Notes under the pieces: generated by a model
What the model was told of the DNA's origin: nothing
The model's input: only the letters and a program-made list of their open reading frames with translations
Databases searched by the model: none
Made by a program: the position numbers and the translations under genes
Origin: Actinomycetota bacterium
GTDB taxonomy: Bacteria > Actinomycetota > Actinomycetes > Mycobacteriales > Micromonosporaceae
DNA length: 64,000 nt
Direction: 5' to 3'
Assembly: GCA_005885555.1 (NCBI GenBank)
Contig: VAWN01000026.1
Coordinates: forward strand, 1-64,000
Part shown: piece after piece, positions 1 through 64,000 of the stretch
Layout: each line of letters starts with the position of its first letter
How positions within the stretch are numbered: the stretch's first letter is position 1

Positions 1-223
1 GCGGTGTGGTACGCGACGAGCTGACCTTGTTCTGACCGGCGTCGAACTCGCCGTCCTTGGTCGCGGCGATGAACCGGCGCCACTCGTCGGGCGGGAAGGT
101 GAGGACGGGACCGGCCTGGTTCTTGCTGTCCCGGACCGCGACGCTGTCGCCCTGGTCGCGCACTTCGACGCAAGCGCCGTTGCTTCCCGAGCGGCTGGAC
201 CTCCGCCAGAAATTAGCTTCCAC
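1..223 (-). CDS. DUF397 domain protein, 3' end beyond the window
   Basis: The minus strand from GTG at 221-223 reads through the left window edge without a stop and begins VEANFWRRSSRSGSNGACVE, followed by VRDSKN and FPPDEWRRFIA. This is the DUF397 signature (W..SS.S...ACVEV, VRDSK, F....W..F). A GGGAGAG ribosome site lies about 6 nt before the GTG. DUF397 proteins are small (about 60-80 residues) and in actinomycetes are usually encoded beside an XRE/DUF5753 regulator, as in the WhiJ-type developmental pairs. That is the case here: the reading frame of the regulator next door ends at 213-215, inside this gene's start region, which implies translational coupling. The biochemical role is unknown; a partner or antagonist of the regulator is an inference. 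Confidence 0.85.
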   Translation of the reverse strand, partial: MEANFWRRSSRSGSNGACVEVRDQGDSVAVRDSKNQAGPVLTFPPDEWRRFIAATKDGEFDAGQNKVSSSRTTP

Positions 224-377
224 TGGTTCTCTCCCTGACGAACTTGACCGACTCTGCTGGCGACATCGCCAGTGTCTTGAGGTGGTCGTATGCCGACAAT
301 AGGCGACCGATCTCCTTGCTGGACTCCAGGAACAGTTCACCGGCCAGGGTCTCGATGTAACCGAGCGGCGGCTCGTC
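213..377 (-). pseudogene. C-terminal remnant of the XRE/DUF5753 regulator after an in-frame TAG
   Basis: Directly after the TAG at 378-380, the same frame stays open for 54 codons to TAA at 213-215. It reads DEPPLGYIETLAGELFLESS and then KEIGRLLSAYDHL, which is the normal carboxyl end of the DUF5753 family (a P-V/L-x-Y-x-E strand followed by a final helix). The continuous frame and its 11-nt overlap with the DUF397 start show that the two pieces were one gene. Relative to the family, about ten residues (the F.LL.FPDP strand) also seem to be missing at the junction. It is probably untranslated now, unless the TAG is suppressed. Confidence 0.7.
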
Positions 378-1046
378 CTAGCCGCCCCGGTCGGCCAGCG
401 TCGCGCCGGCCGCGAAGCGCAACACCTGGACGGTGACGTTCGGCCGCCTGCTCAGCTCGACGATGTGGGCAAGCTGCGCATGCAGGACGTCCGGGCCGCC
501 GACTTCGACGGCGAGCGCGGCCTCGGACAGGATCGCGTGCAGGCGCAGCGGCTTCGGCTTGCGATCGAGTACCGCCTGGCGGGTCAGCCTGGCCTGGACC
601 CGTTGCTCGATCGCTTCCGTCTCGGTCTCCCGACCCACACCGTTGACCTCCCGGGCGTACGCCTCGGTCTGGAGCAGACCCGGGATCAGGGTGGGCTCGA
701 AGTTTCGCAACTCGACCGCCTCGGCCTCGTAGGCGATGAACGTAGCGTAGCGGCTGGAGAGCGCGTCGAGTCGCTGCCACCAGCCGGATTCGCGCAGATC
801 GCGGGCGAGGGCCAGCAGCGACCGGCCCACCTCGCCATCCAGCGGGATGTCGTAGGTGACCAGCAGTTCCATGACGTCGCCCGGTCGTGCCTTGATGTCT
901 CCGGACTCGATGCGGCTGATCCGCGACGGTGAGCAGCGCAGTTGCTTCGCCACGTCGTCGATTCGCAGGGGCCGTGCCTCGCGCAGCTTGCGCAGTTCCC
1001 GGCCGAGCCGGCGGGAACGGGGCGTGGGTGGCGTGAAGCGGGACAT
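378..1046 (-). CDS. XRE-family HTH regulator with DUF5753 domain, truncated by TAG
   Basis: A predicted DNA-binding regulator of the actinomycete HTH-DUF5753 type (WhiJ-like). Residues about 10-65 form the helix-turn-helix (LGRELRKLREARPLRIDDVA and CSPSRISRIESG). From about residue 100 the DUF5753 start is clear (YEAEAVELRNFEP, IPGLLQTEAYAR). Family members are about 270-290 residues; this product stops at about 222 because of an in-frame TAG at 378-380, with the expected C-terminus following in the same frame. I chose ATG at 1044-1046, as MSRFTPP is the usual type of N-terminus and GAGGGA lies 10 nt upstream; GTG at 1062-1064 is an alternative with its own AAGGTG. It is divergent from the tiny genes at 1172-1556 and coupled to the DUF397 gene. 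It may be inactive or retain DNA binding only. Confidence 0.75.
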   Translation of the reverse strand: MSRFTPPTPRSRRLGRELRKLREARPLRIDDVAKQLRCSPSRISRIESGDIKARPGDVMELLVTYDIPLDGEVGRSLLALARDLRESGWWQRLDALSSRYATFIAYEAEAVELRNFEPTLIPGLLQTEAYAREVNGVGRETETEAIEQRVQARLTRQAVLDRKPKPLRLHAILSEAALAVEVGGPDVLHAQLAHIVELSRRPNVTVQVLRFAAGATLADRGG

Positions 1047-1116
1047 CGCCTGATCTTCCCTCACGCGTTCACCTTCTTCCTAGCGGAGAGTGACGATGAT
1101 GCTGACATCTTGCGTT

Positions 1117-1130
1117 GCATCAACTGATGC
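1117..1130. promoter_or_regulatory. Candidate operator in the regulator/tiny-gene divergent promoter
   Basis: The perfect inverted repeat GCATCA-AC-TGATGC lies in the space between the XRE regulator (start 1046) and the divergent small gene (start 1172). Related GATGC half-sites (GATGATGCTGAC, ACGATGCAC) flank it. Position and symmetry suggest autoregulation by the XRE protein. No binding evidence exists. Confidence 0.4.
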
Positions 1131-1171
1131 GCCACGATGCACTCAGAAGCGTAATGGATGAGGTGGTCACC

Positions 1172-1342
1172 ATGGTCATCGGTGCGCTGATCGCCGGCGC
1201 CGTCGTCGGCTTCGGCCTCGGGTTCTTCGGTTTCAAAGTCCGCACCCGTTGGTGCCGGCACCACGGCGCCGTCCTGCGCTGCCCGGAGTGCCAGCCGGAT
1301 GGTGCCCGCCGGTCGCGGCGACCGCGCTTGGCCGGCTCCTGA
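1172..1342 (+). CDS. Tiny membrane protein with Cys-rich tail (module gene 1, copy 1)
   Basis: Unknown function. The 56-residue product starts MVIGALIAGAVVGFGLGFFG, a single hydrophobic segment. It continues FKVRTRWCRHHGAVLRCPEC and a basic tail, so Cys/His pairs (C..H...C..C) form a possible zinc knuckle on the cytoplasmic side. The ATG at 1172 follows GAGGTGG at a normal distance. It also aligns with the start of a second copy at 60580-60738, which shares FKVxxRWCRxxGAxLxCPxC. In-frame starts at 1115 and 1154 would only add non-conserved residues. It is followed by the 62-residue gene at 1368, and the same order recurs at 60580-60923, so the two behave as a module beside a regulator pair. 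Confidence 0.6.
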   Translation: MVIGALIAGAVVGFGLGFFGFKVRTRWCRHHGAVLRCPECQPDGARRSRRPRLAGS

Positions 1343-1367
1343 CCGGGGACTGGCCGGCGGCACGACC

Positions 1368-1556
1368 ATGAGGGTCGAAACCATTCGCTTCGTCGTCGTC
1401 GACGACGCGGATGCCGAGTACCACCGCGCTGTGTGGATGTTGGCCGACGCGCTGTCGATCGTCGGCGCGCGGGACGAGGTTGTGCCGGCCCTGCTCGAAA
1501 TGTTCGAGGCGGCGCTACCCGGGTGGGACGGCGGGCCGGAAAAGTCGGCCGGCTGA
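1368..1556 (+). CDS. Small conserved protein of unknown function (module gene 2, copy 1)
   Basis: The 62-residue product begins MRVETIRFVVVDDADAEYHR and continues AVWMLADALSIVGARDEVVP. It has no signal or membrane segment and looks like a compact alpha/beta fold. A close paralogue is encoded at 60735-60923, with the shared core MRxETxRFVV, YHRAVWxLADAL, GARDxVVPxLLxxFExxLP. Conservation between the copies on both sides of a variable DNA context shows the frame is real. It lies 25 bp after the tiny membrane gene and probably shares its transcript. No family name is recognised. Confidence 0.6.
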   Translation: MRVETIRFVVVDDADAEYHRAVWMLADALSIVGARDEVVPALLEMFEAALPGWDGGPEKSAG

Positions 1557-1586
1557 GGGTGTCACGGGTTCAGTACTGTCTGTGCC

Positions 1587-2453
1587 ATGAATCGGATCGC
1601 CGCCACTGTCGCCGTTCTGCTGACCGCGCTGGTCGTCGCCGGGTGCAAGGGCAACGGTACCGACCCGGGCGGCGCGCCGAGTCCGACGCGCAAACCGCCG
1701 CCGGCGAACCTGCCGAACTCGATGGTCGCGCTCGGCGACTCGATCACCGCGGGTGTCGGTTCCTGCCTGACCCTGACCTCGTGCCCGCGCAACTCGTGGG
1801 CCACCGGCGACGGCACCCTGGTCAACAGCCACTACAAGCGCATCCTCAAGGACAACCCGGCGATCCGCGGACACGCGACCAACCTCGCGGTACCCGGCGC
1901 GACCGTCGCCGACCTGGCCGGCCAGGCGGCCGCGGCGGTGGCGCAGCGGCCGGACTACGTGACCATCCTCATCGGCGCCAACGACGCCTGCCGGCCGACG
2001 ATCGACCAGATGACCAGCAAGGCGCGGTTCCAGGCGGCGTTCACCGCGGCGCTGACGGCGCTGAAGACCGGGCTGCCCATGGCGCGGGTACTGGTCGTCA
2101 GCATCCCGGACGTCTACCAGGTCTGGTCGGCGGCGCACACCCGGCGCGCGGCGCAGCAGGTGTGGGCGCTGGGCGTCTGCCCGTCGCTGCTGGTGAACCC
2201 GACCTCGACCGCGGCCGCGGATGTCGCCCGCCGGCAGCGGTTCCGCGACCAGATCGACGCTTATGACTCGGTACTGGCGGCGGCCTGCGCCCGGTACGGG
2301 TCGCGGTGCAGGTACGACAACGGGACGGTACACGCGACGCCGTTCGGGATCGCGCAGCTGAGCCTGCTCGACTACTTCCACCCCAACGAGGAGGGGCAGT
2401 CGCAGCTGGCCAACCTCACCTACCCCGGTGGATCAGCTGGATCGCTCTGGTGA
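1587..2453 (+). CDS. SGNH/GDSL-family hydrolase, lipoprotein
   Basis: A predicted surface-anchored esterase or lipase-like hydrolase. The N-terminus is a lipoprotein signal with lipobox VVAGC (Cys20) and a Pro/Gly-rich linker. Block I is ALGDSITAG with nucleophile Ser52. Block III is GANDAC, and block V is DYFHPN with Asp262 and His265 completing the triad. Length (288) fits secreted SGNH enzymes. A TACTGT box at 1574-1579 lies 7 nt before the ATG, which indicates leaderless transcription and supports this start. The 3' end overlaps the convergent aldehyde dehydrogenase gene by 38 bp. The substrate cannot be told. Confidence 0.88.
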   Translation: MNRIAATVAVLLTALVVAGCKGNGTDPGGAPSPTRKPPPANLPNSMVALGDSITAGVGSCLTLTSCPRNSWATGDGTLVNSHYKRILKDNPAIRGHATNLAVPGATVADLAGQAAAAVAQRPDYVTILIGANDACRPTIDQMTSKARFQAAFTAALTALKTGLPMARVLVVSIPDVYQVWSAAHTRRAAQQVWALGVCPSLLVNPTSTAAADVARRQRFRDQIDAYDSVLAAACARYGSRCRYDNGTVHATPFGIAQLSLLDYFHPNEEGQSQLANLTYPGGSAGSLW

Positions 2454-3918
2454 TCAGCCGCACCTGGCGCGGGCTGCGGTCGAAGCTCAGCGAGGGCAGC
2501 GGTGAGGGCAGCCGGCGCTTGGTGATCGCCTTCGGCCGGCTGAACTCGCGCAGCCCGTCGGCGCCGTGGATGCGCCCGAACCCGGAGTCACCCACGCCGC
2601 CGAAGGGCAGCGAGGGCTGGCCGGCGAACGAGATCGCCGAGTTGACCGCGGTCATGCCGGTGCGCAGCTGCCGGGCGAGCGCGACGCCGCGGGTACGGGA
2701 GAAGACCGCGCCGCCCAGGCCGTAGCGGCTGGCGTTGGCCAGGCGTACCCCTTCCTCCGCATCCCGTACCCGGGCCACCGTCAGGGTCGGCCCGAACGTC
2801 TCCTCCTGTACCGCCGCCGCGTCCTCCGGCACGTCGACCAGGATCGTCGGATGCGCGTACGGCGCCGCCACCGCGTCCGGGCCGCCCAGTACCGCCCGGC
2901 CGCCCCGGGTCAGCGCGTCGTCGATGTGCCGGCGGATCGCGTCCAGCTGGGCCGGCATGGTGATCGGCCCGATGTCGGCCTCGTCACCGTCGCCGACGCG
3001 CAGGCGGCCGGCGCGCTCCACCAGCCGGGCGAGGAACGCGTCGTAGACCTTGTCGGCGACGTAGACGCGTTCGATGCCGACGCAGGTCTGTCCGGCGTTG
3101 GTGAGGCCGCCCCAGGTCGCCGCCGCGGCGGCCGCGTCCGGGTCGGCGTCGGCATCCACGATCATCGCGTCCTTGCCGCCGCATTCCAGCAGCACCGGGG
3201 TCAGCGTCTCGGCGCAGGCCGCCATGATCTTCTTGCCGGTACGGGTGGAGCCGGTGAAGGCCACCTTGTCGACACCGGAGCGGGTCAGGGCGGCGCCCGT
3301 GTCACCGGTGCCGAAGACGACCTGGAAGACGGGCTGTTCGGGTACCGCCTCGGCGAAGCGTGCGGCCAGCCAGTTGCCCACGGCCGGGGTGTACTCGCTG
3401 GGTTTGAACACCACCGCGTTGCCCGCCGCCAGCGCGTACCCGATCGACCCGACCGGGGTGAGCACCGGATAGTTCCACGGCCCGATCACCCCGACGACGC
3501 CGTAGGGCAGGTATTCCAGGCGCGAGGAGTACTCGATCTGCAGCAGCGAGCTGGGTACCCGCCGGGAGTGCAGCACCCGCCGCGCGTTGCGGGCGGCCCA
3601 CGCGATGTGGTCGATCCCGCCGCCGGACTCGACGATGGCTTCGGCGACCGGCTTGCCGGTCTCCCGGTGTACCAGTTCGGCCAGCTCCGGCAGTCGCCGC
3701 GCGATGTCGGCCCGCCAGCGCAGCAGCCGGTGGCGGCGCTGGGCGAAACCGAGGCCGGCCCACCAGGTGGCCGCCGCGCGGGCACGGTCGACCGCCGCGG
3801 CCACCTCGGCCGGCCCGGCGACCGGGAACCGGCCGACCTCCGCACCGCTGACCGGGTTGGTCGAGACGAGTTGGCCGTCCTCGATGACCGGGACGCCAGG
3901 GGTACGGGTGGCCGTCAT
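2416..3918 (-). CDS. NAD(P)-dependent aldehyde dehydrogenase family protein
   Basis: Oxidises an aldehyde to the acid with NAD(P)+. The 500-residue protein has the complete ALDH core: GPWNYP with Asn149, Lys172 in FKPSEYTP, the FTGSTRTGK cofactor loop, general base Glu245 in ECGGK (a variant of ELGGK), and catalytic Cys279 in NAGQTC. The GPWNYP motif and extended C-terminal helix resemble class-3/coniferyl-type and succinate-semialdehyde enzymes, but the substrate is open. TAGACT (plus-strand 3925-3930) sits 6 nt upstream of the ATG, so the gene is probably leaderless. A TACT-N4-GGTA site just behind that box is shared with ccr and etfB. Confidence 0.9.
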   Translation of the reverse strand: MTATRTPGVPVIEDGQLVSTNPVSGAEVGRFPVAGPAEVAAAVDRARAAATWWAGLGFAQRRHRLLRWRADIARRLPELAELVHRETGKPVAEAIVESGGGIDHIAWAARNARRVLHSRRVPSSLLQIEYSSRLEYLPYGVVGVIGPWNYPVLTPVGSIGYALAAGNAVVFKPSEYTPAVGNWLAARFAEAVPEQPVFQVVFGTGDTGAALTRSGVDKVAFTGSTRTGKKIMAACAETLTPVLLECGGKDAMIVDADADPDAAAAAATWGGLTNAGQTCVGIERVYVADKVYDAFLARLVERAGRLRVGDGDEADIGPITMPAQLDAIRRHIDDALTRGGRAVLGGPDAVAAPYAHPTILVDVPEDAAAVQEETFGPTLTVARVRDAEEGVRLANASRYGLGGAVFSRTRGVALARQLRTGMTAVNSAISFAGQPSLPFGGVGDSGFGRIHGADGLREFSRPKAITKRRLPSPLPSLSFDRSPRQVRLITRAIQLIHRGR

Positions 3919-3941
3919 GCCGAGAGTCTAAATCCGAAACC

Positions 3942-3953
3942 TACTCACGGGTA
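3942..3953. promoter_or_regulatory. TACT-N4-GGTA site upstream of the aldehyde dehydrogenase gene
   Basis: TACTCACGGGTA lies 24 bp upstream of the aldehyde dehydrogenase start and 11 bp behind its TAGACT box. The same TACT-N4-GGTA pattern occurs at 10864-10875 (ccr) and 42979-42990 (etfB/mscS region). Approximate dyad symmetry suggests a TetR-like operator. Inference only. Confidence 0.4.
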
Positions 3954-4046
3954 CGGGGGTGCGGTGGGTCACGGCGGGGGACATCGACCGGTCCGGGCAT
4001 GGCAGACTTCCCGGACAGGGACTGAATGAGCGTTAGGGAGGGCGGC

Positions 4047-5822
4047 GTGGCCCGGGAGTTCAGCAGCGTCGGCGTGATCGGGCTGGGCACCATGGGTGCC
4101 GGGATCGTCGAGGTGTTCGCGCGCAGCGGCCTGAACGTGGTGGCCGTCGAGGTCGACGACGTCGCGCTGGAGCGCGGCCGGGCCACGCTCACCGGCTCGA
4201 CCGACCGGGCGCTGGCCCGGGGGAAGCTCACCGAGGCCGAGCGGGACGAACTGCTCGGCCGGATCCGGTTCGTCGTCGGGCTCGCCGAGCTGGCCGACGT
4301 CGACCTGGTCGTCGAGGCGGTACCCGAACATCTCGACCTCAAGCGCGCGATCTTCGCGGAGCTGGACCGCGTGTGCCGGCCGGAGACGATCCTCGCGACC
4401 AACACCAGCTCGCTGTCGGTCACCGAGATCTCGGTCGCCACGCACCGGCCCAACCAGGTCGTCGGCATGCACTTCTTCAACCCTGCACCGATCATGAAGC
4501 TGGTCGAGATCGTCCGGACCGTGGTCACCGACGAGTCGGTGGTGGCCGACGTCGAGGCGCTGTGCACCCGGCTGGGCAAGGTCGACGTGACGATCGGCGA
4601 CCGGGCCGGGTTCATCGCCAACGCGCTGCTGTTCGGGTACCTCAACCACGCGGTCGCGTTGTACGAGGCGCGCTACGCCACCCGGGAGGACATCGACGCG
4701 GCGATGCGGCTGGGTTGCGGGCTGCCGATGGGACCGCTCGCGCTGATGGACCTCATCGGGCTGGACACCGCATACGAGATCCTCGACACCATGTACCGGC
4801 GCGGCGGGCGGGACCGCCGGCACGCACCGGTACCGCTGATCAAGCAGATGGTCACCGCCGGCCTGCTCGGCCGCAAGTCCGGCCGGGGCTTCTACACCTA
4901 CGAGAAGCCGGGCTCGCCGAAGGTCGTCGACGACGCGCAGACGCCGGCGGCGGTACCCCACGGCAACGGGGCCAGCATCCGCACCGTCGGCGTCGTCGGG
5001 TCGGGGACGATGGCGGCCGGGATCGTCGAGGTGTTCGCGCGGGCCGGGTACGACGTGGTGGCGGTCGCCCGGGCGGCGGACAAGTCGGCGCGGCTGCGGG
5101 AGCGGGTACAGGCGTCGCTGACCAAGGGCGTCGTGCGCGGCAAGCTGTCCGAGGAGGACCGGGACGCGGCGCTGGCCCGGGTCACCTGGACGGTCGCGCT
5201 GGAACACCTGGCCGACGTGGACCTCGTGGTCGAGGCGGTGGTCGAGGAGCTGAGCGTCAAGAAGGCGCTGTTCGCCTCGCTCGACGAGATCTGCAAGCCG
5301 GGGGTACTGCTGGCGACCACCACCTCGTCGCTGCCGGTCATCGAGTGCGCGATGGCCACCGAGCGGCCGGGTGACGTGGTGGGGCTGCACTTCTTCAACC
5401 CGGCGCCGGTCATGGGGCTGGTCGAGGTGGTCCGCACGATCCGGTCCGCGCCCGAGGCGGTGGCCACCGCGCAGGCGGTCTGCGCCGCGGTAGGCAAGCG
5501 GGCGGTGGTCTGCGCCGACCGGTCCGGGTTCGTGGTCAACGCGCTGCTCTTCCCGTACCTCAACGACGCGGTCAAGATGCTCGAAGCCAGCTATGCCAGC
5601 GCCGACGACATCGACTACGCGATGGAACTGGGCTGCGCATACCCGATGGGCCCGTTCAAGCTGCTCGATGTCGTCGGGCTGGACGTCGCCCTGGCCATCC
5701 AGCAGGAGCTGTACCTGGAACTGCGCGAACCCGGCTTCGCCCCCGCTCCGCTGCTGGAGCACCTGGTCACCGCCGGGTACCTCGGCCGCAAGGTCGGCCG
5801 CGGCTTCCGCGACTACCGTTGA
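4047..5822 (+). CDS. Tandem-fused 3-hydroxyacyl-CoA dehydrogenase
   Basis: Oxidises 3-hydroxyacyl-CoA with NAD+ (beta-oxidation or 3-hydroxybutyryl-CoA metabolism). The 591-residue protein is two complete 3HCDH units in series. Unit 1 (about 5-295) has GLGTMG, VEAVPE, TNTSSL and GMHFFNPAP. Unit 2 (about 312-590) has GSGTMA, VEAVVE, TTTSSL and GLHFFNPAP. The second unit has lost the third Gly of the NAD motif and the Asn before TSS, so it may be weak or structural. I chose GTG at 4047, behind GGGAGGG, giving MAREFSSVGVIG; ATG at 4026 lacks a ribosome site. The next gene starts 4 nt after the stop. Two-unit proteins of this size occur in actinobacteria. Confidence 0.88.
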   Translation: MAREFSSVGVIGLGTMGAGIVEVFARSGLNVVAVEVDDVALERGRATLTGSTDRALARGKLTEAERDELLGRIRFVVGLAELADVDLVVEAVPEHLDLKRAIFAELDRVCRPETILATNTSSLSVTEISVATHRPNQVVGMHFFNPAPIMKLVEIVRTVVTDESVVADVEALCTRLGKVDVTIGDRAGFIANALLFGYLNHAVALYEARYATREDIDAAMRLGCGLPMGPLALMDLIGLDTAYEILDTMYRRGGRDRRHAPVPLIKQMVTAGLLGRKSGRGFYTYEKPGSPKVVDDAQTPAAVPHGNGASIRTVGVVGSGTMAAGIVEVFARAGYDVVAVARAADKSARLRERVQASLTKGVVRGKLSEEDRDAALARVTWTVALEHLADVDLVVEAVVEELSVKKALFASLDEICKPGVLLATTTSSLPVIECAMATERPGDVVGLHFFNPAPVMGLVEVVRTIRSAPEAVATAQAVCAAVGKRAVVCADRSGFVVNALLFPYLNDAVKMLEASYASADDIDYAMELGCAYPMGPFKLLDVVGLDVALAIQQELYLELREPGFAPAPLLEHLVTAGYLGRKVGRGFRDYR

Positions 5823-5825
5823 GGC

Positions 5826-6122
5826 GTGCCTCGCAGGAACTACCGCCGGCCGGACGCCGAGGCGCCGCTGGACCCGGACCGGATGCGCCGCGGTGTCGAG
5901 CGCGTCCAGGCCCAGCCCGACGGGGACTGGCTGGTGCGCAACGTGCCGGCCGGCGACAAGACGTACCGCTGCCCCGGCTGTGACCAGGAGATCCGGCCCG
6001 GCAGCGGGCACGTCGTCGCCTGGCCCGCCGACGAGCGCGGCGACCCGACCGACCGGCGGCACTGGCACACCGCCTGCTGGGCGGCCCGGGACCGGCGCGG
6101 GCCGACGGTCCGGCGCCGATGA
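5826..6122 (+). CDS. Small zinc-ribbon protein
   Basis: A 98-residue basic protein with YRCPGCDQEI and, near the C-terminus, HWHTACW, a CxxC...HxxC arrangement that probably binds zinc. Homologues in actinobacterial genomes are often labelled ATP/GTP-binding protein, without visible support here (there is no P-loop). The GTG start is 4 nt after the preceding stop, so it is very likely co-translated with the hydroxyacyl-CoA dehydrogenase. The stop sits in the first unit of a 29-nt tandem duplication. Confidence 0.7.
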   Translation: MPRRNYRRPDAEAPLDPDRMRRGVERVQAQPDGDWLVRNVPAGDKTYRCPGCDQEIRPGSGHVVAWPADERGDPTDRRHWHTACWAARDRRGPTVRRR

Positions 6123-6170
6123 GGGCGGCGCTGCCCGCGAGGCGCCGATGAAGGCGGCGCTGCCCGCCCG
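6113..6170. repeat. 29-nt tandem duplication spanning the start of the alpha/beta hydrolase gene
   Basis: Units 6113-6141 and 6142-6170 are adjacent and differ at only a few bases. Each contains CGATGAxGGCGGCGCTGCCC. The first ATG (6119) leads to a stop after ten codons because 29 is not a multiple of three. Only the second ATG (6148) opens the hydrolase frame, so a duplicated start region now separates the two genes. Confidence 0.8.
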
Positions 6171-6807
6171 GCGCGAGGACATCGAGCTGCACACCGCCGA
6201 CGGGCTGCGCCTGGTGGGCGAGCTGGCGCAGCCGGTCGACCGGGCTCCGGTGGCCACGCTGATCTGCCTGCATCCGTTGCCGACCCATGGCGGCTCGATG
6301 GACAGCCACGTGCTGCGCAAGGCCGCGTGGTGGCTGCCGGCCGAGGCCGGGGTCGCGGTGCTGCGGTTCAACACCAGGGGTACCGCCGGCAGCGCGGGCG
6401 AGTTCGACGGCGGTACCGGCGAGCGGTACGACGTCGCCGCCGCCGTCGAGTATGCGGAGTTCGCCGGGCTGCCGCGGATCTGGCTGGTCGGCTGGTCGTT
6501 CGGCGCCGAGCTGGCACTGCGCTACGGCGCCGAGCCCTCGGTGACCGGGATCATCCTGCTGTCCCCGCCGATGCGCTTCGTGACCGCCGAGGAACTCGCG
6601 GTCTGGGCCGGCAACGGTAAGCCGGTCGTCGCCCTGGTACCCGAGTTCGACGACTTCCTGCGCCCCGACGAGGCCCGCCGCCGGCTGGCCGGGGTACCGC
6701 AGGCGCAGGTCGTCGCGGTACCCGGTGCCAAGCACCTCTGGGTCGGGTATGCCGATACGGTCCTGGAGGCGGTTACCGCCCTTGCTCTTGGTCGGCCCCT
6801 ACGGTGA
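6148..6807 (+). CDS. Alpha/beta hydrolase
   Basis: The 219-residue product has the fold landmarks LICLHPLP (oxyanion region), FNTRGTAGSAG, the nucleophile elbow GWSFGAE, and the late acid/His strand PGAKHLWVGY. The size and HP.P..GG...S pattern match the short cytoplasmic alpha/beta hydrolases annotated as dienelactone-hydrolase-like. The start is fixed by the second unit of the 29-nt duplication. The gene follows the zinc-ribbon gene closely and its 3' end overlaps the convergent DivIVA-type gene. No substrate can be assigned. Confidence 0.8.
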   Translation: MKAALPARREDIELHTADGLRLVGELAQPVDRAPVATLICLHPLPTHGGSMDSHVLRKAAWWLPAEAGVAVLRFNTRGTAGSAGEFDGGTGERYDVAAAVEYAEFAGLPRIWLVGWSFGAELALRYGAEPSVTGIILLSPPMRFVTAEELAVWAGNGKPVVALVPEFDDFLRPDEARRRLAGVPQAQVVAVPGAKHLWVGYADTVLEAVTALALGRPLR

Positions 6808-8074
6808 CCGCCGGTGTCTCCGCCGACCCGGCGCCTTGCTCGCCTTCACTTTTGGAGTGGTCGGGCTTTTTCTGACTCGTCGGCGGTGGGGCCGTGGGCG
6901 GTGGGGCAGGCGGGGGCGGGAGAGCCGGCGAGGTGGGCATCTCAGCGGCCTGCGGCGCCGGCTCGGCAGTGGAACGGTGCTGCTCGGCCAGGCGGCGCGC
7001 CTCGGCTTCGGCCTGCCGGGCCGCTTCCGCCTGGTGGTGTGCCGCCGCCGCGTGATGGTGGGCGGCCGCCGCCTGCTGCTGGGCACTGACCAGTTCGTGC
7101 TGCGCCTCGGTGGCCTGCTGACGGGTACGGACCAGTTCCTGGTGCGCCGCACCGACCTCCTGCTGTGCCGCGACGGCCTGCGCCCGAGCGGCGTCCGCGT
7201 GCTGGGCCGCCTCCACCTGCTGCCGCTGTGCCTCCGCGGCGTGCAGGTGCGCCTCGGCGACGAGCTGCTCGCCGTGTGCCTGGGCACCGGCGACGATCCG
7301 CTCCGCCTCGCCCCGCGCACCAGCGATGATCCGGTCGGTCTCGCCACGGGCACCGGCCAGCTCGGCGTCCAGCGCGGCCCGTCGCTGTACCGTCTCGTGC
7401 TCGATCATGGCCCGCTGGTGTGCCACGTGCGCCTCGATCTCGGCCCGGATCTGCTCGGCCTGTGCGGTCGCCGTCTCGACCAGCCGGGCGGCCTCCTGCT
7501 TGGCCTCGGCGAGTGCCGCGTCGGCTTCGGCGCGCAGCCGGTCGGCGTACCGCTGCGCGGCACCGACCTCGGCTTCCAGTTCGGCACGGCGCTCGGCCGC
7601 CGCCTGGTCCTCCTCGGCGCGCCGCCCGGCCAGTACCGTCTCGAAGTCGCGGATGGCCTGGTCGTGCTGCACCCGGGCGTCCCGGAGGATGCGCTCGGCC
7701 TCGGCGCGCTCGCTGGCGACGCTCTCCTCCGCGTCGACGCGGATCGCGGCCGCCTGGTCCTCGGCCAGCGCCAGGATCTGCCCGACCCGTTCGCCGAGAT
7801 GGCGGAACGAGACGTTCGTGGTCACCGTGGTCGAACCGCTGGGGCGCTGGCGGGCTTCGACGAGTTCAAGCTGGAGCTGCTGTAGCTGGGCGGCGAGGGC
7901 CTGGGCGTGCGCGTAGGCTTCGTCGCGCTCGGCGGCCAGGGCCCCGTTTTCGGTTTCCAGCAGGCGGATGCATTTGTCCACCTGATCGGTCTTGTAGCCG
8001 CGGAAGGCTACTTCGAAGTTTCGCTCCGACGGCAGGTCAGCACCGAGTGCGAACAGATCTCCGCCGTGCGCCAT
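6773..8074 (-). CDS. DivIVA-type coiled-coil protein with proline-rich tail
   Basis: A predicted cytoskeletal or polar-growth scaffold. Residues about 18-40 carry the DivIVA membrane-binding pattern (FEVAFRGYKTDQVDKCIRLL). Residues about 45-360 are almost continuous Ala/Glu/Gln/Arg heptads, with an HHHAAAAHH-type His-rich stretch near 330. The last 70 residues are Pro-rich and then acidic. This architecture resembles the Scy/FilP/DivIVA polarisome proteins of actinomycetes. The preceding gene (8161-9405) encodes a related protein and ends 86 bp upstream, so the pair is probably one transcription unit. The C-terminal region overlaps the convergent hydrolase gene by 35 bp. Confidence 0.8.
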   Translation of the reverse strand: MAHGGDLFALGADLPSERNFEVAFRGYKTDQVDKCIRLLETENGALAAERDEAYAHAQALAAQLQQLQLELVEARQRPSGSTTVTTNVSFRHLGERVGQILALAEDQAAAIRVDAEESVASERAEAERILRDARVQHDQAIRDFETVLAGRRAEEDQAAAERRAELEAEVGAAQRYADRLRAEADAALAEAKQEAARLVETATAQAEQIRAEIEAHVAHQRAMIEHETVQRRAALDAELAGARGETDRIIAGARGEAERIVAGAQAHGEQLVAEAHLHAAEAQRQQVEAAQHADAARAQAVAAQQEVGAAHQELVRTRQQATEAQHELVSAQQQAAAAHHHAAAAHHQAEAARQAEAEARRLAEQHRSTAEPAPQAAEMPTSPALPPPPAPPPTAPPPTSQKKPDHSKSEGEQGAGSAETPAVTVGADQEQGR

Positions 8075-8160
8075 GGCACCATCCTCACACGCAGGGTCCC
8101 GCCGCGCAGGCGCTCAAGTACCGCGCGACGGGACCTACGGTATCCCGGGTCAGGCAGAGC

Positions 8161-9405
8161 TCACCCCGCCGTGACCTTGCTGTCCTTCTCTGTCGTCTTC
8201 TTCTCGTTCTTGGCGTCCGCCGCCTGCGCGACACTCGGCATGATACCGGCGAGCCCGGAAAGCATCTGGCCCAGCTGTGTGGTGACGGCGTCCTTCTGGC
8301 GGGTCAGCTCGTCGACCTCGCGACGTGCGGAGGTCGTGGTCAGCTCGGCCTCGGTGCGCGCCTCGGTGACCATCCGGTGCGCCTCGCTGCGTGCCTCGTT
8401 GACCGTCTTGTCGGCCAGCGCCTTGGCCTTCTCGATCGTTTCGTCGGCGTGCCGCTCGGACTCGACCCGGCGTGTCTCGGCGCGCTGCTCGATCTCCTTG
8501 GCGCGGTCTTCGGCCGCCCGCGCCCGCTGCTCGGCCTCGGCCACCAGCTTCTGCGTGTTCGACACCGCCGAGGCGTGCCGCTGCGACTCCTCGCGCTCCG
8601 CGGTCTCCCGCCGCTCGGCCAGCTCCAGTTGCAGCGCCTGCAGGTCCTTGTCCCGCTTGTCCCGCGCGTCGGCCAGCAGCTTGGTCGCCTCCGCGCGCTT
8701 CTCCTCGGCCTCCCGGGCCGCCTTCGCCCGCAGTTGGGTGATCTCCCGCTCGGCGGTGGCCCGCAGCGTGGACACCTCGCGCTCGACGGTCGCCTTCAGC
8801 TCGGCCACCTCGTGCGCGGTCGCGGTGCGCAGCTGCTTGGTCTCCCGCTCGGCGTCCGCCCGCAGCGTGTCGGCCTCCCGCCGGGCCTGTACCCGGACCT
8901 CGGCCGCCTCCCGCTCAGCCGCTGTCCGAAGATTGCTCGCCTCCCGCTCCGCGGTCGCCTTCATCGCCGCGGCCTCGGCACGCGCCTTGTCGGTGATCTC
9001 GCGGCCCTCCAGCCGGGCCGCCGAGACGATACCCTCGGCCTCCCGCTTGGCCTCGCCCCGGTGGTCGTTCGCCTGCTCCTCGGCCAGCCGCAGGATCTGC
9101 TCGACCCGGGTACCGAGCCCGGACAGCGTCGGCCGGCTGTTCTCCTCGAGCTGCTTGTTGGTGTCGGTGAGCTTCTGCTCGATCGAACTGAGTCGCTGCT
9201 CGGCCTGGCGCAGCCGGCGCTGGGACTCGTTCATCCGCTGTTCGGCCTCGGCCCGGGCCTGCTCGGCCTGGGTGATGGCGGCGGTCATGCGCTGGACGTA
9301 GGAGTCCACCTGGGCGCGGTCGTAGCCGCGCAGAACGGAGCTGAATTCGGTGCCCGCGTGGTCGTCGAAGAACGCGAGGGAGGAAGGCTGCTGCTGCTGG
9401 GGCAT
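8161..9405 (-). CDS. DivIVA-type coiled-coil protein
   Basis: A 414-residue cytoskeleton-like protein. The N-terminal MPQQQQPSSLAFFDD is followed by FSSVLRGYDRAQVDSYVQRM, the DivIVA-domain pattern. A nearly uninterrupted coiled coil then runs from about 40 to 370, rich in AEREA and RTATAHEVAELK-type heptads with a recurrent period. The tail KNEKKTTEKDSK is lysine-rich, unlike the proline-rich tail of its neighbour. I chose ATG at 9403-9405, since the frame further upstream lacks family-like sequence. Streptomyces Scy-type proteins localise to tips and septa; that role here is inferred from architecture alone. Confidence 0.78.
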   Translation of the reverse strand: MPQQQQPSSLAFFDDHAGTEFSSVLRGYDRAQVDSYVQRMTAAITQAEQARAEAEQRMNESQRRLRQAEQRLSSIEQKLTDTNKQLEENSRPTLSGLGTRVEQILRLAEEQANDHRGEAKREAEGIVSAARLEGREITDKARAEAAAMKATAEREASNLRTAAEREAAEVRVQARREADTLRADAERETKQLRTATAHEVAELKATVEREVSTLRATAEREITQLRAKAAREAEEKRAEATKLLADARDKRDKDLQALQLELAERRETAEREESQRHASAVSNTQKLVAEAEQRARAAEDRAKEIEQRAETRRVESERHADETIEKAKALADKTVNEARSEAHRMVTEARTEAELTTTSARREVDELTRQKDAVTTQLGQMLSGLAGIMPSVAQAADAKNEKKTTEKDSKVTAG

Positions 9406-9521
9406 TGGCACATACTCGCAGATGCCCCCGGTGGCTACGCAAGAGCGTGCGTGCCATGTCGTTTGCGCGGTGTGGGTTGAGATGGGCGGGGCGCCGACAA
9501 CGTTGACCGGCGCGGGGTGGC

Positions 9522-10853
9522 TCACCGTCCCCGGAACCGGTTGATGGCGCCCTCGTGCCGGGCGCGCAGCTCCGGGTCCCGTACGCCCAGCCCCTCCTCG
9601 GGCGCCAGGCACAGCACGCCGACCTTGCCCTGGTGCGCGTTGCGGTGCACCTCCCAGGCGGCCTGTCCGGTCTGGCCGAGCGGGTAGCACTTGGACAGCG
9701 TGGGATGGATCCGGCCGCGGGCAATCAGGCGGTTGGCCTCCCACGCCTCGCGGTAGTTGGCGAAGTGCGAGCCGATGATCCGCTTCAGGTTCATCCAGAG
9801 GTACCGGTTGTCGTACTGGTGCAGGTATCCGCTGGTCGAGGCGCAGGTGACGACGGTACCGCCGCGTTTGGCGACGAACACGCTCACGCCGAAGGTCTCC
9901 CGGCCCGGGTGCTCGAAGACGATGTCCGGATCGTCACCGCCGGTGAGCTGGCGGACGCGGGCGCCGAACCGCCGCCACTCGGACTCGTCCTGCGAGTGCT
10001 CGTCGTGCCAGAAGCGGTACCCCTCGGCGGCGCGGTCGATCACCAGCTCGGCGCCCATCCGGTGGCAGACCTCCGCCTTCTCCGGGCTGGATACCACGCA
10101 GACGGGTACCGCGCCGCCGTTCAGGGCGAACTGTGTGGCGTAGGAGCCGAGGCCGCCGGACGCGCCCCAGATCAGCACGACGTCGCCCTGCTTCATCGAG
10201 GCGCCGTGGCGGGAGACGAGCTGGCGGTACGCGGTGGAGTTGACCAGCCCCGGGCAGGCGGCCTCCTCCCAGGTGAGGTGGCCCGGCTTCGGCATCAGCT
10301 GGTTGGCCTTGACGAGGGCGAGCTGGGCCAGGCCGCCGAAGTTGGTCTCGAAGCCCCAGATCCGCTGCTGCGGGTCGAGCATCGTGTCGTCGTGCCCGGC
10401 GGCGTCCTCCAGTTCGACCGACAGGCAGTGCGCGACGACCTCGTCGCCCGGCTTCCATTTGGTCACCCCGACGCCGACCCGCAGCACCACGCCGGCGGCG
10501 TCCGAGCCGACCACGTGGTACGGCAGGTCGTGCCGCCTGGTCAGCTCCGACAGCTTGCCGTAGCGCTGCAGGAACTTGAAGGTCGGCAGCGGTTCGAAAA
10601 TGCTCGTCCACACCGTGTTGTAGTTGATCGCGCTGGCCATCACCGCGACGAGCGCCTCGCCCGGCCCGAGCGCCGGCGTGGGTACCTCTTCGACGTGCAG
10701 CGACTTGCGCGGGTCACGCTCGCGGGTGCTCAGCCCCTCGAACATGCCCACCTCGTCGGAGCGGACCACCACGCCCCGGTAGCTCTCCGGTACGGGTAGT
10801 GCGGCCACCGCTTCCGGGTTGCCGGCGAGGATGGCTTCGCGGATCTGTTCCAT
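9522..10853 (-). CDS. ccrA: Crotonyl-CoA carboxylase/reductase
   Basis: Converts crotonyl-CoA, CO2 and NADPH to ethylmalonyl-CoA (or reduces it to butyryl-CoA). It feeds the ethylmalonyl-CoA pathway and polyketide extender supply. The 443-residue protein is an MDR-family enzyme with a Rossmann motif (IWGASGGLGSYAT). It keeps the four CO2-pocket residues known from the Kitasatospora enzyme: Asn79 (INYN), Phe168-Glu169 (WGFETN) and His363 (GSHFANY), all shifted by two from the reference numbering. That separates it from plain quinone oxidoreductases. A TAACGT box (plus-strand 10860-10865) lies 6 nt before the ATG, so the gene is probably leaderless. A TACT-N4-GGTA site overlaps it. The epimerase gene follows the same direction further upstream. 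Confidence 0.95.
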   Translation of the reverse strand: MEQIREAILAGNPEAVAALPVPESYRGVVVRSDEVGMFEGLSTRERDPRKSLHVEEVPTPALGPGEALVAVMASAINYNTVWTSIFEPLPTFKFLQRYGKLSELTRRHDLPYHVVGSDAAGVVLRVGVGVTKWKPGDEVVAHCLSVELEDAAGHDDTMLDPQQRIWGFETNFGGLAQLALVKANQLMPKPGHLTWEEAACPGLVNSTAYRQLVSRHGASMKQGDVVLIWGASGGLGSYATQFALNGGAVPVCVVSSPEKAEVCHRMGAELVIDRAAEGYRFWHDEHSQDESEWRRFGARVRQLTGGDDPDIVFEHPGRETFGVSVFVAKRGGTVVTCASTSGYLHQYDNRYLWMNLKRIIGSHFANYREAWEANRLIARGRIHPTLSKCYPLGQTGQAAWEVHRNAHQGKVGVLCLAPEEGLGVRDPELRARHEGAINRFRGR

Positions 10854-10863
10854 GGCCGAACGT

Positions 10864-10875
10864 TACTTAACGGTA
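10864..10875. promoter_or_regulatory. TACT-N4-GGTA operator candidate at the ccr promoter
   Basis: TACTTAACGGTA lies within the larger inverted repeat GTTAC-TTAACG-GTAAC (10862-10877). It overlaps the TAACGT box, so a bound protein would block initiation. It matches the sites at 3942-3953 and 42979-42990. Confidence 0.5.
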
Positions 10876-10912
10876 ACTTTTCGCGGAAGCGTCCTGTGGC
10901 CAAGCCCACGTG

Positions 10913-11368
10913 TCACCTTGGCGGTTCCACCAGCTCCACGAGCACCCCGCCGGCATCCTTGGGGTGGACGAAGTTGACGCGCGAGCCACCGGTACCCCTT
11001 CTCGGGGTTTGGTAGAGCAACCGGACGCCGCGCTCGCGCAGGGCCGCGGAGGTGGCCTCGACGTCGGCCACGGTGTAGGCCAGCTGCTGGACGCCCGGTC
11101 CGCTGCGGTCCAGGAACTTCGCGATCGTCGAGTCCGGCCGCAGCGGCGCGAGCAGCTGGATCCGGTCGGCGCCCGGCCCGACCGCGAGCATCGCCTCGCA
11201 GACCCCCTGCTCCTCGTTCTCCTCCCGGTGCACGCAGGTCATGCCGAAGACGCGCGCGTAGAATCCGATCGCCGCATCAAGGTCGGCGACCGCGATCCCG
11301 ACGTGGTCGATGCGCAGGATCCCGACCGATGTGATGGCCGCCGCATCGGGGGCCGGTGTAGAAACCAT
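10913..11368 (-). CDS. mce: Methylmalonyl-CoA epimerase
   Basis: Interconverts (2R)- and (2S)-methylmalonyl-CoA, and possibly ethylmalonyl-CoA made by the neighbouring Ccr. The 151-residue protein is a glyoxalase/VOC-fold enzyme: [19 protein letters not shown] at the start, metal ligands in IDHVGIA, QQLAYTV and VLVELVEP, and [14 protein letters not shown] at the end. I chose ATG at 11366-11368; the longer frame upstream would run through the divergent thiolase promoter. It sits between ccr and the thiolase in an acyl-CoA gene group. An 18-bp inverted repeat just upstream may control both this gene and the thiolase. Confidence 0.92.
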
Positions 11369-11380
11369 GGCGATAGTGTT

Positions 11381-11398
11381 ACCGAACGACCGTTCAGT
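11381..11398. promoter_or_regulatory. 18-bp inverted repeat between the epimerase and thiolase genes
   Basis: ACCGAACG-AC-CGTTCAGT has 8-bp arms with one mismatch. It fills the middle of the 52-bp divergent space, where it would cover both promoters. This form is typical of TetR-family operators that control acyl-CoA genes. It is distinct from the TACT-N4-GGTA site. Confidence 0.5.
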
Positions 11399-11420
11399 GC
11401 CTATGTCGGGGAGTTCACAA

Positions 11421-12605
11421 ATGACTTCGGTGATCGTCGGCGGCGCGCGCACCCCGATGGGGCGGCTGCTGGGCAACCTCAAGGGCTTCCCGGCCACCGC
11501 GCTCGGTGCGGCGGCGATCCGGGCCGCGCTCGAACGCTCGGGGGTGTCCCCCGATCAGGTGCAGTACGTGATCATGGGGCAGGTGCTCCAGGCGGGCGCC
11601 GGGCAGATGTCCGCGCGGCAGGCCGCGGTCGGTGCCGACATTCCGATGACGGTACCGTCGCTGAGCGTCAACAAGGTCTGCCTGTCCGGCATCACCGCGA
11701 TCGCGCTGGCCGACCAGCTGATCCGGGCCGGCGAGTTCGACATCGTCGTCGCCGGTGGCATGGAGTCGATGACCAAGGCGCCGCACCTGCTCGTCGGGCA
11801 GCGCGAAGGGTACAAGTACGGCGAGGTCACGCTGCTGGACCACATGGCCTTCGACGGGCTGACCGACGCCTACGACGGGGTGTCGATGGGTGAGTCGACC
11901 GACCGGCACAGCAAGCGGTACGGGATCAGCCGCGCGGAGCAGGACGCCTTCGGCGCCGCCTCGCACCAGCGGGCCGCGACCGCGCAGAAGAACGGCGTGT
12001 TCGCCGAGGAGATCACTGCCTTGTAGGTACCGCAGAAGCGCGGCGAGCCTCTCGTGCTCAGCGAGGACGAGGGGATCCGCCCGGACACCACGCAGGAGAC
12101 GCTGGCCAAGCTGCGGCCGGCGTTCGGCGCCGAGGGCACGATCACCGCCGGTACCTCCTCGCCGATCTCCGACGGCGCGGCCGCGGTCGTGGTGATGAGC
12201 AAGACCCGCGCGCAACAGCTCGGGCTGACCTGGATCGCCGAGATCGGCTCGCACGGTACCGTCGCCGGCCCGGACAACTCCCTGCACAGCCAGCCGGCCC
12301 GGGCGATCCGGCACGCGCTGGACAAGGCCGGCCTGTCCGTCGACGACCTCGACCTCATCGAGATCAACGAGGCGTTCGCGGCGGTTGGTATCCAGTCGAC
12401 GAGAGAGCTCGGTGTGGGTCCCGATATCGTCAACGTGAACGGCGGCGCCATCGCCCTGGGTCACCCGATCGGCATGTCCGGCGCCCGCCTGGTACTCACC
12501 CTCGCGCTCGAACTCAAGCGGCGTGGTGGTGGCCTGGGCGCGGCGGCACTGTGCGGCGGGGGCGGCCAGGGCGACGCGCTGCTGATCCAGGTACCGGGAG
12601 ACTGA
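11421..12605 (+). pseudogene. Acetyl-CoA C-acetyltransferase (thiolase) split by an in-frame TAG
   Basis: Full-length thiolase of 394 residues in one frame, interrupted by TAG at 12024-12026. Piece 1 (11421-12026) starts [15 protein letters not shown] and holds the acyl-accepting Cys ([11 protein letters not shown]). Piece 2 resumes as VPQKRG and [11 protein letters not shown], with NEAFAA, the active-site His (GHPIGMSGA) and second Cys (LCGGGGQGD). The local sequence is EEITAL-stop-VPQ where family members usually have E before VPQ, so one GAG-to-TAG change explains it. Neither half has all catalytic residues; GTG at 12054 could restart the second half. It would normally condense or cleave acetoacetyl-CoA. 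Either a recent pseudogene, a sequencing error, or a suppressed stop. Confidence 0.8.
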
Positions 12606-12621
12606 CCTACAAGGAGTTGCC

Positions 12622-12996
12622 GTGCGGCCACCACCCCTGGAGTTCGCGGCCACGGCGGTGGGCGGGATGACGACAACTGTCGAGGGTGACGGGTTCGTCG
12701 GCTACGTGTTCCGGCTCGCCGACGGCAACGGCGGGTGCCTGGTGGTGCAGCGGGCCGACGACCCGGAACCGCACGAGGAGCCGTACTGCCTGGTCTGGGG
12801 CCGGCAGGAGGGCACGACGTACGGGGGTGTCGAGCAGGTGACCGTCGGGTCCGGCGACCTGATGTTCGAGCTGACCACGCCGAACGCGGCCGAGCTGGGT
12901 ACCCCGCGGCGGTTCCGGATCACCTTCCCGGCCGAGCGCACCGAGGAGGTGCGCGCCGGACTGTGTCGGACTCTCGGATCGGAAGTCGTCGGCTGA
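12622..12996 (+). CDS. Imm10-like small protein
   Basis: A 124-residue soluble protein that starts with GTG behind AAGGAG. The middle reads EEPYCLVWGRQEGTTYGGVE, then LMFELTTPNAAELG and RFRITFPAE. This resembles the Imm10 family of polymorphic-toxin immunity proteins (Y.L..GRQ....YGG+...L...L...AA..LG). No toxin gene is adjacent, and it lies between a thiolase and a MeaB-type GTPase whose start it overlaps by 34 bp. An unrelated house-keeping role is equally possible. The Imm10 assignment is from memory of the family pattern and is moderate. Confidence 0.5.
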   Translation: MRPPPLEFAATAVGGMTTTVEGDGFVGYVFRLADGNGGCLVVQRADDPEPHEEPYCLVWGRQEGTTYGGVEQVTVGSGDLMFELTTPNAAELGTPRRFRITFPAERTEEVRAGLCRTLGSEVVG

Positions 12997-13952
12997 CCGA
13001 CGTACCCACACTGGTCGCGGCCGCCCGCGACGGAGACCACCGGGCGCTGGCCCGGCTCATCTCGCTGGTCGAGAACGAAGACCCGGCGCTGCCGTCGCTC
13101 GCCGCCGCGCTCACCCCGCACGCCGGGCTCGCCCAGGTCATCGGGCTGACCGGGTCGCCCGGCGTGGGCAAGTCGACCATCACCAATGAGCTGGTCCGGG
13201 CGCTGCGGGCACGCGGGCACCGGGTCGGGGTGCTGGCCGTGGACCCGTCCAGCCCGTACACCGGCGGGGCGATCCTCGGCGACCGGGTACGGATGCAGGA
13301 CCACGCCACCGACGACGGGGTGTACATCCGGTCGATGTCCTCGCGCGGGCACCTCGGCGGGCTGGCCGCGGCCACGCCGCAGGCGGTGCGGGTACTGGAG
13401 AGCGCCGGGTACGACACGGTCCTCGTGGAGACCGTCGGCGTCGGGCAGGCCGAGGTGGAGGTCGCGTCGCTCGCGGACACCACACTGGTACTGCTCGCCC
13501 CCGGCATGGGCGACGCGATCCAGGCGGTCAAGGCCGGCATCCTCGAGGTCGCCGACGTGTTCGTGGTGAACAAGGCCGACCGGGACGGCGCCGACGCCAC
13601 CTACCGCGACATCCAGGGCATGCTCGGACTGGTGTCCCGGCAGCCGGGCGAGTGGCGGCCGCCGGTGGTCCGGGCCGTCGCCGCCAAGGGCGAGGGCATC
13701 GAGGACGTGCTGGCCGCGATCGACAAGCACCGCGGCTGGCTGACGGCACACGACGAGCTGCGGCGCCGGCGCGAGGCACGCGCCACCGCCGAGATCGAGG
13801 CCATTGCCCTGGGTACCGTGCGGGAGCGGCTGTCCTCGCTGCGCCGCGGTACCGCACTGCCGCAGCTCGCCGCCCGGGTCGCCGGCGGATCGCTGGATCC
13901 CTATGCGGCGGCCCACGAACTTCTCGCCGGTCTGCGATCCTCTTCGGCATGA
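12963..13952 (+). CDS. meaB: MeaB/ArgK-type GTPase, acyl-CoA mutase chaperone
   Basis: A G3E-family GTPase that loads and protects the adenosylcobalamin cofactor of methylmalonyl- or isobutyryl-CoA mutases. The 329-residue protein has Walker A GSPGVGKST, the switch region VDPSSPYTGGAILGDR.RM, ETVGVGQAE, and the NKAD base-recognition motif. I chose GTG at 12963, giving VSDSRIGSRRLTDV, as the first start consistent with family length. It overlaps the preceding gene. The mutase large subunit is encoded 2.1 kb downstream (16078), which fits a partner role. A 46-nt hairpin 50 bp after the stop may end its transcript. Confidence 0.92.
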   Translation: MSDSRIGSRRLTDVPTLVAAARDGDHRALARLISLVENEDPALPSLAAALTPHAGLAQVIGLTGSPGVGKSTITNELVRALRARGHRVGVLAVDPSSPYTGGAILGDRVRMQDHATDDGVYIRSMSSRGHLGGLAAATPQAVRVLESAGYDTVLVETVGVGQAEVEVASLADTTLVLLAPGMGDAIQAVKAGILEVADVFVVNKADRDGADATYRDIQGMLGLVSRQPGEWRPPVVRAVAAKGEGIEDVLAAIDKHRGWLTAHDELRRRREARATAEIEAIALGTVRERLSSLRRGTALPQLAARVAGGSLDPYAAAHELLAGLRSSSA

Positions 13953-14002
13953 GTGGAGCGGGGCGCGGCGCCGTCCGGACCAACGCGCGAAGCGCCAGCG
14001 GA

Positions 14003-14048
14003 CGACCGTTCCGGGCCGCCTGGCGGAGCTCGCGGGCCGGAACGGTCG
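14003..14048. terminator. Large hairpin downstream of meaB
   Basis: Arms 14003-14019 and 14032-14048 are 17-bp inverted repeats with one mismatch (CGACCGTTCCGG / CCGGAACGGTCG core) around a 12-nt loop. It lies 50 bp after the meaB stop, has no U-tract, and is the type of strong stem seen at actinobacterial 3' ends. Confidence 0.5.
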
Positions 14049-14091
14049 CTAGGCGCACCAAGGCGCCCCGCGCAGCGGTCAGAGGTGGGTC

Positions 14092-14208
14092 ATGACAACG
14101 CTCGCGGTCTCCGAGGTGGTGTTCGCGACCCACGACCCGGAGGCGGCCGCGACCGGTGACGCCGAGCTGCACCTGGTCGACGGGCTCGCCTCGGTGGTGC
14201 GGGGCTGA
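14092..14208 (+). pseudogene. Possible remnant of an ABC-transporter ATPase C-terminus
   Basis: A 38-codon frame (ATG 14092, AGAGGTGG upstream) reads EVVFATHDPEAAATGDAELH and then LVDGLASVVRG. The ATHDPxxAxxxD...LxDG pattern is the H-loop and final strand of ABC ATPases, with no Walker or signature motif before it. It is therefore likely a residue of a deleted transporter gene. The rest of the 437-bp stretch 13953-14389 holds the hairpin, palindrome element B1 and a 12-bp tandem repeat, and no convincing gene. Confidence 0.4.
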
Positions 14209-14250
14209 CTTACCGATGGTGCGCCGCTGGCTTTCCCGAACCTTCCCGAG

Positions 14251-14298
14251 ACCTTGGACGCGCGGCCCCCTTGACGGGGGTGCGGGCGTCCAAGATCC
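14251..14298. repeat. Palindromic element, family B copy 1
   Basis: Outer arms CTTGGACG / CGTCCAAG enclose an inner CCCCC-TTGAC-GGGGG stem. The same architecture recurs at 53670-53717 and 60200-60251. The left end here is degenerate (ACC instead of ATC before TTGG). It lies in the gene-poor stretch before the Asp23 gene. Confidence 0.75.
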
Positions 14299-14329
14299 CG
14301 GGCTGGATCCTGGGCTGGATCCCGGGCTG
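14294..14329. repeat. 12-bp tandem repeat, three units
   Basis: Three consecutive units GATC(C/T)(C/T)GGGCTG start at 14294, 14306 and 14318. The array begins inside the GATC end of palindrome B1, so slippage at the element edge may have produced it. Confidence 0.75.
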
Positions 14330-14389
14330 CGGCAGGCTGACCGGTCGGCGGGTCCCGGTACCCCGGTCGCGCCGGTACGCTCGCGAGCC

Positions 14390-15091
14390 ATGACTGATCT
14401 CGCTTCCGGGCCGGTGTCTCCGCCTCCGCTGCCGGTCCCGCCCGCTCCTCCGCTGGGCGCACCCGCTCCTCCGCCGGTCCCGCCCGCCGCCGAGCCGACC
14501 TCGACGATCCGGGCGACCGCGGCGGTACCGGGACCGCCGCCCGCCGATCCTCCCGTCCAGCCTGGACCGTCCACTGTGGACGAGGTGTTGCACAAGGCCG
14601 GCGACGCGGTTCAGGAGGCGGCCGCCAACGTGGTGACCCGCCTGCGCAACAACGCCTCGGTGGCCGCCGGCCGCGGTAGGACCACGATCGGCAACGAGGT
14701 GGTCGAGAAGATCGCCGGTATCGCCGCCCGCGAGGTACCCGGTGTCCACGACCTCGGCGGCGACGTCGCCCGCGCGCTGTCCACCGTCCGGGAGAAGCTG
14801 CACCTGGGCGAGGAGAGCGCGGCGCAGGGCGTGTCGGTGAAGCTGGAGGGCAGGACCGCCGAGATCAGCGTCGTCATCGTCATCGAGTTCGGGTTCCAGA
14901 TCTTCTCGGTGACCGAGAAGGTGCGCGAAAAGGTGATCAGTTCGGTGGAGAACCTGCTCGGCCTGGAGGTCGTCGCGGTCGACGTGACAGTGGACGACGT
15001 GCACGTACCCGACGAAAGCGCGGTGGCCGCGGACGCCGAGCGGGCCAAGGGGTACGTGGCGGAGACCAAAGCGATCGTGGTCGGCTCGTGA
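14390..15091 (+). CDS. Asp23/Gls24 family envelope stress protein
   Basis: The 233-residue protein has a Pro/Ala-rich N-terminal 75 residues. The Asp23 domain follows: TIGNEVVEKIAGIAAREVPG, GVSVKLEGRTAEISVVIVIE, and VREKVISSVENLLGL with a VDVTVDDVHV end strand. Asp23/Gls24 proteins are membrane-associated envelope-stress factors in Gram-positives; the exact role in actinomycetes is unclear. TACGCT at 14376-14381 stands 8 nt before the ATG, so transcription probably begins at or near the start codon. The gene is convergent with the cyclophilin gene, with 16 bp between the stops. Confidence 0.85.
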   Translation: MTDLASGPVSPPPLPVPPAPPLGAPAPPPVPPAAEPTSTIRATAAVPGPPPADPPVQPGPSTVDEVLHKAGDAVQEAAANVVTRLRNNASVAAGRGRTTIGNEVVEKIAGIAAREVPGVHDLGGDVARALSTVREKLHLGEESAAQGVSVKLEGRTAEISVVIVIEFGFQIFSVTEKVREKVISSVENLLGLEVVAVDVTVDDVHVPDESAVAADAERAKGYVAETKAIVVGS

Positions 15092-15107
15092 GCCGGGCGT
15101 GCGGCTG

Positions 15108-15995
15108 CTAGCCGACCGTCACGCTGGAAATGGTGACCGGCGACTTCGGGTGGCCGCCGCCCGGGTCGGGGGTGTACGCGCCGTCGTCGCCGGCCGCGGC
15201 CACCTCGTCGAGTACCCACATGCCGGCCATCACCGTGCCGAACGGCGTGAACGTGGGCGGGATGGGCGAATCGCGGTACACGATGAAGAACTGGCTGCCG
15301 TTGGTGTCCTTGCCGGAGTTGGCGAGGGCGACGGTACCCCGCGGGTAGATCGCCAGCCCGTGGCCTCCGGACGCCTTGGGTAGCGGGCGGGTGCGGTCGA
15401 GTTCGTCGGCGAAGGCGTAGCCGGGGCCGCCGCGGCCGGTACCGCTCGGGTCGCCGCACTGCAAGAGGTAGAGCTGGTCGGTGACGAGCCGGTGGCAGCC
15501 GGTTCCGTCGAAGAAGTGCCGGCTGGCGAGGAACGTGAAGCTGGCCACCGTGCACGGGGTACGGGCGGCGTCGATCTTGACCAGGATCGCGCCGTGGTTC
15601 GTGGTGATCGTCATGGTCCGGGTACCGGTCCGGTGCGTCCGGCTGTGCGGCGGGATGCCGACGCTGCGCTGGTACGGCTTGCTGGCCGGGTCGGCGAGCC
15701 ACCAGCGGCAGCCGTCGGCGTCGGCGGCCGGATGCGCCCCGGCCGGCCGGGTACCTGAGGCCTGGCTGGCGGGCGGGTGGTGCCCGCGGGAGAAGTTCCA
15801 GGTCAGGAGGCCGACGAGCAGGCTGAGCGCGAGGACGGCGACGCCGAGGCCGACGGTGACGGGTACCCGCCAGCGCTGCAGGGGTTCGTCCTCGACGGCC
15901 GCCGGCTCGTCTTCGGCGGCGGCCGCCGCCGGCGTCTCCTCGGCCGGCTGTGGTTCGGTCGGCTGTTCCTCGGCCGGCTGTGGTTCGGGCTCCAT
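15108..15995 (-). CDS. Membrane-anchored cyclophilin-type peptidyl-prolyl isomerase
   Basis: Catalyses cis-trans isomerisation of prolyl bonds outside the membrane. An acidic Pro/Glu N-tail contains a 10-residue repeat (EPQPAEEQPT / EPQPAEETPA, from a 22-bp DNA repeat at 15937-15958 and 15967-15988). A transmembrane helix follows (VTVGLGVAVLALSLLVGLLT, about 62-81). The cyclophilin domain lies from about 130: VASFTFLASRHFFDGTGCHR, GYAFADEL, GTVALANSGKDTNGSQFFI and PPTFTPFGTV. I chose ATG at 15993-15995, since TACCCT (plus-strand 16003-16008) lies 7 nt upstream. Confidence 0.9.
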   Translation of the reverse strand: MEPEPQPAEEQPTEPQPAEETPAAAAAEDEPAAVEDEPLQRWRVPVTVGLGVAVLALSLLVGLLTWNFSRGHHPPASQASGTRPAGAHPAADADGCRWWLADPASKPYQRSVGIPPHSRTHRTGTRTMTITTNHGAILVKIDAARTPCTVASFTFLASRHFFDGTGCHRLVTDQLYLLQCGDPSGTGRGGPGYAFADELDRTRPLPKASGGHGLAIYPRGTVALANSGKDTNGSQFFIVYRDSPIPPTFTPFGTVMAGMWVLDEVAAAGDDGAYTPDPGGGHPKSPVTISSVTVG

Positions 15996-16077
15996 CCGGG
16001 TAAGGGTAGGGGCGTGGTTCACCACATGACGACCGGCTTCCTTAGTCATCGTTCAGGCCAGCCTCTAGACTCGCGTC

Positions 16078-17751
16078 ATGGATGAGAGCGGGATCGCCGC
16101 GGGCCGGGCGCGCTGGCAGGCCCGGTACGACGCTGCCGTGCGCCGGGACGCCGACTTCACGACGCTGTCCGGCCTTCCGGTCGACCCGGTGTACGGGCCG
16201 CCCGAGGGCGCCGAGGTGCCCGGGTTCGAGCGGATCGGCTGGCCGGGGGAGTACCCGTACACCCGGGGCCTGTATCCGACCGGGTACCGCGGCCGCACCT
16301 GGACCATCCGGCAGTTCGCCGGCTTCGGCAACGCCCGGCAGACCAACGAGCGGTACAAGCTGATCCTGGGCGCGGGTGGCGGCGGCCTGTCGGTGGCCTT
16401 CGACATGCCGACCCTGATGGGTCGCGACTCCGACGACCCGAAGGCGCTCGGCGAGGTCGGCCACTGCGGCGTGGCGGTCGACTCGGCGCGGGACATGGAG
16501 ATCCTGTTCGACGGCATCGACCTGGCCGGCGTGACGACCAGCATGACCATCTCCGGCCCGGCGGTGCCGGTCTTCTGCATGTACCTGGTGGCCGCCGAAC
16601 GGCAGGGCGCCGACCTCGCGAAGCTGGACGGCACGCTGCAGACCGACATCTTCAAGGAGTACATCGCGCAGAAGGAGTGGCTGTTCCCGCCCGAGCCGCA
16701 CCTGCGCCTGATCGGCGACCTGATGGAGTACTGCGCCCGGGAGATCCCGCGGTACAAGCCGCTGTCGGTGTCCGGGTACCACATCCGCGAGGCCGGCTCG
16801 ACCGCCGCGCAGGAGCTGGCGTACACGCTGGCCGACGGGTTCGGGTACGTGGAGCTGGGACTGTCGCGGGGCATGGACGTCAACACGTTCGCGCCGGGGC
16901 TGAGCTTCTTCTTCGACGCGCACGTCGACTTCTTCGAGGAGATCGCCAAGTTCCGGGCGGCCCGGCGGATCTGGGCCCGGTGGATGCGCGACGAGTACGG
17001 CGCGACGAGCGAGAAGGCGCTGTGGCTGAAGTTCCACACGCAGACCGCCGGGGTGTCGCTGACCGCGCAGCAGCCGGTGAACAACGTCGTCCGTACCGCG
17101 GTGGAGGCGCTGGCGGCGGTGCTCGGGGGGACGAACTCGTTGCACACCAACGCGTTGGACGAGACGCTCGCGCTGCCGACCGACGAGACGGCCGAGATCG
17201 CGCTGCGTACCCAGCAGGTGCTGATGGAGGAGACCGGGGTCACCAACGTGGCCGATCCGCTGGGCGGGTCGTGGTATGTGGAGGCGTTGACCGACCGGCT
17301 GGAGGCCGAGGCGGAGCAGGTCTTCGCGCGGATCCGGGACCTGGGCGGCGACGGCACCATCACCAGCGGAATCCTGCGCGGTATCGAGGACGGCTGGTTC
17401 ACCGCCGAGATCGCCGAGTCGGCTTTCGTTTACCAGCAGGCGCTGGAGCGCGGTACCAAGAAAATCGTCGGCGTCAACGCGCACACCGCGACGGTGACCC
17501 GCGACCTTTCGATCCTGCGCATCTCGCACGAGGTCGAGCTGGCCCAGCGCGACGCGCTCGCCGCCCGGCGCGCGCAGCGCGACCAGGCGGCGGTGGACGC
17601 CAGCCTCAAGCGCATGGTCGAGGTGGCGCGGACCCGGGAGAACCTGGTGCCGTCGATGCTCGACGCGGTGCGCGCCGAGGCGACGCTGGGCGAGATCTGC
17701 GACGCGCTGCGGGCCGAGTGGGGCGACTACCGGGAGCCCGCCCGCTTCTGA
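16078..17751 (+). CDS. icmA: Isobutyryl-CoA mutase large subunit
   Basis: A B12-dependent mutase that interconverts isobutyryl-CoA and n-butyryl-CoA; the cobalamin-binding small subunit (IcmB) is separate and not in this window. The 557-residue chain is a mutase TIM barrel without the C-terminal B12 domain. Two residues known to separate isobutyryl- from methylmalonyl-CoA mutases are both of the isobutyryl type: Phe80 (TIRQFAGFG) and Gln198 (KEYIAQKEW), at exactly the published IcmA numbering. Automated tools may call it a methylmalonyl-CoA mutase. TAGACT (16066-16071) lies 6 nt before the ATG, so it is probably leaderless. MeaB and Ccr nearby fit butyrate/isobutyrate metabolism. Confidence 0.9.
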   Translation: MDESGIAAGRARWQARYDAAVRRDADFTTLSGLPVDPVYGPPEGAEVPGFERIGWPGEYPYTRGLYPTGYRGRTWTIRQFAGFGNARQTNERYKLILGAGGGGLSVAFDMPTLMGRDSDDPKALGEVGHCGVAVDSARDMEILFDGIDLAGVTTSMTISGPAVPVFCMYLVAAERQGADLAKLDGTLQTDIFKEYIAQKEWLFPPEPHLRLIGDLMEYCAREIPRYKPLSVSGYHIREAGSTAAQELAYTLADGFGYVELGLSRGMDVNTFAPGLSFFFDAHVDFFEEIAKFRAARRIWARWMRDEYGATSEKALWLKFHTQTAGVSLTAQQPVNNVVRTAVEALAAVLGGTNSLHTNALDETLALPTDETAEIALRTQQVLMEETGVTNVADPLGGSWYVEALTDRLEAEAEQVFARIRDLGGDGTITSGILRGIEDGWFTAEIAESAFVYQQALERGTKKIVGVNAHTATVTRDLSILRISHEVELAQRDALAARRAQRDQAAVDASLKRMVEVARTRENLVPSMLDAVRAEATLGEICDALRAEWGDYREPARF

Positions 17752-17804
17752 CGGCACGGGACGGCGGTCCCGCCCACCTCCCGATGCGTGCCAGACTAGG
17801 CAGC

Positions 17805-18722
17805 ATGACCGATCCTCGTACCAAGTCGTCGTCGATCTTCACCCGCGGCGCGGTGGATCTCAGCGCGTTACGCACCCCGCCGCCGGCCCCGGCACAGCCC
17901 ACGGCTGGCCAACCGCCGGCCGGTCAGCCGGCGCCGGGCCCGCGCGGTGGCGGCGTGTCGATCGTCGACGTGACCGAGGCGACATTCCAGTCCGAGGTTC
18001 TCGACCGGTCGTTGCAGACCCCGGTCGTCATCGACTTCTGGGCCGAGTGGTGCGGCCCGTGCAAGCAGCTGTCGCCGGTACTGGAGAAGCTCGCGATCGA
18101 GGGCAACGGCGCGTGGACCCTGGCGAAGATCGACGTCGATGCGAACCCGCGGCTGGCGCAGATGTTCCGGGTCCAGGGCATCCCGATGGTGTTCGCGGTC
18201 GTCGGCGGGCAACCGGTCGACGCGTTCACCGGCGTGATACCCGAGACGCAGCTGCGGCAGTGGATCGATGCGGTGCTGAAGGCGGGCGGGGTGGCGGTCG
18301 CGCCGACGGCCGACCCGCGGCTGGAGAGCGCCGACGACGCCCTCATGGCCGGCGACCTCGACGGTGCCGAGCAGGCATACCGGAAGATCCTCGCGGAATC
18401 GCCCGCGGACGTCGCCGCCGAGGCCGGGTTGGCGCAGGTGGGGCTGCTGCGTCGGGTACGGGATGTGGATCCGGCGAAGGCGCTCGCGGACGCCGCGGCA
18501 GCGCCGGACGACGTGGCCGCACAGACCCTGGCGGCCGACGTCGAGGTGCTGTCCGGCCGGGCCGAAGACGCCTACAAGCGGCTGGTCGAGACGGTGCGCC
18601 GGTCGTCCGGCGCCGACCGCGAGACGGCGCGGCAGCACCTCGTGTCGCTGTTCACCGTGGCCGGGCCGGACGACCCGGCCGTGGTCGCGGCCCGCCGCCA
18701 ACTCGCCAGCGCGCTGTTCTAG
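17805..18722 (+). CDS. Thioredoxin-TPR protein (CnoX-like)
   Basis: The 305-residue cytoplasmic protein has a disordered Ala/Pro/Gln N-terminus and a thioredoxin domain with an intact redox site (FWAEWCGPCKQL) and cis-Pro (QGIPMV). Helical TPR-like repeats follow from about 165 (ALMAGDLDGAEQAYRKIL and so on). The combination matches the CnoX/YbbN class, which acts as a chaperone-holdase linked to GroEL; the WCGPC here would still permit redox chemistry. It follows icmA by 53 bp and may have its own promoter (CAGACT 7 nt before the ATG). It ends in TAG. Confidence 0.88.
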   Translation: MTDPRTKSSSIFTRGAVDLSALRTPPPAPAQPTAGQPPAGQPAPGPRGGGVSIVDVTEATFQSEVLDRSLQTPVVIDFWAEWCGPCKQLSPVLEKLAIEGNGAWTLAKIDVDANPRLAQMFRVQGIPMVFAVVGGQPVDAFTGVIPETQLRQWIDAVLKAGGVAVAPTADPRLESADDALMAGDLDGAEQAYRKILAESPADVAAEAGLAQVGLLRRVRDVDPAKALADAAAAPDDVAAQTLAADVEVLSGRAEDAYKRLVETVRRSSGADRETARQHLVSLFTVAGPDDPAVVAARRQLASALF

Positions 18723-18726
18723 CCCG

Positions 18727-19857
18727 ATGCGCCGGATCGCCGTTCTCGACGCGCCGAGCAACCTGGGGTTGCGGCCGCCGACCGCGACCTCGGTACCGGG
18801 CTGCGCCAAGGCCCCCGGCGCGCTGCGCGACCAGGGTCTGCTGGCCCGGCTGGCGGCCCGGGACGCGGGCTGCCTGACCCCGCCGCGCTTCGACCCCGGC
18901 GACTGGCGGCCCGGCGACGGTGTCTGCCACGCCGGGGCCATCGGGTGGTACTCGCGGCGCCTGGCCGACCGGGTCGGGGCGATCGTCGATGGCGGCGAGT
19001 TCCCGCTGGTGCTCGGCGGCGACTGCTCGATCCTGCTGGGCACCGCGCTCGCGCTGGCCCGGTTGCGCAGCCGCGACAGCCTGCCGTACGGCCTGGTGTA
19101 CCTCGACGGCCACTCCGACTTCCGGCACCCGGGCAACGCCTCCTACGTCGGGGCGGCGGCCGGGGAGGATCTCGCCCTGGCCACCGGTCGCGGCCAGCCG
19201 GACCTGACCGACCTGGAGGGCCTGCGGCCGTACCTGCGTGACGAGCACGTCGTGCTGCTCGGCATCCGGCCGCAGGACGAGTACCGGCTGGACCTGCAGG
19301 CGGCCGGCATCGCCTACCGTGCGGTGCCCCAACTACGCGCCGACGGCGCCGGCCGGACCGCCCAGTGGGCGCGCGAACAGCTCGCCGACTGCCTGGGGTA
19401 CTGGGTGCACGTCGACGTCGACGTCCTCGATCCGGCGGTGATGCCTGCCGTGGACGCGCCCGACGACGGCGGCATCGCCTACGCCGAGCTGGAACTGCTC
19501 ATCGCCGGCCTGGTCGCCACGCCGGACTGCCTCGGCATGCAGGTCACCGTCTTCGACCCGGACTACGACCCGGACGGTGCGTACGCGCGGGAACTGGTCG
19601 GCTCGCTGGTCACCGGCCTCGCGCCGCTGCGGCCCGCGGAGCCGGCGCCGCAGGCCGAGGCGGCGCCGGACGCCGCTCCCGCGGCGCCGGCCGCCCCGGG
19701 CGGCGCGCCGGAAGCCAGGCCGGCCGCGGTCGCGCCGGGCCCGGCGCTGGTGATGCCCGGGCCGCGGGACGAGGCCGCCGACGCTGTCGCGGCTCCGCGG
19801 GCGGTCCGCGCACCCCGCCGCTCGTCCCGGCCGCAGCGCGGCGCCCGCGGGGCGTGA
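18727..19857 (+). CDS. Arginase/agmatinase-family protein with Ala/Pro-rich tail
   Basis: A ureohydrolase-fold enzyme. Metal-binding motifs are GGDCS, DGHSDF and HVDVDVLDP in the order expected for the Mn-binuclear site; the usual GGDHS His is Cys here. The catalytic part ends near residue 300. It is followed by an unusual 75-residue Ala/Pro-rich, finally Arg-rich extension (QAEAAPDAAPAAPAAP, APRRSSRPQRG) that may be disordered. The ATG is 5 nt after the thioredoxin stop, and the stop overlaps the next gene (GTGA), so this is an operon. The substrate (arginine, agmatine, formiminoglutamate or other) is unclear. Confidence 0.82.
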   Translation: MRRIAVLDAPSNLGLRPPTATSVPGCAKAPGALRDQGLLARLAARDAGCLTPPRFDPGDWRPGDGVCHAGAIGWYSRRLADRVGAIVDGGEFPLVLGGDCSILLGTALALARLRSRDSLPYGLVYLDGHSDFRHPGNASYVGAAAGEDLALATGRGQPDLTDLEGLRPYLRDEHVVLLGIRPQDEYRLDLQAAGIAYRAVPQLRADGAGRTAQWAREQLADCLGYWVHVDVDVLDPAVMPAVDAPDDGGIAYAELELLIAGLVATPDCLGMQVTVFDPDYDPDGAYARELVGSLVTGLAPLRPAEPAPQAEAAPDAAPAAPAAPGGAPEARPAAVAPGPALVMPGPRDEAADAVAAPRAVRAPRRSSRPQRGARGA

Positions 19858-20618
19858 GCGTGGACACCGCGGCACCGGACCACATCGGGTACCTGGACGC
19901 GGCCGCCGCGGTACCCCTGGCGCAGGACTACAAGCAGCGCACGGTGGCAGCGCTGCACATCCGGCCCGGCGACACGGTGCTCGATGTGGGATGCGGGCCG
20001 GGTACCGACCTCGCCCGGCTCGCCGACGCCGCCGGCCCGGACGGCACGGTCATCGGCATCGACGCCGACCCGGCCATGGTCGAGGAGGCGACCCGCCGCT
20101 TCGCGGGAAAGCCGGCGGTGCGGATCCAGCCGGGTGACGCGCATGCGCTGCCATTGCCGGACGCGAGCGTCGACCGGGCCCGGATCGACCGGGTACTGCA
20201 GCACCTGACGGATCCGTCGCGCGCGCTGGCCGAGCTGCACCGGGTACTGCGCACCGGCGGCCGCCTGGCGATGGCCGAACCCGACTGGGACACCCTCGCC
20301 GTCGACGACCCGGACACCGATACCTGCCGCGCATACGCCAGGTACGTGGCGGACAACGTGCGCAACGGTGTCGTCGGGCGGCAGCTCGCCCGCCGCGCCA
20401 CCGAGGTCGGGTTCACCGTGGAGCGGGTGGACGCGACCGTCCTGCTGTTCCGTGACTTCACGAGCGCCGAACGGGTACTCGGCCTGCGGCGCGTGGCGGC
20501 CCGCGCGGTACGCGACGGCGTGCTGGCGCAGGCGGCCGCGCGGGCCTGGCTCGACCGCCTGGCCACCGGTCCGTGCCTGGCGGGCTTCACGTTCTACACG
20601 GTCGTCGCCGTGCGGTAA
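19854..20618 (+). CDS. SAM-dependent class I methyltransferase
   Basis: The 254-residue protein has motif I VLDVGCGPGTDLARLA, acidic motif II (IGIDADPAM), GDAHALPLPDASVDRA and LRTGGRLAMAEPDW, typical of the UbiE/methyltransferase-11 group. It starts at GTG inside the stop of the arginase-family gene (GTGA overlap); GTG at 19860 is an alternative. The acceptor substrate cannot be inferred. Its C-terminal half (LLFRDFTSAERVLGLRRVA) resembles small-molecule methyltransferases. Confidence 0.85.
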   Translation: MSVDTAAPDHIGYLDAAAAVPLAQDYKQRTVAALHIRPGDTVLDVGCGPGTDLARLADAAGPDGTVIGIDADPAMVEEATRRFAGKPAVRIQPGDAHALPLPDASVDRARIDRVLQHLTDPSRALAELHRVLRTGGRLAMAEPDWDTLAVDDPDTDTCRAYARYVADNVRNGVVGRQLARRATEVGFTVERVDATVLLFRDFTSAERVLGLRRVAARAVRDGVLAQAAARAWLDRLATGPCLAGFTFYTVVAVR

Positions 20619-20660
20619 CTCGGTTGTCCGCCGCGGCATGCCGCCGGTTGACTGTCCCGC

Positions 20661-22331
20661 ATGGGAGAGGTCGCAGGCGTCGCCGAGACGCTGTCGGAGT
20701 TCGTGGCCGCCGCGCTGGCGCGGGTACTGCCGGCGGGGTCGGCCGGTGCCGATCCGCTCGTGCGCCGCTCCGACCGGGCCGACTACCAGTCCACGGTGGC
20801 GTTGGCCGTGGCGCGGGTGGCCGGTACCTCCCCGGTGGCGCTGGCCGGCGCGCTCGCCCGCGAGGTACCCGGTGCGGTGGTCTCCGGCCCGGGTTTCCTC
20901 AACCTCACCGCGCCGGACGGGCTGATCTGGAGCCGGATCGCCTTACGGACGGCCGATTCCCGGCTCGGTGTGGGTACCCCGCTGGCGGGCGGCCGGACCG
21001 TCATCGACTACTCCGCACCCAACGCGGCCAAGGAGATGCACGTGGGGCATCTACGCTCCACGGTCATCGGCGACGCGCTGGCCCGGGTACTGGCACACCT
21101 CGGTGCCGATGTCGTCCGGCAGAATCACCTCGGTGACTGGGGTACCCAGTTCGGCATGCTCATCCAGTACCGGATGGAGCATCCGCAGACCCCGGACGCC
21201 GAGTTGTACCCGTTGGCACGCAAGGCATTCGACTCCGATGGTGACTTCGCCGGGCGGGCCCGGGAGCGGGTCGTCGCGTTGCAGTCCGGCGATGAACCGA
21301 CCCGGGCGGTGTGGCGGGACCTGGTCGCCTGGTCGGAACACTCCTTCCAGGTGTTGTATGAGCGGTTGGGTGTGCTGCTGGTGCCGTCGGACGACGCGCC
21401 GGAGTCGATGTACAACCCGCAGCTGGAGGGTGTTGTATCCGAGCTCGCCGAGCGGGGCTTCGCGGTGGAGAGTCAGGGTGCCTGGTGCGTGTTCCTGCCG
21501 GGCCGCGACGCGCCGCTGATCGTCCGCAAGAAGGACGGCGGATTCGGTTACGCCGCAACGGATCTGGCCGCCCTGCGGTACCGTGTCCGCGACCTCGGTG
21601 CCGACCGGATCCTGTACGTGATCGATCCGCGGCAGGCGTTGCATCTGTCGATGGTGTTCGACACCGCACGGCTGGCCGGCTGGCTGCCCGACGGAGTCGA
21701 CGTGGTGCATGTTGCCTTCGGCACGGTACTGGGACCGGACGGCCGGCCGTTCAAGTCCCGGGCCGGTGACACGGTGCCGCTGCGGGAACTGCTCGACGCG
21801 GCCGTCGACCGGGCGCGCACAGTCATCACCGACCTGGATGACAGCCTGGTGCAGGCGGTGGCGATCGGCGCGGTGAAGTATGCCGACCTGTCCTCGTCAC
21901 GCACCAAGGACTACGCCTTCGATCTGGACCGGATGATGTCTTTCACCGGTAACACGTCGGTGTACCTGCAGTATGCACATGCCCGGGTGCGCTCGATCCA
22001 AGCCCGGTTGGACGGGGAGCACCGGGTGGACGGGGAGCACCGGGTCGATGCCGCGCTGGACCTGCACCCGGCCGAGCGCGAGCTGGCCCTGCGGCTGGAC
22101 GGGTTCGGTGCCACCCTGCAGGAGGTGGCGCAGACGCTGGAACCGCACCGGCTGTGCGGGTACCTCTTCGAGCTGGCCCAGGCGTTCAGCCGCTTCTTCG
22201 AACAGTGCCCGGTGCTGCGCGCGGACACCGCGCAGCGGCAGGCCAACCGGGTCGCGCTCGTCCGGCTCACCGGCGACACGCTCGCCCAGGGGCTGAACCT
22301 ACTCGGGATCGCCGCGCCCTTCCCCATGTGA
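20661..22331 (+). CDS. argS: Arginyl-tRNA synthetase
   Basis: Charges tRNA-Arg. The 556-residue class I synthetase has the N-terminal additional domain, the HIGH-type motif MHVGHLRSTVIG, NHLGDWGTQFGMLI, and GTVLGPDGRPFKSRAGDTV at the place of KMSKS, which many ArgRS lack. It also has the helical anticodon-binding domain ending GLNLLGIA. An 18-bp duplication (22011-22046) adds DGEHRV just before that domain. Codon usage in 21050-21800 is slightly more AT-tolerant (GTTG, TTGTAT) than its neighbours. Whether this is the only ArgRS of the genome cannot be known. Confidence 0.93.
   Translation: MGEVAGVAETLSEFVAAALARVLPAGSAGADPLVRRSDRADYQSTVALAVARVAGTSPVALAGALAREVPGAVVSGPGFLNLTAPDGLIWSRIALRTADSRLGVGTPLAGGRTVIDYSAPNAAKEMHVGHLRSTVIGDALARVLAHLGADVVRQNHLGDWGTQFGMLIQYRMEHPQTPDAELYPLARKAFDSDGDFAGRARERVVALQSGDEPTRAVWRDLVAWSEHSFQVLYERLGVLLVPSDDAPESMYNPQLEGVVSELAERGFAVESQGAWCVFLPGRDAPLIVRKKDGGFGYAATDLAALRYRVRDLGADRILYVIDPRQALHLSMVFDTARLAGWLPDGVDVVHVAFGTVLGPDGRPFKSRAGDTVPLRELLDAAVDRARTVITDLDDSLVQAVAIGAVKYADLSSSRTKDYAFDLDRMMSFTGNTSVYLQYAHARVRSIQARLDGEHRVDGEHRVDAALDLHPAERELALRLDGFGATLQEVAQTLEPHRLCGYLFELAQAFSRFFEQCPVLRADTAQRQANRVALVRLTGDTLAQGLNLLGIAAPFPM
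22011..22046. repeat. 18-bp tandem duplication inside argS
   Basis: Two adjacent copies of an 18-bp unit (22011-22028 and 22029-22046) encode DGEHRV-DGEHRV. They are in frame, in the linker before the anticodon-binding domain, and differ only in the last base. Confidence 0.85.
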
Positions 22332-22775
22332 CCCGCGCAGCGCCCGGAGCTGTTCGAGGCGGCGGGGCACGTAGACCTCCGCGTCGAGCTCCAGCAGCTT
22401 GCCCCAGGGCAGCGGCTGGTCGACGATCACCTCGCCGTCCTGCTCGGCGATCCGGACCGGTACCAGGGTGTTGGCCAGCTCGGCGAGCCGGCCGGTCAGG
22501 TCACGCAGCACGGTGACGGTCTCGGCGAGCCGGTCGGCCAGGCCGCGCAGGCCGCCGTACGCGGCCACGCACCGGTCCAGCTCGCGCACGTCGATGCGCT
22601 CCCGGTCGTCGTAGCTGACCTTCTCCCCGACGAGTACCGCCTCGGTGACCTCGATCAGCTCCTCGTGGCTGAACACCACGTTCGCGACAATCTGCTCCGC
22701 GGTCCACCCGCCGTCGGCCGGCGCATCGAACCCGCCGGCCGCGACCTCGTCGATGAAGTCGGCATAGGTGTCCAT
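22299..22775 (-). CDS. DinB/maleylpyruvate-isomerase-like helical protein
   Basis: A 158-residue soluble, mostly helical protein: MDTYADFIDEVAAGG, WTAEQIVANVVFSHEELIEV, RVAELANTLVPVR-type helices and a terminal WGKLLELDAEVYVPRRLEQL. The W..EQIVAH/F.HEE pattern is that of four-helix DinB-like or mycothiol-dependent maleylpyruvate-isomerase N-terminal proteins, which often bind a metal. The metal ligands are not securely identified. It overlaps the 3' end of argS by 33 bp and lies just downstream of the PBP gene on the same strand, separated by 11 bp from it. Confidence 0.6.
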   Translation of the reverse strand: MDTYADFIDEVAAGGFDAPADGGWTAEQIVANVVFSHEELIEVTEAVLVGEKVSYDDRERIDVRELDRCVAAYGGLRGLADRLAETVTVLRDLTGRLAELANTLVPVRIAEQDGEVIVDQPLPWGKLLELDAEVYVPRRLEQLRALRGSHGEGRGDPE

Positions 22776-22786
22776 GCCCGCATACG

Positions 22787-24694
22787 TTAGCCCAGCAGTT
22801 TGAAGAACTGACCGGCGAGCGGCACCGCTCCGGCGGTACTCAGGCCGCCCTCCTGGATGAACACCGCGAACGCCAGGTCGCCGCGGAACCCGATGAACCA
22901 CGAGTGCGTCCTGTCCGGGTGCGCGTCGTCGAACTGCGCGGTGCCGGTCTTGCCGGAGATGGCCGGGCCGGGGGTGTTGGCCAGCGACTTCGCGGTGCCG
23001 CCGGTGACCACCTCGCGCATCATCTGGTGCATCGCGTCGACCGTGCCCTGCTTGAGCGCGGGCTGGTCGGCGGCCGGCTTGGCCGGTGCCGGGTCGGTCA
23101 CCAGGTGCGGCTGCTTCCACTGGCCGCGGGACAGCGCGGCGGCGGCGCCGGCCAGCGCGAGCGGGGAGACCTGCGTGGTGCCCTGCCCGAACGCGGCCGC
23201 GGCCCGGTCGACGTCGGCCTCGTTGACGCCGACCTTGCCGGTGAACGCGTCGATGCCGATGTCCCACGGCACGCCGATACCGAGCTGGGTGGCGGTGTCG
23301 TGCAGCCCGGTCGCGCCGAGCTTGTCGTACAGCCGGGCGAACGCGGTGTTGCACGATTGGGCGAAGTCCTGGTGCAGCGGGAAGGTACCCAGGTGCTCGC
23401 CCTCGACGTTGCTGAAGTTGCGGCCGCCGACGTTGTAGGTCTGCGTGCACTCGATCGGCGTGTTGGCGTCCGCCTGGCCGGTCTCCAGGACATGCGTGGC
23501 GGTGACCGACTTGAAGGTCGACCCTGGCGGTACCTGCGCGGTGAAGCCCAGGTTGAGCGCAGCCGCACCGGGCCCGTTGGCGTCGGCGACGATCGCGCCG
23601 TCGCTGACCCGGATCGCGACGATCGACGCCGGCTTGGTCACCCCGGCGAGCGCCTGCTCGGCGGCCTGCTGGGTCTTCGTGTCGATGGTGGTCTTGAGCG
23701 GCTGGCCGGCGGTGGCGTCGGTGTGGAAGAGGATCTTCGCGGCGTCGCTGCCACCCGGCTTCTGCGCGACCGACACGATGACGCCGGCCTTGCCGCGCAG
23801 CCGGTCGTCGTACCGCTCCTCCAGGCCGCCGTACCCGACCACGTCGCCGATCTGGTACTTGCCGGGATGCGCGTCCATGGTGTCCTTGTGCACCTCGTCG
23901 ACCTGGCCGAGCAGGGCGCGCGCGAACGTCGAGGTGAGCGCGAGCGACCGGGTACCGGTGCGGAACTGCGTGCCGTCCAGGTCGTGGATCATCGGCCTGA
24001 TCTGCTGGTACACGCTGTCGCGCAGCAGCACGACCTCGACGAACTCACCGGGCTTGGCCGCCTTGACCCGGCCCGGCAGGTCGGTCAGGTCGATGTTGAC
24101 CTTGGCCGACCTGAACGCCGCGGACAGCGTCGCCACCAGCGCGTTGAGGTCCTTGACGGCGCCCGGGTCGATGCCCACGTCGACGACCTTCTGATCGCTG
24201 ACCATGGGCTGCCCGGAACCGTCGAGGATCGGACCGCGCGGCGCATCGGTCGTCTTGACTGCCAGTTTGTCACCGTCGGTGACATCGGCGGCGAACACCG
24301 CCGGCTCCCAGATCGGCTTCCACCTGGTGTCGGCGAAGGTCAGCCGCAGCGTCGTCCGGTAGTTCCAGGAAACCCCGGCGGCGATCGGCCAGGACACGTC
24401 GACCGGCGCGGCGGCGTCGTTCTTGGTGACCTTCGCCTTGCCGGCCTTGAGGGTCGGCTTGACGGTGGCGAGGTCACCGCTCAACGCCTTGATCTTGCTG
24501 GCCACGTCGGCGCCGTTCAGCCCCGCGCCGTCCGCGGAGATCAGCGGCAGGCTGCTGGGGAACTGGCCGGTCCGCCAGCCGTCCAGGAACGCGCTGACCG
24601 CGGGGTCCGGCGACGGCTGGTGCGAGCACGCGACCAGTCCGCCGGCGAGCAGCGGTACCGTGAGCAGAGCGGCCAGGCGACGGACAAGACGCAT
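22787..24694 (-). CDS. Penicillin-binding protein, class B-like transpeptidase lipoprotein
   Basis: A peptidoglycan DD-transpeptidase outside the membrane. The 635-residue protein has a lipoprotein signal with lipobox GLVAC and an NTF2-like MecA_N-type domain (about 30-150). The dimerisation/pedestal region includes RGPILDGSG and GYGGLEERYDD. The transpeptidase domain has SxxK at Ser392-Lys395 (PPGSTFK), SxN at Ser447 and KTG at Lys582 (SGKTGTAQ). All catalytic motifs are intact. The NTF2-plus-transpeptidase layout resembles PBP2a/PBPA-type proteins associated with septation or beta-lactam tolerance. I chose the ATG at 24692-24694; an upstream start would precede the signal with MSAWVRMPF. 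Confidence 0.92.
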   Translation of the reverse strand: MRLVRRLAALLTVPLLAGGLVACSHQPSPDPAVSAFLDGWRTGQFPSSLPLISADGAGLNGADVASKIKALSGDLATVKPTLKAGKAKVTKNDAAAPVDVSWPIAAGVSWNYRTTLRLTFADTRWKPIWEPAVFAADVTDGDKLAVKTTDAPRGPILDGSGQPMVSDQKVVDVGIDPGAVKDLNALVATLSAAFRSAKVNIDLTDLPGRVKAAKPGEFVEVVLLRDSVYQQIRPMIHDLDGTQFRTGTRSLALTSTFARALLGQVDEVHKDTMDAHPGKYQIGDVVGYGGLEERYDDRLRGKAGVIVSVAQKPGGSDAAKILFHTDATAGQPLKTTIDTKTQQAAEQALAGVTKPASIVAIRVSDGAIVADANGPGAAALNLGFTAQVPPGSTFKSVTATHVLETGQADANTPIECTQTYNVGGRNFSNVEGEHLGTFPLHQDFAQSCNTAFARLYDKLGATGLHDTATQLGIGVPWDIGIDAFTGKVGVNEADVDRAAAAFGQGTTQVSPLALAGAAAALSRGQWKQPHLVTDPAPAKPAADQPALKQGTVDAMHQMMREVVTGGTAKSLANTPGPAISGKTGTAQFDDAHPDRTHSWFIGFRGDLAFAVFIQEGGLSTAGAVPLAGQFFKLLG

Positions 24695-24920
24695 GAAGGG
24701 CATTCTGACCCACGCGGACAACCCGCCGCCGACCCGGGCTGTTGGCGCTCACCTCCGCGAGCGTCGGTACCGCGGTCCCGGCGACATCGACAAGTCCGCC
24801 GCTATCCTCGGCCCGGAATACGGACGGTGATCGCCAGCCGGGGTCGATCCTCGGATCGGCCGCATAAGCTGAGCGGGAGACCGACCCCACAACGTGGTGG
24901 GAGCGAGGAGAGTGGCACCC

Positions 24921-27900
24921 ATGAAGCGGCGTGCGGCGACCGGCGCGTCCGAGGAGATCGACGAGTCCCCTGAGGGCGCCGGGACGGCACCGGCACGGGG
25001 CGCGGCCGACCGGCCGCTGGCGGTGCCGTCCGCGGCGGACGCCGAGGACAGCGAGCTGGAGGAGCCGTTGCCGGACGCGGAGCGGCTGGTCGACGAGGCG
25101 GTCGCGCTGGCCGGTGAGGACCTCGACACGGCACGGCTGGTCCGCCGGTACTGGCGGTTCGCGCCGGACGAGGAACTGGTCGGGCTGAGCTGCGCGGAGA
25201 TGGTGCAGGCCGCGCGGGAGCACCGGGAGCTGGCCCGGCAACGGGTACCCGGCGAGCTCAAGCTCCAGGTCGACGAGACCGGCGACGGCGAGCTGACCCG
25301 CATCATGATCGTGACCGACGACATGCCGTTCCTCGTCGACACGGTGACCGCGGCGCTGGCGTCCCGCGACCTGTCGGTACACCTGCTGGTCCACCCGTTG
25401 ATGGTGGTGCGACGGCAGCCGCTGGGCGCGCTGGTCGAGGTCGCCGCCGACGTCGAGCCGGACGACGCGATCGCCGGTGACCTGGTCGAGAGCTGGATGC
25501 TGCTGCACGTCGACCGGGTACGCGACACGAACTACCGCGACGAGCTGCTGCGCGACCTCAAGCGGGTACTGACCGACGTGCGCGAGGCGGTCGAAGACTG
25601 GCCGAAGATGCGCGCCCAGGCGTTGAGCCTGGCCGACGAGCTGGCCGACGCGCGGCTGCCGGTACCGGACCGGGACATCACCGACTCCGTCGAGCTGCTG
25701 CGCTGGCTGGTCGACGACCACTTCACGTTCCTCGGGTACCGCGAGTACCGGCTGATCGACGGCCAGATGCTGCAGGCGGTCCTGGGTACCGGCCTGGGCA
25801 TCCTGCGCGGCGACCAGACCCAGCCGCGCAGCCTGGCCACGCTGACCCCGGAGGCGTACGCGCGGGCGCTGGAGAAGCGCCTGCTGGTCATCACCAAGGC
25901 GAACTCCCGGTCCACCGTGCACCGGTCGGCCTACCTGGACTACATCGGGTTCAAGATCTTCGACGAGGCCGGCGAGGTGATCGGCGAGAAGCGGTACCTC
26001 GGCCTGTTCTCCTCGGCGGCATACCAGGGTTCGGTGCGCGAGCTGCCGGTGGTGCGCCGCAAGGTGGCCGCCGTGCTGGAGCGCTCCGGCCTGTCCCCGC
26101 GCAGCCACTCCGGCCGCGACCTGCTCGCGGTGCTGGAGGACTACCCGCGCGACGAGCTGTTCCAGATCAAGACCGACGACCTGTACGACGCGGTCATGGG
26201 CGTACTGCGCCTGGCCGGCCGGCGCCAGCTGCGGCTGTTCGTCCGCCCCGACGCCTACGGCCGGTTCGTGTCCTGCCTGGTGTTCCTGCCCCGCGACCGG
26301 GTCACCACGGAAAACCGGCTGAAGATCCAGGAGATCCTGCTGCGCGAGCTGAACGGCGTCGGGGTGGACTACGCCACCCGGGTCGGCGAGTCGCCGCTGG
26401 CCCGGATCCACTTCATCGTGCGTACCGATCCGGTCGAGCCACCGGAGCGCATCGACGCCGCCCACATCCAGGACCTGCTGGCCGACGCCACCCGGGACTG
26501 GGACGACGACTTCCACATGCTGCTGGACCGCAAGGTCGGTGACGAGCAGAGCCGGTGGCTGTACAGCCGGTACGCCGAGGCGCTGCCGGACGCGTACAAG
26601 GACGAGCACACGCCGTACGAGGCGGTCAAGGACCTGGCCAAGCTGGAGCTGCTCGACGAGCCCGGCGACCTGTCCATGCACGTGTACCGGCGCCGCCAGG
26701 ACGACCACAACGTGCGCTTCAAGGTCTTCCGGTACGGCGAGCCGATGATGCTGTCCACCGTGCTGCCGGTGCTGCACTCGCTCGGGGTACGGGTGACCGA
26801 CGAGCGGCCGTACGAGATCCGGCGCACCGACGCCACGATCTACCTGTACAACTTCGGCCTGATCCTGCCGGCCGGCGCCAAGGAGCTGCCGGTGATCCGG
26901 CCGCACCTGGAGAACGCGTTCTCCGCGGCCTGGCGCGGCGAGGCCGACGTCGACGGGTTCAACGAGCTGGTGGCCCGCGCCGGGCTGACCTGGCGGCAGG
27001 TGGTGATCCTGCGCGCGTACGCCAAGTACCTGCGCCAGGCCGGCACGGTCTATTCGCAGGAGTCGATGGAGGCGGCCCTGATCGCCAACCCGGACATCGC
27101 CGAGCTGCTGGTCAACCTCTTCCAGACCCGGTTCACCCCGAACGGCGGGCAGTCCGACGAAGACCGGGCGCTGCGCGGCAAGGAGCTGGTCACCGCGGTC
27201 GGCCAGCGGCTGGACGCGGTGGAGAGCCTGGACCAGGACCGGATCCTGCGCTCGTACCTGACGCTGATCCAGGCGACGCTGCGCACGAGCTTCTTCCAGC
27301 GGGGTTCCGACGGGCGGCCCAAGTCGTACATCGCGTTCAAGCTGGAGCCGCGCGCGATCCCGGAACTGCCGGCGCCGCGGCCGCGGTACGAGATCTTCGT
27401 GTACGCGCCGCGCTTCGAGGGGGTACACCTGCGGTTCGGGCCGGTGGCCCGGGGCGGGCTGCGCTGGTCCGACCGGCGCGACGACTTCCGTACCGAGATC
27501 CTCGGCCTGGTCAAGGCGCAGATGGTCAAGAACGCGGTGATCGTACCCGTCGGCGCGAAGGGCGGGTTCGTCCTGAAGCAGGCGCCCTCGCCGGCCGACC
27601 GGGACGCGTTCTTCGCCGAGGGCGTGGCCTGCTACCGGCTGTTCATCCAGGCCCTGCTCGACGTCACCGACAACCTGGTCGACGGCGTCGTGGTACCGCC
27701 CCACGACGTGGTACGCCACGACGGCGACGACCCGTACCTGGTGGTCGCGGCCGACAAGGGCACGGCGACGTTCTCCGACATCGCCAACGAGATCTCGGTA
27801 CGGAACCGGTTCTGGCTGGGCGACGCGTTCGCGTCGGGCGGCTCCGCCGGGTACGACCACAAGAAGATGGGCATCACCGCGAAGGGTGCCTGGGAGTCGG

Positions 27901-29858
27901 TCAAGCGGCACTTCCGCGAGCTCGGGCTGGACACCCAGGCCGAGGACTTCACGGTCGTCGGCATCGGCGACATGTCCGGCGACGTGTTCGGCAACGGCAT
28001 GCTGCTGTCCGAGCACATCAAGCTGGTGGCCGCGTTCGACCACCGGCACGTGTTCCTCGACCCGACGCCCGACCCGGCGACCTCCTTCGCCGAGCGGCAG
28101 CGGATGTTCGCCCTGACCAGGTCGTCCTGGGCCGACTACGACCGCACGAAGATCTCCGAAGGCGGCGGCGTCTGGCCCCGTACCGCCAAGTCCATCCCGA
28201 TCTCCCCGCAGGCCCGCGCCGCGCTCGGGCTGCCCGACACCACCACGGCGCTCGCGCCTCCGGAGCTGCTCACCGCGATCCTGCAGGCGCCGGTCGACCT
28301 GCTGTGGAACGGCGGCATCGGCACCTACGTCAAGGCCAGCACCGAGTCGCACGCCGACGTCGGCGACAAGGCCAACGACGCGATCCGGATCAACGGCCGG
28401 CAGCTGCGCGCCCGGGTCGTCGGCGAGGGCGGCAACCTCGGGCTGACCCAGCGCGGGCGGATCGAGTACGGGGTGAGCGGCGGGCACATCTGCACCGACT
28501 TCATCGACAACTCGGCCGGCGTGGACTGCTCCGACCACGAGGTCAACATCAAGATCCTGCTCAACCCGCTGGTGGCCCGCGGGGAACTCGCCGAGGCCGC
28601 GCGCAACGAGCTGCTGCAGGAGATGACCGACGAGGTCGGCGAGCTGGTCCTGCGGGACAACTACGACCAGGCCACGGCGCTGGGCAACGCGCGGGCGCAG
28701 ACGCACTCGCTGCTGCCGGTACACCGGCGGATGCTCGCCGACCTGGAGCGCGACGGGCGGCTGGACCGCGAGCTGGAGGCGATGCCCAGTGACGAGGAGC
28801 TGGTCGCGCGGTTCGCCAGCGGCACCGGGCTGACCTCGCCGGAGTTCGCGGTGCAGCTGGCCTACGTGAAGATCGCGCTGGAGGACGAGATCCTCGCCTC
28901 CTCGCTGCCCGACGACGAGTGGACCCAGCAGGTACTGCTGGACTACTTCCCGACGCCGCTGCGCGAGCGGTACGGCGACCTGATGTCCGGGCACCGGCTG
29001 CGCCGCGAGATCGTCACCACGGGCATCGTCAACGAGGTGGTCAACCGGGGCGGCAGCTCCTTCGTGTACCGCGCCGTCGAGGAGACCGGCGCGTCACCGG
29101 CCGACGTGATCCGCGGGTACGTGATCGTCCGCGACGTCTACGGGCTGCCGGAGCTGTGGCAGGCGATCGAGGAGATGGACAACCGGGTACCGACGAAGGC
29201 GCAGACCACGCTGTTCCTGGAGATGCGCCGGCTGCTCGACCGCGCGGTGCGCTGGCTGGTCACCAACCGCCGGGTACCGCTGGACGTGACCGGGGAGATC
29301 GCCCGGCTGCGGCCCGGCCTGACCCGGTTGCTGCCCCAGCTGCCCACCCTGTTCCGTGGCCGGGAACGCGAGGCGCTGCAGGCGCGCTGCGAGCAGGTCA
29401 CCGCGCTGGGCATCCCCGAGCGCATCGCCGAATGGTCCACCCGGATCTTCTACGGATTCGGGCTGCTCGACATCGTCGGCCTCGCCGACGCGACGGGTGC
29501 CGACACGACCGAGGTCGCCGGCGTGTACTTCGTGCTGTCCGAGCGGTTCCGGGTCGACGAGCTGCTGTCGCGCATCTCCGACCTGCCGCGCAACGACCGC
29601 TGGGACACGCTGGCCCGGATGGCGCTGCGGTACGACCTGTACGCCGCGCTGGCGGCGCTCACCTCCGAGGTGCTGGCGTCGACGTCTGCGCGGGAGAGCA
29701 GCGAGGACCGGGTGACCGAGTGGGAGCACGCCAACGGGGACGCGCTGGCCCGGGCCCGCAACGCGATCGGCGACTTCGAGGACAGCCGCGCTGATCTGGC
29801 GGCATTGTCGGTGCTGCTGCGCCAGATCCGCACCCTGGTCCGCACCGCAGGCGCATAG
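24921..29858 (+). CDS. gdh: NAD-dependent glutamate dehydrogenase, large type
   Basis: Converts L-glutamate and NAD+ to 2-oxoglutarate, ammonium and NADH. At 1645 residues it is of the very large (about 180 kDa) class found in actinobacteria and proteobacteria. N-terminal ACT-like regulatory segments (IMIVTDDMPFLVDTVTAAL) come first. The catalytic core is at about 830-1250 (RFGPVARGGLRWSDRRDDFR, AKGGFVLK, GIGDMSGDVFGNGML, LLWNGGIGTYVK, VVGEGGNLGLTQRGR). A helical C-terminal domain follows. The ATG at 24921 is preceded by GAGGAG. It ends in TAG, 62 bp before palindrome element A1, which separates it from the convergent glycosidase gene. It is the longest gene of the window and intact. Confidence 0.95.
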   Translation: MKRRAATGASEEIDESPEGAGTAPARGAADRPLAVPSAADAEDSELEEPLPDAERLVDEAVALAGEDLDTARLVRRYWRFAPDEELVGLSCAEMVQAAREHRELARQRVPGELKLQVDETGDGELTRIMIVTDDMPFLVDTVTAALASRDLSVHLLVHPLMVVRRQPLGALVEVAADVEPDDAIAGDLVESWMLLHVDRVRDTNYRDELLRDLKRVLTDVREAVEDWPKMRAQALSLADELADARLPVPDRDITDSVELLRWLVDDHFTFLGYREYRLIDGQMLQAVLGTGLGILRGDQTQPRSLATLTPEAYARALEKRLLVITKANSRSTVHRSAYLDYIGFKIFDEAGEVIGEKRYLGLFSSAAYQGSVRELPVVRRKVAAVLERSGLSPRSHSGRDLLAVLEDYPRDELFQIKTDDLYDAVMGVLRLAGRRQLRLFVRPDAYGRFVSCLVFLPRDRVTTENRLKIQEILLRELNGVGVDYATRVGESPLARIHFIVRTDPVEPPERIDAAHIQDLLADATRDWDDDFHMLLDRKVGDEQSRWLYSRYAEALPDAYKDEHTPYEAVKDLAKLELLDEPGDLSMHVYRRRQDDHNVRFKVFRYGEPMMLSTVLPVLHSLGVRVTDERPYEIRRTDATIYLYNFGLILPAGAKELPVIRPHLENAFSAAWRGEADVDGFNELVARAGLTWRQVVILRAYAKYLRQAGTVYSQESMEAALIANPDIAELLVNLFQTRFTPNGGQSDEDRALRGKELVTAVGQRLDAVESLDQDRILRSYLTLIQATLRTSFFQRGSDGRPKSYIAFKLEPRAIPELPAPRPRYEIFVYAPRFEGVHLRFGPVARGGLRWSDRRDDFRTEILGLVKAQMVKNAVIVPVGAKGGFVLKQAPSPADRDAFFAEGVACYRLFIQALLDVTDNLVDGVVVPPHDVVRHDGDDPYLVVAADKGTATFSDIANEISVRNRFWLGDAFASGGSAGYDHKKMGITAKGAWESVKRHFRELGLDTQAEDFTVVGIGDMSGDVFGNGMLLSEHIKLVAAFDHRHVFLDPTPDPATSFAERQRMFALTRSSWADYDRTKISEGGGVWPRTAKSIPISPQARAALGLPDTTTALAPPELLTAILQAPVDLLWNGGIGTYVKASTESHADVGDKANDAIRINGRQLRARVVGEGGNLGLTQRGRIEYGVSGGHICTDFIDNSAGVDCSDHEVNIKILLNPLVARGELAEAARNELLQEMTDEVGELVLRDNYDQATALGNARAQTHSLLPVHRRMLADLERDGRLDRELEAMPSDEELVARFASGTGLTSPEFAVQLAYVKIALEDEILASSLPDDEWTQQVLLDYFPTPLRERYGDLMSGHRLRREIVTTGIVNEVVNRGGSSFVYRAVEETGASPADVIRGYVIVRDVYGLPELWQAIEEMDNRVPTKAQTTLFLEMRRLLDRAVRWLVTNRRVPLDVTGEIARLRPGLTRLLPQLPTLFRGREREALQARCEQVTALGIPERIAEWSTRIFYGFGLLDIVGLADATGADTTEVAGVYFVLSERFRVDELLSRISDLPRNDRWDTLARMALRYDLYAALAALTSEVLASTSARESSEDRVTEWEHANGDALARARNAIGDFEDSRADLAALSVLLRQIRTLVRTAGA

Positions 29859-29920
29859 CCGCGCGGCCCCGCCCGCCGCCCCGCCCACCGCCCCGCGCTG
29901 GCCCCCTCCCCGCGCCGGCC

Positions 29921-30004
29921 CGCTCGTCGATCTTGGAGTTGTGTCGGCGACAAAAGCCGCGTGGCTCCGCGAGTCGGGCACCACAAGTCCAAGATCGACG
30001 AGCG
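29921..30004. repeat. Palindromic element, family A copy 1
   Basis: An 84-bp element with 23-bp terminal inverted repeats (CGCTCGTCGATCTTGGA, then one mismatch) and a conserved middle (GACAAAAGCC, CTCCGCGAGTCGGGCACC). Copy 2 at 57264-57347 matches it at 63 of 68 core positions, in the same orientation. It lies between convergent 3' ends (gdh and nagZ-type gene), so it can act as a bidirectional terminator. The rest of the 29859-30092 gap is a C-rich stretch without a gene. Confidence 0.85.
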
Positions 30005-30092
30005 AGGGCCGGCCCGGCGGGGGGCGAGCGGGTGAGCCGCGCGGGGTGACTGGGGCCCGGCGTTGCCGCCGGGCCCCACCCCTCCCCAAGGA

Positions 30093-31574
30093 TCAATGCT
30101 CGTGTCCGGCGCGCGGCAGCAGGCCGAGCGCCGACGCGGCCGCCCAGCCGTTCGCGCGGCTCGCGCCGTACGTGGTGACGAACGCCCGTACCCCGTGCGG
30201 CCGCCAGTTCGACGGCCAGCCCATCTCGACGGTGACCACCGGGTGCGTGGCGGCCAGGTCCTCGATCAGCCGGGCGGTACCCGGAAGCCGGTGCAGGTTG
30301 CGTCCCACCAGCACGATCGGCCGGGTACCGGCAGCGGCGCGCAGCGCCTCCGGCGTCGCGGTGCGGTACCCGACCTGCACGTGCTCGGTCCCGTTGACGT
30401 GCGGCGCGAGGCCCCACGGCACGCCCGGCCCGACCGCGATGTTGATCTCGTCGTCGGACTCCAGCACCTGCACGATCAGCGGGTCGCCCAGCCCGGCGAG
30501 GGAGCCCTCGACGCGGATGGCGCGCTGCGCCGCCGGGTACCCGATGCCGTCCTCGACCGGTCCCTCCGTCCGGGTGGCGAGCGCCCACGCGGCCAGGCCG
30601 GCGACCCGCTCGGCGGCCTCCTCGACCCGGGTCAGCGGCAGCCACCCCGCCTCGATGCCCGCGACGATCTCCGCAACGGTGTCCTCGACCAGTACCGCGT
30701 CCACCCGCGAGCCCAGGCACAGCAGGTCGTTGCCGGCGGCGAGAGCCCGGGCGGCGGCGGCTGCGGTGCCCCCGGCGACCTCGGCGGCCGCGCGCATCTC
30801 CAGCGCGTCGGTGATCACCACGCCGGCGAAGCCCAGTTCCCGGCGGAGCAGGTCGACCATGGCGGCGCGGGACAGCGTGGCAGGCAGGTCGCCGGTGAGC
30901 ACAGGTACCCGGATGTGCGCCGTCATGACCGCCTGGGTACCGGCCTTGATCGCGGCGACGAACGGCGTCAGGTCGCGCTCGCGCAGCACCTCCATGCCGA
31001 CATCGAGGGTGGGCAGGTCGAGGTGCGAGTCGGTGCTGGTACCCCCGTGTCCGGGGAAGTGCTTGACGCAGGCGGCCACGCCGACGGACTGCAGCCCGAC
31101 GACCGCGGCGGCGGACTGCGCGGCGACCCGGGCCGGGTCGGATCCGAACGAGCGGGTGCCGATCACCGGGTTGTCGTCGGCGGTGTTGACGTCCACGGTC
31201 GGCGCGAGGTTCACGTTGAACCCGGTCGCCAGCAGGTCGCGCCCGATCGCCCGGTAGATCCGCTCGGTCAGCTCCACGTCGTCGATCGCGCCGAGCGCGG
31301 CGTTACCCGGGTACGGGCTGCCGGCGGCGTGGGCCAGGCGGGTGACGTCGCCGCCCTCCTCGTCGATCGACAGCAAAAGGTCGGAGCGCACCTCGCGCAG
31401 CTGTCCGGTCAGCGCGGTCAGTTGGCCGCGATCGACGATGTTGTACCCGAAGATGATGCACCCGGCCACGCCCTCGTCGATCAGGTCGGTGATCCAGCCC
31501 GGCGCCTCGTGGCCGCGGAAGGCAGGCAGCAGGGTACTGAGGGCGAGTCGCCGCAACCCCGGATCAATTGCCAC
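30093..31574 (-). CDS. nagZ: Glycoside hydrolase family 3, beta-N-acetylhexosaminidase-like
   Basis: Removes N-acetylglucosamine (or related sugar) from cell-wall or chitin fragments. The 493-residue protein has the GH3 core: LLLSIDEEGGDVTRL, NLAPTVDVN, the catalytic loop KHFPGHGGTSTDSH (His/Asp dyad of NagZ-type enzymes), and nucleophile Asp in VITDALEM. A C-terminal region adds IVLVGRNLHRLPG. GTG at 31572-31574 is preceded by GGAGGGG at 8 nt. There is no signal peptide, suggesting cytoplasmic action on imported sugars. The divergent ROK regulator 180 bp away and the ribokinase nearby support a sugar-catabolic locus. Confidence 0.88.
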   Translation of the reverse strand: MAIDPGLRRLALSTLLPAFRGHEAPGWITDLIDEGVAGCIIFGYNIVDRGQLTALTGQLREVRSDLLLSIDEEGGDVTRLAHAAGSPYPGNAALGAIDDVELTERIYRAIGRDLLATGFNVNLAPTVDVNTADDNPVIGTRSFGSDPARVAAQSAAAVVGLQSVGVAACVKHFPGHGGTSTDSHLDLPTLDVGMEVLRERDLTPFVAAIKAGTQAVMTAHIRVPVLTGDLPATLSRAAMVDLLRRELGFAGVVITDALEMRAAAEVAGGTAAAAARALAAGNDLLCLGSRVDAVLVEDTVAEIVAGIEAGWLPLTRVEEAAERVAGLAAWALATRTEGPVEDGIGYPAAQRAIRVEGSLAGLGDPLIVQVLESDDEINIAVGPGVPWGLAPHVNGTEHVQVGYRTATPEALRAAAGTRPIVLVGRNLHRLPGTARLIEDLAATHPVVTVEMGWPSNWRPHGVRAFVTTYGASRANGWAAASALGLLPRAGHEH

Positions 31575-31717
31575 GCTGGTTCCCCTCCGCCCGCCGGCAC
31601 CTGTGACAATGGTGCCGCCCGGCCATCCACGATCGTCAGAACGGGTAGCGGCTCGGCGGAGGGCCGGCCAAGACCCTTCACCGTACGCTACCGATATCAT
31701 CACGCTTCACGTGCAAA

Positions 31718-31734
31718 TTAGGAAAGTTTCCTAA
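31718..31734. promoter_or_regulatory. Perfect 17-bp palindrome, probable ROK-family operator
   Basis: TTAGGAAA-G-TTTCCTAA is a perfect palindrome and strikingly AT-rich for this DNA. It lies 20 bp before the ROK regulator start and between it and the divergent glycosidase gene. ROK repressors usually bind such A/T-rich palindromes and autoregulate. Confidence 0.7.
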
Positions 31735-31754
31735 ACGATAGAGGTACCACCGCG

Positions 31755-32927
31755 ATGAGCTCAACCCGCCTTCCAGGTACACCTCGGCTGCTGCGCGCGA
31801 TCAACGACCGCGCCGCGCTGGAGTTGTTGCTGGGCCAGGGCCCTTTGACCCGGGCACAGCTCGGGGAGCTGACTGGTTTGTCCAAGGTAACGGCTTCCCA
31901 GCTAGTGGAAAGGTTGGAGGAACGCGGGCTGGTTTCCCGGGTCGGCGAGCAGGCCGGCGGGCGCGGTCCGAACGCCTCGCTGTACGCCGTGGTACCCACC
32001 AGCGCCTTCGTCGTCGGCGTCGACGTCGGACCGGAGCACGCCGTGGCCGCCTGTGCGGACATCACCGGCACGGTGGTCGGACGGATCGAGCAATCCACGC
32101 ACGACACGGACGATCCGGTCGGCGTGGTACACAGGGCGGTGATCGAGGCGGCCCGCAGCGGCAAGGCGCCGATCAGCAAGGTCCGACGTGTGGTGCTCGG
32201 CAGCCCGGGTCTGGTCGACCCGGACACCGGCGACCTGTCCTTCGTCTTCGACCTGCCGCGCTGGCAGCGGGGCCTGCTCGCGGCGCTGCGCGACGACCTC
32301 AAGCGCGCCGTCGTGTTCGAGAACGACGTCAACCTCGCCGCGGTCGCCGAGGCGTACACCGGCGCGGCCAAGGGCGTCGACGACTTCGTGCTGCTCTGGC
32401 TGGGCCGCGGCGTCGGCATGGCGGTCGTCCTCGGTGGCCGGCTGCACCGCGGGGTCAGCGGGGCGGCCGGCGAGATCGGGTACCTGCCCGTCGCCGGGGC
32501 GCCGGTGCCGCGCGGTGGCCGGGCCAAGGGCGGGTTCAAGGAGCTCGCGGTCGCCGACGCGATCCGGGCCGTGGCGCGCGAGCACGGTTTCCGCGCCGCG
32601 ACCGCGCAGGATGCGGTACGGGCGGCGGTCAACGCGGGTACCCCCGGCGCTCCGGTCCTCGACGAGCTGGCCCGCCGGCTGGCACTGGGGCTGGCGGCGG
32701 CCTGCGTCGTGCTCGACCCGGCGCTGGTGGTACTGGCGGGCGAAGTGGGCCTGGCCGGCGGACTGTCGCTGGCGCACCGGGTACAGCTGGAGGTGGCCGC
32801 GATCGCGCCGGTGTCGCCGCGGGTCGTGGTCTCCGAGGCGGTCAGCGAGCCGGTACTGCACGGCGCGCTGCTCACCGCGCTGGACGCGACGCGCGACGAG
32901 GTGTTCGGCTCGACCATCGGCGGTTAG
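31755..32927 (+). CDS. ROK-family transcriptional regulator
   Basis: A sugar-responsive repressor of 390 residues. The N-terminal winged helix (about 20-75: AALELLLGQGPLTRAQLGEL, LSKVTASQLVERLEERGLVS) is followed by a sugar-kinase-like domain (VVGVDVGPEHAVA, FENDVNLAAVAEA, WLGRGVGMAVVLGG, GAAGEIGYLPV). The usual ROK Cys cluster CxCGxxGC is absent; GAPVPRGGRAKGGF replaces it, so a structural zinc is unlikely. AGAGG precedes the ATG. The palindrome 20 bp upstream is the likely operator. The likely regulon is the divergent nagZ-type gene and perhaps the downstream genes including ribokinase. Confidence 0.88.
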   Translation: MSSTRLPGTPRLLRAINDRAALELLLGQGPLTRAQLGELTGLSKVTASQLVERLEERGLVSRVGEQAGGRGPNASLYAVVPTSAFVVGVDVGPEHAVAACADITGTVVGRIEQSTHDTDDPVGVVHRAVIEAARSGKAPISKVRRVVLGSPGLVDPDTGDLSFVFDLPRWQRGLLAALRDDLKRAVVFENDVNLAAVAEAYTGAAKGVDDFVLLWLGRGVGMAVVLGGRLHRGVSGAAGEIGYLPVAGAPVPRGGRAKGGFKELAVADAIRAVAREHGFRAATAQDAVRAAVNAGTPGAPVLDELARRLALGLAAACVVLDPALVVLAGEVGLAGGLSLAHRVQLEVAAIAPVSPRVVVSEAVSEPVLHGALLTALDATRDEVFGSTIGG

Positions 32928-33052
32928 GTACCGCGATCCTGGCGCTCGCTGCGCTCGCGCGGGCCTGGGGCTCCTCAGGCGACGCCTTCCCTCCTCGCTG
33001 CGCTCGTCAGTCCAGGCGCCGCCCGCCCCAGGCCGCGTGATTGGATGACCGG

Positions 33053-33841
33053 GTGGATTCGGACCTGGTCGTCGACATCCGGCACGCCACCGTCACGCGC
33101 GGCGGGCAGCATCTGATCCGCGACGTCGACTGGCAGGTCGAGCTGGACGAGCGCTGGGTCGTCCTCGGGCCCAACGGCGCCGGTAAGACCACGCTGCTCA
33201 ACCTGGCGGCGGCCCGGCTGCACCCGAGCAGCGGCACGGTCGACGTGCTCGGCGAGCGGCTCGGCCGGGTCGACGTGTTCGAGCTGCGTACCCGCATCGG
33301 CCTGGCCACCGTCGGGCTGCACGACCGGATGCCGCCGGAGGAGTCCGTGCTGGACGCGGTGGTGACCGCCGCCTGGTCGGTCGTCGGCCGGTACCGGGAG
33401 AGCTACGGTCCGCCCGACGTGCACCGGGCCGCCGCGCTGCTGCGCCAGTTGGGCGTCGGTGGGCTGGCGCAGCGGCGGTACGGGACGCTGTCCGAGGGCG
33501 AACGCAAGCGGGTACAGATCGCTCGGGCGCTGATGACCGACCCGGAGCTGCTGCTGCTCGACGAGCCCGCGGCCGGGCTGGACCTGGGTGGCCGGGAGGA
33601 CCTGGTACGGCGGCTGGCCGAGCTCGCCGCCGACCCGGACGCGCCGGCCATGGTCCTGGTGACCCACCACGTCGAGGAGATCCCGCCGGGGTTCACCCAC
33701 GCGCTGCTGCTGCGCGAGGGCGGCGTGGTCGCCTCCGGCCTGCTCCACGAGACGGTCACCAGCGAGAACCTGTCCAAGACGTTCGACCTGCCGCTGCGCG
33801 TGGACCACACGGCCGGCCGCTTCACCGCGAGAGCGGCGTGA
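33053..33841 (+). CDS. ABC transporter ATP-binding protein
   Basis: A stand-alone ATPase subunit of 262 residues: Walker A GPNGAGKTT, Q-loop region ATVGLHDRMPP, signature LSEGERKRVQIARAL (LSEGE variant of LSGGQ), Walker B LLLLDEPAAG and H-loop THHVEEI. The order and THHVEEIPPG end resemble the soluble ModF/PhnC-like ATPases of actinobacteria without adjacent permease genes. I chose GTG at 33053 because the sequence then begins VDSDLVVDIRHATV; TTG at 33041 is possible. The ribokinase start overlaps its stop (GTGA). The 125-bp gap upstream holds two copies of CTCGCTGCGCTCG and no gene. Confidence 0.85.
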   Translation: MDSDLVVDIRHATVTRGGQHLIRDVDWQVELDERWVVLGPNGAGKTTLLNLAAARLHPSSGTVDVLGERLGRVDVFELRTRIGLATVGLHDRMPPEESVLDAVVTAAWSVVGRYRESYGPPDVHRAAALLRQLGVGGLAQRRYGTLSEGERKRVQIARALMTDPELLLLDEPAAGLDLGGREDLVRRLAELAADPDAPAMVLVTHHVEEIPPGFTHALLLREGGVVASGLLHETVTSENLSKTFDLPLRVDHTAGRFTARAA

Positions 33842-34782
33842 GGGTCGTCGTCGTCGGTAGCGCCAACATGGACCTGGTCGCCACCGCGCCGAGCCTGCCC
33901 CGACCGGGGGAGACCGTGCTGGGCAACGACTTCGTGCAGGTACCCGGTGGCAAGGGGGCGAACCAGGCGATCGCGGCGGCCCGCGCCGGTGCGTCGGTCG
34001 CGTTCGTCGGGGCGATCGGTTCCGACGCGTTCGGGGTCAACCTGCGCGCCCGGCTGGTCGCCTCGGCGGTCGACACGTCGCTGCTCCGGGTGGTGTACGG
34101 CGCCTCGGGCGTGGCGCTGATCCTCGTCGACGGTAGCGGCGAGAACATGATCGTCGTGGCGCCCGGCGCGAACGCGGCGCTGACCTCGCTGACCGGGCCG
34201 GAGCTCGCCGCCGTCGCCGAGGCGGACGTGCTGCTGCTGCAGTTGGAGGTACCGGTGGAGACCGTCGCGGCGGCCGCGACGGTGGCGCGGGACGCCGGTA
34301 CCCGGGTGGTGCTGAACGCCGCCCCGGCCCGGCCGCTGCCCGCGGACCTGGCCGAGTGCGTCGACCTGCTGGTGGTCAACCAGGTGGAGGCGGTCGCCCT
34401 GGCGCCGCTGGCGCTGGTCGGCGTGGACGCGGTACCGGATGCCGCCGAGGCCGATCCGTGGACGCTGGTCGACGCGCTGCTGGAGCGGGTACCGCGGGCG
34501 GTGCTGACGCGCAGCGCGGACGGCGCGTGGTACGGCAGCCGCGACGCCGGCCCGGTGCACATCGCCGCCCCGGTCGTGGCGGCGGTGGACAGCACGGCGG
34601 CCGGCGACGCGTTCACCGCCGCCCTCGCGGTCGGCTGGGGCGAGGGCCGGCCGCTGGTCGACGCCGTGCGCTGGGCGAGCGCGGCCGGCGCGGCGGCCAC
34701 CCGCCGGCTCGGCGCTTCCAGCGCGCTGCCGGACCGGGCCGAGATCGACAACCTCTACCTCGCCACCTACCCGCATGATTGA
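33838..34782 (+). CDS. rbsK: Ribokinase
   Basis: Phosphorylates D-ribose (or a related sugar) at O5 with ATP. The 314-residue PfkB-family protein has the N-terminal VVVVGSANMDLVATAPSLPR, the di-Gly hinge GGKGANQA, and the catalytic signature DSTAAGDAFTAAL with the base Asp. GTG overlaps the preceding ABC gene's stop, so the two are translationally coupled. Substrate specificity within PfkB sugar kinases is not certain, but the NMD and GGKGANQA motifs are those of ribokinases. Confidence 0.88.
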   Translation: MRVVVVGSANMDLVATAPSLPRPGETVLGNDFVQVPGGKGANQAIAAARAGASVAFVGAIGSDAFGVNLRARLVASAVDTSLLRVVYGASGVALILVDGSGENMIVVAPGANAALTSLTGPELAAVAEADVLLLQLEVPVETVAAAATVARDAGTRVVLNAAPARPLPADLAECVDLLVVNQVEAVALAPLALVGVDAVPDAAEADPWTLVDALLERVPRAVLTRSADGAWYGSRDAGPVHIAAPVVAAVDSTAAGDAFTAALAVGWGEGRPLVDAVRWASAAGAAATRRLGASSALPDRAEIDNLYLATYPHD

Positions 34783-34785
34783 GCC

Positions 34786-35160
34786 ATGCGCTTCGTGCTG
34801 AACGTCTTCTGGCTGATCTTCGGCGGGCTGCTGATCGCGCTGGGGTACGCGATCGCCGGCGTGATCTGCTGCATCCTCATCGTGACGATCCCGTTCGGCA
34901 TCGCGTCGTTCCGGATGGCCAACTATGCGCTGTGGCCGTTCGGCCGCGAACTCGTGCAGAAGCCCACCGCCGGGGTCGGCTCGCTCATCGGCAACATCAT
35001 CTGGGTCATCGTGGCCGGCTGGTGGCTGGCACTCGGCCACATCGCCACCGCGATCGCCCAGTTCGTCACCATCATCGGGATCCCGCTGGGGTTGGCCAAC
35101 GTCAAGCTGGTACCGGTGTCGCTGTTCCCGCTCGGCCACGAGATCCGGGACATTCCGTGA
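34786..35160 (+). CDS. YccF-domain inner-membrane protein
   Basis: A 124-residue membrane protein with two YccF units: VLNVFWLIFGGLLIALGYAI, VTIPFGIASFRMANYALWPFG, then IGNIIWVIVAGWWLALGHI and ITIIGIPLGLANVKLVP-like repeats. It has about four hydrophobic segments. YccF proteins are widespread with unknown function. It starts 3 nt after the ribokinase stop and ends 13 bp before the hydratase gene, so it is within the same run of co-directional genes. Confidence 0.88.
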   Translation: MRFVLNVFWLIFGGLLIALGYAIAGVICCILIVTIPFGIASFRMANYALWPFGRELVQKPTAGVGSLIGNIIWVIVAGWWLALGHIATAIAQFVTIIGIPLGLANVKLVPVSLFPLGHEIRDIP

Positions 35161-35173
35161 AAGGGGGCCCCGC

Positions 35174-35947
35174 ATGGGTGACGTTGTGACGGTTTCGGTG
35201 GACGGCGGGATCGCGACGATCCGGTTGGACCGCCCGCCGATGAACGCGCTGAACGCGCAGATCCAGGAGGACCTGCGGGCGGCGGCCCGGGACGTGTCGG
35301 CGGACAACGAGGTACGCGCCGTCGTCGTGTACGGCGGCGAGAAGGTCTTCGCGGCCGGCGCGGACATCAAGGAGATGGCCCGGATGTCCTATGTGGACAT
35401 GGCCGCGCGGGCCCCGGAGCTGTCCAGCGCGTTCGACGCCGTCGCCCGGATACCGAAGCCGGTCGTGGCGGCGGTCAACGGGTACGCCCTGGGTGGCGGG
35501 TGCGAGCTGGCGCTGGCCTGCGACTGGCGGGTCGCCGCCGAGGACGCGAAGCTTGGCCAGCCGGAGATCAACCTCGGGGTCATCCCAGGCGCCGGCGGTA
35601 CCCAGCGGCTCGCCCGGCTGATCGGCCCGGCGCGCGCCAAGGACCTGGTGATGAGCGGCCGGATGGTGGCCGCCGACGAGGCGCTGCGGATCGGCCTGGT
35701 GGACCGGGTGGTACCCGCGGCCGAGGTCTACGACGCCGCCCGCGAGCTGGTCTCCCGGTACCTGACCGGTCCGGCCCTGGCCCTGCGCGCGGCCAAGGCG
35801 GCGATCGACGGCGGCCTGTCCATGGACCTGGCCGCGGGCCTGGCCTGGGAGAGCCAGCTGTTCGCGGCGCTTTTCGCGACAGAGGATAAGGTCGAGGGCA
35901 TGGCCGCGTTCGTGGACAAGCGCAAGCCGAAGTTCACGGGGCGCTGA
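35174..35947 (+). CDS. Enoyl-CoA hydratase/isomerase
   Basis: Adds water to trans-2-enoyl-CoA in beta-oxidation. The 257-residue crotonase-fold protein has the CoA pocket motif FAAGADIKEM (oxyanion Gly/Ala), VNGYALGGGCELALACD and EINLGVIPGAGGTQRL. Catalytic Glu residues lie in GGCELAL and QPEINLG, as in true hydratases. A GGGGG ribosome site precedes ATG at 35174. The next gene's ATG overlaps its stop by one base. Together with the hydroxyacyl-CoA dehydrogenase and Etf genes it supplies fatty acyl-CoA oxidation steps. Confidence 0.92.
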   Translation: MGDVVTVSVDGGIATIRLDRPPMNALNAQIQEDLRAAARDVSADNEVRAVVVYGGEKVFAAGADIKEMARMSYVDMAARAPELSSAFDAVARIPKPVVAAVNGYALGGGCELALACDWRVAAEDAKLGQPEINLGVIPGAGGTQRLARLIGPARAKDLVMSGRMVAADEALRIGLVDRVVPAAEVYDAARELVSRYLTGPALALRAAKAAIDGGLSMDLAAGLAWESQLFAALFATEDKVEGMAAFVDKRKPKFTGR

Positions 35948-36483
35948 TGGTCGTCCAGCTCGTCTACGAGACGCACTCCATCACGGTCGACAACGAGCGG
36001 GGCATCGCGACCGGCTGGCTGCCCGGGCAGCTGTCCGCGCGGGGCCGGGCGCTGGCCGCCGAGCTGGGCCGGCGGCGCCGCGACGACGGTATCGACGCGG
36101 TGTTCGCCTCCGACCTCATGCGCGCGGTGCAGACGGCCACGATCGCGTTCGCCAACTCCGGCATCCCGATGCGCCTCGACCGCCGGCTGCGCGAATGCGA
36201 CTACGGCGTCCGGAACGGTCAACCGGTGGCGAAGCTGGCACCCGAGAAGCGCGCCCGGGTCGACGTACCGTGGCCGGGCGGCGAGAGCTGGCGCGACGCG
36301 GTCGCCCGGCTGGCGGACTTCCTGGTCGACCTCAAGCGCGACCGGGACGGCTGTCGGGTACTGGTCATCGCCCACTCGGCTCAGCGCTTCGGCCTGCGGC
36401 ACCTGATCGAAGGGGTACCCCTGGAGGACCTCGTGGACGCTCCTTTCGGTTGGCAGAAGGGGTGGGAGTACCGGCTCGAATAG
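35947..36483 (+). CDS. Histidine-phosphatase-like protein with non-canonical N-terminal motif
   Basis: A 178-residue protein of the phosphoglycerate-mutase-like fold. The usual RHGE/Q motif at the start is replaced by YETHSITVDNERG, keeping His. Further elements are ATGWLPGQLSARGR, ASDLMRAVQTATIAF and the second catalytic His in VLVIAHSAQRFGL. The missing RHG Arg means phosphatase activity is not assured. It is co-translated with the enoyl-CoA hydratase (TGATG overlap). Function unknown beyond the fold. Confidence 0.78.
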   Translation: MVVQLVYETHSITVDNERGIATGWLPGQLSARGRALAAELGRRRRDDGIDAVFASDLMRAVQTATIAFANSGIPMRLDRRLRECDYGVRNGQPVAKLAPEKRARVDVPWPGGESWRDAVARLADFLVDLKRDRDGCRVLVIAHSAQRFGLRHLIEGVPLEDLVDAPFGWQKGWEYRLE

Positions 36484-36492
36484 ACTCGGGGA

Positions 36493-38043
36493 ATGCCCAC
36501 GTCCGGATTCGCGCTGGGGGTCGACTTCGGCACCTCCAACACGGTCGCCGTACTGCGCTCGCCGGACGGCCGGGCCCGCTCGCTGCTCGTCGACGGTTCG
36601 CCGCTGCTGCCCTCGGCGGTGTACGCCGACCCGGGCGGCAACCTGCTCGTCGGGCGGGACGCGATCCACAGCGCCCGGCTCGACCCGGCCCGGTTCGAGC
36701 CGAACCCGAAGCGGCGCATCGACGACCACAGCGTGCTGCTCGGCGACCGCGAGTTACCGGTCGTCGACCTGATCGCCGCGGTACTGATCCGGGTCGCCGA
36801 GGAGGCCCGGCGGACCACCGGCGGCGCGCCGCTCGATCCGGTCACGATGACCTGCCCGGCCGGGTGGGGACCGACCCGGCGGGGCACGCTGTGCGCGGCC
36901 GCGGCGCTGGCCGGGTGGCCGCGGGTACGGCTGGTGGAGGAGCCGGTCGCGGCCGCCACGTACTTCACCAACGTGCTGGGCCGGCAGGTGCCGGTCGGGT
37001 CGGTGATCGTGGTGCACGACTTCGGCGCGGGTACCTTCGACGTCTCGGTGGTCGCCAAGGCCGCCCAGGGCTTCGACGTGCTCGCCGTCGACGGGCGCGA
37101 CGACATCGGCGGCCTGGACATCGACGCGGCGATCGTCACGTATCTCGGTCGGCAGTTCGGTTCCACGCCGGAATGGCAGCGGCTGTCCGCGCCGACGACC
37201 GTCGAGGACCGGCGCAACCGCCGGCTGCTCTGGGACGACGTGCGGGCGGCCAAGGAGCGGCTGTCCCGGTCGCAGAGCGCCGACATCCCGATCGCCCAGC
37301 TCGGCACCGACGCGCACCTGACCCGCGAGGAGCTGGAGACGCTGGCGCGGCCGGTGCTGGAGCAGACGGTACGGGTCACCGAGGGGGCGCTGCGCTGGGC
37401 CAAGCTCGCCGAGGGGCGGCTGGCCGGGGTGTTCCTGGTCGGCGGCGCGAGCCGGACGCCGCTGGTGGCCACCCTGCTGCACCGCGCGCTGGGCGAGCCG
37501 CCGCTGGCCATCGAGCAGCCGGAGCTGGTGGTGGCCGAGGGCAGCCTGTACGCGACGTCGATCGCCGGTACCCGGCGGGCCAACACGGTGCTGTTCGAGC
37601 GGGTGGCCGCCGCGCCGGTGTCGGCCCCGCCGCCGGGTGCGCCGACGAGCGGCGGGCCGCTGCCGGTGTCGGTACCCCCGGTGCCGAGCCCGACCTCCGG
37701 AGCGCCGGCCCGGCCGATCTCCACCCCGCCCGCGCAGCAGGTTTCGTCGCCGCCGGCGCGGCCGGTGTCGCCGCCCCCGCCGCCTCCGGTGCGGTCGATC
37801 CCGCCGCAGGCGGTGCGGGTACCCCCGGCGCCGACGCTGACCGCCGCGCGCCCGCAGCCGCGCCCGCCGGCCGTGCAACCGCGGCCCGCGGCGACCTACC
37901 GCCCGCGGCCGAACGTCTTCCTGCGCTCGCTGCGCCTGGCGATCATCGTGGCGACCCTGATCGCGGTACCGGTCGTCACCGCGTACCTCGCCTTCCACTT
38001 CGCGGAAGGCACCCCGGCCTGGCCGCTGAACCTGACATGGTGA
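36493..38043 (+). CDS. Hsp70-family protein with proline-rich linker and C-terminal membrane anchor
   Basis: The 516-residue protein has an Hsp70/actin-fold ATPase (GVDFGTSNTVAVL, EEPVAAATYF, VVHDFGAGTFDVSVV, GVFLVGGASRTPLVA). It lacks the canonical substrate-binding domain. Instead, residues about 375-470 are Pro/Ser/Ala-rich, followed by a transmembrane helix (LAIIVATLIAVPVVTAYLAF, about 482-501). It is therefore a membrane-anchored ATPase rather than a soluble chaperone; such proteins occur in actinobacteria with unknown clients. TAGACT (36481-36486) stands 6 nt before the ATG, so it is probably leaderless. Confidence 0.85.
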   Translation: MPTSGFALGVDFGTSNTVAVLRSPDGRARSLLVDGSPLLPSAVYADPGGNLLVGRDAIHSARLDPARFEPNPKRRIDDHSVLLGDRELPVVDLIAAVLIRVAEEARRTTGGAPLDPVTMTCPAGWGPTRRGTLCAAAALAGWPRVRLVEEPVAAATYFTNVLGRQVPVGSVIVVHDFGAGTFDVSVVAKAAQGFDVLAVDGRDDIGGLDIDAAIVTYLGRQFGSTPEWQRLSAPTTVEDRRNRRLLWDDVRAAKERLSRSQSADIPIAQLGTDAHLTREELETLARPVLEQTVRVTEGALRWAKLAEGRLAGVFLVGGASRTPLVATLLHRALGEPPLAIEQPELVVAEGSLYATSIAGTRRANTVLFERVAAAPVSAPPPGAPTSGGPLPVSVPPVPSPTSGAPARPISTPPAQQVSSPPARPVSPPPPPPVRSIPPQAVRVPPAPTLTAARPQPRPPAVQPRPAATYRPRPNVFLRSLRLAIIVATLIAVPVVTAYLAFHFAEGTPAWPLNLTW

Positions 38044-38072
38044 GCGAGGTTACTGTCCAGTAGGCTGCCGGC

Positions 38073-39692
38073 ATGCCTTCGACAGTCACCGGCCACGGCG
38101 GGCAGCTCGCGCTCGAAGCGCTGCGGGCGTTCGGGGTCTCCGAGCTGTTCACGCTCTCCGGCGGACACGTCTTCCCGATCTACGACGCCGCCCACCAGGC
38201 CGGTGTGCGGATCGTCGACGTGCGGCACGAGCAGTCGGCGGTGTTCGCGGCGGAGGCGGTGGCGAAGCTGCAGCGCCGGCCGGGCGTCGCGGTGCTGACC
38301 GCCGGCCCCGGTATCACCAACGGCATCTCCGGCCTCACCAGCGCATACTTCAACGCCGCGCCGGTCGTGGTGCTGGGCGGCCGGGCGCCGGCGTTCCGCT
38401 GGGGTTCGGGCAGCCTGCAGGAGCTGGACCACGTGCCGCTGGTCGCGCCGGTGACCAAGCACGCGGCGACGGTGTCCGACACCGACGGGATCACGGCCGC
38501 GGTCACCGCGGCGGCGACGGCCGCGCTCACCGCGCACCGGGGGCCGGTGTTTCTGGACTTCCCGCTCGAAGTGCTCTTCGGCGCGGGTACGGGGGAGGTG
38601 GCCGAGCCGGAGATCCCGCTGGTTGAGCCCGACCCGGCAGAGGTCGTCCGGGCCGCCACGCTGATCGCGTCGGCCCGGCGGCCGGTCATCGTGGCCGGTT
38701 CCGACGTGTACGGCGGCGACGCCATCGGTGCGCTACGGGAGGCGGCCGAGGCGCTGCGGGTACCGGTGTTCACCAACGGGATGGGCCGCGGCGCGCTGCC
38801 GCCGGAGCATCCGCTGGCGTTCGCCAAGGCCCGCCGGGTCGCGCTGTCCGGTGCCGACCTGGTCGTGGTCGTGGGTACCCCGCTGGACTTCCGGCTCGGC
38901 TTCGGCGACTTCGGCGACGCCCGGGTGGTGCACGTCGTCGACGCGCCGTCGCAGCAGGCGGGCCATGTGACGCCGGCCGCGGCGCCGGCCGGTGACCTGC
39001 GCGCGATCCTGTCCGGGCTGGCCGGGTACGGCGGGGACCGCGAAGACCACACCGAATGGGTGGACACGCTGCGGGCCGCCGAGGACAAGGCGCGGGCGCG
39101 CGACGCCGAGGCGATGGCCGCGGAGACCGACCCGATCAAGCCGGCCCGGGTGTACGGCGAGCTGCGGCGGGTACTGGCCCGCGACGCGGTCACGATCGGC
39201 GACGGCGGCGACTTCGTCTCCTACGCCGGCCGGTACCTGGCGCCGGCGGTACCCGGTACCTGGCTGGATCCCGGCCCGTACGGCTGCCTGGGTACCGGGA
39301 TGGGGTACGCCATGGGTGCCCGGCTGACCTACCCCGACCGGCAGGTGTGCGTGCTCATGGGCGACGGCGCGTCCGGCTTCTCGCTCATGGACGTCGAGTC
39401 TCTGGTACGGCAGCGGCTGCCGGTCGTCATCGTGGTCGGCAACAACGGCATCTGGGGGCTGGAGAAGCACCCGATGAACGCCATGTACGGCTACGACGTG
39501 GCCGCCGACCTGCAACCGGGGCTGCGGTACGACGACGTGGTCCGGGCGCTGGGCGGCGCCGGGGAGACGGTCGCCAAGGCCGCCGACCTGGGACCGGCGC
39601 TGGAACGCGCGTTCGCGGCCGGCGTGCCGTACCTGGTCAACGTGTTGACCGACCCGGCCGACGCGTACCCGCGCTCGTCGAACCTCGCCTAG
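38073..39692 (+). CDS. Thiamine-diphosphate enzyme, acetolactate-synthase/IlvG-like
   Basis: The 539-residue ThDP-dependent enzyme has three domains: N-terminal PYR (LFTLSGGHVFPIYDAA, RHEQSAVFAAEA with the ThDP-activating Glu, TAGPGITNGIS), central, and C-terminal PP (GDGGDFVSYAGRYL, MGDGASGFSLMDVES ... NNGIWG, the GDG-x-NN ThDP signature). It resembles mycobacterial IlvG and the oxalyl/2-hydroxyacyl-CoA lyase group more than the biosynthetic IlvB. Acetolactate synthesis is therefore not certain. TAGGCT (38061-38066) lies 6 nt before the ATG. Confidence 0.85.
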   Translation: MPSTVTGHGGQLALEALRAFGVSELFTLSGGHVFPIYDAAHQAGVRIVDVRHEQSAVFAAEAVAKLQRRPGVAVLTAGPGITNGISGLTSAYFNAAPVVVLGGRAPAFRWGSGSLQELDHVPLVAPVTKHAATVSDTDGITAAVTAAATAALTAHRGPVFLDFPLEVLFGAGTGEVAEPEIPLVEPDPAEVVRAATLIASARRPVIVAGSDVYGGDAIGALREAAEALRVPVFTNGMGRGALPPEHPLAFAKARRVALSGADLVVVVGTPLDFRLGFGDFGDARVVHVVDAPSQQAGHVTPAAAPAGDLRAILSGLAGYGGDREDHTEWVDTLRAAEDKARARDAEAMAAETDPIKPARVYGELRRVLARDAVTIGDGGDFVSYAGRYLAPAVPGTWLDPGPYGCLGTGMGYAMGARLTYPDRQVCVLMGDGASGFSLMDVESLVRQRLPVVIVVGNNGIWGLEKHPMNAMYGYDVAADLQPGLRYDDVVRALGGAGETVAKAADLGPALERAFAAGVPYLVNVLTDPADAYPRSSNLA

Positions 39693-39778
39693 TCCGGCGC
39701 CTCGTCGACATACCCCGTCATCGCGCCCGCATTCTCCAACGATGCCGGGGCGGGCGGCACCGGCCGGGAACTGAGCCG

Positions 39779-39794
39779 CGTCTAGATCTAGACG
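39779..39794. repeat. 16-bp AT-rich perfect palindrome
   Basis: CGTCTAGATCTAGACG is a perfect palindrome that carries two CTAG tetramers, which are rare in this DNA. It covers the stop codon (39788-39790) of the minus-strand gene. It could be an operator, a recombination site or a short terminator; no second copy was seen. Confidence 0.6.
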
Positions 39795-40183
39795 TCGTCG
39801 TCTTCGGGGCGCTGCTCGCGCTTGCGCAGTTCCTCCTCGCGCTTGCGCAGGTCGGCCTCCCAGAGCCGGAGCATCTCCTCGTCCTCCTGACGCTTGCGGG
39901 CGGCGATGCGGCCGAGGAACTCGGGGTCGTCGTCGGGCGCCGTCGAGCGGCCGGGCGCGGAGTACAGCACCGGATCGTCCGGGGTACCGGCGGTGGCCCG
40001 TTCCGGACGCCCGGCGACGAACCAGGCGATCGGGCCGACCGGCGAGAACAGCAGGATGAGGAACACCCAGACCACCCGCGGCAGCGCGCGGATCTGGAAT
40101 TCCTCGACCGACAGGCAGTCGATCAACGCGACAACGATCAGCGCCAGGTCGGCGAGCGCAAGCAAGGGGAAGAGGCGACCCAT
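39788..40183 (-). CDS. PLD-nuclease N-terminal-like small membrane protein
   Basis: A 131-residue protein with two hydrophobic segments at the N-terminus (LFPLLALADLALIVVALIDC and VVWVFLILLFSPVGPIAWFV). The latter carries the PLDc_N signature W.FLILLFSPVGPIAWF. A charged helical tail follows (KRQEDEEMLRLWEADLRKRE, about 95-128). PLDc_N domains occur alone in many actinobacterial membrane proteins; no phospholipase domain is present. The ATG is 4 nt behind the next gene's stop on the same strand, suggesting a small membrane-protein operon with the two DUF202 proteins. Confidence 0.8.
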   Translation of the reverse strand: MGRLFPLLALADLALIVVALIDCLSVEEFQIRALPRVVWVFLILLFSPVGPIAWFVAGRPERATAGTPDDPVLYSAPGRSTAPDDDPEFLGRIAARKRQEDEEMLRLWEADLRKREEELRKREQRPEDDDV

Positions 40184-40187
40184 GACA

Positions 40188-40460
40188 TCAAGGTAGTACG
40201 GCGAGTACGGTTCCGAACACCGCCAAGGTCGTCACCGCCAGGGCGACCAGCGCCAACTTCCGGCCGGTCGGTTCCGTCCGGGCGTGTCCCAGTACGCCGA
40301 TGCGGCGGTGGGCGACGGCGAGCAGGACCAGCCAGGCGGGTACCGCCAGCGCGGCGCCCGGACCGGCCAGCCGGAGGATGAGCAGGCCGACGACGGTACC
40401 GGCGAGGACGGTACGCCGCCAGGCCAGCCGGGTCCGCTCCCGCGCGGTCTCGGCGGTCAT
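40188..40460 (-). CDS. DUF202 membrane protein
   Basis: A 90-residue protein with RTRLAWRRTVLAGTVVGLLI at the start and two or three hydrophobic segments (ALAVPAWLVLLAVA, LALVALAVTTLAVFGTVLAV). The RT.LAWxRT pattern identifies DUF202. Its ATG overlaps the stop of the upstream YidH-like gene (ATGA). Function unknown. Confidence 0.82.
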   Translation of the reverse strand: MTAETARERTRLAWRRTVLAGTVVGLLILRLAGPGAALAVPAWLVLLAVAHRRIGVLGHARTEPTGRKLALVALAVTTLAVFGTVLAVLP

Positions 40461-40852
40461 CGGAGCACCGGCAACACGGTCGCGACCAGGAGCAGCAAGG
40501 CACCGAGCGCGACGGCCACCGCCAGTACCCCCGGAAAGCGCGACGCCGGCAGCGGCCGGCCCAGCCGCATCGCCCGTTCCGCGCGCGCCCAGTGGTCGAT
40601 CGCCCGTACCGCGATCGCCGCACCGAGCAGCATCAGCGCCACGGACAGCACCTCGCGCAGGTGCGGTATCCGCAGCGGCGGCAGGAAGCCGGCCACCGCG
40701 AGCCCGCCGCCGACCAGCGCCAGGGCGGTGCGGATCCAGGCGAGGAAGGTGCGCTCGTTGGCCAGCGAGAAGCGGTAGTCCGGCGCGGTGCCCTCGGCCT
40801 GCGGCCCGTCCGCGTCGAACCACCGGCGCAGCGCACCGATCACGAATCGCAT
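40457..40852 (-). CDS. YidH/DUF202 family membrane protein
   Basis: A 131-residue protein with the DUF202 signature YRFSLANERTFLAWIRTALAL and three membrane segments (about 40-60, 70-88, 108-128). It forms a pair with the shorter DUF202 protein, the common yidH/yidG-like arrangement, through a 4-nt ATGA overlap. The ATG at 40850-40852 gives the usual length. Function unknown. Confidence 0.85.
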   Translation of the reverse strand: MRFVIGALRRWFDADGPQAEGTAPDYRFSLANERTFLAWIRTALALVGGGLAVAGFLPPLRIPHLREVLSVALMLLGAAIAVRAIDHWARAERAMRLGRPLPASRFPGVLAVAVALGALLLLVATVLPVLR

Positions 40853-40888
40853 TATCCCGACAGGGCCGGGCGGTGGTTGACTCGACCC

Positions 40889-41710
40889 GTGGCCGAACTC
40901 GACGCCGCCGCGCTGCTCGCGGCCTACGACACGCAACTGCGCGGCCGGGTCCCCGACCCGGTGCCGGAAGGCTGGCGGGTGGAACACGACGGCCCCGTCC
41001 ATCGCATGTTCATGGGCAGGAGCGGCGGCTTCGTCGGGTACCGGTCGGTGGCCGACCTGGCCGCCGACGAGCTGGACGCGCTCATCGCCCGGCAGCGGGA
41101 CATCTTCGCCGCCCGTGGCGAACCGGTCGAGTGGAAGTGGCACAGCCACGACCTGCCGGCCGACCTGCCGGACCGGCTGCGCAAGGCCGGTTTCGAACCG
41201 GAGGAGCGGGAGACCGTCGTGGTCGGCCTGGCCGAGCCGCTGACGGCCGAGACGGTACCGCTTCCCGAAGGGGTACGCCTGCGGCAGGTCACCACGCGGG
41301 CGGACCTGGACCGGATCGCGGCCATGGAGTCGGAGGTGTGGAACGACCAGCGCGGCTGGCTGGCCGACGGGCTCGAAGCGGAGCTGGCCGCCGATCCGCA
41401 GGCGCTGACGATCCTGGTCGCCGAGGCATTCGGTCAGGACGCGGCCGAGGACACCGTCGTCAGCGCCGGGTGGGTGCGGTACACGACGGGTACCGAGTTC
41501 GCCTCGCTCTGGGGCGGCTCGACGCTGCAGCGGTGGCGCCGCCGGGGCATCTACCGCGCCCTGGTCGCCGCCCGCGCCCGGCTCGCGGTCCAGCGGGGGT
41601 ACCGGTACCTGCAGGTCGACGCCTCCGACGACAGCCGGCCGATCCTGGAGCGGCTCGGCTTCGTCCCGCTCACGATCACCGTCCCGTACGTGTTCACGCC
41701 TCCGGTGTAG
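40889..41710 (+). CDS. GNAT-family N-acetyltransferase
   Basis: The 273-residue protein has a C-terminal GNAT fold (about 130-270): RLRQVTTRADLDRIAAMESE, WVRYTTGTEFASLWGGSTL, the acetyl-CoA loop QRWRRRGIYRALVAAR, and YLQVDASDDSRPILERLGF. The N-terminal 120 residues (WRVEHDGPVHRMFMGRSGGF) form a second, degenerate GNAT-like unit. The GTG at 40889 is the first start after the divergent YidH gene. It overlaps the 3' end of the MscS gene by 17 bp. The acceptor is unknown. Confidence 0.82.
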   Translation: MAELDAAALLAAYDTQLRGRVPDPVPEGWRVEHDGPVHRMFMGRSGGFVGYRSVADLAADELDALIARQRDIFAARGEPVEWKWHSHDLPADLPDRLRKAGFEPEERETVVVGLAEPLTAETVPLPEGVRLRQVTTRADLDRIAAMESEVWNDQRGWLADGLEAELAADPQALTILVAEAFGQDAAEDTVVSAGWVRYTTGTEFASLWGGSTLQRWRRRGIYRALVAARARLAVQRGYRYLQVDASDDSRPILERLGFVPLTITVPYVFTPPV

Positions 41711-42917
41711 CGGGCTCGGTCCGCGCGAGCGGGATCTGGTCGACCGGGACGCGTCCCTGCGCCGTCGCCGGTACCGGTGGAATCGGCCCGGTGAAGTCGC
41801 GGGCCCGGCGTACCCCCTGCGCGTCACCGCCGAAGACCCGTGCGTCGACGTCGGTGCGCGGTGCCGGCGGCCCGCCGTCGCCGGTCGGCCGCACCTCGGC
41901 GCCCACCTCGGCGCGTACCTTCGGCAGCGCCTCCGGATGGTGGTCGCGCAGCCAGGCGACCAGCTGTTCGCGCACGTGGCAGCGCAGGTCCCACAACGTC
42001 GGCGCGTTCGCCGCGCTGACCAGGGCGCGCAGGTGCACGTTGCCGTTCACCGCGTCGGTGACCTGCAGCACGCTGACCCGCCCGTCCCACATCTCGGTGT
42101 GGGTGAGCACCGCGCGCAGCTCGTCGCGTAGCTGGTCGACCGGTGCCGCCCAGTCGACGTCCAGCTCGACGGCGCCGAGCAGCGAGCTTTCGCTGCGCGT
42201 CCAGTTCTCGAACGGATGCGAGGTGAACCAGGAGGTGGGCAGGATCAGCCGCCGGTCGTCCCAGATGTGCAGCACGATGTAGGTCAGCGTGATGTCCTCG
42301 ATCCGGCCCCACTCGCCGTTGATCACCACGACGTCGTCGAGCCGCAGCGACTTGCCGAACGCGATCTGCAACCCGGCGATCATGTTGCTGAGCAGGGCGT
42401 TGGCGGCGAAGGCGGCGATCGCCGCGGCCACGCCCGCCGACGCGAGCAGGCTGGTACCGATGATCCGCGCCTCGTGGAACGTCATCAGCATGGCGCCGGC
42501 CGCGAACACCGCCACGGTGACCGCGGTGATCCGCCGGATCACCTGGATCTGCGTCTGTACCGTCCGGGCCTGCTGGTTGTCCTCGACGTCGGTGCGGTAC
42601 CGGGTCAGGGCCAGGTCCTCGATGACGAACAGCAGCCCGGTGAACAGCCACGCACCGGCCCCGATCGCGACCAGGTCGAGCACGTGGATCACCGGTCCGC
42701 GCCAGCCGCCGGTCAGCCCGGAGGAGCGCAGCCCGACGTCGAGCGTGTACGCCACGGCCAGTACCTGGAACGGCCGGTGGGCGCGCTGGGCCAGATCGTG
42801 GAAGAAGCGCACCCGACGCCCGATCCGCAGCAGGATCCAGTGCAGGAGCTGGACCGCGATCAGGCTGGCCAGGCACGCGCCCACCACGATGCCGAGCCGG
42901 GTCAGGTCGTGCGCCAC
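41694..42917 (-). CDS. MscS-family mechanosensitive channel
   Basis: A 407-residue membrane protein that should release osmolytes under hypo-osmotic stress. It has four or five N-terminal membrane helices. The MscS pore/beta region is IIGTSLLASAGVAAAIAAFA (TM3-like Ala/Gly helix), ANALLSNMIAGLQIAFGKSL, and DDVVVINGEWGRIEDITLTY. A cytoplasmic alpha/beta domain and a disordered Pro-rich tail follow. TACCGT (plus-strand 42925-42930) lies 7 nt before the GTG start, so it is probably leaderless. It is divergent from etfBA. Confidence 0.9.
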   Translation of the reverse strand: MAHDLTRLGIVVGACLASLIAVQLLHWILLRIGRRVRFFHDLAQRAHRPFQVLAVAYTLDVGLRSSGLTGGWRGPVIHVLDLVAIGAGAWLFTGLLFVIEDLALTRYRTDVEDNQQARTVQTQIQVIRRITAVTVAVFAAGAMLMTFHEARIIGTSLLASAGVAAAIAAFAANALLSNMIAGLQIAFGKSLRLDDVVVINGEWGRIEDITLTYIVLHIWDDRRLILPTSWFTSHPFENWTRSESSLLGAVELDVDWAAPVDQLRDELRAVLTHTEMWDGRVSVLQVTDAVNGNVHLRALVSAANAPTLWDLRCHVREQLVAWLRDHHPEALPKVRAEVGAEVRPTGDGGPPAPRTDVDARVFGGDAQGVRRARDFTGPIPPVPATAQGRVPVDQIPLARTEPATPEA

Positions 42918-42978
42918 CCACCTGACGGTACCGGGGCATCGTGAGATCTTTCACGGGCGGTGCGCCGCCGCAATAACC

Positions 42979-42990
42979 TACTCGCGGGTA
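42979..42990. promoter_or_regulatory. TACT-N4-GGTA site in the mscS-etfB intergenic region
   Basis: TACTCGCGGGTA in the 176-bp divergent space, 103 bp before etfB. It matches the sites at aldehyde dehydrogenase and ccr. TAACCTAC and TAACCTTAC around it form a near direct repeat. Confidence 0.4.
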
Positions 42991-43093
42991 ACCTTACGCG
43001 TGGTCAACCTGACAGGCCCGTCGAGTTGACCCGCCCGGCGGCAACGGGAAGGCTCCGGTTACCGCCCGCCTATCAGGAGGTTGTCGAAGCGCG

Positions 43094-43873
43094 ATGAACA
43101 TCGTGGTACTCGTCAAGCAGGTACCGGATTCCGGTGCCGAACGCGAACTGCGGTCCGACGACCAGACCATCGACCGCAGTTCGGCGAACAACGTGCTCAA
43201 CGAGATGGACGAGTACGCCGTCGAGGAGGCGCTCAAGCTCCAGGAGGCGCTCGGCGGCGAGGTGACCGTCCTCACGATGGGCCCGGAACAGGCGGGCGAG
43301 GCGATCCGCAAGGCGCTGCAGATGGGCCCTGACAAGGCCGTCCACGTCCTCGACGGCGCCCTGCACGGCTCCTGCGCGGTGGCCACCTCGAAGGTGCTCG
43401 CCGCGGCACTGCGCACGCTCAACCCGGACCTGGTACTGGCCGGCGCCGAGTCGACCGACGGGCGGGTACAGGTGATGCCGCACATGATCGCCGAGCGGCT
43501 CGGCATCGCGGCGCTGACCGGCGCGCGCAAGCTCACGGTCGACGGCGGCACGCTCACCGTCGAGCGGCAGACCGAGGAGGGGTACGAGGTGGTCACCGCC
43601 GCGACCCCGGCGATCGTCTCGGTGTGGGACACGATCAACGAGCCGCGGTACCCGTCGCTGAAGGGCATCATGGCGGCGAAGAAGAAGCCGGTGCAGACGC
43701 TGTCCCTGGCCGACCTGGGCATCTCCCCGGACGAGGTGGGCTTCGCCGGGTCGACCAGTACGGTCGTCGAGTCGACCAAGCGGCCGCCGCGCCAGGCGGG
43801 CACCAAGGTGACCGACTCCGGGGACGGCGGCGTGCAGCTCGTCGAGTTCCTGGCCACGGAAAGGTTCGTGTGA
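43094..43873 (+). CDS. etfB: Electron transfer flavoprotein beta subunit
   Basis: With EtfA it carries electrons from acyl-CoA dehydrogenases to the respiratory chain; the beta subunit binds AMP. The 259-residue protein has the typical start MNIVVLVKQVPDSGAERELR, NEMDEYAVEEALKLQE and the family signature AGAESTDGRVQVMPHMIAERL. An AGGAGG box lies unusually far (13 nt) from the ATG. Its stop overlaps the etfA ATG (TGATG). It is the only Etf pair in the window. Confidence 0.95.
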   Translation: MNIVVLVKQVPDSGAERELRSDDQTIDRSSANNVLNEMDEYAVEEALKLQEALGGEVTVLTMGPEQAGEAIRKALQMGPDKAVHVLDGALHGSCAVATSKVLAAALRTLNPDLVLAGAESTDGRVQVMPHMIAERLGIAALTGARKLTVDGGTLTVERQTEEGYEVVTAATPAIVSVWDTINEPRYPSLKGIMAAKKKPVQTLSLADLGISPDEVGFAGSTSTVVESTKRPPRQAGTKVTDSGDGGVQLVEFLATERFV

Positions 43874-44829
43874 TGGCTGAAGTACTCGTTGTCGTCGAGC
43901 ACTCCGGTGGCGCGGTCAAGAAGCTCACGCTGGAACTGCTCACCCTCGCCCGTACCCTCGGCGAGCCGGCCGCGGTCGTGTTCGGCGCGCCGGGCAGTGC
44001 GGCGGCGTTGACCGGGCGGCTCGGCGAGTACGGCGCCGCCAAGATCTACGCCGTCGAGTCCGACGAGCTGACCGGGTACCTCGTCGCGCCGAAGGCGACC
44101 GTGCTCGCGTCGCTGATCGGGGACGTGGCGCCGGCCGCGGTGCTGCTCGGCTCCACCCAGGAGGGCAAGGAGATCGCCGGGCGCCTCGCCGTCAAGCTGG
44201 ACAACGGGCTGCTGACCGACGTGTCCGACCTGGCCGCCGACGGTACCGCCACGCAGGTGGTGTTCGCCGGCTCCACGATCGTCAGGTCGAAGGTGAGCCG
44301 CGGGCTGCCGCTGGCGACCCTGCGACCCAACTCCGTCGCCCCCGTTCCCGCGCCGGTCACGCCCGCGGTCTCGCCGGTCGAGGTGCCGCTGTCCGACGCC
44401 GACAAGCTGGTCAAGGTCGTCGACCGGGTGGTCGAGCAGAAGGGTTCCCGGCCGGAGCTGACCGAGGCGTCGGTCGTCGTGTCCGGCGGCCGCGGCCTGG
44501 GCAGCGCGGAGAACTTCAAGCTCGTCGAGGAGCTGGCCGACCTGCTCGGCGGCGCGGTCGGCGCGTCCCGGGCGGCCACCGACTCCGGCTTCTACCCGCA
44601 CCAGTTCCAGGTCGGGCAGACCGGCAAGACGGTGTCTCCGCAGCTGTACGTCGCGCTGGGCATCTCCGGGGCGATCCAGCACCGGGCCGGCATGCAGACA
44701 TCGAAGACGATCGTCGCGGTGAACAAGGACGCCGAGGCACCGATCTTCGAGCTCGCCGACTTCGGCGTGGTCGGCGACCTGTTCAAGGTGGTACCGCAGG
44801 CGGCCGAGGAGATCCGCAAGCGGGCGTGA
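43873..44829 (+). CDS. etfA: Electron transfer flavoprotein alpha subunit
   Basis: The FAD-binding partner of EtfB. The 318-residue protein has an N-terminal domain ([20 protein letters not shown]) and the C-terminal FAD signature [60 protein letters not shown] and the final [20 protein letters not shown]. All FAD-contact motifs are present. Translation is coupled to etfB by one base of overlap. A GC hairpin follows 20 bp after the stop. Confidence 0.95.
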
Positions 44830-44848
44830 CGGCCCGCTGGGATACGTT

Positions 44849-44863
44849 GGCGGCCCAGCCGCC
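44849..44863. terminator. Short GC hairpin after etfA
   Basis: GGCGGC-CCA-GCCGCC lies between the convergent ends of etfA and the minus-strand gene at 44878. It has a 6-bp stem and no U-run, so it is only a possible terminator. Confidence 0.35.
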
Positions 44864-44877
44864 TGGAAGCTGAGCCG

Positions 44878-45351
44878 CTACCGCAGGTCGAAGCGCTTGT
44901 CGGTGGCGAGCGCGGCGAGCTGCGGTACCTCGAACGGCAGAGCCGGCAACGGCACGCTGTTGTCGTCGGCCCGCCGGGCCTGGGCGAGGTAGACGACCGT
45001 GCCGTCCGGGTACCGGTACCCGGCCCACTGGTCGAGCCGCCGGTCGGCACCGGTCGGCTCGGTCACCACGCCGACCCGGGCCGTACCGACCGTGATCACC
45101 TCGCAGTTGCCCTCCATGCGCCAGAACTGCTCGGTGATCTGGCAGGGCGTGCCGGTGATGAGGTTGCCGGGGGTGTGTACCTCGGCGATCAGCTGGCCGG
45201 CGCCGGTACCGTCCGACCGGGACAGGACGACCTGGGCCTGGTACTCCCAGATGTCCACGGTGACGACCCGCTCGGCGAACTGCGCCTGGTGCTGCTGGCT
45301 GGTCGGGGTGTAGCCCTTGGGTACCACCCCGAGCAGCGCGTTGAGCAGCAC
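44878..45351 (-). CDS. Unknown protein, N-terminus possibly frameshifted
   Basis: From GTG at 45349-45351 (AAGGG upstream) the product reads [15 protein letters not shown], then [20 protein letters not shown] and [20 protein letters not shown]. It is a beta-rich, probably extracytoplasmic domain of about 157 residues with no recognised family. The same frame stays open upstream to about 45543 with a plausible Ala/Ser/Asp-rich linker (LPSATAGNLDADAGTSK). It lacks a start codon there; ATG at 45504-45506 is one base out of register. The gene may have lost a base near its original start, or may really begin at 45351. Confidence 0.5.
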
Positions 45352-45538
45352 CGGACCCTTGGTGTTGCGCGTGCTGCCGGGGTCGGCCGCGGCCGGCGTG
45401 GTGGCCGGCGCGACCTTGGATGTGCCGGCATCCGCGTCGAGGTTGCCCGCGGTCGCTGATGGCAGGCCGGGCAGCGACTCTGATTCGCTCGCCGAGGCTC
45501 GCTCATGCGCCCGCCCGCCTTTCGTCCCGTCGTCGTTA

Positions 45539-46102
45539 TCACGCGGCGGCGGGGCCCGCGGGTTGCCCGGACGGCGGTTCCAGCGCGTCGAGGGCGAGCT
45601 GCCAGGGGTACGCGTCGATGCGGGTCTCGGCGGTACGCGGCGGGTGGGGTTCGGCCACGTCCGGTCCGAACAGCACGGTCACGCCGCAGGTGCGCAGCTC
45701 GGTGACGCTGCGGGTGAAGACGGGGTTGGCGGCCAGCGCGGTGTTGACGAACGGCAGCACGACGATGGGGGTACCCAGACCGGTCAGCTCGGCGAGCAGG
45801 CTCAGCACATAGGTGTCGCTGATGCCGTTGGCCCACTTGTTGATCGTGTTGTAGGTCGCCGGTGCCACGATGACCGCGTCGGCCGGCGGCCGCGACTCGT
45901 CCGCGCGGCGGTACCCGGTCCGGACCGGCTCGCCGAGCAGCCGCTCCAGCGCGGCCAGGTCGACGAAGTGCTCGCAGGCGGTGGCCGTCGCGATCACCTG
46001 TACCGCCCATCCGCGCTCGCGGGCCGCGATGACCAGCCGGTCCACGTGCGCAGCCGGCGCGGCGCCACATACCACGCTGTAGAGCACCCGACGGGTGGTC
46101 AC
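45539..46102 (-). CDS. Flavoprotein of the HFCD / phosphopantothenoylcysteine decarboxylase fold
   Basis: The 187-residue protein begins VTTRRVLYSVVCGAAPAAH and has IATATACEHFVDLAALERLL, DAVIVAPATYNTINKWANGI (FMN-binding PxxxNxxxKxAxG type signature) and IVVLPFVNTALAANPVF. This fold includes CoaC, EpiD and Dfp-like flavoenzymes; the substrate is open. I chose GTG at 46102 because TACCCT (plus-strand 46110-46115) lies 7 nt upstream; ATG at 46132 is an alternative. It is divergent from the cysteine desulfurase gene. Confidence 0.8.
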   Translation of the reverse strand: MTTRRVLYSVVCGAAPAAHVDRLVIAARERGWAVQVIATATACEHFVDLAALERLLGEPVRTGYRRADESRPPADAVIVAPATYNTINKWANGISDTYVLSLLAELTGLGTPIVVLPFVNTALAANPVFTRSVTELRTCGVTVLFGPDVAEPHPPRTAETRIDAYPWQLALDALEPPSGQPAGPAAA

Positions 46103-46214
46103 CGTGTGCAGGGTAGTACCGCGGCCGGCCATAGGCGACCATCAGTGTTCATGGGAAGTGTGGCAGTGGCGTCGGCGGGATAACTGACGTCCCCGGTCGT
46201 TACGCTTGACGGCG

Positions 46215-47384
46215 ATGACCTACCTCGATCACGCGGCGACCACTCCGATCCTTCCGGAGGCGCTGGAGGCTTACCTGGCGGCGTCCGGGGCGGTCGGCAA
46301 CGCGTCGTCGTTGCACGCGGCCGGCCGGCACGCCCGGCGCCGGGTGGAGGAGGCGCGCGAGCAGGTGGCCGCGGCCCTCCGCGCGCGCCCCTCGGAGGTG
46401 ATCTTCACGGCTGGCGGCACCGAGAGCGACAACCTGGCGGTCAAGGGCGTCTTCTGGGCGCGGCGCGCCGCCGACCCGGCCCGCATCCGGGTGGTGGCCG
46501 GTTCGGTGGAGCATCACGCGGTCCTCGACGCGGTGGGCTGGCTGGAGTCCCACGAGGGCGCCACGGTGTCCTGGCTGCCGGTCGACGAGGTCGGGCGGAT
46601 CGCGCCGGACGCGCTGGCCGAGGTGCTGGACGACGACGTGGCGCTCGTCACCGCCATGTGGGCCAACAACGAGGTGGGCACGGTACAGCCGGTGGCGGAG
46701 CTGGCGGCGCTCGCCGCCGCGCGCGGGGTGCCGTACCACGCGGATGCGGTACAGGCGGTGGGGCAGCTTCCGGTCGACTTCGCCGGCAGCGGGGTGGCCG
46801 CGCTGACCGTCTCCGGGCACAAGCTGGGCGGTCCGGTCGGCGTGGGCGCGTTGCTGCTCGGCCGCGACATCCCGTGCACCCCGCTGCTGCACGGCGGCGG
46901 CCAGGAGCGCGACGTGCGCTCCGGCACCCTCGACGTCCCCGGCATAGTGGCCTTCGCGACCGCCGTGGAGATCAGCGTCAAGGCGCAGGAGGCGTTCGCC
47001 TGCCGGGTCGGTGCGCTGCGCGACGAGCTGATCGACCGGGTACGCGCGGCGGCGCCCGACGCGGTGCTCAACGGCGACCCGCGCGACCGGCTGCCCGGCA
47101 ACGCGCACTTCTCCTTCCCCGGCTGCGAGGGCGACGCGCTGCTGCTGCTCCTGGACGCGGCCGGGATCGCGTGCTCGACGGGTTCGGCCTGCTCGGCGGG
47201 GGTGGCGCAGCCGTCGCACGTCCTGCTCGCGATGGGCGCCGACGAGGACCGCGCCCGCTCGTCGCTGCGCTTCACGCTGGGGCACACCTCGACGCAGGCC
47301 GATATCGACGCGTTGGTCGCGGCGCTGCCCGGCGCGATCGAGCGGGCCCGCCGCGCCGGGCTGACAAAGAGCACCCGACGATAG
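46215..47384 (+). CDS. iscS: Cysteine desulfurase
   Basis: A PLP enzyme that takes sulfur from cysteine for tRNA thiolation and Fe-S clusters. The 389-residue protein has [30 protein letters not shown], the PLP-lysine motif [16 protein letters not shown], and the active-site Cys loop [17 protein letters not shown] (46201-46206) stands 8 nt before the ATG at 46215, which supports this start over the upstream one. mnmA begins 10 bp after the stop; the pair provides tRNA 2-thiouridine sulfur relay, a common actinobacterial arrangement. Confidence 0.93.
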
Positions 47385-47394
47385 GGTGGAGCGC

Positions 47395-48480
47395 ATGCGG
47401 GTACTGGCCGCCATGTCCGGCGGAGTCGATTCGGCGGTCGCCGCCGCGCGGGCGGCCGACGCCGGGTACGACGTGACCGGGGTGCACCTGGCGCTGTCGC
47501 GCAACCCGCAGACGTACCGTTCCGGCGCGCGTGGCTGCTGCACGCTGGAGGACGCCCGCGACGCCCGCCGGGCGGCCGACGTCATCGGCATCCCGTTCTA
47601 CGTCTGGGATCTGGCGGAGCGCTTCCATGAGGACGTGGTGGACGACTTCGTCGCCGAGTACGCGGCGGGGCGCACACCGAATCCGTGCCTGCGCTGCAAT
47701 GAGAAGATCAAGTTCGCCGCGGTACTGGACCGGGCGCTGGCGCTGGGCTTCGACGCGGTGGTGACCGGGCACCACGCCCGACGCGACGCGCACGGACGGC
47801 TGCGCCGCAGTGCCGACCCGGGTAAGGACCAGTCGTACGTGCTCGCGGTACTCACTGCGGACCAGCTGGCCCATTCGATCTTCCCGCTCGGTGACTCGAC
47901 CAAGGCGCAGGTACGCGCCGAGGCGGCGGCCCGCGGTCTCGCGGTCGCCGACAAGCCCGACTCGCACGACATCTGCTTCATCGCCGACGGGGACACCCGG
48001 GGCTGGCTGCGGTCGCGGCTCGGGGAGCAGCCCGGTGACATCGTCGACGGCGCGACCGGCGAGGTACTCGGCCGGCACGCCGGTGCCTACGGGTACACGG
48101 TCGGCCAGCGCAAGGGGCTCGGGCTGGACCGGCCGGCGCCGGACGGGAAGCCGCGGTACGTGCTGTCGATCACGCCGGTGTCCAACACGGTGACCGTCGG
48201 GCCGGCCGCCGCGCTGGAGGTCACGACCGTGTACGGCGACCGTCCACTGTGGACCGGACCGTCGCCGGTGTCGGTCGACGTCCAGTTGCGCGCGCACGGT
48301 TCCGTGGTACCGGCGCAGGTGACCGTGTCCGACGGCCGGCTGGTCGCGGAGCTCGCCCGGCCGGTCCGCGGGGTGGCTGCCGGGCAGGCGATCGTCGGGT
48401 ACCAGCCGGATCCGGACGGCGACATCGTGCTGGGTTCGGCGACCATCAGCCACGCGACCAGCCTGGCCGGTGTGGCGTGA
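47395..48480 (+). CDS. mnmA: tRNA-specific 2-thiouridylase
   Basis: Thiolates U34 of tRNA-Lys/Glu/Gln using sulfur from the desulfurase encoded before it. The 361-residue protein has PP-loop [13 protein letters not shown], the first catalytic Cys in [21 protein letters not shown], the second Cys in [10 protein letters not shown], and the C-terminal domain [18 protein letters not shown] (47382-47387) overlaps the desulfurase stop and stands 7 nt before ATG 47395, so a separate leaderless start is likely. The next gene overlaps the stop (GTGA). Confidence 0.95.
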
Positions 48481-49475
48481 GCCTTCCCGGCGGCGTGGGC
48501 CTTCCCTGGGCGCCGGGGTCGGCGACCGGCATCGGGTCGCTGCCGGGTACCGACATCGTCGAGGCGCTGCGGATCGTGTTCGGCGAGCTGCCGCTGCCGT
48601 ACCTGGCCGAGCTGCCGGCCCGCGGGCCGGGCGCCGACCTGGTCGGGCGCACCGCGGGGCTGCTCGTCGACCTGCCCGTCGACGTGTACGCCGGCCGCTG
48701 GCGCACGATCTCCCGCGCGGGTCGCGACCTGCGCCGCACCGCCGATCTGCGGGAACGCGATCTCGACGCGCTGACCGACCAGGCCGACGGGTACACCGGG
48801 CCGCTGAAGCTGCAGGCCGCGGGGCCATGGACGCTCGCCGCGGCGCTGCAGTTGCCGGTCGGCGGGGCACTGCTGCGCGATGCGGGCGCGGTCCGCGAGC
48901 TGACCGTATCGCTGGCCGAAGGGCTGGCGGCGCACGTCGCCGAGGTCCGCCGGAGGGTACCGGGAGCCACGCCGCTCCTGCAGCTCGACGAGCCGACGCT
49001 GCCGGCGGTGCTGGCCGGGCGGGTACCGACGGAGAGCGGCTTCAGCACGCTGCGCACGGTCGAGGAGCCGGCCGCCCGGGACGCGCTGCGCGAGGTGATC
49101 TCCGCGGTCGGGGTACCCGTGGTCGTGCACTGCTGCGCCGCCGACGCGCCCGTCGCGCTGGCACGGGAGGCCGGCGCGGCGGGTGTCGCCCTGGACCTGT
49201 CGCTCGGCCCGGCGCTGGACCCGCTCGCCGAGGCGCTGGATGCCGGCCTCGGGCTGTTCGCCGGCGCGTTCCCCGCGGTGGGTACCCCGCCGGCGGCGGC
49301 CAGGGTCGCGGCCACGGTCGCCGAGCTGTGGCACAAGCTCGGGCTGCCCCGCGAACGCCTGCCGGAGCAGGTGGTCGTCACACCCGCCTGCGGCGCGGCC
49401 GGCGCGACGCCCGACGACTCCCGGGCCGGGTTCACCGTCGCCAAGGAAGCGGCACAACGCCTGCTTGAGGCGTAG
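48477..49475 (+). CDS. MetE-like (cobalamin-independent methionine synthase C-domain) protein
   Basis: A 332-residue TIM-barrel protein: [72 protein letters not shown], and the C-terminal [10 protein letters not shown]. The His/Cys pair (VHCC) and late Cys (PACG) agree with the zinc site of the MetE/UroD superfamily. It is half the size of MetE and lacks its N-terminal half, so methionine synthesis is doubtful; actinobacterial homologues are called methionine synthase without proof. Co-translated with mnmA. Confidence 0.8.
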
Positions 49476-49542
49476 CTGTCCGACCCAGCCGCCGGTATGC
49501 GTTGGCTGGTCAGGCGCCACGGCGCGGAAGCTGAGCAGCTAA

Positions 49543-51672
<2,130 letters not shown>

Positions 51673-51692
51673 CGCCCCTCGTTGTCCGATCG

Positions 51693-53669
51693 ATGCGCAG
51701 TCCGATCCAGAGCACCGGGCGGGAGGGTGCCTTCTTCGGGTACGTCGCGGCCGTCGGGGTCGCGGCGGTGACCGTGAGCGCGCCGTACCTCGCCGACCTG
51801 CCCGCGTTCCTGCACCGCGCGCCGGCCGGATTCTGGCTCGTGGCGGCCCTGGCCGTGCTGTGCGCGGCCGGACCGTTCGAGTTCGGCGCGGTACCGGTGT
51901 TCCCGTCGGTCTGCTTCGTGATGGCGGCGCTGCTGAACTGGGGGATCGGGCCGGCGGTACTGGTACAGGCGGCGGCGGTCGCGGTGGCCACGGCGCGGTT
52001 GGCACGCCGGCCGTACCGGGCCGCGTTCGACACCGGCCGGTGCGCCCTCGCCCTGGTGGCGGCGCACCTGTTCGGGCCGCTCGCGGCGGTGCTGTTCGGG
52101 CCGCTCGCGGCGGTGCTGCTCGGGCCGCTCGCGGCGGTGCTGTTCGGGCCGCTCGCGGCCGTGCCGGGGTACTTCGCGGTCGATGCCGTCCTGCTCGGCG
52201 TGGCCGGATGGCTGCGCCGCGGATCGCGTCGACCGGCCGACGAGGTGCTGGCGACCGGGGCGGTACTGCTGCTCGGGGTGCTCGTCGCGCGGGCCGGATA
52301 CCTCGCGCCGCTGGTGCTGGTACCCCTGTATGCGGTGGGGCGGATGGCGCGGCTGGCCGGGCAGCGCGACCGGTACCTCCGACTGGATCCGCTGACCGGG
52401 CTGCTCGGCCGGCCCGCGCTCGCGGCCGAGGTCGCCGCGCGGACCCGGACCCACCAGCGGTTCGCGGTGTTCCTGCTTGACCTGGACCGGTTCCGGCGGG
52501 TCAACAGCGCCCTCGGCCACGAGGCGGGCGATCGGCTGCTGGCCGCGGTCGGGCGGCGGCTGCGCGACACGGCGCTGCCCGGGGAGATCGTCGCGCGGCT
52601 GGGCGGCGACGAGTTCGCGGTGCTCAGCCCCGGCCCGACCGGGGACGCGGGGCGGCGGGCGGCCCGGCTGGCCGGGGTGCTGGCCGAGCCGGTGGTACTC
52701 GACGGGCTGCCGCTGGACGTGAGCGGGGCGGTCGGGGTGGCACGGTACCCGCAGCACGGTGCCGATCCGGCCACGCTGCTGCGGCACGCGGAGATCGCCA
52801 TGTACGACGCCAAGTCGCGCGGCGACGCGGTGGCGGTCTACGCGCCCGACGCGGACCACCACTCGCCGGACCGGCTGAGCCTGATCGCCGACCTGCGCCG
52901 CGCCCTGGCCGACCCGGATGGCGACGAGATCGCGTTCCACTACCAGCCGCAGGTGGACATCGACTCCGGCGCGGTGATCGGGGTCGAGGCGCTGCTGCGC
53001 TGGCGCCATCCGCGGCGCGGGCCGGTCGATCCGGGGGAGCTGATCCGGATCGCCGAGTACTCGTCGGTGATGCGGCTGCTCAGCCGGCGGGTGATCGACG
53101 ACGTGGTGGCGCAGCTGGGCCGGTGGGCTTCGGCCGGGGTACGGCTGCGTGCCTCGATCAACGTGAGCGTGCGCGACCTGCTCACGACCGAGGTGGCCGA
53201 CTGGCTCGCGGACCGGCTGCGGTACCACGACGTGGGCGCCGACCAGGTGCAGCTGGAGATCACCGAGGGCGCGCTGATGGTCGACCCGCGGCGGGTACTG
53301 GCGACGCTGCGCCGCCTCGACGCGCTCGGGGTGGCGCTGTCGCTGGACGACTTCGGCACCGGGTACTCGTCGATGCAGCACCTGCGCCGGCTGCCGCTGG
53401 CCGAAGTCAAGATCGACCGGTCGTTCGTGGCCGGCATGGTCGGCGACCCGGACGACGAGGCGATCGTCCGGTCGATCATCGAGCTGGCCGGGGCGCTCGG
53501 GCTGCGTGCGGTGGCCGAGGGCGTGGAGGACGAGTGCACGTACCGGATGCTCGCGACCAGCGGCTGCCATGCCGCGCAGGGCTGGTACCACGGCCGGCCG
53601 ATGCCCGCCGACGAGCTGCTGCCCTGGCTGTCCCGGCGCGCGGCCGGCGCGGCCCGGGCGGTTTCCTGA
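51693..53669 (+). CDS. Membrane GGDEF-EAL cyclic-di-GMP protein
   Basis: A 658-residue protein that may make and degrade cyclic di-GMP. The N-terminal half has about eight hydrophobic segments (residues 12-225), including a four-fold repeat of (L)FGPLAAVL. The GGDEF domain has an intact GGDEF at 304-308. The EAL domain keeps EAL at 432-434, the Asp/Asn metal ligands, DDFGTGYSS and EGVED, so both catalytic centres look active. Cyclic di-GMP controls development in actinomycetes. The stop is directly followed by palindrome element B2. The four 24-bp repeats probably vary in number between strains. Confidence 0.92.
   Translation: MRSPIQSTGREGAFFGYVAAVGVAAVTVSAPYLADLPAFLHRAPAGFWLVAALAVLCAAGPFEFGAVPVFPSVCFVMAALLNWGIGPAVLVQAAAVAVATARLARRPYRAAFDTGRCALALVAAHLFGPLAAVLFGPLAAVLLGPLAAVLFGPLAAVPGYFAVDAVLLGVAGWLRRGSRRPADEVLATGAVLLLGVLVARAGYLAPLVLVPLYAVGRMARLAGQRDRYLRLDPLTGLLGRPALAAEVAARTRTHQRFAVFLLDLDRFRRVNSALGHEAGDRLLAAVGRRLRDTALPGEIVARLGGDEFAVLSPGPTGDAGRRAARLAGVLAEPVVLDGLPLDVSGAVGVARYPQHGADPATLLRHAEIAMYDAKSRGDAVAVYAPDADHHSPDRLSLIADLRRALADPDGDEIAFHYQPQVDIDSGAVIGVEALLRWRHPRRGPVDPGELIRIAEYSSVMRLLSRRVIDDVVAQLGRWASAGVRLRASINVSVRDLLTTEVADWLADRLRYHDVGADQVQLEITEGALMVDPRRVLATLRRLDALGVALSLDDFGTGYSSMQHLRRLPLAEVKIDRSFVAGMVGDPDDEAIVRSIIELAGALGLRAVAEGVEDECTYRMLATSGCHAAQGWYHGRPMPADELLPWLSRRAAGAARAVS
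52068..52163. repeat. 24-bp tandem repeat, four units, in the membrane domain of the GGDEF-EAL gene
   Basis: Four adjacent 24-bp units start at 52068, 52092, 52116 and 52140 and encode LFGPLAAV, with LLGPLAAV in unit 3. Copies are nearly identical at the DNA level, including third positions, so the array is recent. Unit loss or gain keeps the frame and would alter a membrane helix by about two turns. Confidence 0.92.
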
Positions 53670-53717
53670 GATCTTGGACGCCGGTACCCCCGGCAAGGGG
53701 GCCGCGCGTCCAAGATC
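53670..53717. repeat. Palindromic element, family B copy 2
   Basis: Perfect 12-bp outer arms GATCTTGGACGC / GCGTCCAAGATC (53670-53681 and 53706-53717) surround a CCCCC...GGGGG inner stem. It starts on the base after the GGDEF-EAL stop codon and likely acts as its terminator. Confidence 0.85.
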
Positions 53718-53830
53718 CGGGCAAGGGGGGACGATCGCCCGGCGACAGCCGACAAATACACTTCCGGGAGTCACCGCGCGCATGCGACGCTGCGCGGAAC
53801 CGCCGATAAACCTGACATAGGGGGCGTTCG

Positions 53831-54130
53831 ATGGCCGCCATCTCCCGCGAGGAGGTCGCCCACCTCGCGCGATTGTCCCGCCTGGCCGTGACCGACAAGG
53901 AGCTGGACACGTTCGCCGGCCAGCTCGACGTGATCCTCCAGGCGGTCGCCCGGGTCGGTGAGGTGGCCGCCGCCGACATCCCGCCGACGTCGCACTCGGT
54001 ACCGCTGACCAACGTGCTGCGCGACGACGTGGTCATCCCGTGCCTGTCCCCGCAGGACGTGCTGGCCGGGGCGCCGGACCCGCAGGACGGGCGCTTCCGG
54101 GTACCGCGGATCCTGGAGGAGGAGGCGTGA
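53831..54130 (+). CDS. gatC: Asp/Glu-tRNA amidotransferase subunit C
   Basis: A small stabilising subunit of GatCAB, which converts mischarged Glu-tRNA-Gln and Asp-tRNA-Asn. The 99-residue protein reads [38 protein letters not shown] and VTNVLRDD-like [13 protein letters not shown], the GatC pattern. It precedes gatA with a near overlap (stop at 54130, gatA GTG 54154; an in-frame GTG at 54127 would overlap it). Confidence 0.95.
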
Positions 54131-54153
54131 GCGGAGTACCGGGAGGTCCCAGC

Positions 54154-55629
54154 GTGAGCGAGCTGATCCACAAGCCGGCCGCCGAGCTGGCCGCGCTGAT
54201 CGCGGCCGGCGAGGTCTCGTCGGTCGAGGTCACCCGGGCCCACCTGGACCGGATCGCCGCGGTCGACCAGCGCGTGCACGCGTTCCTGCACGTCGACGCC
54301 GAGGGCGCGCTGGCCGCCGCGGCCGACGTCGACGCCCGCCGCGCGGACGGGGCGGCCCTGGGCCCGCTTGCCGGGGTACCGGTCGCGGTCAAGGACGTGC
54401 TCACCACCAAGGGGGTACCCACCACCTGCGGATCGAAGATCCTGGAAGGCTGGCGGCCGCCCTACGACTCCACGATCGTGACCCGGTTGCGTGCGGCCGG
54501 CCTGGTGATCCTCGGCAAGACGAACATGGACGAGTTCGCGATGGGTTCGTCCACCGAGTACTCCGCCTTCGGGCCGACGTTCAACCCGTGGGACCTGACC
54601 CGGATCCCGGGCGGCTCCGGTGGTGGCAGCGCGGCGTCCCTGGTCGCGTACGAGGCGCCGCTGGCCATCGGCTCCGACACCGGCGGCTCGATCCGGCAGC
54701 CGGGCGCGGTCACCGGTACCGTCGGGGCGAAGCCGACCTACGGCGGCACCTCGCGGTACGGACTGGTGGCCTTCTCGTCGAGCCTGGACACCCCCGGACC
54801 GTGCGCCCGCACGGTGCTGGACGCGGCGCTGCTGCACGCGGTGATCGCCGGCCACGACCCGGCCGACTCCACCTCGATCCCGGCGCCGGTGCCCCCGGTC
54901 GTGGCGGCGGCCCGGCAGGGCGCCACCGGCGACCTGTCGGGAGTGCGGATCGGCGTGGTCCGCGAGTTCGGCGGGGAGGGTGCCGAACCGGGCGTGCTCG
55001 CGGCCGTCCGGGAAGGCATCGAGGCGCTGGTGAAGCTCGGCGCCGAGCCGGTCGAGGTGTCCTGCCCGCACTTCACCTATGCGCTGCCGGCGTATTACCT
55101 GATCGCCCCCAGCGAGTGCTCGTCGAACCTGGCGCGGTTCGACGGGGTGCGGTACGGGCTGCGGGTCGGTGACGACGGCACCCGGTCGCTGGAGGAGGTC
55201 ATGTCGCTGACCCGCGAGGCCGGGTTCGGGCCCGAGGTCAAGCGGCGCATCATGATCGGTACCTATGCCTTGTCCGCCGGCTACTACGACGCCTACTACG
55301 GCCAGGCGCAGAAGGTGCGTACCCTGATCACCCGCGACTTCACCGCCGCCTTCGAGCAGGTCGACGTGCTGGTCGCGCCGACCACGCCGTTCGTGGCGTT
55401 CCCGATCGGCTCGCGCACCTCCGACCCGTACCAGATGTACCTGGCCGACCTGTTCACGATCCCGTCGAACCTTTACGGCGGCCCGGCGGTATCGGTACCG
55501 TGCGGCCTGTCCGAGGGCCTGCCGGTCGGGTTGCAGATCATGGCGCCGACCATGGCCGACGACCGCATGTACCGGGTGGCCGCCGCGCTGGAGACGGTCG
55601 TGCCGGCGCCGGTTCCCCCGGGATTGTGA
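54154..55629 (+). CDS. gatA: Asp/Glu-tRNA amidotransferase subunit A
   Basis: The amidase subunit that releases ammonia from glutamine. The 491-residue protein has the amidase signature: catalytic Lys in [12 protein letters not shown], Gly/Ser-rich [10 protein letters not shown] with the cis-Ser, and nucleophile Ser in [11 protein letters not shown] chose GTG at 54154, 7 nt behind GGGAGG; GTG at 54127 would add [10 protein letters not shown] strong hairpin lies between its stop and gatB, so the third subunit may need its own promoter. Confidence 0.95.
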
Positions 55630-55636
55630 GCGCGCG

Positions 55637-55668
55637 ACAAGGGGACCTGAATCCCCAGGTCCCCTTGT
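55637..55668. terminator. Perfect 13-bp hairpin between gatA and gatB
   Basis: ACAAGGGGACCTG-AATCCC-CAGGTCCCCTTGT is a perfect 13-bp stem with a 6-nt loop, 8 bp after the gatA stop. GGGGA within it can alternatively pair with TCCCC in the loop. No U-tract follows. It is likely a terminator or an RNA processing/attenuation element. Confidence 0.7.
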
Positions 55669-55771
55669 GCTCCCTCACCCCCAGCGCCGTCCGACACCCC
55701 ATCAGGCGGCCTGAGCTTGTTTCGCCAGTACCCTTCGACCCGCCCGCCGAAACGCCAGGAAGCAGCAGAAG

Positions 55772-57262
55772 ATGTCGACCATGACCGTGTCATACGAGGA
55801 CGCGACCGCCCGGTACGAACCGGTGATCGGCCTGGAGACGCACGTCGAGCTGGGTACCCGCACCAAGATGTTCTGCGGCTGCCCGACGGAGTTCGGGGCC
55901 GAACCCAACACCCACGTCTGTCCGGTCTGCCTCGGCCTGCCCGGCAGCCTGCCGGTGGCCAACCGGGCCGCGATCGAGGCCACGATCCGGATCGGTCTGG
56001 CGCTGAACTGCACGATCGCGTCGTGGTGCCGGTTCGCCCGCAAGAACTACTTCTACCCGGACATGCCGAAGAACTTCCAGATCAGCCAGTACGACGAGCC
56101 GCTGTGCGTGGACGGCTGGCTGGACGTGTTGATCGATGGGCAGACCGTCCGGGTGGGCATCGAGCGGGTACACCTGGAGGAGGACACCGGCAAGACGCTG
56201 CACCTCGGCGGTGCCACCGGCCGGATCCACGGCGCGACCGAGTCGCTGGTCGACTACAACCGGGCCGGCATCCCGCTGGTGGAGATCGTGACCAAGCCGG
56301 TACCCGGTACCGGTGCGCGCGCGCCGCAGGTCGCCCGCGCCTACGTCACCGAGCTGCGCGAGGTCGTCCGCAGCCTCGGTGTATCCGATGTGCGGATGGA
56401 GCAGGGCTCGATGCGCTGCGACGTGAACACCTCGCTGAACCGGCCGGGCGAGCCGTGGGGTACCCGCACCGAGACCAAGAACGTCAACTCGCTGCGCAGC
56501 GTGGAGCGGGCGGTACGGTCGGAGATCCTGCGCCAGGCCGCGCTCCTGGACGAGGGCGGGCGGATCGTGCAGGAGACCCGGCACTTCCACGAGGACACCG
56601 GGGACACCCGGCCGGGGCGCAGCAAGGAGACCGCGACGGACTACCGGTACTTCCCGGAGCCCGACCTGGTGCCGCTGGCGCCGGACCCTGCCTGGGTGGC
56701 GACGCTGCGCGCGGCCCTGCCCGAGTCGCCGCGCGCGCGCCGCGACCGGCTGCAGGCCGCGTGGGGGCTGTCCGACCACGACATGCAGTCGGTACTCAAC
56801 GCCGGCGCGCTCGCGCTGATCGAGACCACGGTCGCCGCGGGTACCACGCCGGAGGCGGCCCGCAAATGGTGGCTCGGCGAGCTTTCCCGGGTCGCCAACG
56901 AGACCGCCGCGGATCTCGGAACGCTGGCCACCCCTTCGCAGGTGGCCGAGCTGCAGAAGCTGATCGACGACGGCAAGCTCACCGACAAGCTGGCCCGCAC
57001 GGTACTGGAGGGCGTGGTGTCCGGCGAGGGCTCGCCGGCCGAGGTGATGGCCGCACGCGGGCTGGAGGTCGTGTCCGACACCGGTGCGCTGGGCGCCGCC
57101 GTGGACGAGGCGATCGCCGCGAACCCGGACGTGGCCGCGAAGGTACGCGACGGCAAGGTGGCGGCGGCCGGGGTGATCGTCGGCGCGGTCATGAAGGCCA
57201 CCAGGGGCCAGGCGGACGCGAAGACGGTACGGGAGCTGGTGCTGGCCCGGCTGACGGGCTGA
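55772..57262 (+). CDS. gatB: Asp/Glu-tRNA amidotransferase subunit B
   Basis: The tRNA-binding and kinase subunit of GatCAB. The 496-residue protein has [20 protein letters not shown], zinc ligands CGCP and [64 protein letters not shown], and the YqeY-like C-terminal domain. The ATG at 55772 gives family length. It is 142 bp from gatA, with a hairpin between them. Family A element copy 2 begins 2 bp after its stop. Confidence 0.95.
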
Positions 57263-57263
57263 T

Positions 57264-57347
57264 CTCCGCGTCGATCTTGGAGTTGTGTCCCCGACAAAAG
57301 CCACGTGACTCCGCGAGTCGGGCACCATAAGTCCAAGATCGGCGGAG
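57264..57347. repeat. Palindromic element, family A copy 2
   Basis: An 84-bp element with CTCCGC..CGATCTTGGA termini in inverted orientation. Its 68-bp core differs from copy 1 (29921-30004) at five positions. It begins 2 bp after the gatB stop and ends 16 bp before the 3' end of the convergent metallophosphoesterase gene. A terminator role and a mobile REP/MITE-like origin are both possible. Confidence 0.85.
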
Positions 57348-57363
57348 AAGGGGCGGCAGTGCG

Positions 57364-58920
57364 CTATCCGCTGGGTGAGGTGTCCGGCACCGGGCTCTCC
57401 GACGGCGGCGGGTTCAGGTTGTTCTTGATCACGTGTCGGTTGATCGAGGCTTCGGCCTGGCCGGTGCCGCCGAGCGTGATGTCGTCGTAGGCCTGCAGCG
57501 GGCCGTCCGGGGCGAAGTAGAGCACCGACATCTCCAGCGGCGTCGGCTGCTCGCCCTCCAGGCCGCGCAGACCGGCCCCGCCGGTGGAGCCCTGGACGAA
57601 CAGGAACGTCGACGTGTCGCCGCTGCCGTGCAGTGTGGCGGTCTCGCGGTGGTGCAGGTGGCCGGCGAGCACCAGCGGTACCGAGCCGGCCAGCCCACCG
57701 GCGCTGGCCGGATCGTGGACGGCCGCGACGTCGACCTTCCCCGGGTACCGCCGGATCGTGCTCGCGAGCGTCTCCCCGGACGCGGAGACCAGGTCGGACT
57801 CCTGGTGGGCCGGCACGCCCTCCAGCCCGTGGGTGCTCTTGTCCGGGGTGAACCGGGGATCCCCGATGCCGGCGATGGTCAGCCCGTCGACCTCGCGCAC
57901 CGAGTTCTCCAGCACGATCGCGTTCGGCTGCTTCGCGACCGCGGCCGCGGTGGTCGCCGAGTCGTGGTTGCCGCGGATGAAGACGTAGGGGACGCCGAGG
58001 GTACCGATCGAGTCGACGAACGTCGCCTCCATCGGGGTACCCCAGTCGTTGATGTCGCCGGTGTCGATCACGAGGTTGATGTGGTACTGCTGCACGACGG
58101 TGCGGATCAGCGGCCAGGCGGCCGGGTTGAGGTGCAGGTCGGAGACGTGCAGGACGCGGATGGTACCGGCGTCCGGCTGGTACACCGGCAGCGTGGACAC
58201 CGTGCCGTACAGCCGGCTGACGTTGTTGACCAGCCGCTGCAGCTCGGCCTTGTAGGCGTCGAACCGGTTGGCGATGCTCCGCGCGTCGCCGATGACGGCC
58301 GGCGCGTTGGCCAGCAGGCCGTGGTACTGCGGCTCCTCGACCGAGTTCGGCCGGAACGTGCCCAGCGCGATCACCCCGCTGGCCACGATCATCACCAGCG
58401 CGACGGCACCGGTCCAGGCGATCCGGCGCATGTCGCGGTAGATCAGCGCGGCCAGGACCATCGCGCCGAGTACCGCGGCTCCGGCGCTCTGGAAGGCCAG
58501 CCGGGTGGCGCCGCGCTGCACGTCCAGTACCGCGCCCTGGCTCGCCGCGTTGATCCCGTTCGGGCTGTTCACCAGGGCCTCGGCGCGCTTGCGGTCGACC
58601 GAGTCGACGGTCACCTCGACGTGCGCCGGCCCGTCGTGGCTGCGCAGGTCCAGCGAACCGAGCGGCGGGATCTGCACCGTGGTACCCCCGGACAGCGACG
58701 GCCGCATCACGAACGTGGCGGCGAACGGCCCGACGTCCTGGTGGATCCGCCCGCCGAGCAGCAACCCGACACTGGTACCGACGAGGGCGACCAGGGTGAG
58801 ACCGACGGCGAAGGCGGCCCGGCGCGGCAGGTGACGCTCGTGGGCCGCGCGTGCGTACCGGCGCGCCCGCGCCAGGGTCGCCCGCACCGCCGCCCGCCAG
58901 TTGACCATGGCCCCCATCAT
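57364..58920 (-). CDS. Membrane-anchored calcineurin-like metallophosphoesterase
   Basis: The 518-residue protein has three membrane segments (about 33-56, 138-160, 166-188). The C-terminal phosphoesterase domain has all metal motifs: HVSDLHLN, DTGDINDWG, RGNHDS, VAAVHDP and LAGHLHHRE. Its location would be extracytoplasmic or membrane-facing; substrates may be phospholipid or nucleotide esters. It is followed on the same strand by nothing until element A2; upstream lies the PQQ-dehydrogenase-like gene, whose stop is 7 bp from this start, so the two probably form an operon. Confidence 0.88.
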   Translation of the reverse strand: MMGAMVNWRAAVRATLARARRYARAAHERHLPRRAAFAVGLTLVALVGTSVGLLLGGRIHQDVGPFAATFVMRPSLSGGTTVQIPPLGSLDLRSHDGPAHVEVTVDSVDRKRAEALVNSPNGINAASQGAVLDVQRGATRLAFQSAGAAVLGAMVLAALIYRDMRRIAWTGAVALVMIVASGVIALGTFRPNSVEEPQYHGLLANAPAVIGDARSIANRFDAYKAELQRLVNNVSRLYGTVSTLPVYQPDAGTIRVLHVSDLHLNPAAWPLIRTVVQQYHINLVIDTGDINDWGTPMEATFVDSIGTLGVPYVFIRGNHDSATTAAAVAKQPNAIVLENSVREVDGLTIAGIGDPRFTPDKSTHGLEGVPAHQESDLVSASGETLASTIRRYPGKVDVAAVHDPASAGGLAGSVPLVLAGHLHHRETATLHGSGDTSTFLFVQGSTGGAGLRGLEGEQPTPLEMSVLYFAPDGPLQAYDDITLGGTGQAEASINRHVIKNNLNPPPSESPVPDTSPSG

Positions 58921-58927
58921 GACCCGC

Positions 58928-60091
58928 TCACGTCAGCGAGCCGGCACTACCCTCCGGGACGATCCGCAGGATCTGGTCGTCGTCCGGTCCGGGCGTACCC
59001 TGGCCGTCCTTGTTCGACGTGGTGACCCACACGGAACCGTCGGGCGCCGGCAGCACGGTGCGCAGCCGGCCGTATTTCTTCGTCAGCAGCGGTTGCGGGG
59101 CGCCGAGGCTGCCACCGGCCTGGGTGAGCTGCACCACGTACAGCCGGGTACCGGTCAGGCACGCGGTCACCAGTACCGTCGCGCTGCCGCCGAGCCCGGC
59201 GCAGCCGCCCTCGTCCGGCTTCCAGGTCACCAGCGGATCGACGTACTTCGGGTTGTTGGCGGTACCCTCGACCGCCGGCCAGCCGTAGTCCCTGCCCGGC
59301 TGCACCGGGTTGAGCTCGTCCCAGGTGGTACCGATGTCGGTCGCGTACAGCCGCTTGGTCGCGTCCCACGCCAGGCCCTCGACGTCGCGGAAGCCGCCGG
59401 CGTAGACCGGGCTGGCCGGGTTCGGGTTGCCCGGCGCCGGCTTTCCGTCGGTGGTCAGCCGCAGCACCTTGCCGGCCAGGCTGTTCGGGTCGGCGGCGGA
59501 CGGCGGGTTGCCGGCGTCGCCGGTACCGGCGTACAGGAACCCGTCCGGGCCGAACGCGATCCGCCCGCCGTTGCCGGTCGGGCCGTGCGGGATCCCGGTG
59601 ACGATCGGCTGCGGGGTACCGCCCAGGGTGAGCTTGGCGATCCTGTTGTCCGACGCGGTGGAGTAGTAGATGAAGATCATCTGGTCGGTCTTGTAGTCCG
59701 GCGAGACCGCAAGGCCCAGCAGCCCGCCGTCGCCACCGTTGGCCACCCCGGCAACCGTCTGCACCTCGGTCACCGGTGCCCCCTCCGGCCCGGCGCTGGC
59801 CGGCAGGATCTTCAGCAGCCGGTCGGTGTCCCGCTCGGTCACCAGGGCGGTGCCGTCGGGGAGGAAGTCCAGCCCCCACGGTACGGACAGGTGCTTGGCG
59901 ACCACCTCGACCGCGGCCTGGCCGTCTCCGGTCCGGTCGCTGGGCGAGGGCGACGGGCTGGGCAGCCGGGGCGGCGCGCCGTTCTGGTCGGGTGGCGGCT
60001 TGCCGAAGGTGCATCCGCCCAGCAGGGTCGCCGCTGCCGCGAGCACGGCGACGAGCCGTCCGGCGGCCATCCTGGCGGGGGTCACCGGCAC
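58928..60091 (-). CDS. PQQ-type sugar dehydrogenase family lipoprotein
   Basis: The 387-residue product has a lipoprotein signal (LLGGC lipobox), a Pro/Ser linker and a six-bladed beta-propeller of the soluble glucose/aldose dehydrogenase family: LSVPWGLDFLPDGTALVTER, GLLGLAVSPDYKTDQMIFIY, GRIAFGPDGFLYAGTGDAGN, FRDVEGLAWDATKRLYATDI and GYLRTV-like end strands. Several PQQ-pocket residues (His of the HGPTGNGGR region, Arg of GFRDVEG) are present. Start options are ATG 60091, GTG 60085 or ATG 60070; the signal is present in all. Sugar oxidation is probable but cofactor supply is unknown. Confidence 0.85.
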   Translation of the reverse strand: MPVTPARMAAGRLVAVLAAAATLLGGCTFGKPPPDQNGAPPRLPSPSPSPSDRTGDGQAAVEVVAKHLSVPWGLDFLPDGTALVTERDTDRLLKILPASAGPEGAPVTEVQTVAGVANGGDGGLLGLAVSPDYKTDQMIFIYYSTASDNRIAKLTLGGTPQPIVTGIPHGPTGNGGRIAFGPDGFLYAGTGDAGNPPSAADPNSLAGKVLRLTTDGKPAPGNPNPASPVYAGGFRDVEGLAWDATKRLYATDIGTTWDELNPVQPGRDYGWPAVEGTANNPKYVDPLVTWKPDEGGCAGLGGSATVLVTACLTGTRLYVVQLTQAGGSLGAPQPLLTKKYGRLRTVLPAPDGSVWVTTSNKDGQGTPGPDDDQILRIVPEGSAGSLT

Positions 60092-60199
60092 AGCCTATCC
60101 GCTGAAATGTTGGCGCCCGCTCCGCCGGCGCGGCGCCCTCCGCGCGCCGCGCCCGGGCCCCGGCGCGGCGTCCGTGCGCCTCGGCCGGGCCCCGGCGGC

Positions 60200-60251
60200 G
60201 AGATCTTGGACGCTTGTGCCCCCTTCAGGGGGTGGTCGCGTCCAAGATCTC
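60200..60251. repeat. Palindromic element, family B copy 3
   Basis: Perfect 14-bp arms GAGATCTTGGACGC / GCGTCCAAGATCTC (60200-60213 and 60238-60251) enclose CCCCC-TTCA-GGGGG. It lies in the 227-bp gap 60092-60318, otherwise only GC-rich sequence without a gene, upstream of both flanking genes. Confidence 0.85.
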
Positions 60252-60318
60252 CGGGTCGGCCGGGGTCCAGACGCCGCCTGCGCCTCAGGTCCCGGGCGGG
60301 GGTACCGAATGTCACGAT

Positions 60319-60579
60319 GTGCGGCTCGTTCCGCGCGCTCCGCGCGCCGTCAGGTGGTACGTCGCCGGCTCGCTCGCCGCGAGCGCGGTGCACCCGGTCC
60401 TGCCCGCCGCCGTCCGGCCCAGCTCGTACTTCCTGATCGCGCTGGGTGCCGTGATACCCATGGGACTGGGCGTACGCGGTACCCCGAAGGGCGACCGCCG
60501 GCCCGGGTACCTGCTGCTGGCCGCGCTGCTGGTGCTCAGCGTCAAGGCGACGCACGACATCGACCCGGGGAGGCCCTTC
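60319..60579 (+). pseudogene. Possible membrane-domain fragment fused ahead of the tiny module gene
   Basis: In the frame of the next gene, GTG at 60319 opens an 87-codon stretch: VRWYVAGSLAASAVHPVLP, SSYFLIALGAVIPMGLGVRG, and DRRPGYLLLAALLVLSVKAT. It resembles the first two or three helices of the N-terminal membrane domain common in actinobacterial GGDEF or histidine-kinase proteins (..GVR..P.DRRPWYLLA.G...). It has no catalytic domain and no stop before the next ATG, so it is either a degraded fragment or an N-terminal extension of the tiny gene (139 residues total). Confidence 0.35.
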
Positions 60580-60738
60580 ATGATCATGACGGTGGCCGTC
60601 GCCGCGGCCGTGGGCTTCTTCGCGGGCCTGCTGTCCTTCAAGGTCAAGCTGCGCTGGTGTCGCGTCTGCGGCGCGGCACTCAACTGCCCGTACTGCACCG
60701 GCGCCGGCGGACACCGCCTCACCACCCGAACGCGATGA
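60580..60738 (+). CDS. Tiny membrane protein with Cys-rich tail (module gene 1, copy 2)
   Basis: The 52-residue product starts MIMTVAVAAAVGFFAGLLS and continues FKVKLRWCRVCGAALNCPYC, then a polar tail. It has a hydrophobic helix plus two CxxC pairs, a better zinc knuckle than the copy at 1172-1342. The ATG at 60580 follows GGGGAGG at a good distance. Its TGA overlaps the next ATG (ATGA), so the two module genes are translationally coupled here. Function unknown. Confidence 0.6.
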   Translation: MIMTVAVAAAVGFFAGLLSFKVKLRWCRVCGAALNCPYCTGAGGHRLTTRTR

Positions 60739-60923
60739 GACTGGAGACCGTCCGCTTTGTCGTGGATGACGAGGCCCACGCCGACTACCACCGGGCTGTG
60801 TGGTTGCTGGCCGATGCGCTCGCCGTCATCGGCGCCCGGGACCGCGTCGTACCCACGCTGCTCGCCCTGTTCGAGGAAGTCTTGCCGAACCGGGACCACA
60901 GGCTCCCGCTATCGTCGGTACCC
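60735..60923 (+). CDS. Module gene 2, copy 2, reading in frame into the dehydrogenase
   Basis: From ATG 60735 the sequence MRLETVRFVVDDEAHADYHR, AVWLLADALAVIGARDRVVP and TLLALFEEVLP parallels the 62-residue protein at 1368-1556. Unlike that copy, there is no stop codon: the frame runs on through PNRDHRLPLSSVP into the 2-hydroxyacid dehydrogenase (370 codons in all). The last codon before the dehydrogenase GTG is given as the end here. A promoter-like TATCGT box in this linker suggests the dehydrogenase can also be expressed alone. Confidence 0.55.
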
Positions 60924-61847
60924 GTGAAGGTCTGGATCGCCCATGAGGCCGGCCTGCCGCTGCTGACCGACCTGCCGCGGGACGTCACCGTCGAGCTGCT
61001 GACCACCCCCGACGCCCCGTTGCCGTCCGACCCGGCCGGCGTGCGGTTCTGGGTACCGCCGTTCCTGTCCTCGGGCAACGTGGTCAACTTCGCCGGAAAG
61101 CTCGCCGATCTGCGGGTGATCCAGTTGTTGTCCGCCGGTGCCGACGCCTGGGTCGGGCGGGTACCGCCGGGCGTGACCCTGCACGACGCCCGCGGCGTGC
61201 ATTCGTCCTCGACGTCGGAGTGGATCGTCGCGGCGATCCTCGCCCACGTGCGCGACCTGCCCGGGTTCATCCGCGGCCAGGCCGCCCGCGAATGGTCGTA
61301 CGCCCGGTACGCGCCGACCGACGAGCTGGCCGGCAAGCGGGTGCTGATCGTCGGCGCCGGCGCGATCGGCGAGGCCACAGCCGCCCGGCTCGACCCGTTC
61401 GACGTGTCGGTGGTCCGGGTCGCCCGCACCGCCCGGCCGGGCGTGCACGGTATCGACGAGCTGCCGGCGCTGCTGCCGGAGGCCGACGTCGTGGTGCTGA
61501 TCGTGCCGCTGACCGCCGAGACCCGCGGCATGGTCGACGCGGACTTCCTGGCCCGGATGCGCGACGGCGCGCTGCTGGTCAACGCGGCACGCGGCCCGGT
61601 CGTGGACACCGCCGCGCTGACCGACGCGCTGGCCGGGGGCCGGCTCGCCGCCGCCGTGGACGTCACCGATCCGGAGCCGCTGCCCGCGGACCACCCGCTG
61701 TGGGAGATGCCGAACTTCCTGCTCACCCCGCACGTCGCCGGCTCGGTCCGCGGTCTGATGCCGCGCGCGTACCGCCTGGTCGGCGACCAGATCCGCCGGT
61801 ACCTCGCCGGCCAGCCGCTGATCAACGAGGTGCGCGACGGCTACTGA
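60924..61847 (+). CDS. D-isomer-specific 2-hydroxyacid dehydrogenase
   Basis: An NAD(P)-dependent oxidoreductase (307 residues) that reduces a 2-oxoacid. The NAD motif is GKRVLIVGAGAIGEATAARL. Catalytic Arg lies in VNAARGPVVDT, Glu in DVTDPEPLPADHPLW and His in LTPHVAG. The GTG at 60924, after TATCGT (60910-60915) at 8 nt, is consistent with the family N-terminus VKVWIAHEAGLPLL; a longer in-frame product fused to the preceding small protein is possible. It ends 7 bp inside the convergent PH-domain gene. Confidence 0.9.
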   Translation: MKVWIAHEAGLPLLTDLPRDVTVELLTTPDAPLPSDPAGVRFWVPPFLSSGNVVNFAGKLADLRVIQLLSAGADAWVGRVPPGVTLHDARGVHSSSTSEWIVAAILAHVRDLPGFIRGQAAREWSYARYAPTDELAGKRVLIVGAGAIGEATAARLDPFDVSVVRVARTARPGVHGIDELPALLPEADVVVLIVPLTAETRGMVDADFLARMRDGALLVNAARGPVVDTAALTDALAGGRLAAAVDVTDPEPLPADHPLWEMPNFLLTPHVAGSVRGLMPRAYRLVGDQIRRYLAGQPLINEVRDGY

Positions 61848-62238
61848 GCCTTGATCTCCGCGCCACTCGCCGCGACCAGCCTCGGCAGGTCGGCCGGTGT
61901 GACGGCGGTCAGCGGTACCGTGGCGCCGCCGTCCAGTACCGCGACCACCCGCCGGCCGCGGGGCGCGAAGCCGCTGATCCGGCTCCACGGCAGCCGGCGC
62001 GCGCCGAACAGCGCGTGCACGGTCACGCCCGACTCGTCGGCATCGGTGCCGGCCCGCCAGCCCCAGACCGCGACCGCGACCGGTACCAGCAGGATCGGCA
62101 CCAGGTACCAGCGGACCGTGGCCACCGGTACCGCCCCGAAGAAGGCGATCAGCCCGGCCACCGCGATCCCGGAGTTGTGCCGGAACCGCACCGTAGGCGT
62201 GGTGCGGCCGGCCGTGCCGGCCGCACCCGAACCGCGTT

Positions 62239-62242
<4 letters not shown>
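61841..62242 (-). CDS. PH-domain membrane protein
   Basis: A 133-residue protein: a basic N-terminus, two transmembrane helices (SGIAVAGLIAFFGAVPVATV and YLVPILLVPVAVAVWGW), and a bacterial PH-like domain (DADESGVTVHALFGARRLPW, SRISGFAPRGRRVVAVLDGG, VTPADLPRLVAASG). This is the common actinobacterial layout annotated as PH domain-containing protein; its role is unknown. The ATG overlaps the glyA stop (ATGA), so it is co-expressed with glyA behind the riboswitch. Confidence 0.85.
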
Positions 62243-63507
<1,265 letters not shown>

Positions 63508-63527
63508 GGCGGTCTCCTCACGGGTCA

Positions 63528-63612
63528 CCCCCGACACCCAGGCGCGCGGTGCCGCGGTTTCGGTCGCTCCCCGGTGGTCGATTCCACCTCATGCGCCAGT
63601 CGCGGTGACGCC
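63528..63612 (-). ncRNA. ZTP (pfl) riboswitch in the glyA leader
   Basis: The glyA leader (read on the minus strand) has the conserved ZTP-aptamer pieces in order: CGCGACTGGCG, GTGGAA..ACCACCGGGGAGCG, then CCGCGGCACCGCG and CGCCTGGGTGTC. Known ZTP riboswitches sense the purine intermediate ZTP/ZMP and turn on one-carbon genes such as glyA and folD when folate is limiting. The glyA ribosome site lies within about 15 nt of the aptamer end, so translational control is likely. The TAGGAT box puts the transcript start near the aptamer's first bases. Confidence 0.85.
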
Positions 63613-63616
63613 AGAA

Positions 63617-63622
63617 ATCCTA
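63617..63622 (-). promoter_or_regulatory. Probable -10 box of glyA
   Basis: TAGGAT on the minus strand, about 7 nt before the first base of the ZTP aptamer and 5 bp after the ilvD stop. It fits transcription starting immediately upstream of the riboswitch. Confidence 0.5.
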
Positions 63623-63626
63623 TCGG

Positions 63627-64000
63627 CTACTCGGGAACCCTGCGGTACGCCCCGTCGCTCGCGCTGGTCGCCATCGAGGCATACGCGCGTAGCGCCGCGG
63701 AGACCGGGCGCTGCCGGTCGGTCGGGGTGAACGGCCGGTCCCGCTTCTCCTGGGCGACCTTTCGGGCCTGCAGCACCTCGTCCGGTACGGCGAGGTGCAT
63801 CCGCCGGGTCGGGATGTCGATCTCGATCGGGTCGCCCTCCTCGACCAGCGCGATGAGGCCGCCGCTGGCCGCCTCGGGCGAGACGTGGCCGATGGACAGG
63901 CCGCTGGTACCCCCGGAGAACCGCCCATCGGTGACCAGAGCGCACACCTTGCCCAGGCCGCGGCCCTTGAGGAACGAGGTCGGGTACAGCATCTCCTGCA
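63627..64000 (-). CDS. ilvD: Dihydroxy-acid dehydratase, 3' part
   Basis: The C-terminal region of IlvD, the Fe-S enzyme making 2-oxo acids in branched-chain amino-acid synthesis: [40 protein letters not shown] and [20 protein letters not shown]. The gene enters from the right edge and is complete at its stop (TAG 63627-63629). Its 3' end is 5 bp from the glyA -10 box. Only about 124 residues of about 615 are visible. Confidence 0.93.

Follow-up and report, generated by a model that had tools for sequence, protein, structure and literature searches.

XRE-DUF397 gene pairs are known from several Streptomyces species. In the available text of a survey of S. coelicolor, none of the 14 XRE-DUF397 pairs acts as a type II toxin-antitoxin system on overexpression, and the pairs are presented as pleiotropic regulators (PMC10364602). 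The available part of the work on Scr1/Scr2 (SCO4441/4442) likewise describes this pair not as a toxin-antitoxin system but as one that regulates antibiotic production and differentiation pleiotropically (PMC6262351). According to the accessible sections of a study of S. venezuelae, the WhiJ paralogue WhiJ9 binds direct repeats that lie next to its gene, in the intergenic region; the same study found no DNA binding by BldB (PMC10294661). Such pairs can also differ strongly between close relatives: in the portion available of a comparison of 5 S. pratensis genomes, 19 of the 59 core genes diverging by more than 5% encode a DUF397 protein (bldB) or its XRE partner (hpb), with a mean of 18.8% variable nucleotide sites for hpb and 11.8% for bldB, set against a median SNP density of 0.009 (PMC4239341).

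Here we describe a pair of this kind in a draft genome (6.7 Mb in 197 contigs) of an actinomycete from the Micromonosporaceae. The window, that is, the whole 64,000-nt stretch analyzed, begins at position 1 of contig C75, where an XRE/DUF5753 regulator gene with an in-frame TAG is followed by a DUF397 gene. What is new here is an intact alternative tail of the same locus, located on contig C161 of the same genome. We consider, with a probability of roughly 0.6, that the window carries a haplotype or copy of an ordinary XRE(DUF5753)-DUF397 pair that broke recently, through a 21-nt deletion that made the TAG. Among the papers covered by a literature search, none treats pseudogene, whiJ and Micromonospora together.

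An in-frame TAG in an XRE/DUF5753 regulator gene

The regulator ORF starts with an ATG at position 1046 and runs for 222 codons to the TAG at 380-378, beyond which the same frame stays open from 377 to a TAA at 215-213 and encodes the C-terminus typical of the family (Table 1). The N-terminal part carries an XRE-type helix-turn-helix (HTH_31, 1.2e-13, residues 13-68). The 178-position Pfam profile of DUF5753 is matched in 2 portions, 1-116 before the TAG (9.5e-38) and 131-178 after it (1.4e-7), with no open frame of the window regulator holding the complete domain. In the whole-genome search, the domain read through the TAG forms a single match with 1 internal TAG, and this regulator is the only one of the 14 DUF5753 matches of the genome with an internal stop. 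The original prediction that TAG 378-380 interrupts an XRE/DUF5753 frame, with the C-terminus of the family following it and the closing TAA overlapping the start codon of DUF397, is borne out by the Pfam match to positions 131-178 and by the location of the GTG at 223-221.

A codon-usage scan of the window, requiring 50 coding-like codons on each side of a stop, returned 8 stops, with those at 378-380 and 12024-12026 being among the strongest. The stops at 5820 and 36481 each close a listed ORF and have the next listed ORF in the same frame, the stop at 22329 closes a listed ORF, the one at 34780 precedes a listed ORF, and those at 19333 and 34923 have weak scores.

The DUF397 gene is located directly downstream of the regulator on the same strand and overlaps the regulator frame by 11 nt, including its TAA. 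Because position 1 of the window is also position 1 of the contig, DUF397 runs off the contig; in C161, the gene closes with a TAG soon after the point where the window copy is cut off. The GGAG core of the Shine-Dalgarno-like sequence preceding DUF397 is common to M. thermarum (AGGGAG) and the C161 version (AAGGAG). On the opposite strand, the window holds the end of a convergent gene, shared with C161, which we take, from its protein, to be nucS.

Table 1. Features of the regulator locus in the window and their correspondence to contig C161.
Feature	Position in window	Strand	Details
XRE/DUF5753 regulator, part before the stop	381-1046	-	222 aa; HTH_31 and DUF5753 profile 1-116
In-frame TAG	378-380	-	Chimeric codon relative to C161: T from TTC, AG from AAG
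Orphaned DUF5753 C-terminal frame	213-377	-	54 codons; TAA 215-213; profile 131-178
DUF397 gene, open at the contig end	1-223	-	GTG start 223-221; DUF397 4.1e-22
Shine-Dalgarno-like AGGGAG upstream of the DUF397 start	231-236	-	
3' end of the convergent gene, presumably nucS	1-35	+	TGA 33-35; gene continues on C161
Identical to the first 22 nt of C161	380-401	.	Window 401-380
Deletion point	379-380	-	21 nt (C161 positions 23-43) missing between the 2 bases
Divergent block	136-379	.	42 differences in 244 nt relative to C161:44-287; regulator C-terminus and first 29 DUF397 codons
Identical to C161:288-422	1-135	.	135/135

The segment absent at the junction

The 5 closest orthologues found are 282-286 aa long and 64-77% identical to the regulator (M. 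thermarum, 77%; Micromonospora sp. U21, 69%; 3 other relatives, 64-66%). Their alignment places the missing segment between GG and P(P/T)LG, where the orthologues have 9 or 10 residues and the window has the TAG and 2 residues; over this stretch, M. thermarum reads GGFAILSFERDEPP and the window reads GG, TAG, DEPP. The shortfall amounts to 7 codons relative to 4 of the 5 orthologues and 6 relative to the fifth (L016), and the absent segment displays the pattern F-x-(I/V/L)-L-x-(F/L) in the orthologues, in agreement with the earlier suggestion that the strand preceding the stop (F.LL.FPDP in relatives) had been lost. An AlphaFold2 model of the M. thermarum orthologue, built from 3 rows only, places a strand at residues 223-228, within the missing segment, with a mean pLDDT of 44.5, which is too weak for use.

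None of the 5 closest orthologues found has a natural stop at the TAG site, all continuing to their full 282-286 aa. No internal stops were present among the DUF5753 matches listed for this genome and 40 relatives, where good, and hence intact, domains rank first and the gene of the window itself does not appear. The surroundings of the orthologues were compared with the first 20 kb of the window and with C161, using flanks of 4 kb for 2 orthologues and 1.5 kb for 3. None of the 5 loci had nucleotide matches outside the gene pair and a short upstream stretch, and the comparison of the flanks at the protein level yielded weak scattered matches only, among the matches listed. Since no flank matches were found, the regulator pair appears to be located elsewhere in these 5 genomes.

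An intact tail of the same locus on a second contig

A search of the genome with window positions 1-420 revealed that contig C161 (25,880 nt) starts at this very locus. Compared with the window, C161 has an additional 21 nt, which are in frame and encode the segment missing from the window, followed by an intact tail that is 17% divergent from that of the window. At the junction, the window reads GGCGGCT-AGGACGAG and C161 reads GGCGGCT-TCGCAATT, and the loss of the 21 nt joins the T of a TTC codon to the AG of an AAG codon, giving TAG. The small deletion proposed as the origin of the stop can thus be specified exactly relative to C161, as 21 nt in frame. At the level of the assembled sequence, the genome contains 2 versions of the 3' half of the regulator, one intact and one lacking these 21 nt.

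The divergent block is bordered by identical sequence on both sides (Table 1). At 17% divergence, the chance of identity is approximately 8e-12 over 135 positions and 0.016 over 22 positions, so that the window and C161 share the same, or recently exchanged, DNA on the right flank and probably also on the left one. Within the block, the DUF5753 tails of the window and C161 differ with a dS of 0.69 and a dN of 0.10, which indicates that both were constrained while they diverged. With M. thermarum as the outgroup, 2 of the 53 residues compared are derived in the window tail and 6 in the C161 tail. Given the smaller number of derived residues in the window tail, together with the constraint evident from dS and dN, the break is likely to be recent, with the window tail having worked until recently. 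For the 29 differing DUF397 codons, dS is 0.27 and dN 0.14, corresponding to a weaker constraint than in the DUF5753 tails.

The same comparison bears on the possibility that no cell carries the TAG and that the assembly connected a common N-terminal part to one of 2 tails, dropping 21 nt where the tails branch off. The window does lie at a contig end, a second contig starts at the same spot, and the deletion point coincides with the start of divergence, with no microhomology found at the junction relative to C161. However, the loss is a multiple of 3 and comes with no other damage, and the rest of the tail is normal constrained sequence; from a mis-join, we would more often expect a shifted frame or a stretch of N. 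We regard an assembly artefact as possible, if on the doubtful side.

Neighborhood of the two contig ends

In G001, a genome of the same genus, the counterparts of the window's SGNH-hydrolase gene and of nucS share a contig, where 4 kb separate them and their order and orientation agree with those predicted from the ends of C75 and C161. For 4 of the 5 relatives compared (G001, G002, G004, and G011), nucleotide searches place matches to both contig ends within a single stretch of 9 kb, and G033 yielded no paired matches to both ends. In G004, the nucS match lies approximately 190 nt from the match to the window gene at 2416-3927, which, by eye, we take to encode an aldehyde-dehydrogenase-like protein, and this distance leaves no room for the regulator pair. 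Based on this synteny in the relatives, the regulator pair appears to be an insertion between conserved genes, with C75 and C161 meeting there; judging by the relatives, the comparison indicates that the 2 contig ends would be neighbors in the genome. The interval between the SGNH-hydrolase gene and nucS of G001 (L065, G001:C46, 2745-6718) holds other reading frames, one of them presumably protease-like, by eye, and none of the 6 regulator matches of G001 is located there. The insertion spot between the 2 genes may accept different insertions.

Two copies at one locus would explain the presence of both tails even if the sample is not mixed, and they fit the dS of 0.69. In such an arrangement, which as a sub-case overlaps with the best explanation, an upstream pair (that of the window) would be broken, a downstream pair (that of C161) would be intact, and the second N-terminal half would fall into a gap of the assembly. 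DUF5753 genes can indeed be found in tandem, as illustrated by 2 entries of the genome G048 that lie on one strand, 336 nt apart. Yet the assembly has no second N-terminal half, the other 12 matches in the genome being at most 46% identical, which speaks against a tandem copy unless that half is in an assembly gap. Furthermore, a duplication would need to extend over the end of nucS, which lies within the 135 identical nucleotides. We regard a tandem duplication as unlikely.

Overlaps between contig ends were searched for in the first 400 nt of contigs C1-C60, C75, C161, and C83 and the last 400 nt of C102, C75, and C161. Within this sample, the only overlaps between different contigs were those of C75 with C161 and of C102 with C83, the latter being an exact match of 66 nt. 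With only 2 pairs, overlaps of contig ends are not the rule in the sample, which favors neither haplotypes nor a tandem copy. The C102/C83 boundary splits another DUF5753 gene of the genome between the end of one contig and the start of the other (L013 and L009); given the 66-nt overlap, this gene is probably intact.

The second in-frame TAG, in a thiolase gene

Within 12 kb of the regulator, a thiolase gene (11262-12605, plus strand) is split by a TAG at 12024-12026. The match to its N-terminal domain stops at profile position 197 and resumes at 203. In the thiolase orthologues of 6 relatives, the part following the TAG is matched without a stop; in the 2 clean full-length alignments, used here because the other 4 were in a wrong frame and were left out, the TAG site corresponds to V or T (L095 of G004 and L096 of G033), with no residue missing. 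The sole other match in the genome at an E value of 1e-40 or better is 49% identical. Judging from these alignments, the thiolase TAG looks like a point lesion rather than a deletion.

The proximity of 2 in-frame TAGs, each with coding-like sequence behind it, raises the question of whether TAG is read as a sense codon, through a suppressor tRNA or programmed readthrough, in both the regulator and the thiolase. Several observations speak against this. Release factor RF1 is intact (C161:22204-23256; TIGR00019, 466 bits, above the cut-off, with no internal stop). Furthermore, TAG closes ordinary genes: among 9 ORFs with a terminal TAG that were compared with NCBIfam, 3 match a model up to at most 5 positions short of its end, namely acetolactate synthase (548/548, over the cut-off), cysteine desulfurase (375/379, under the cut-off), and a dihydroxy-acid dehydratase piece that is cut by the end of the window (611/616, under the cut-off), with the other 6 having no match or a partial one. 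No CUA tRNA was seen among the 37 tRNA places found, a set that is incomplete, lacking some expected anticodons, for example, any tRNA-His. Finally, the 2 TAGs differ in kind, the one in the regulator being a deletion scar and the one in the thiolase having no missing residue, and readthrough would restore none of the 7 codons missing from the regulator. With RF1 intact, TAG ending genes, and the lesions differing, a shared cause through TAG recoding is not supported, and we reject recoding or readthrough as hardly credible. The common explanation that the 2 TAGs had seemed to invite is thus not supported; if they have anything in common, it could be the plain quality of the sequence of this contig or the decay of genes on it.

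Discussion

The reading that we prefer, that of a recently broken haplotype or copy, can be laid out as follows. An ordinary regulator pair would be situated between nucS and the SGNH-hydrolase gene, with 2 versions of its 3' half present in the assembly. In one of these, an in-frame deletion of 21 nt would have removed 7 codons of a conserved segment and created the TAG at the junction. Translation would then end at residue 222, with the loss of the last third of the DUF5753 domain, and DUF397 would probably keep its translation start, having a Shine-Dalgarno-like sequence of its own. The truncated product would be predicted to retain the DNA-binding part and to lose the end of the DUF5753 domain. 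We infer that the deletion is real in cells, that the function has been lost, and that the 2 tails represent allelic forms of a single locus, not copies in tandem.

Several observations weigh against this explanation. The deletion sits exactly where the 2 versions begin to differ, as would also be the case if the assembler had joined sequences wrongly where its graph branches, and C161 holds only 22 nt to the left of that branch. In addition, a dS of 0.69 is high for 2 alleles, the junction lacks microhomology, and the constraint over the 29 DUF397 codons is weaker.

A bolder possibility is that the 2 tails serve as interchangeable cassettes, swapped in growing cells across the boundary between the partner genes, with the intact and truncated regulators coexisting in one culture as an on/off switch. 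If so, the exchanged cassette would comprise the C-terminus of the regulator and the N-terminus of DUF397. No convincing repeats able to serve such a switch were found in positions 1-2600 of the window or in C161:1-2600, and we consider this scenario very improbable. The locus also carries a caution for the interpretation of single contigs: the apparent puzzle of an in-frame stop accompanied by a missing strand looks ordinary in the light of the remaining contigs, since the neighboring contig holds an intact version of the locus.

As in the XRE-DUF397 pairs of Streptomyces (Scr1/Scr2, the 14 S. coelicolor pairs, and the WhiJ/BldB paralogues), the DUF397 gene is located directly downstream of the regulator gene, with the window genes overlapping by 11 nt, and the intact version on C161 would, by analogy, be a regulator of the type described in S. 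coelicolor and S. venezuelae. Unlike those pairs, the window copy lacks 7 codons, and its stop cuts off the final third of the DUF5753 domain. In the available text on the bldB/hpb pairs of S. pratensis (PMC4239341), single loci differ strongly between otherwise very similar genomes, with both partners diverging together. The block described here resembles this pattern, and a mixed sample with such a pattern could give a 17% divergent block between identical flanks. The divergence of the S. pratensis pairs, as far as that text goes, is our ground for favoring haplotypes over tandem copies, a ground rather than a proof. If the 2 versions are true haplotypes, they would add to the examples of rapid change in XRE-DUF397 pairs within a species, with the divergent block covering the adjoining halves of both partner genes. 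By contrast with S. pratensis, where the differences described in the available text are between named strains, the 2 versions are found here in one assembly, and one of them is truncated.
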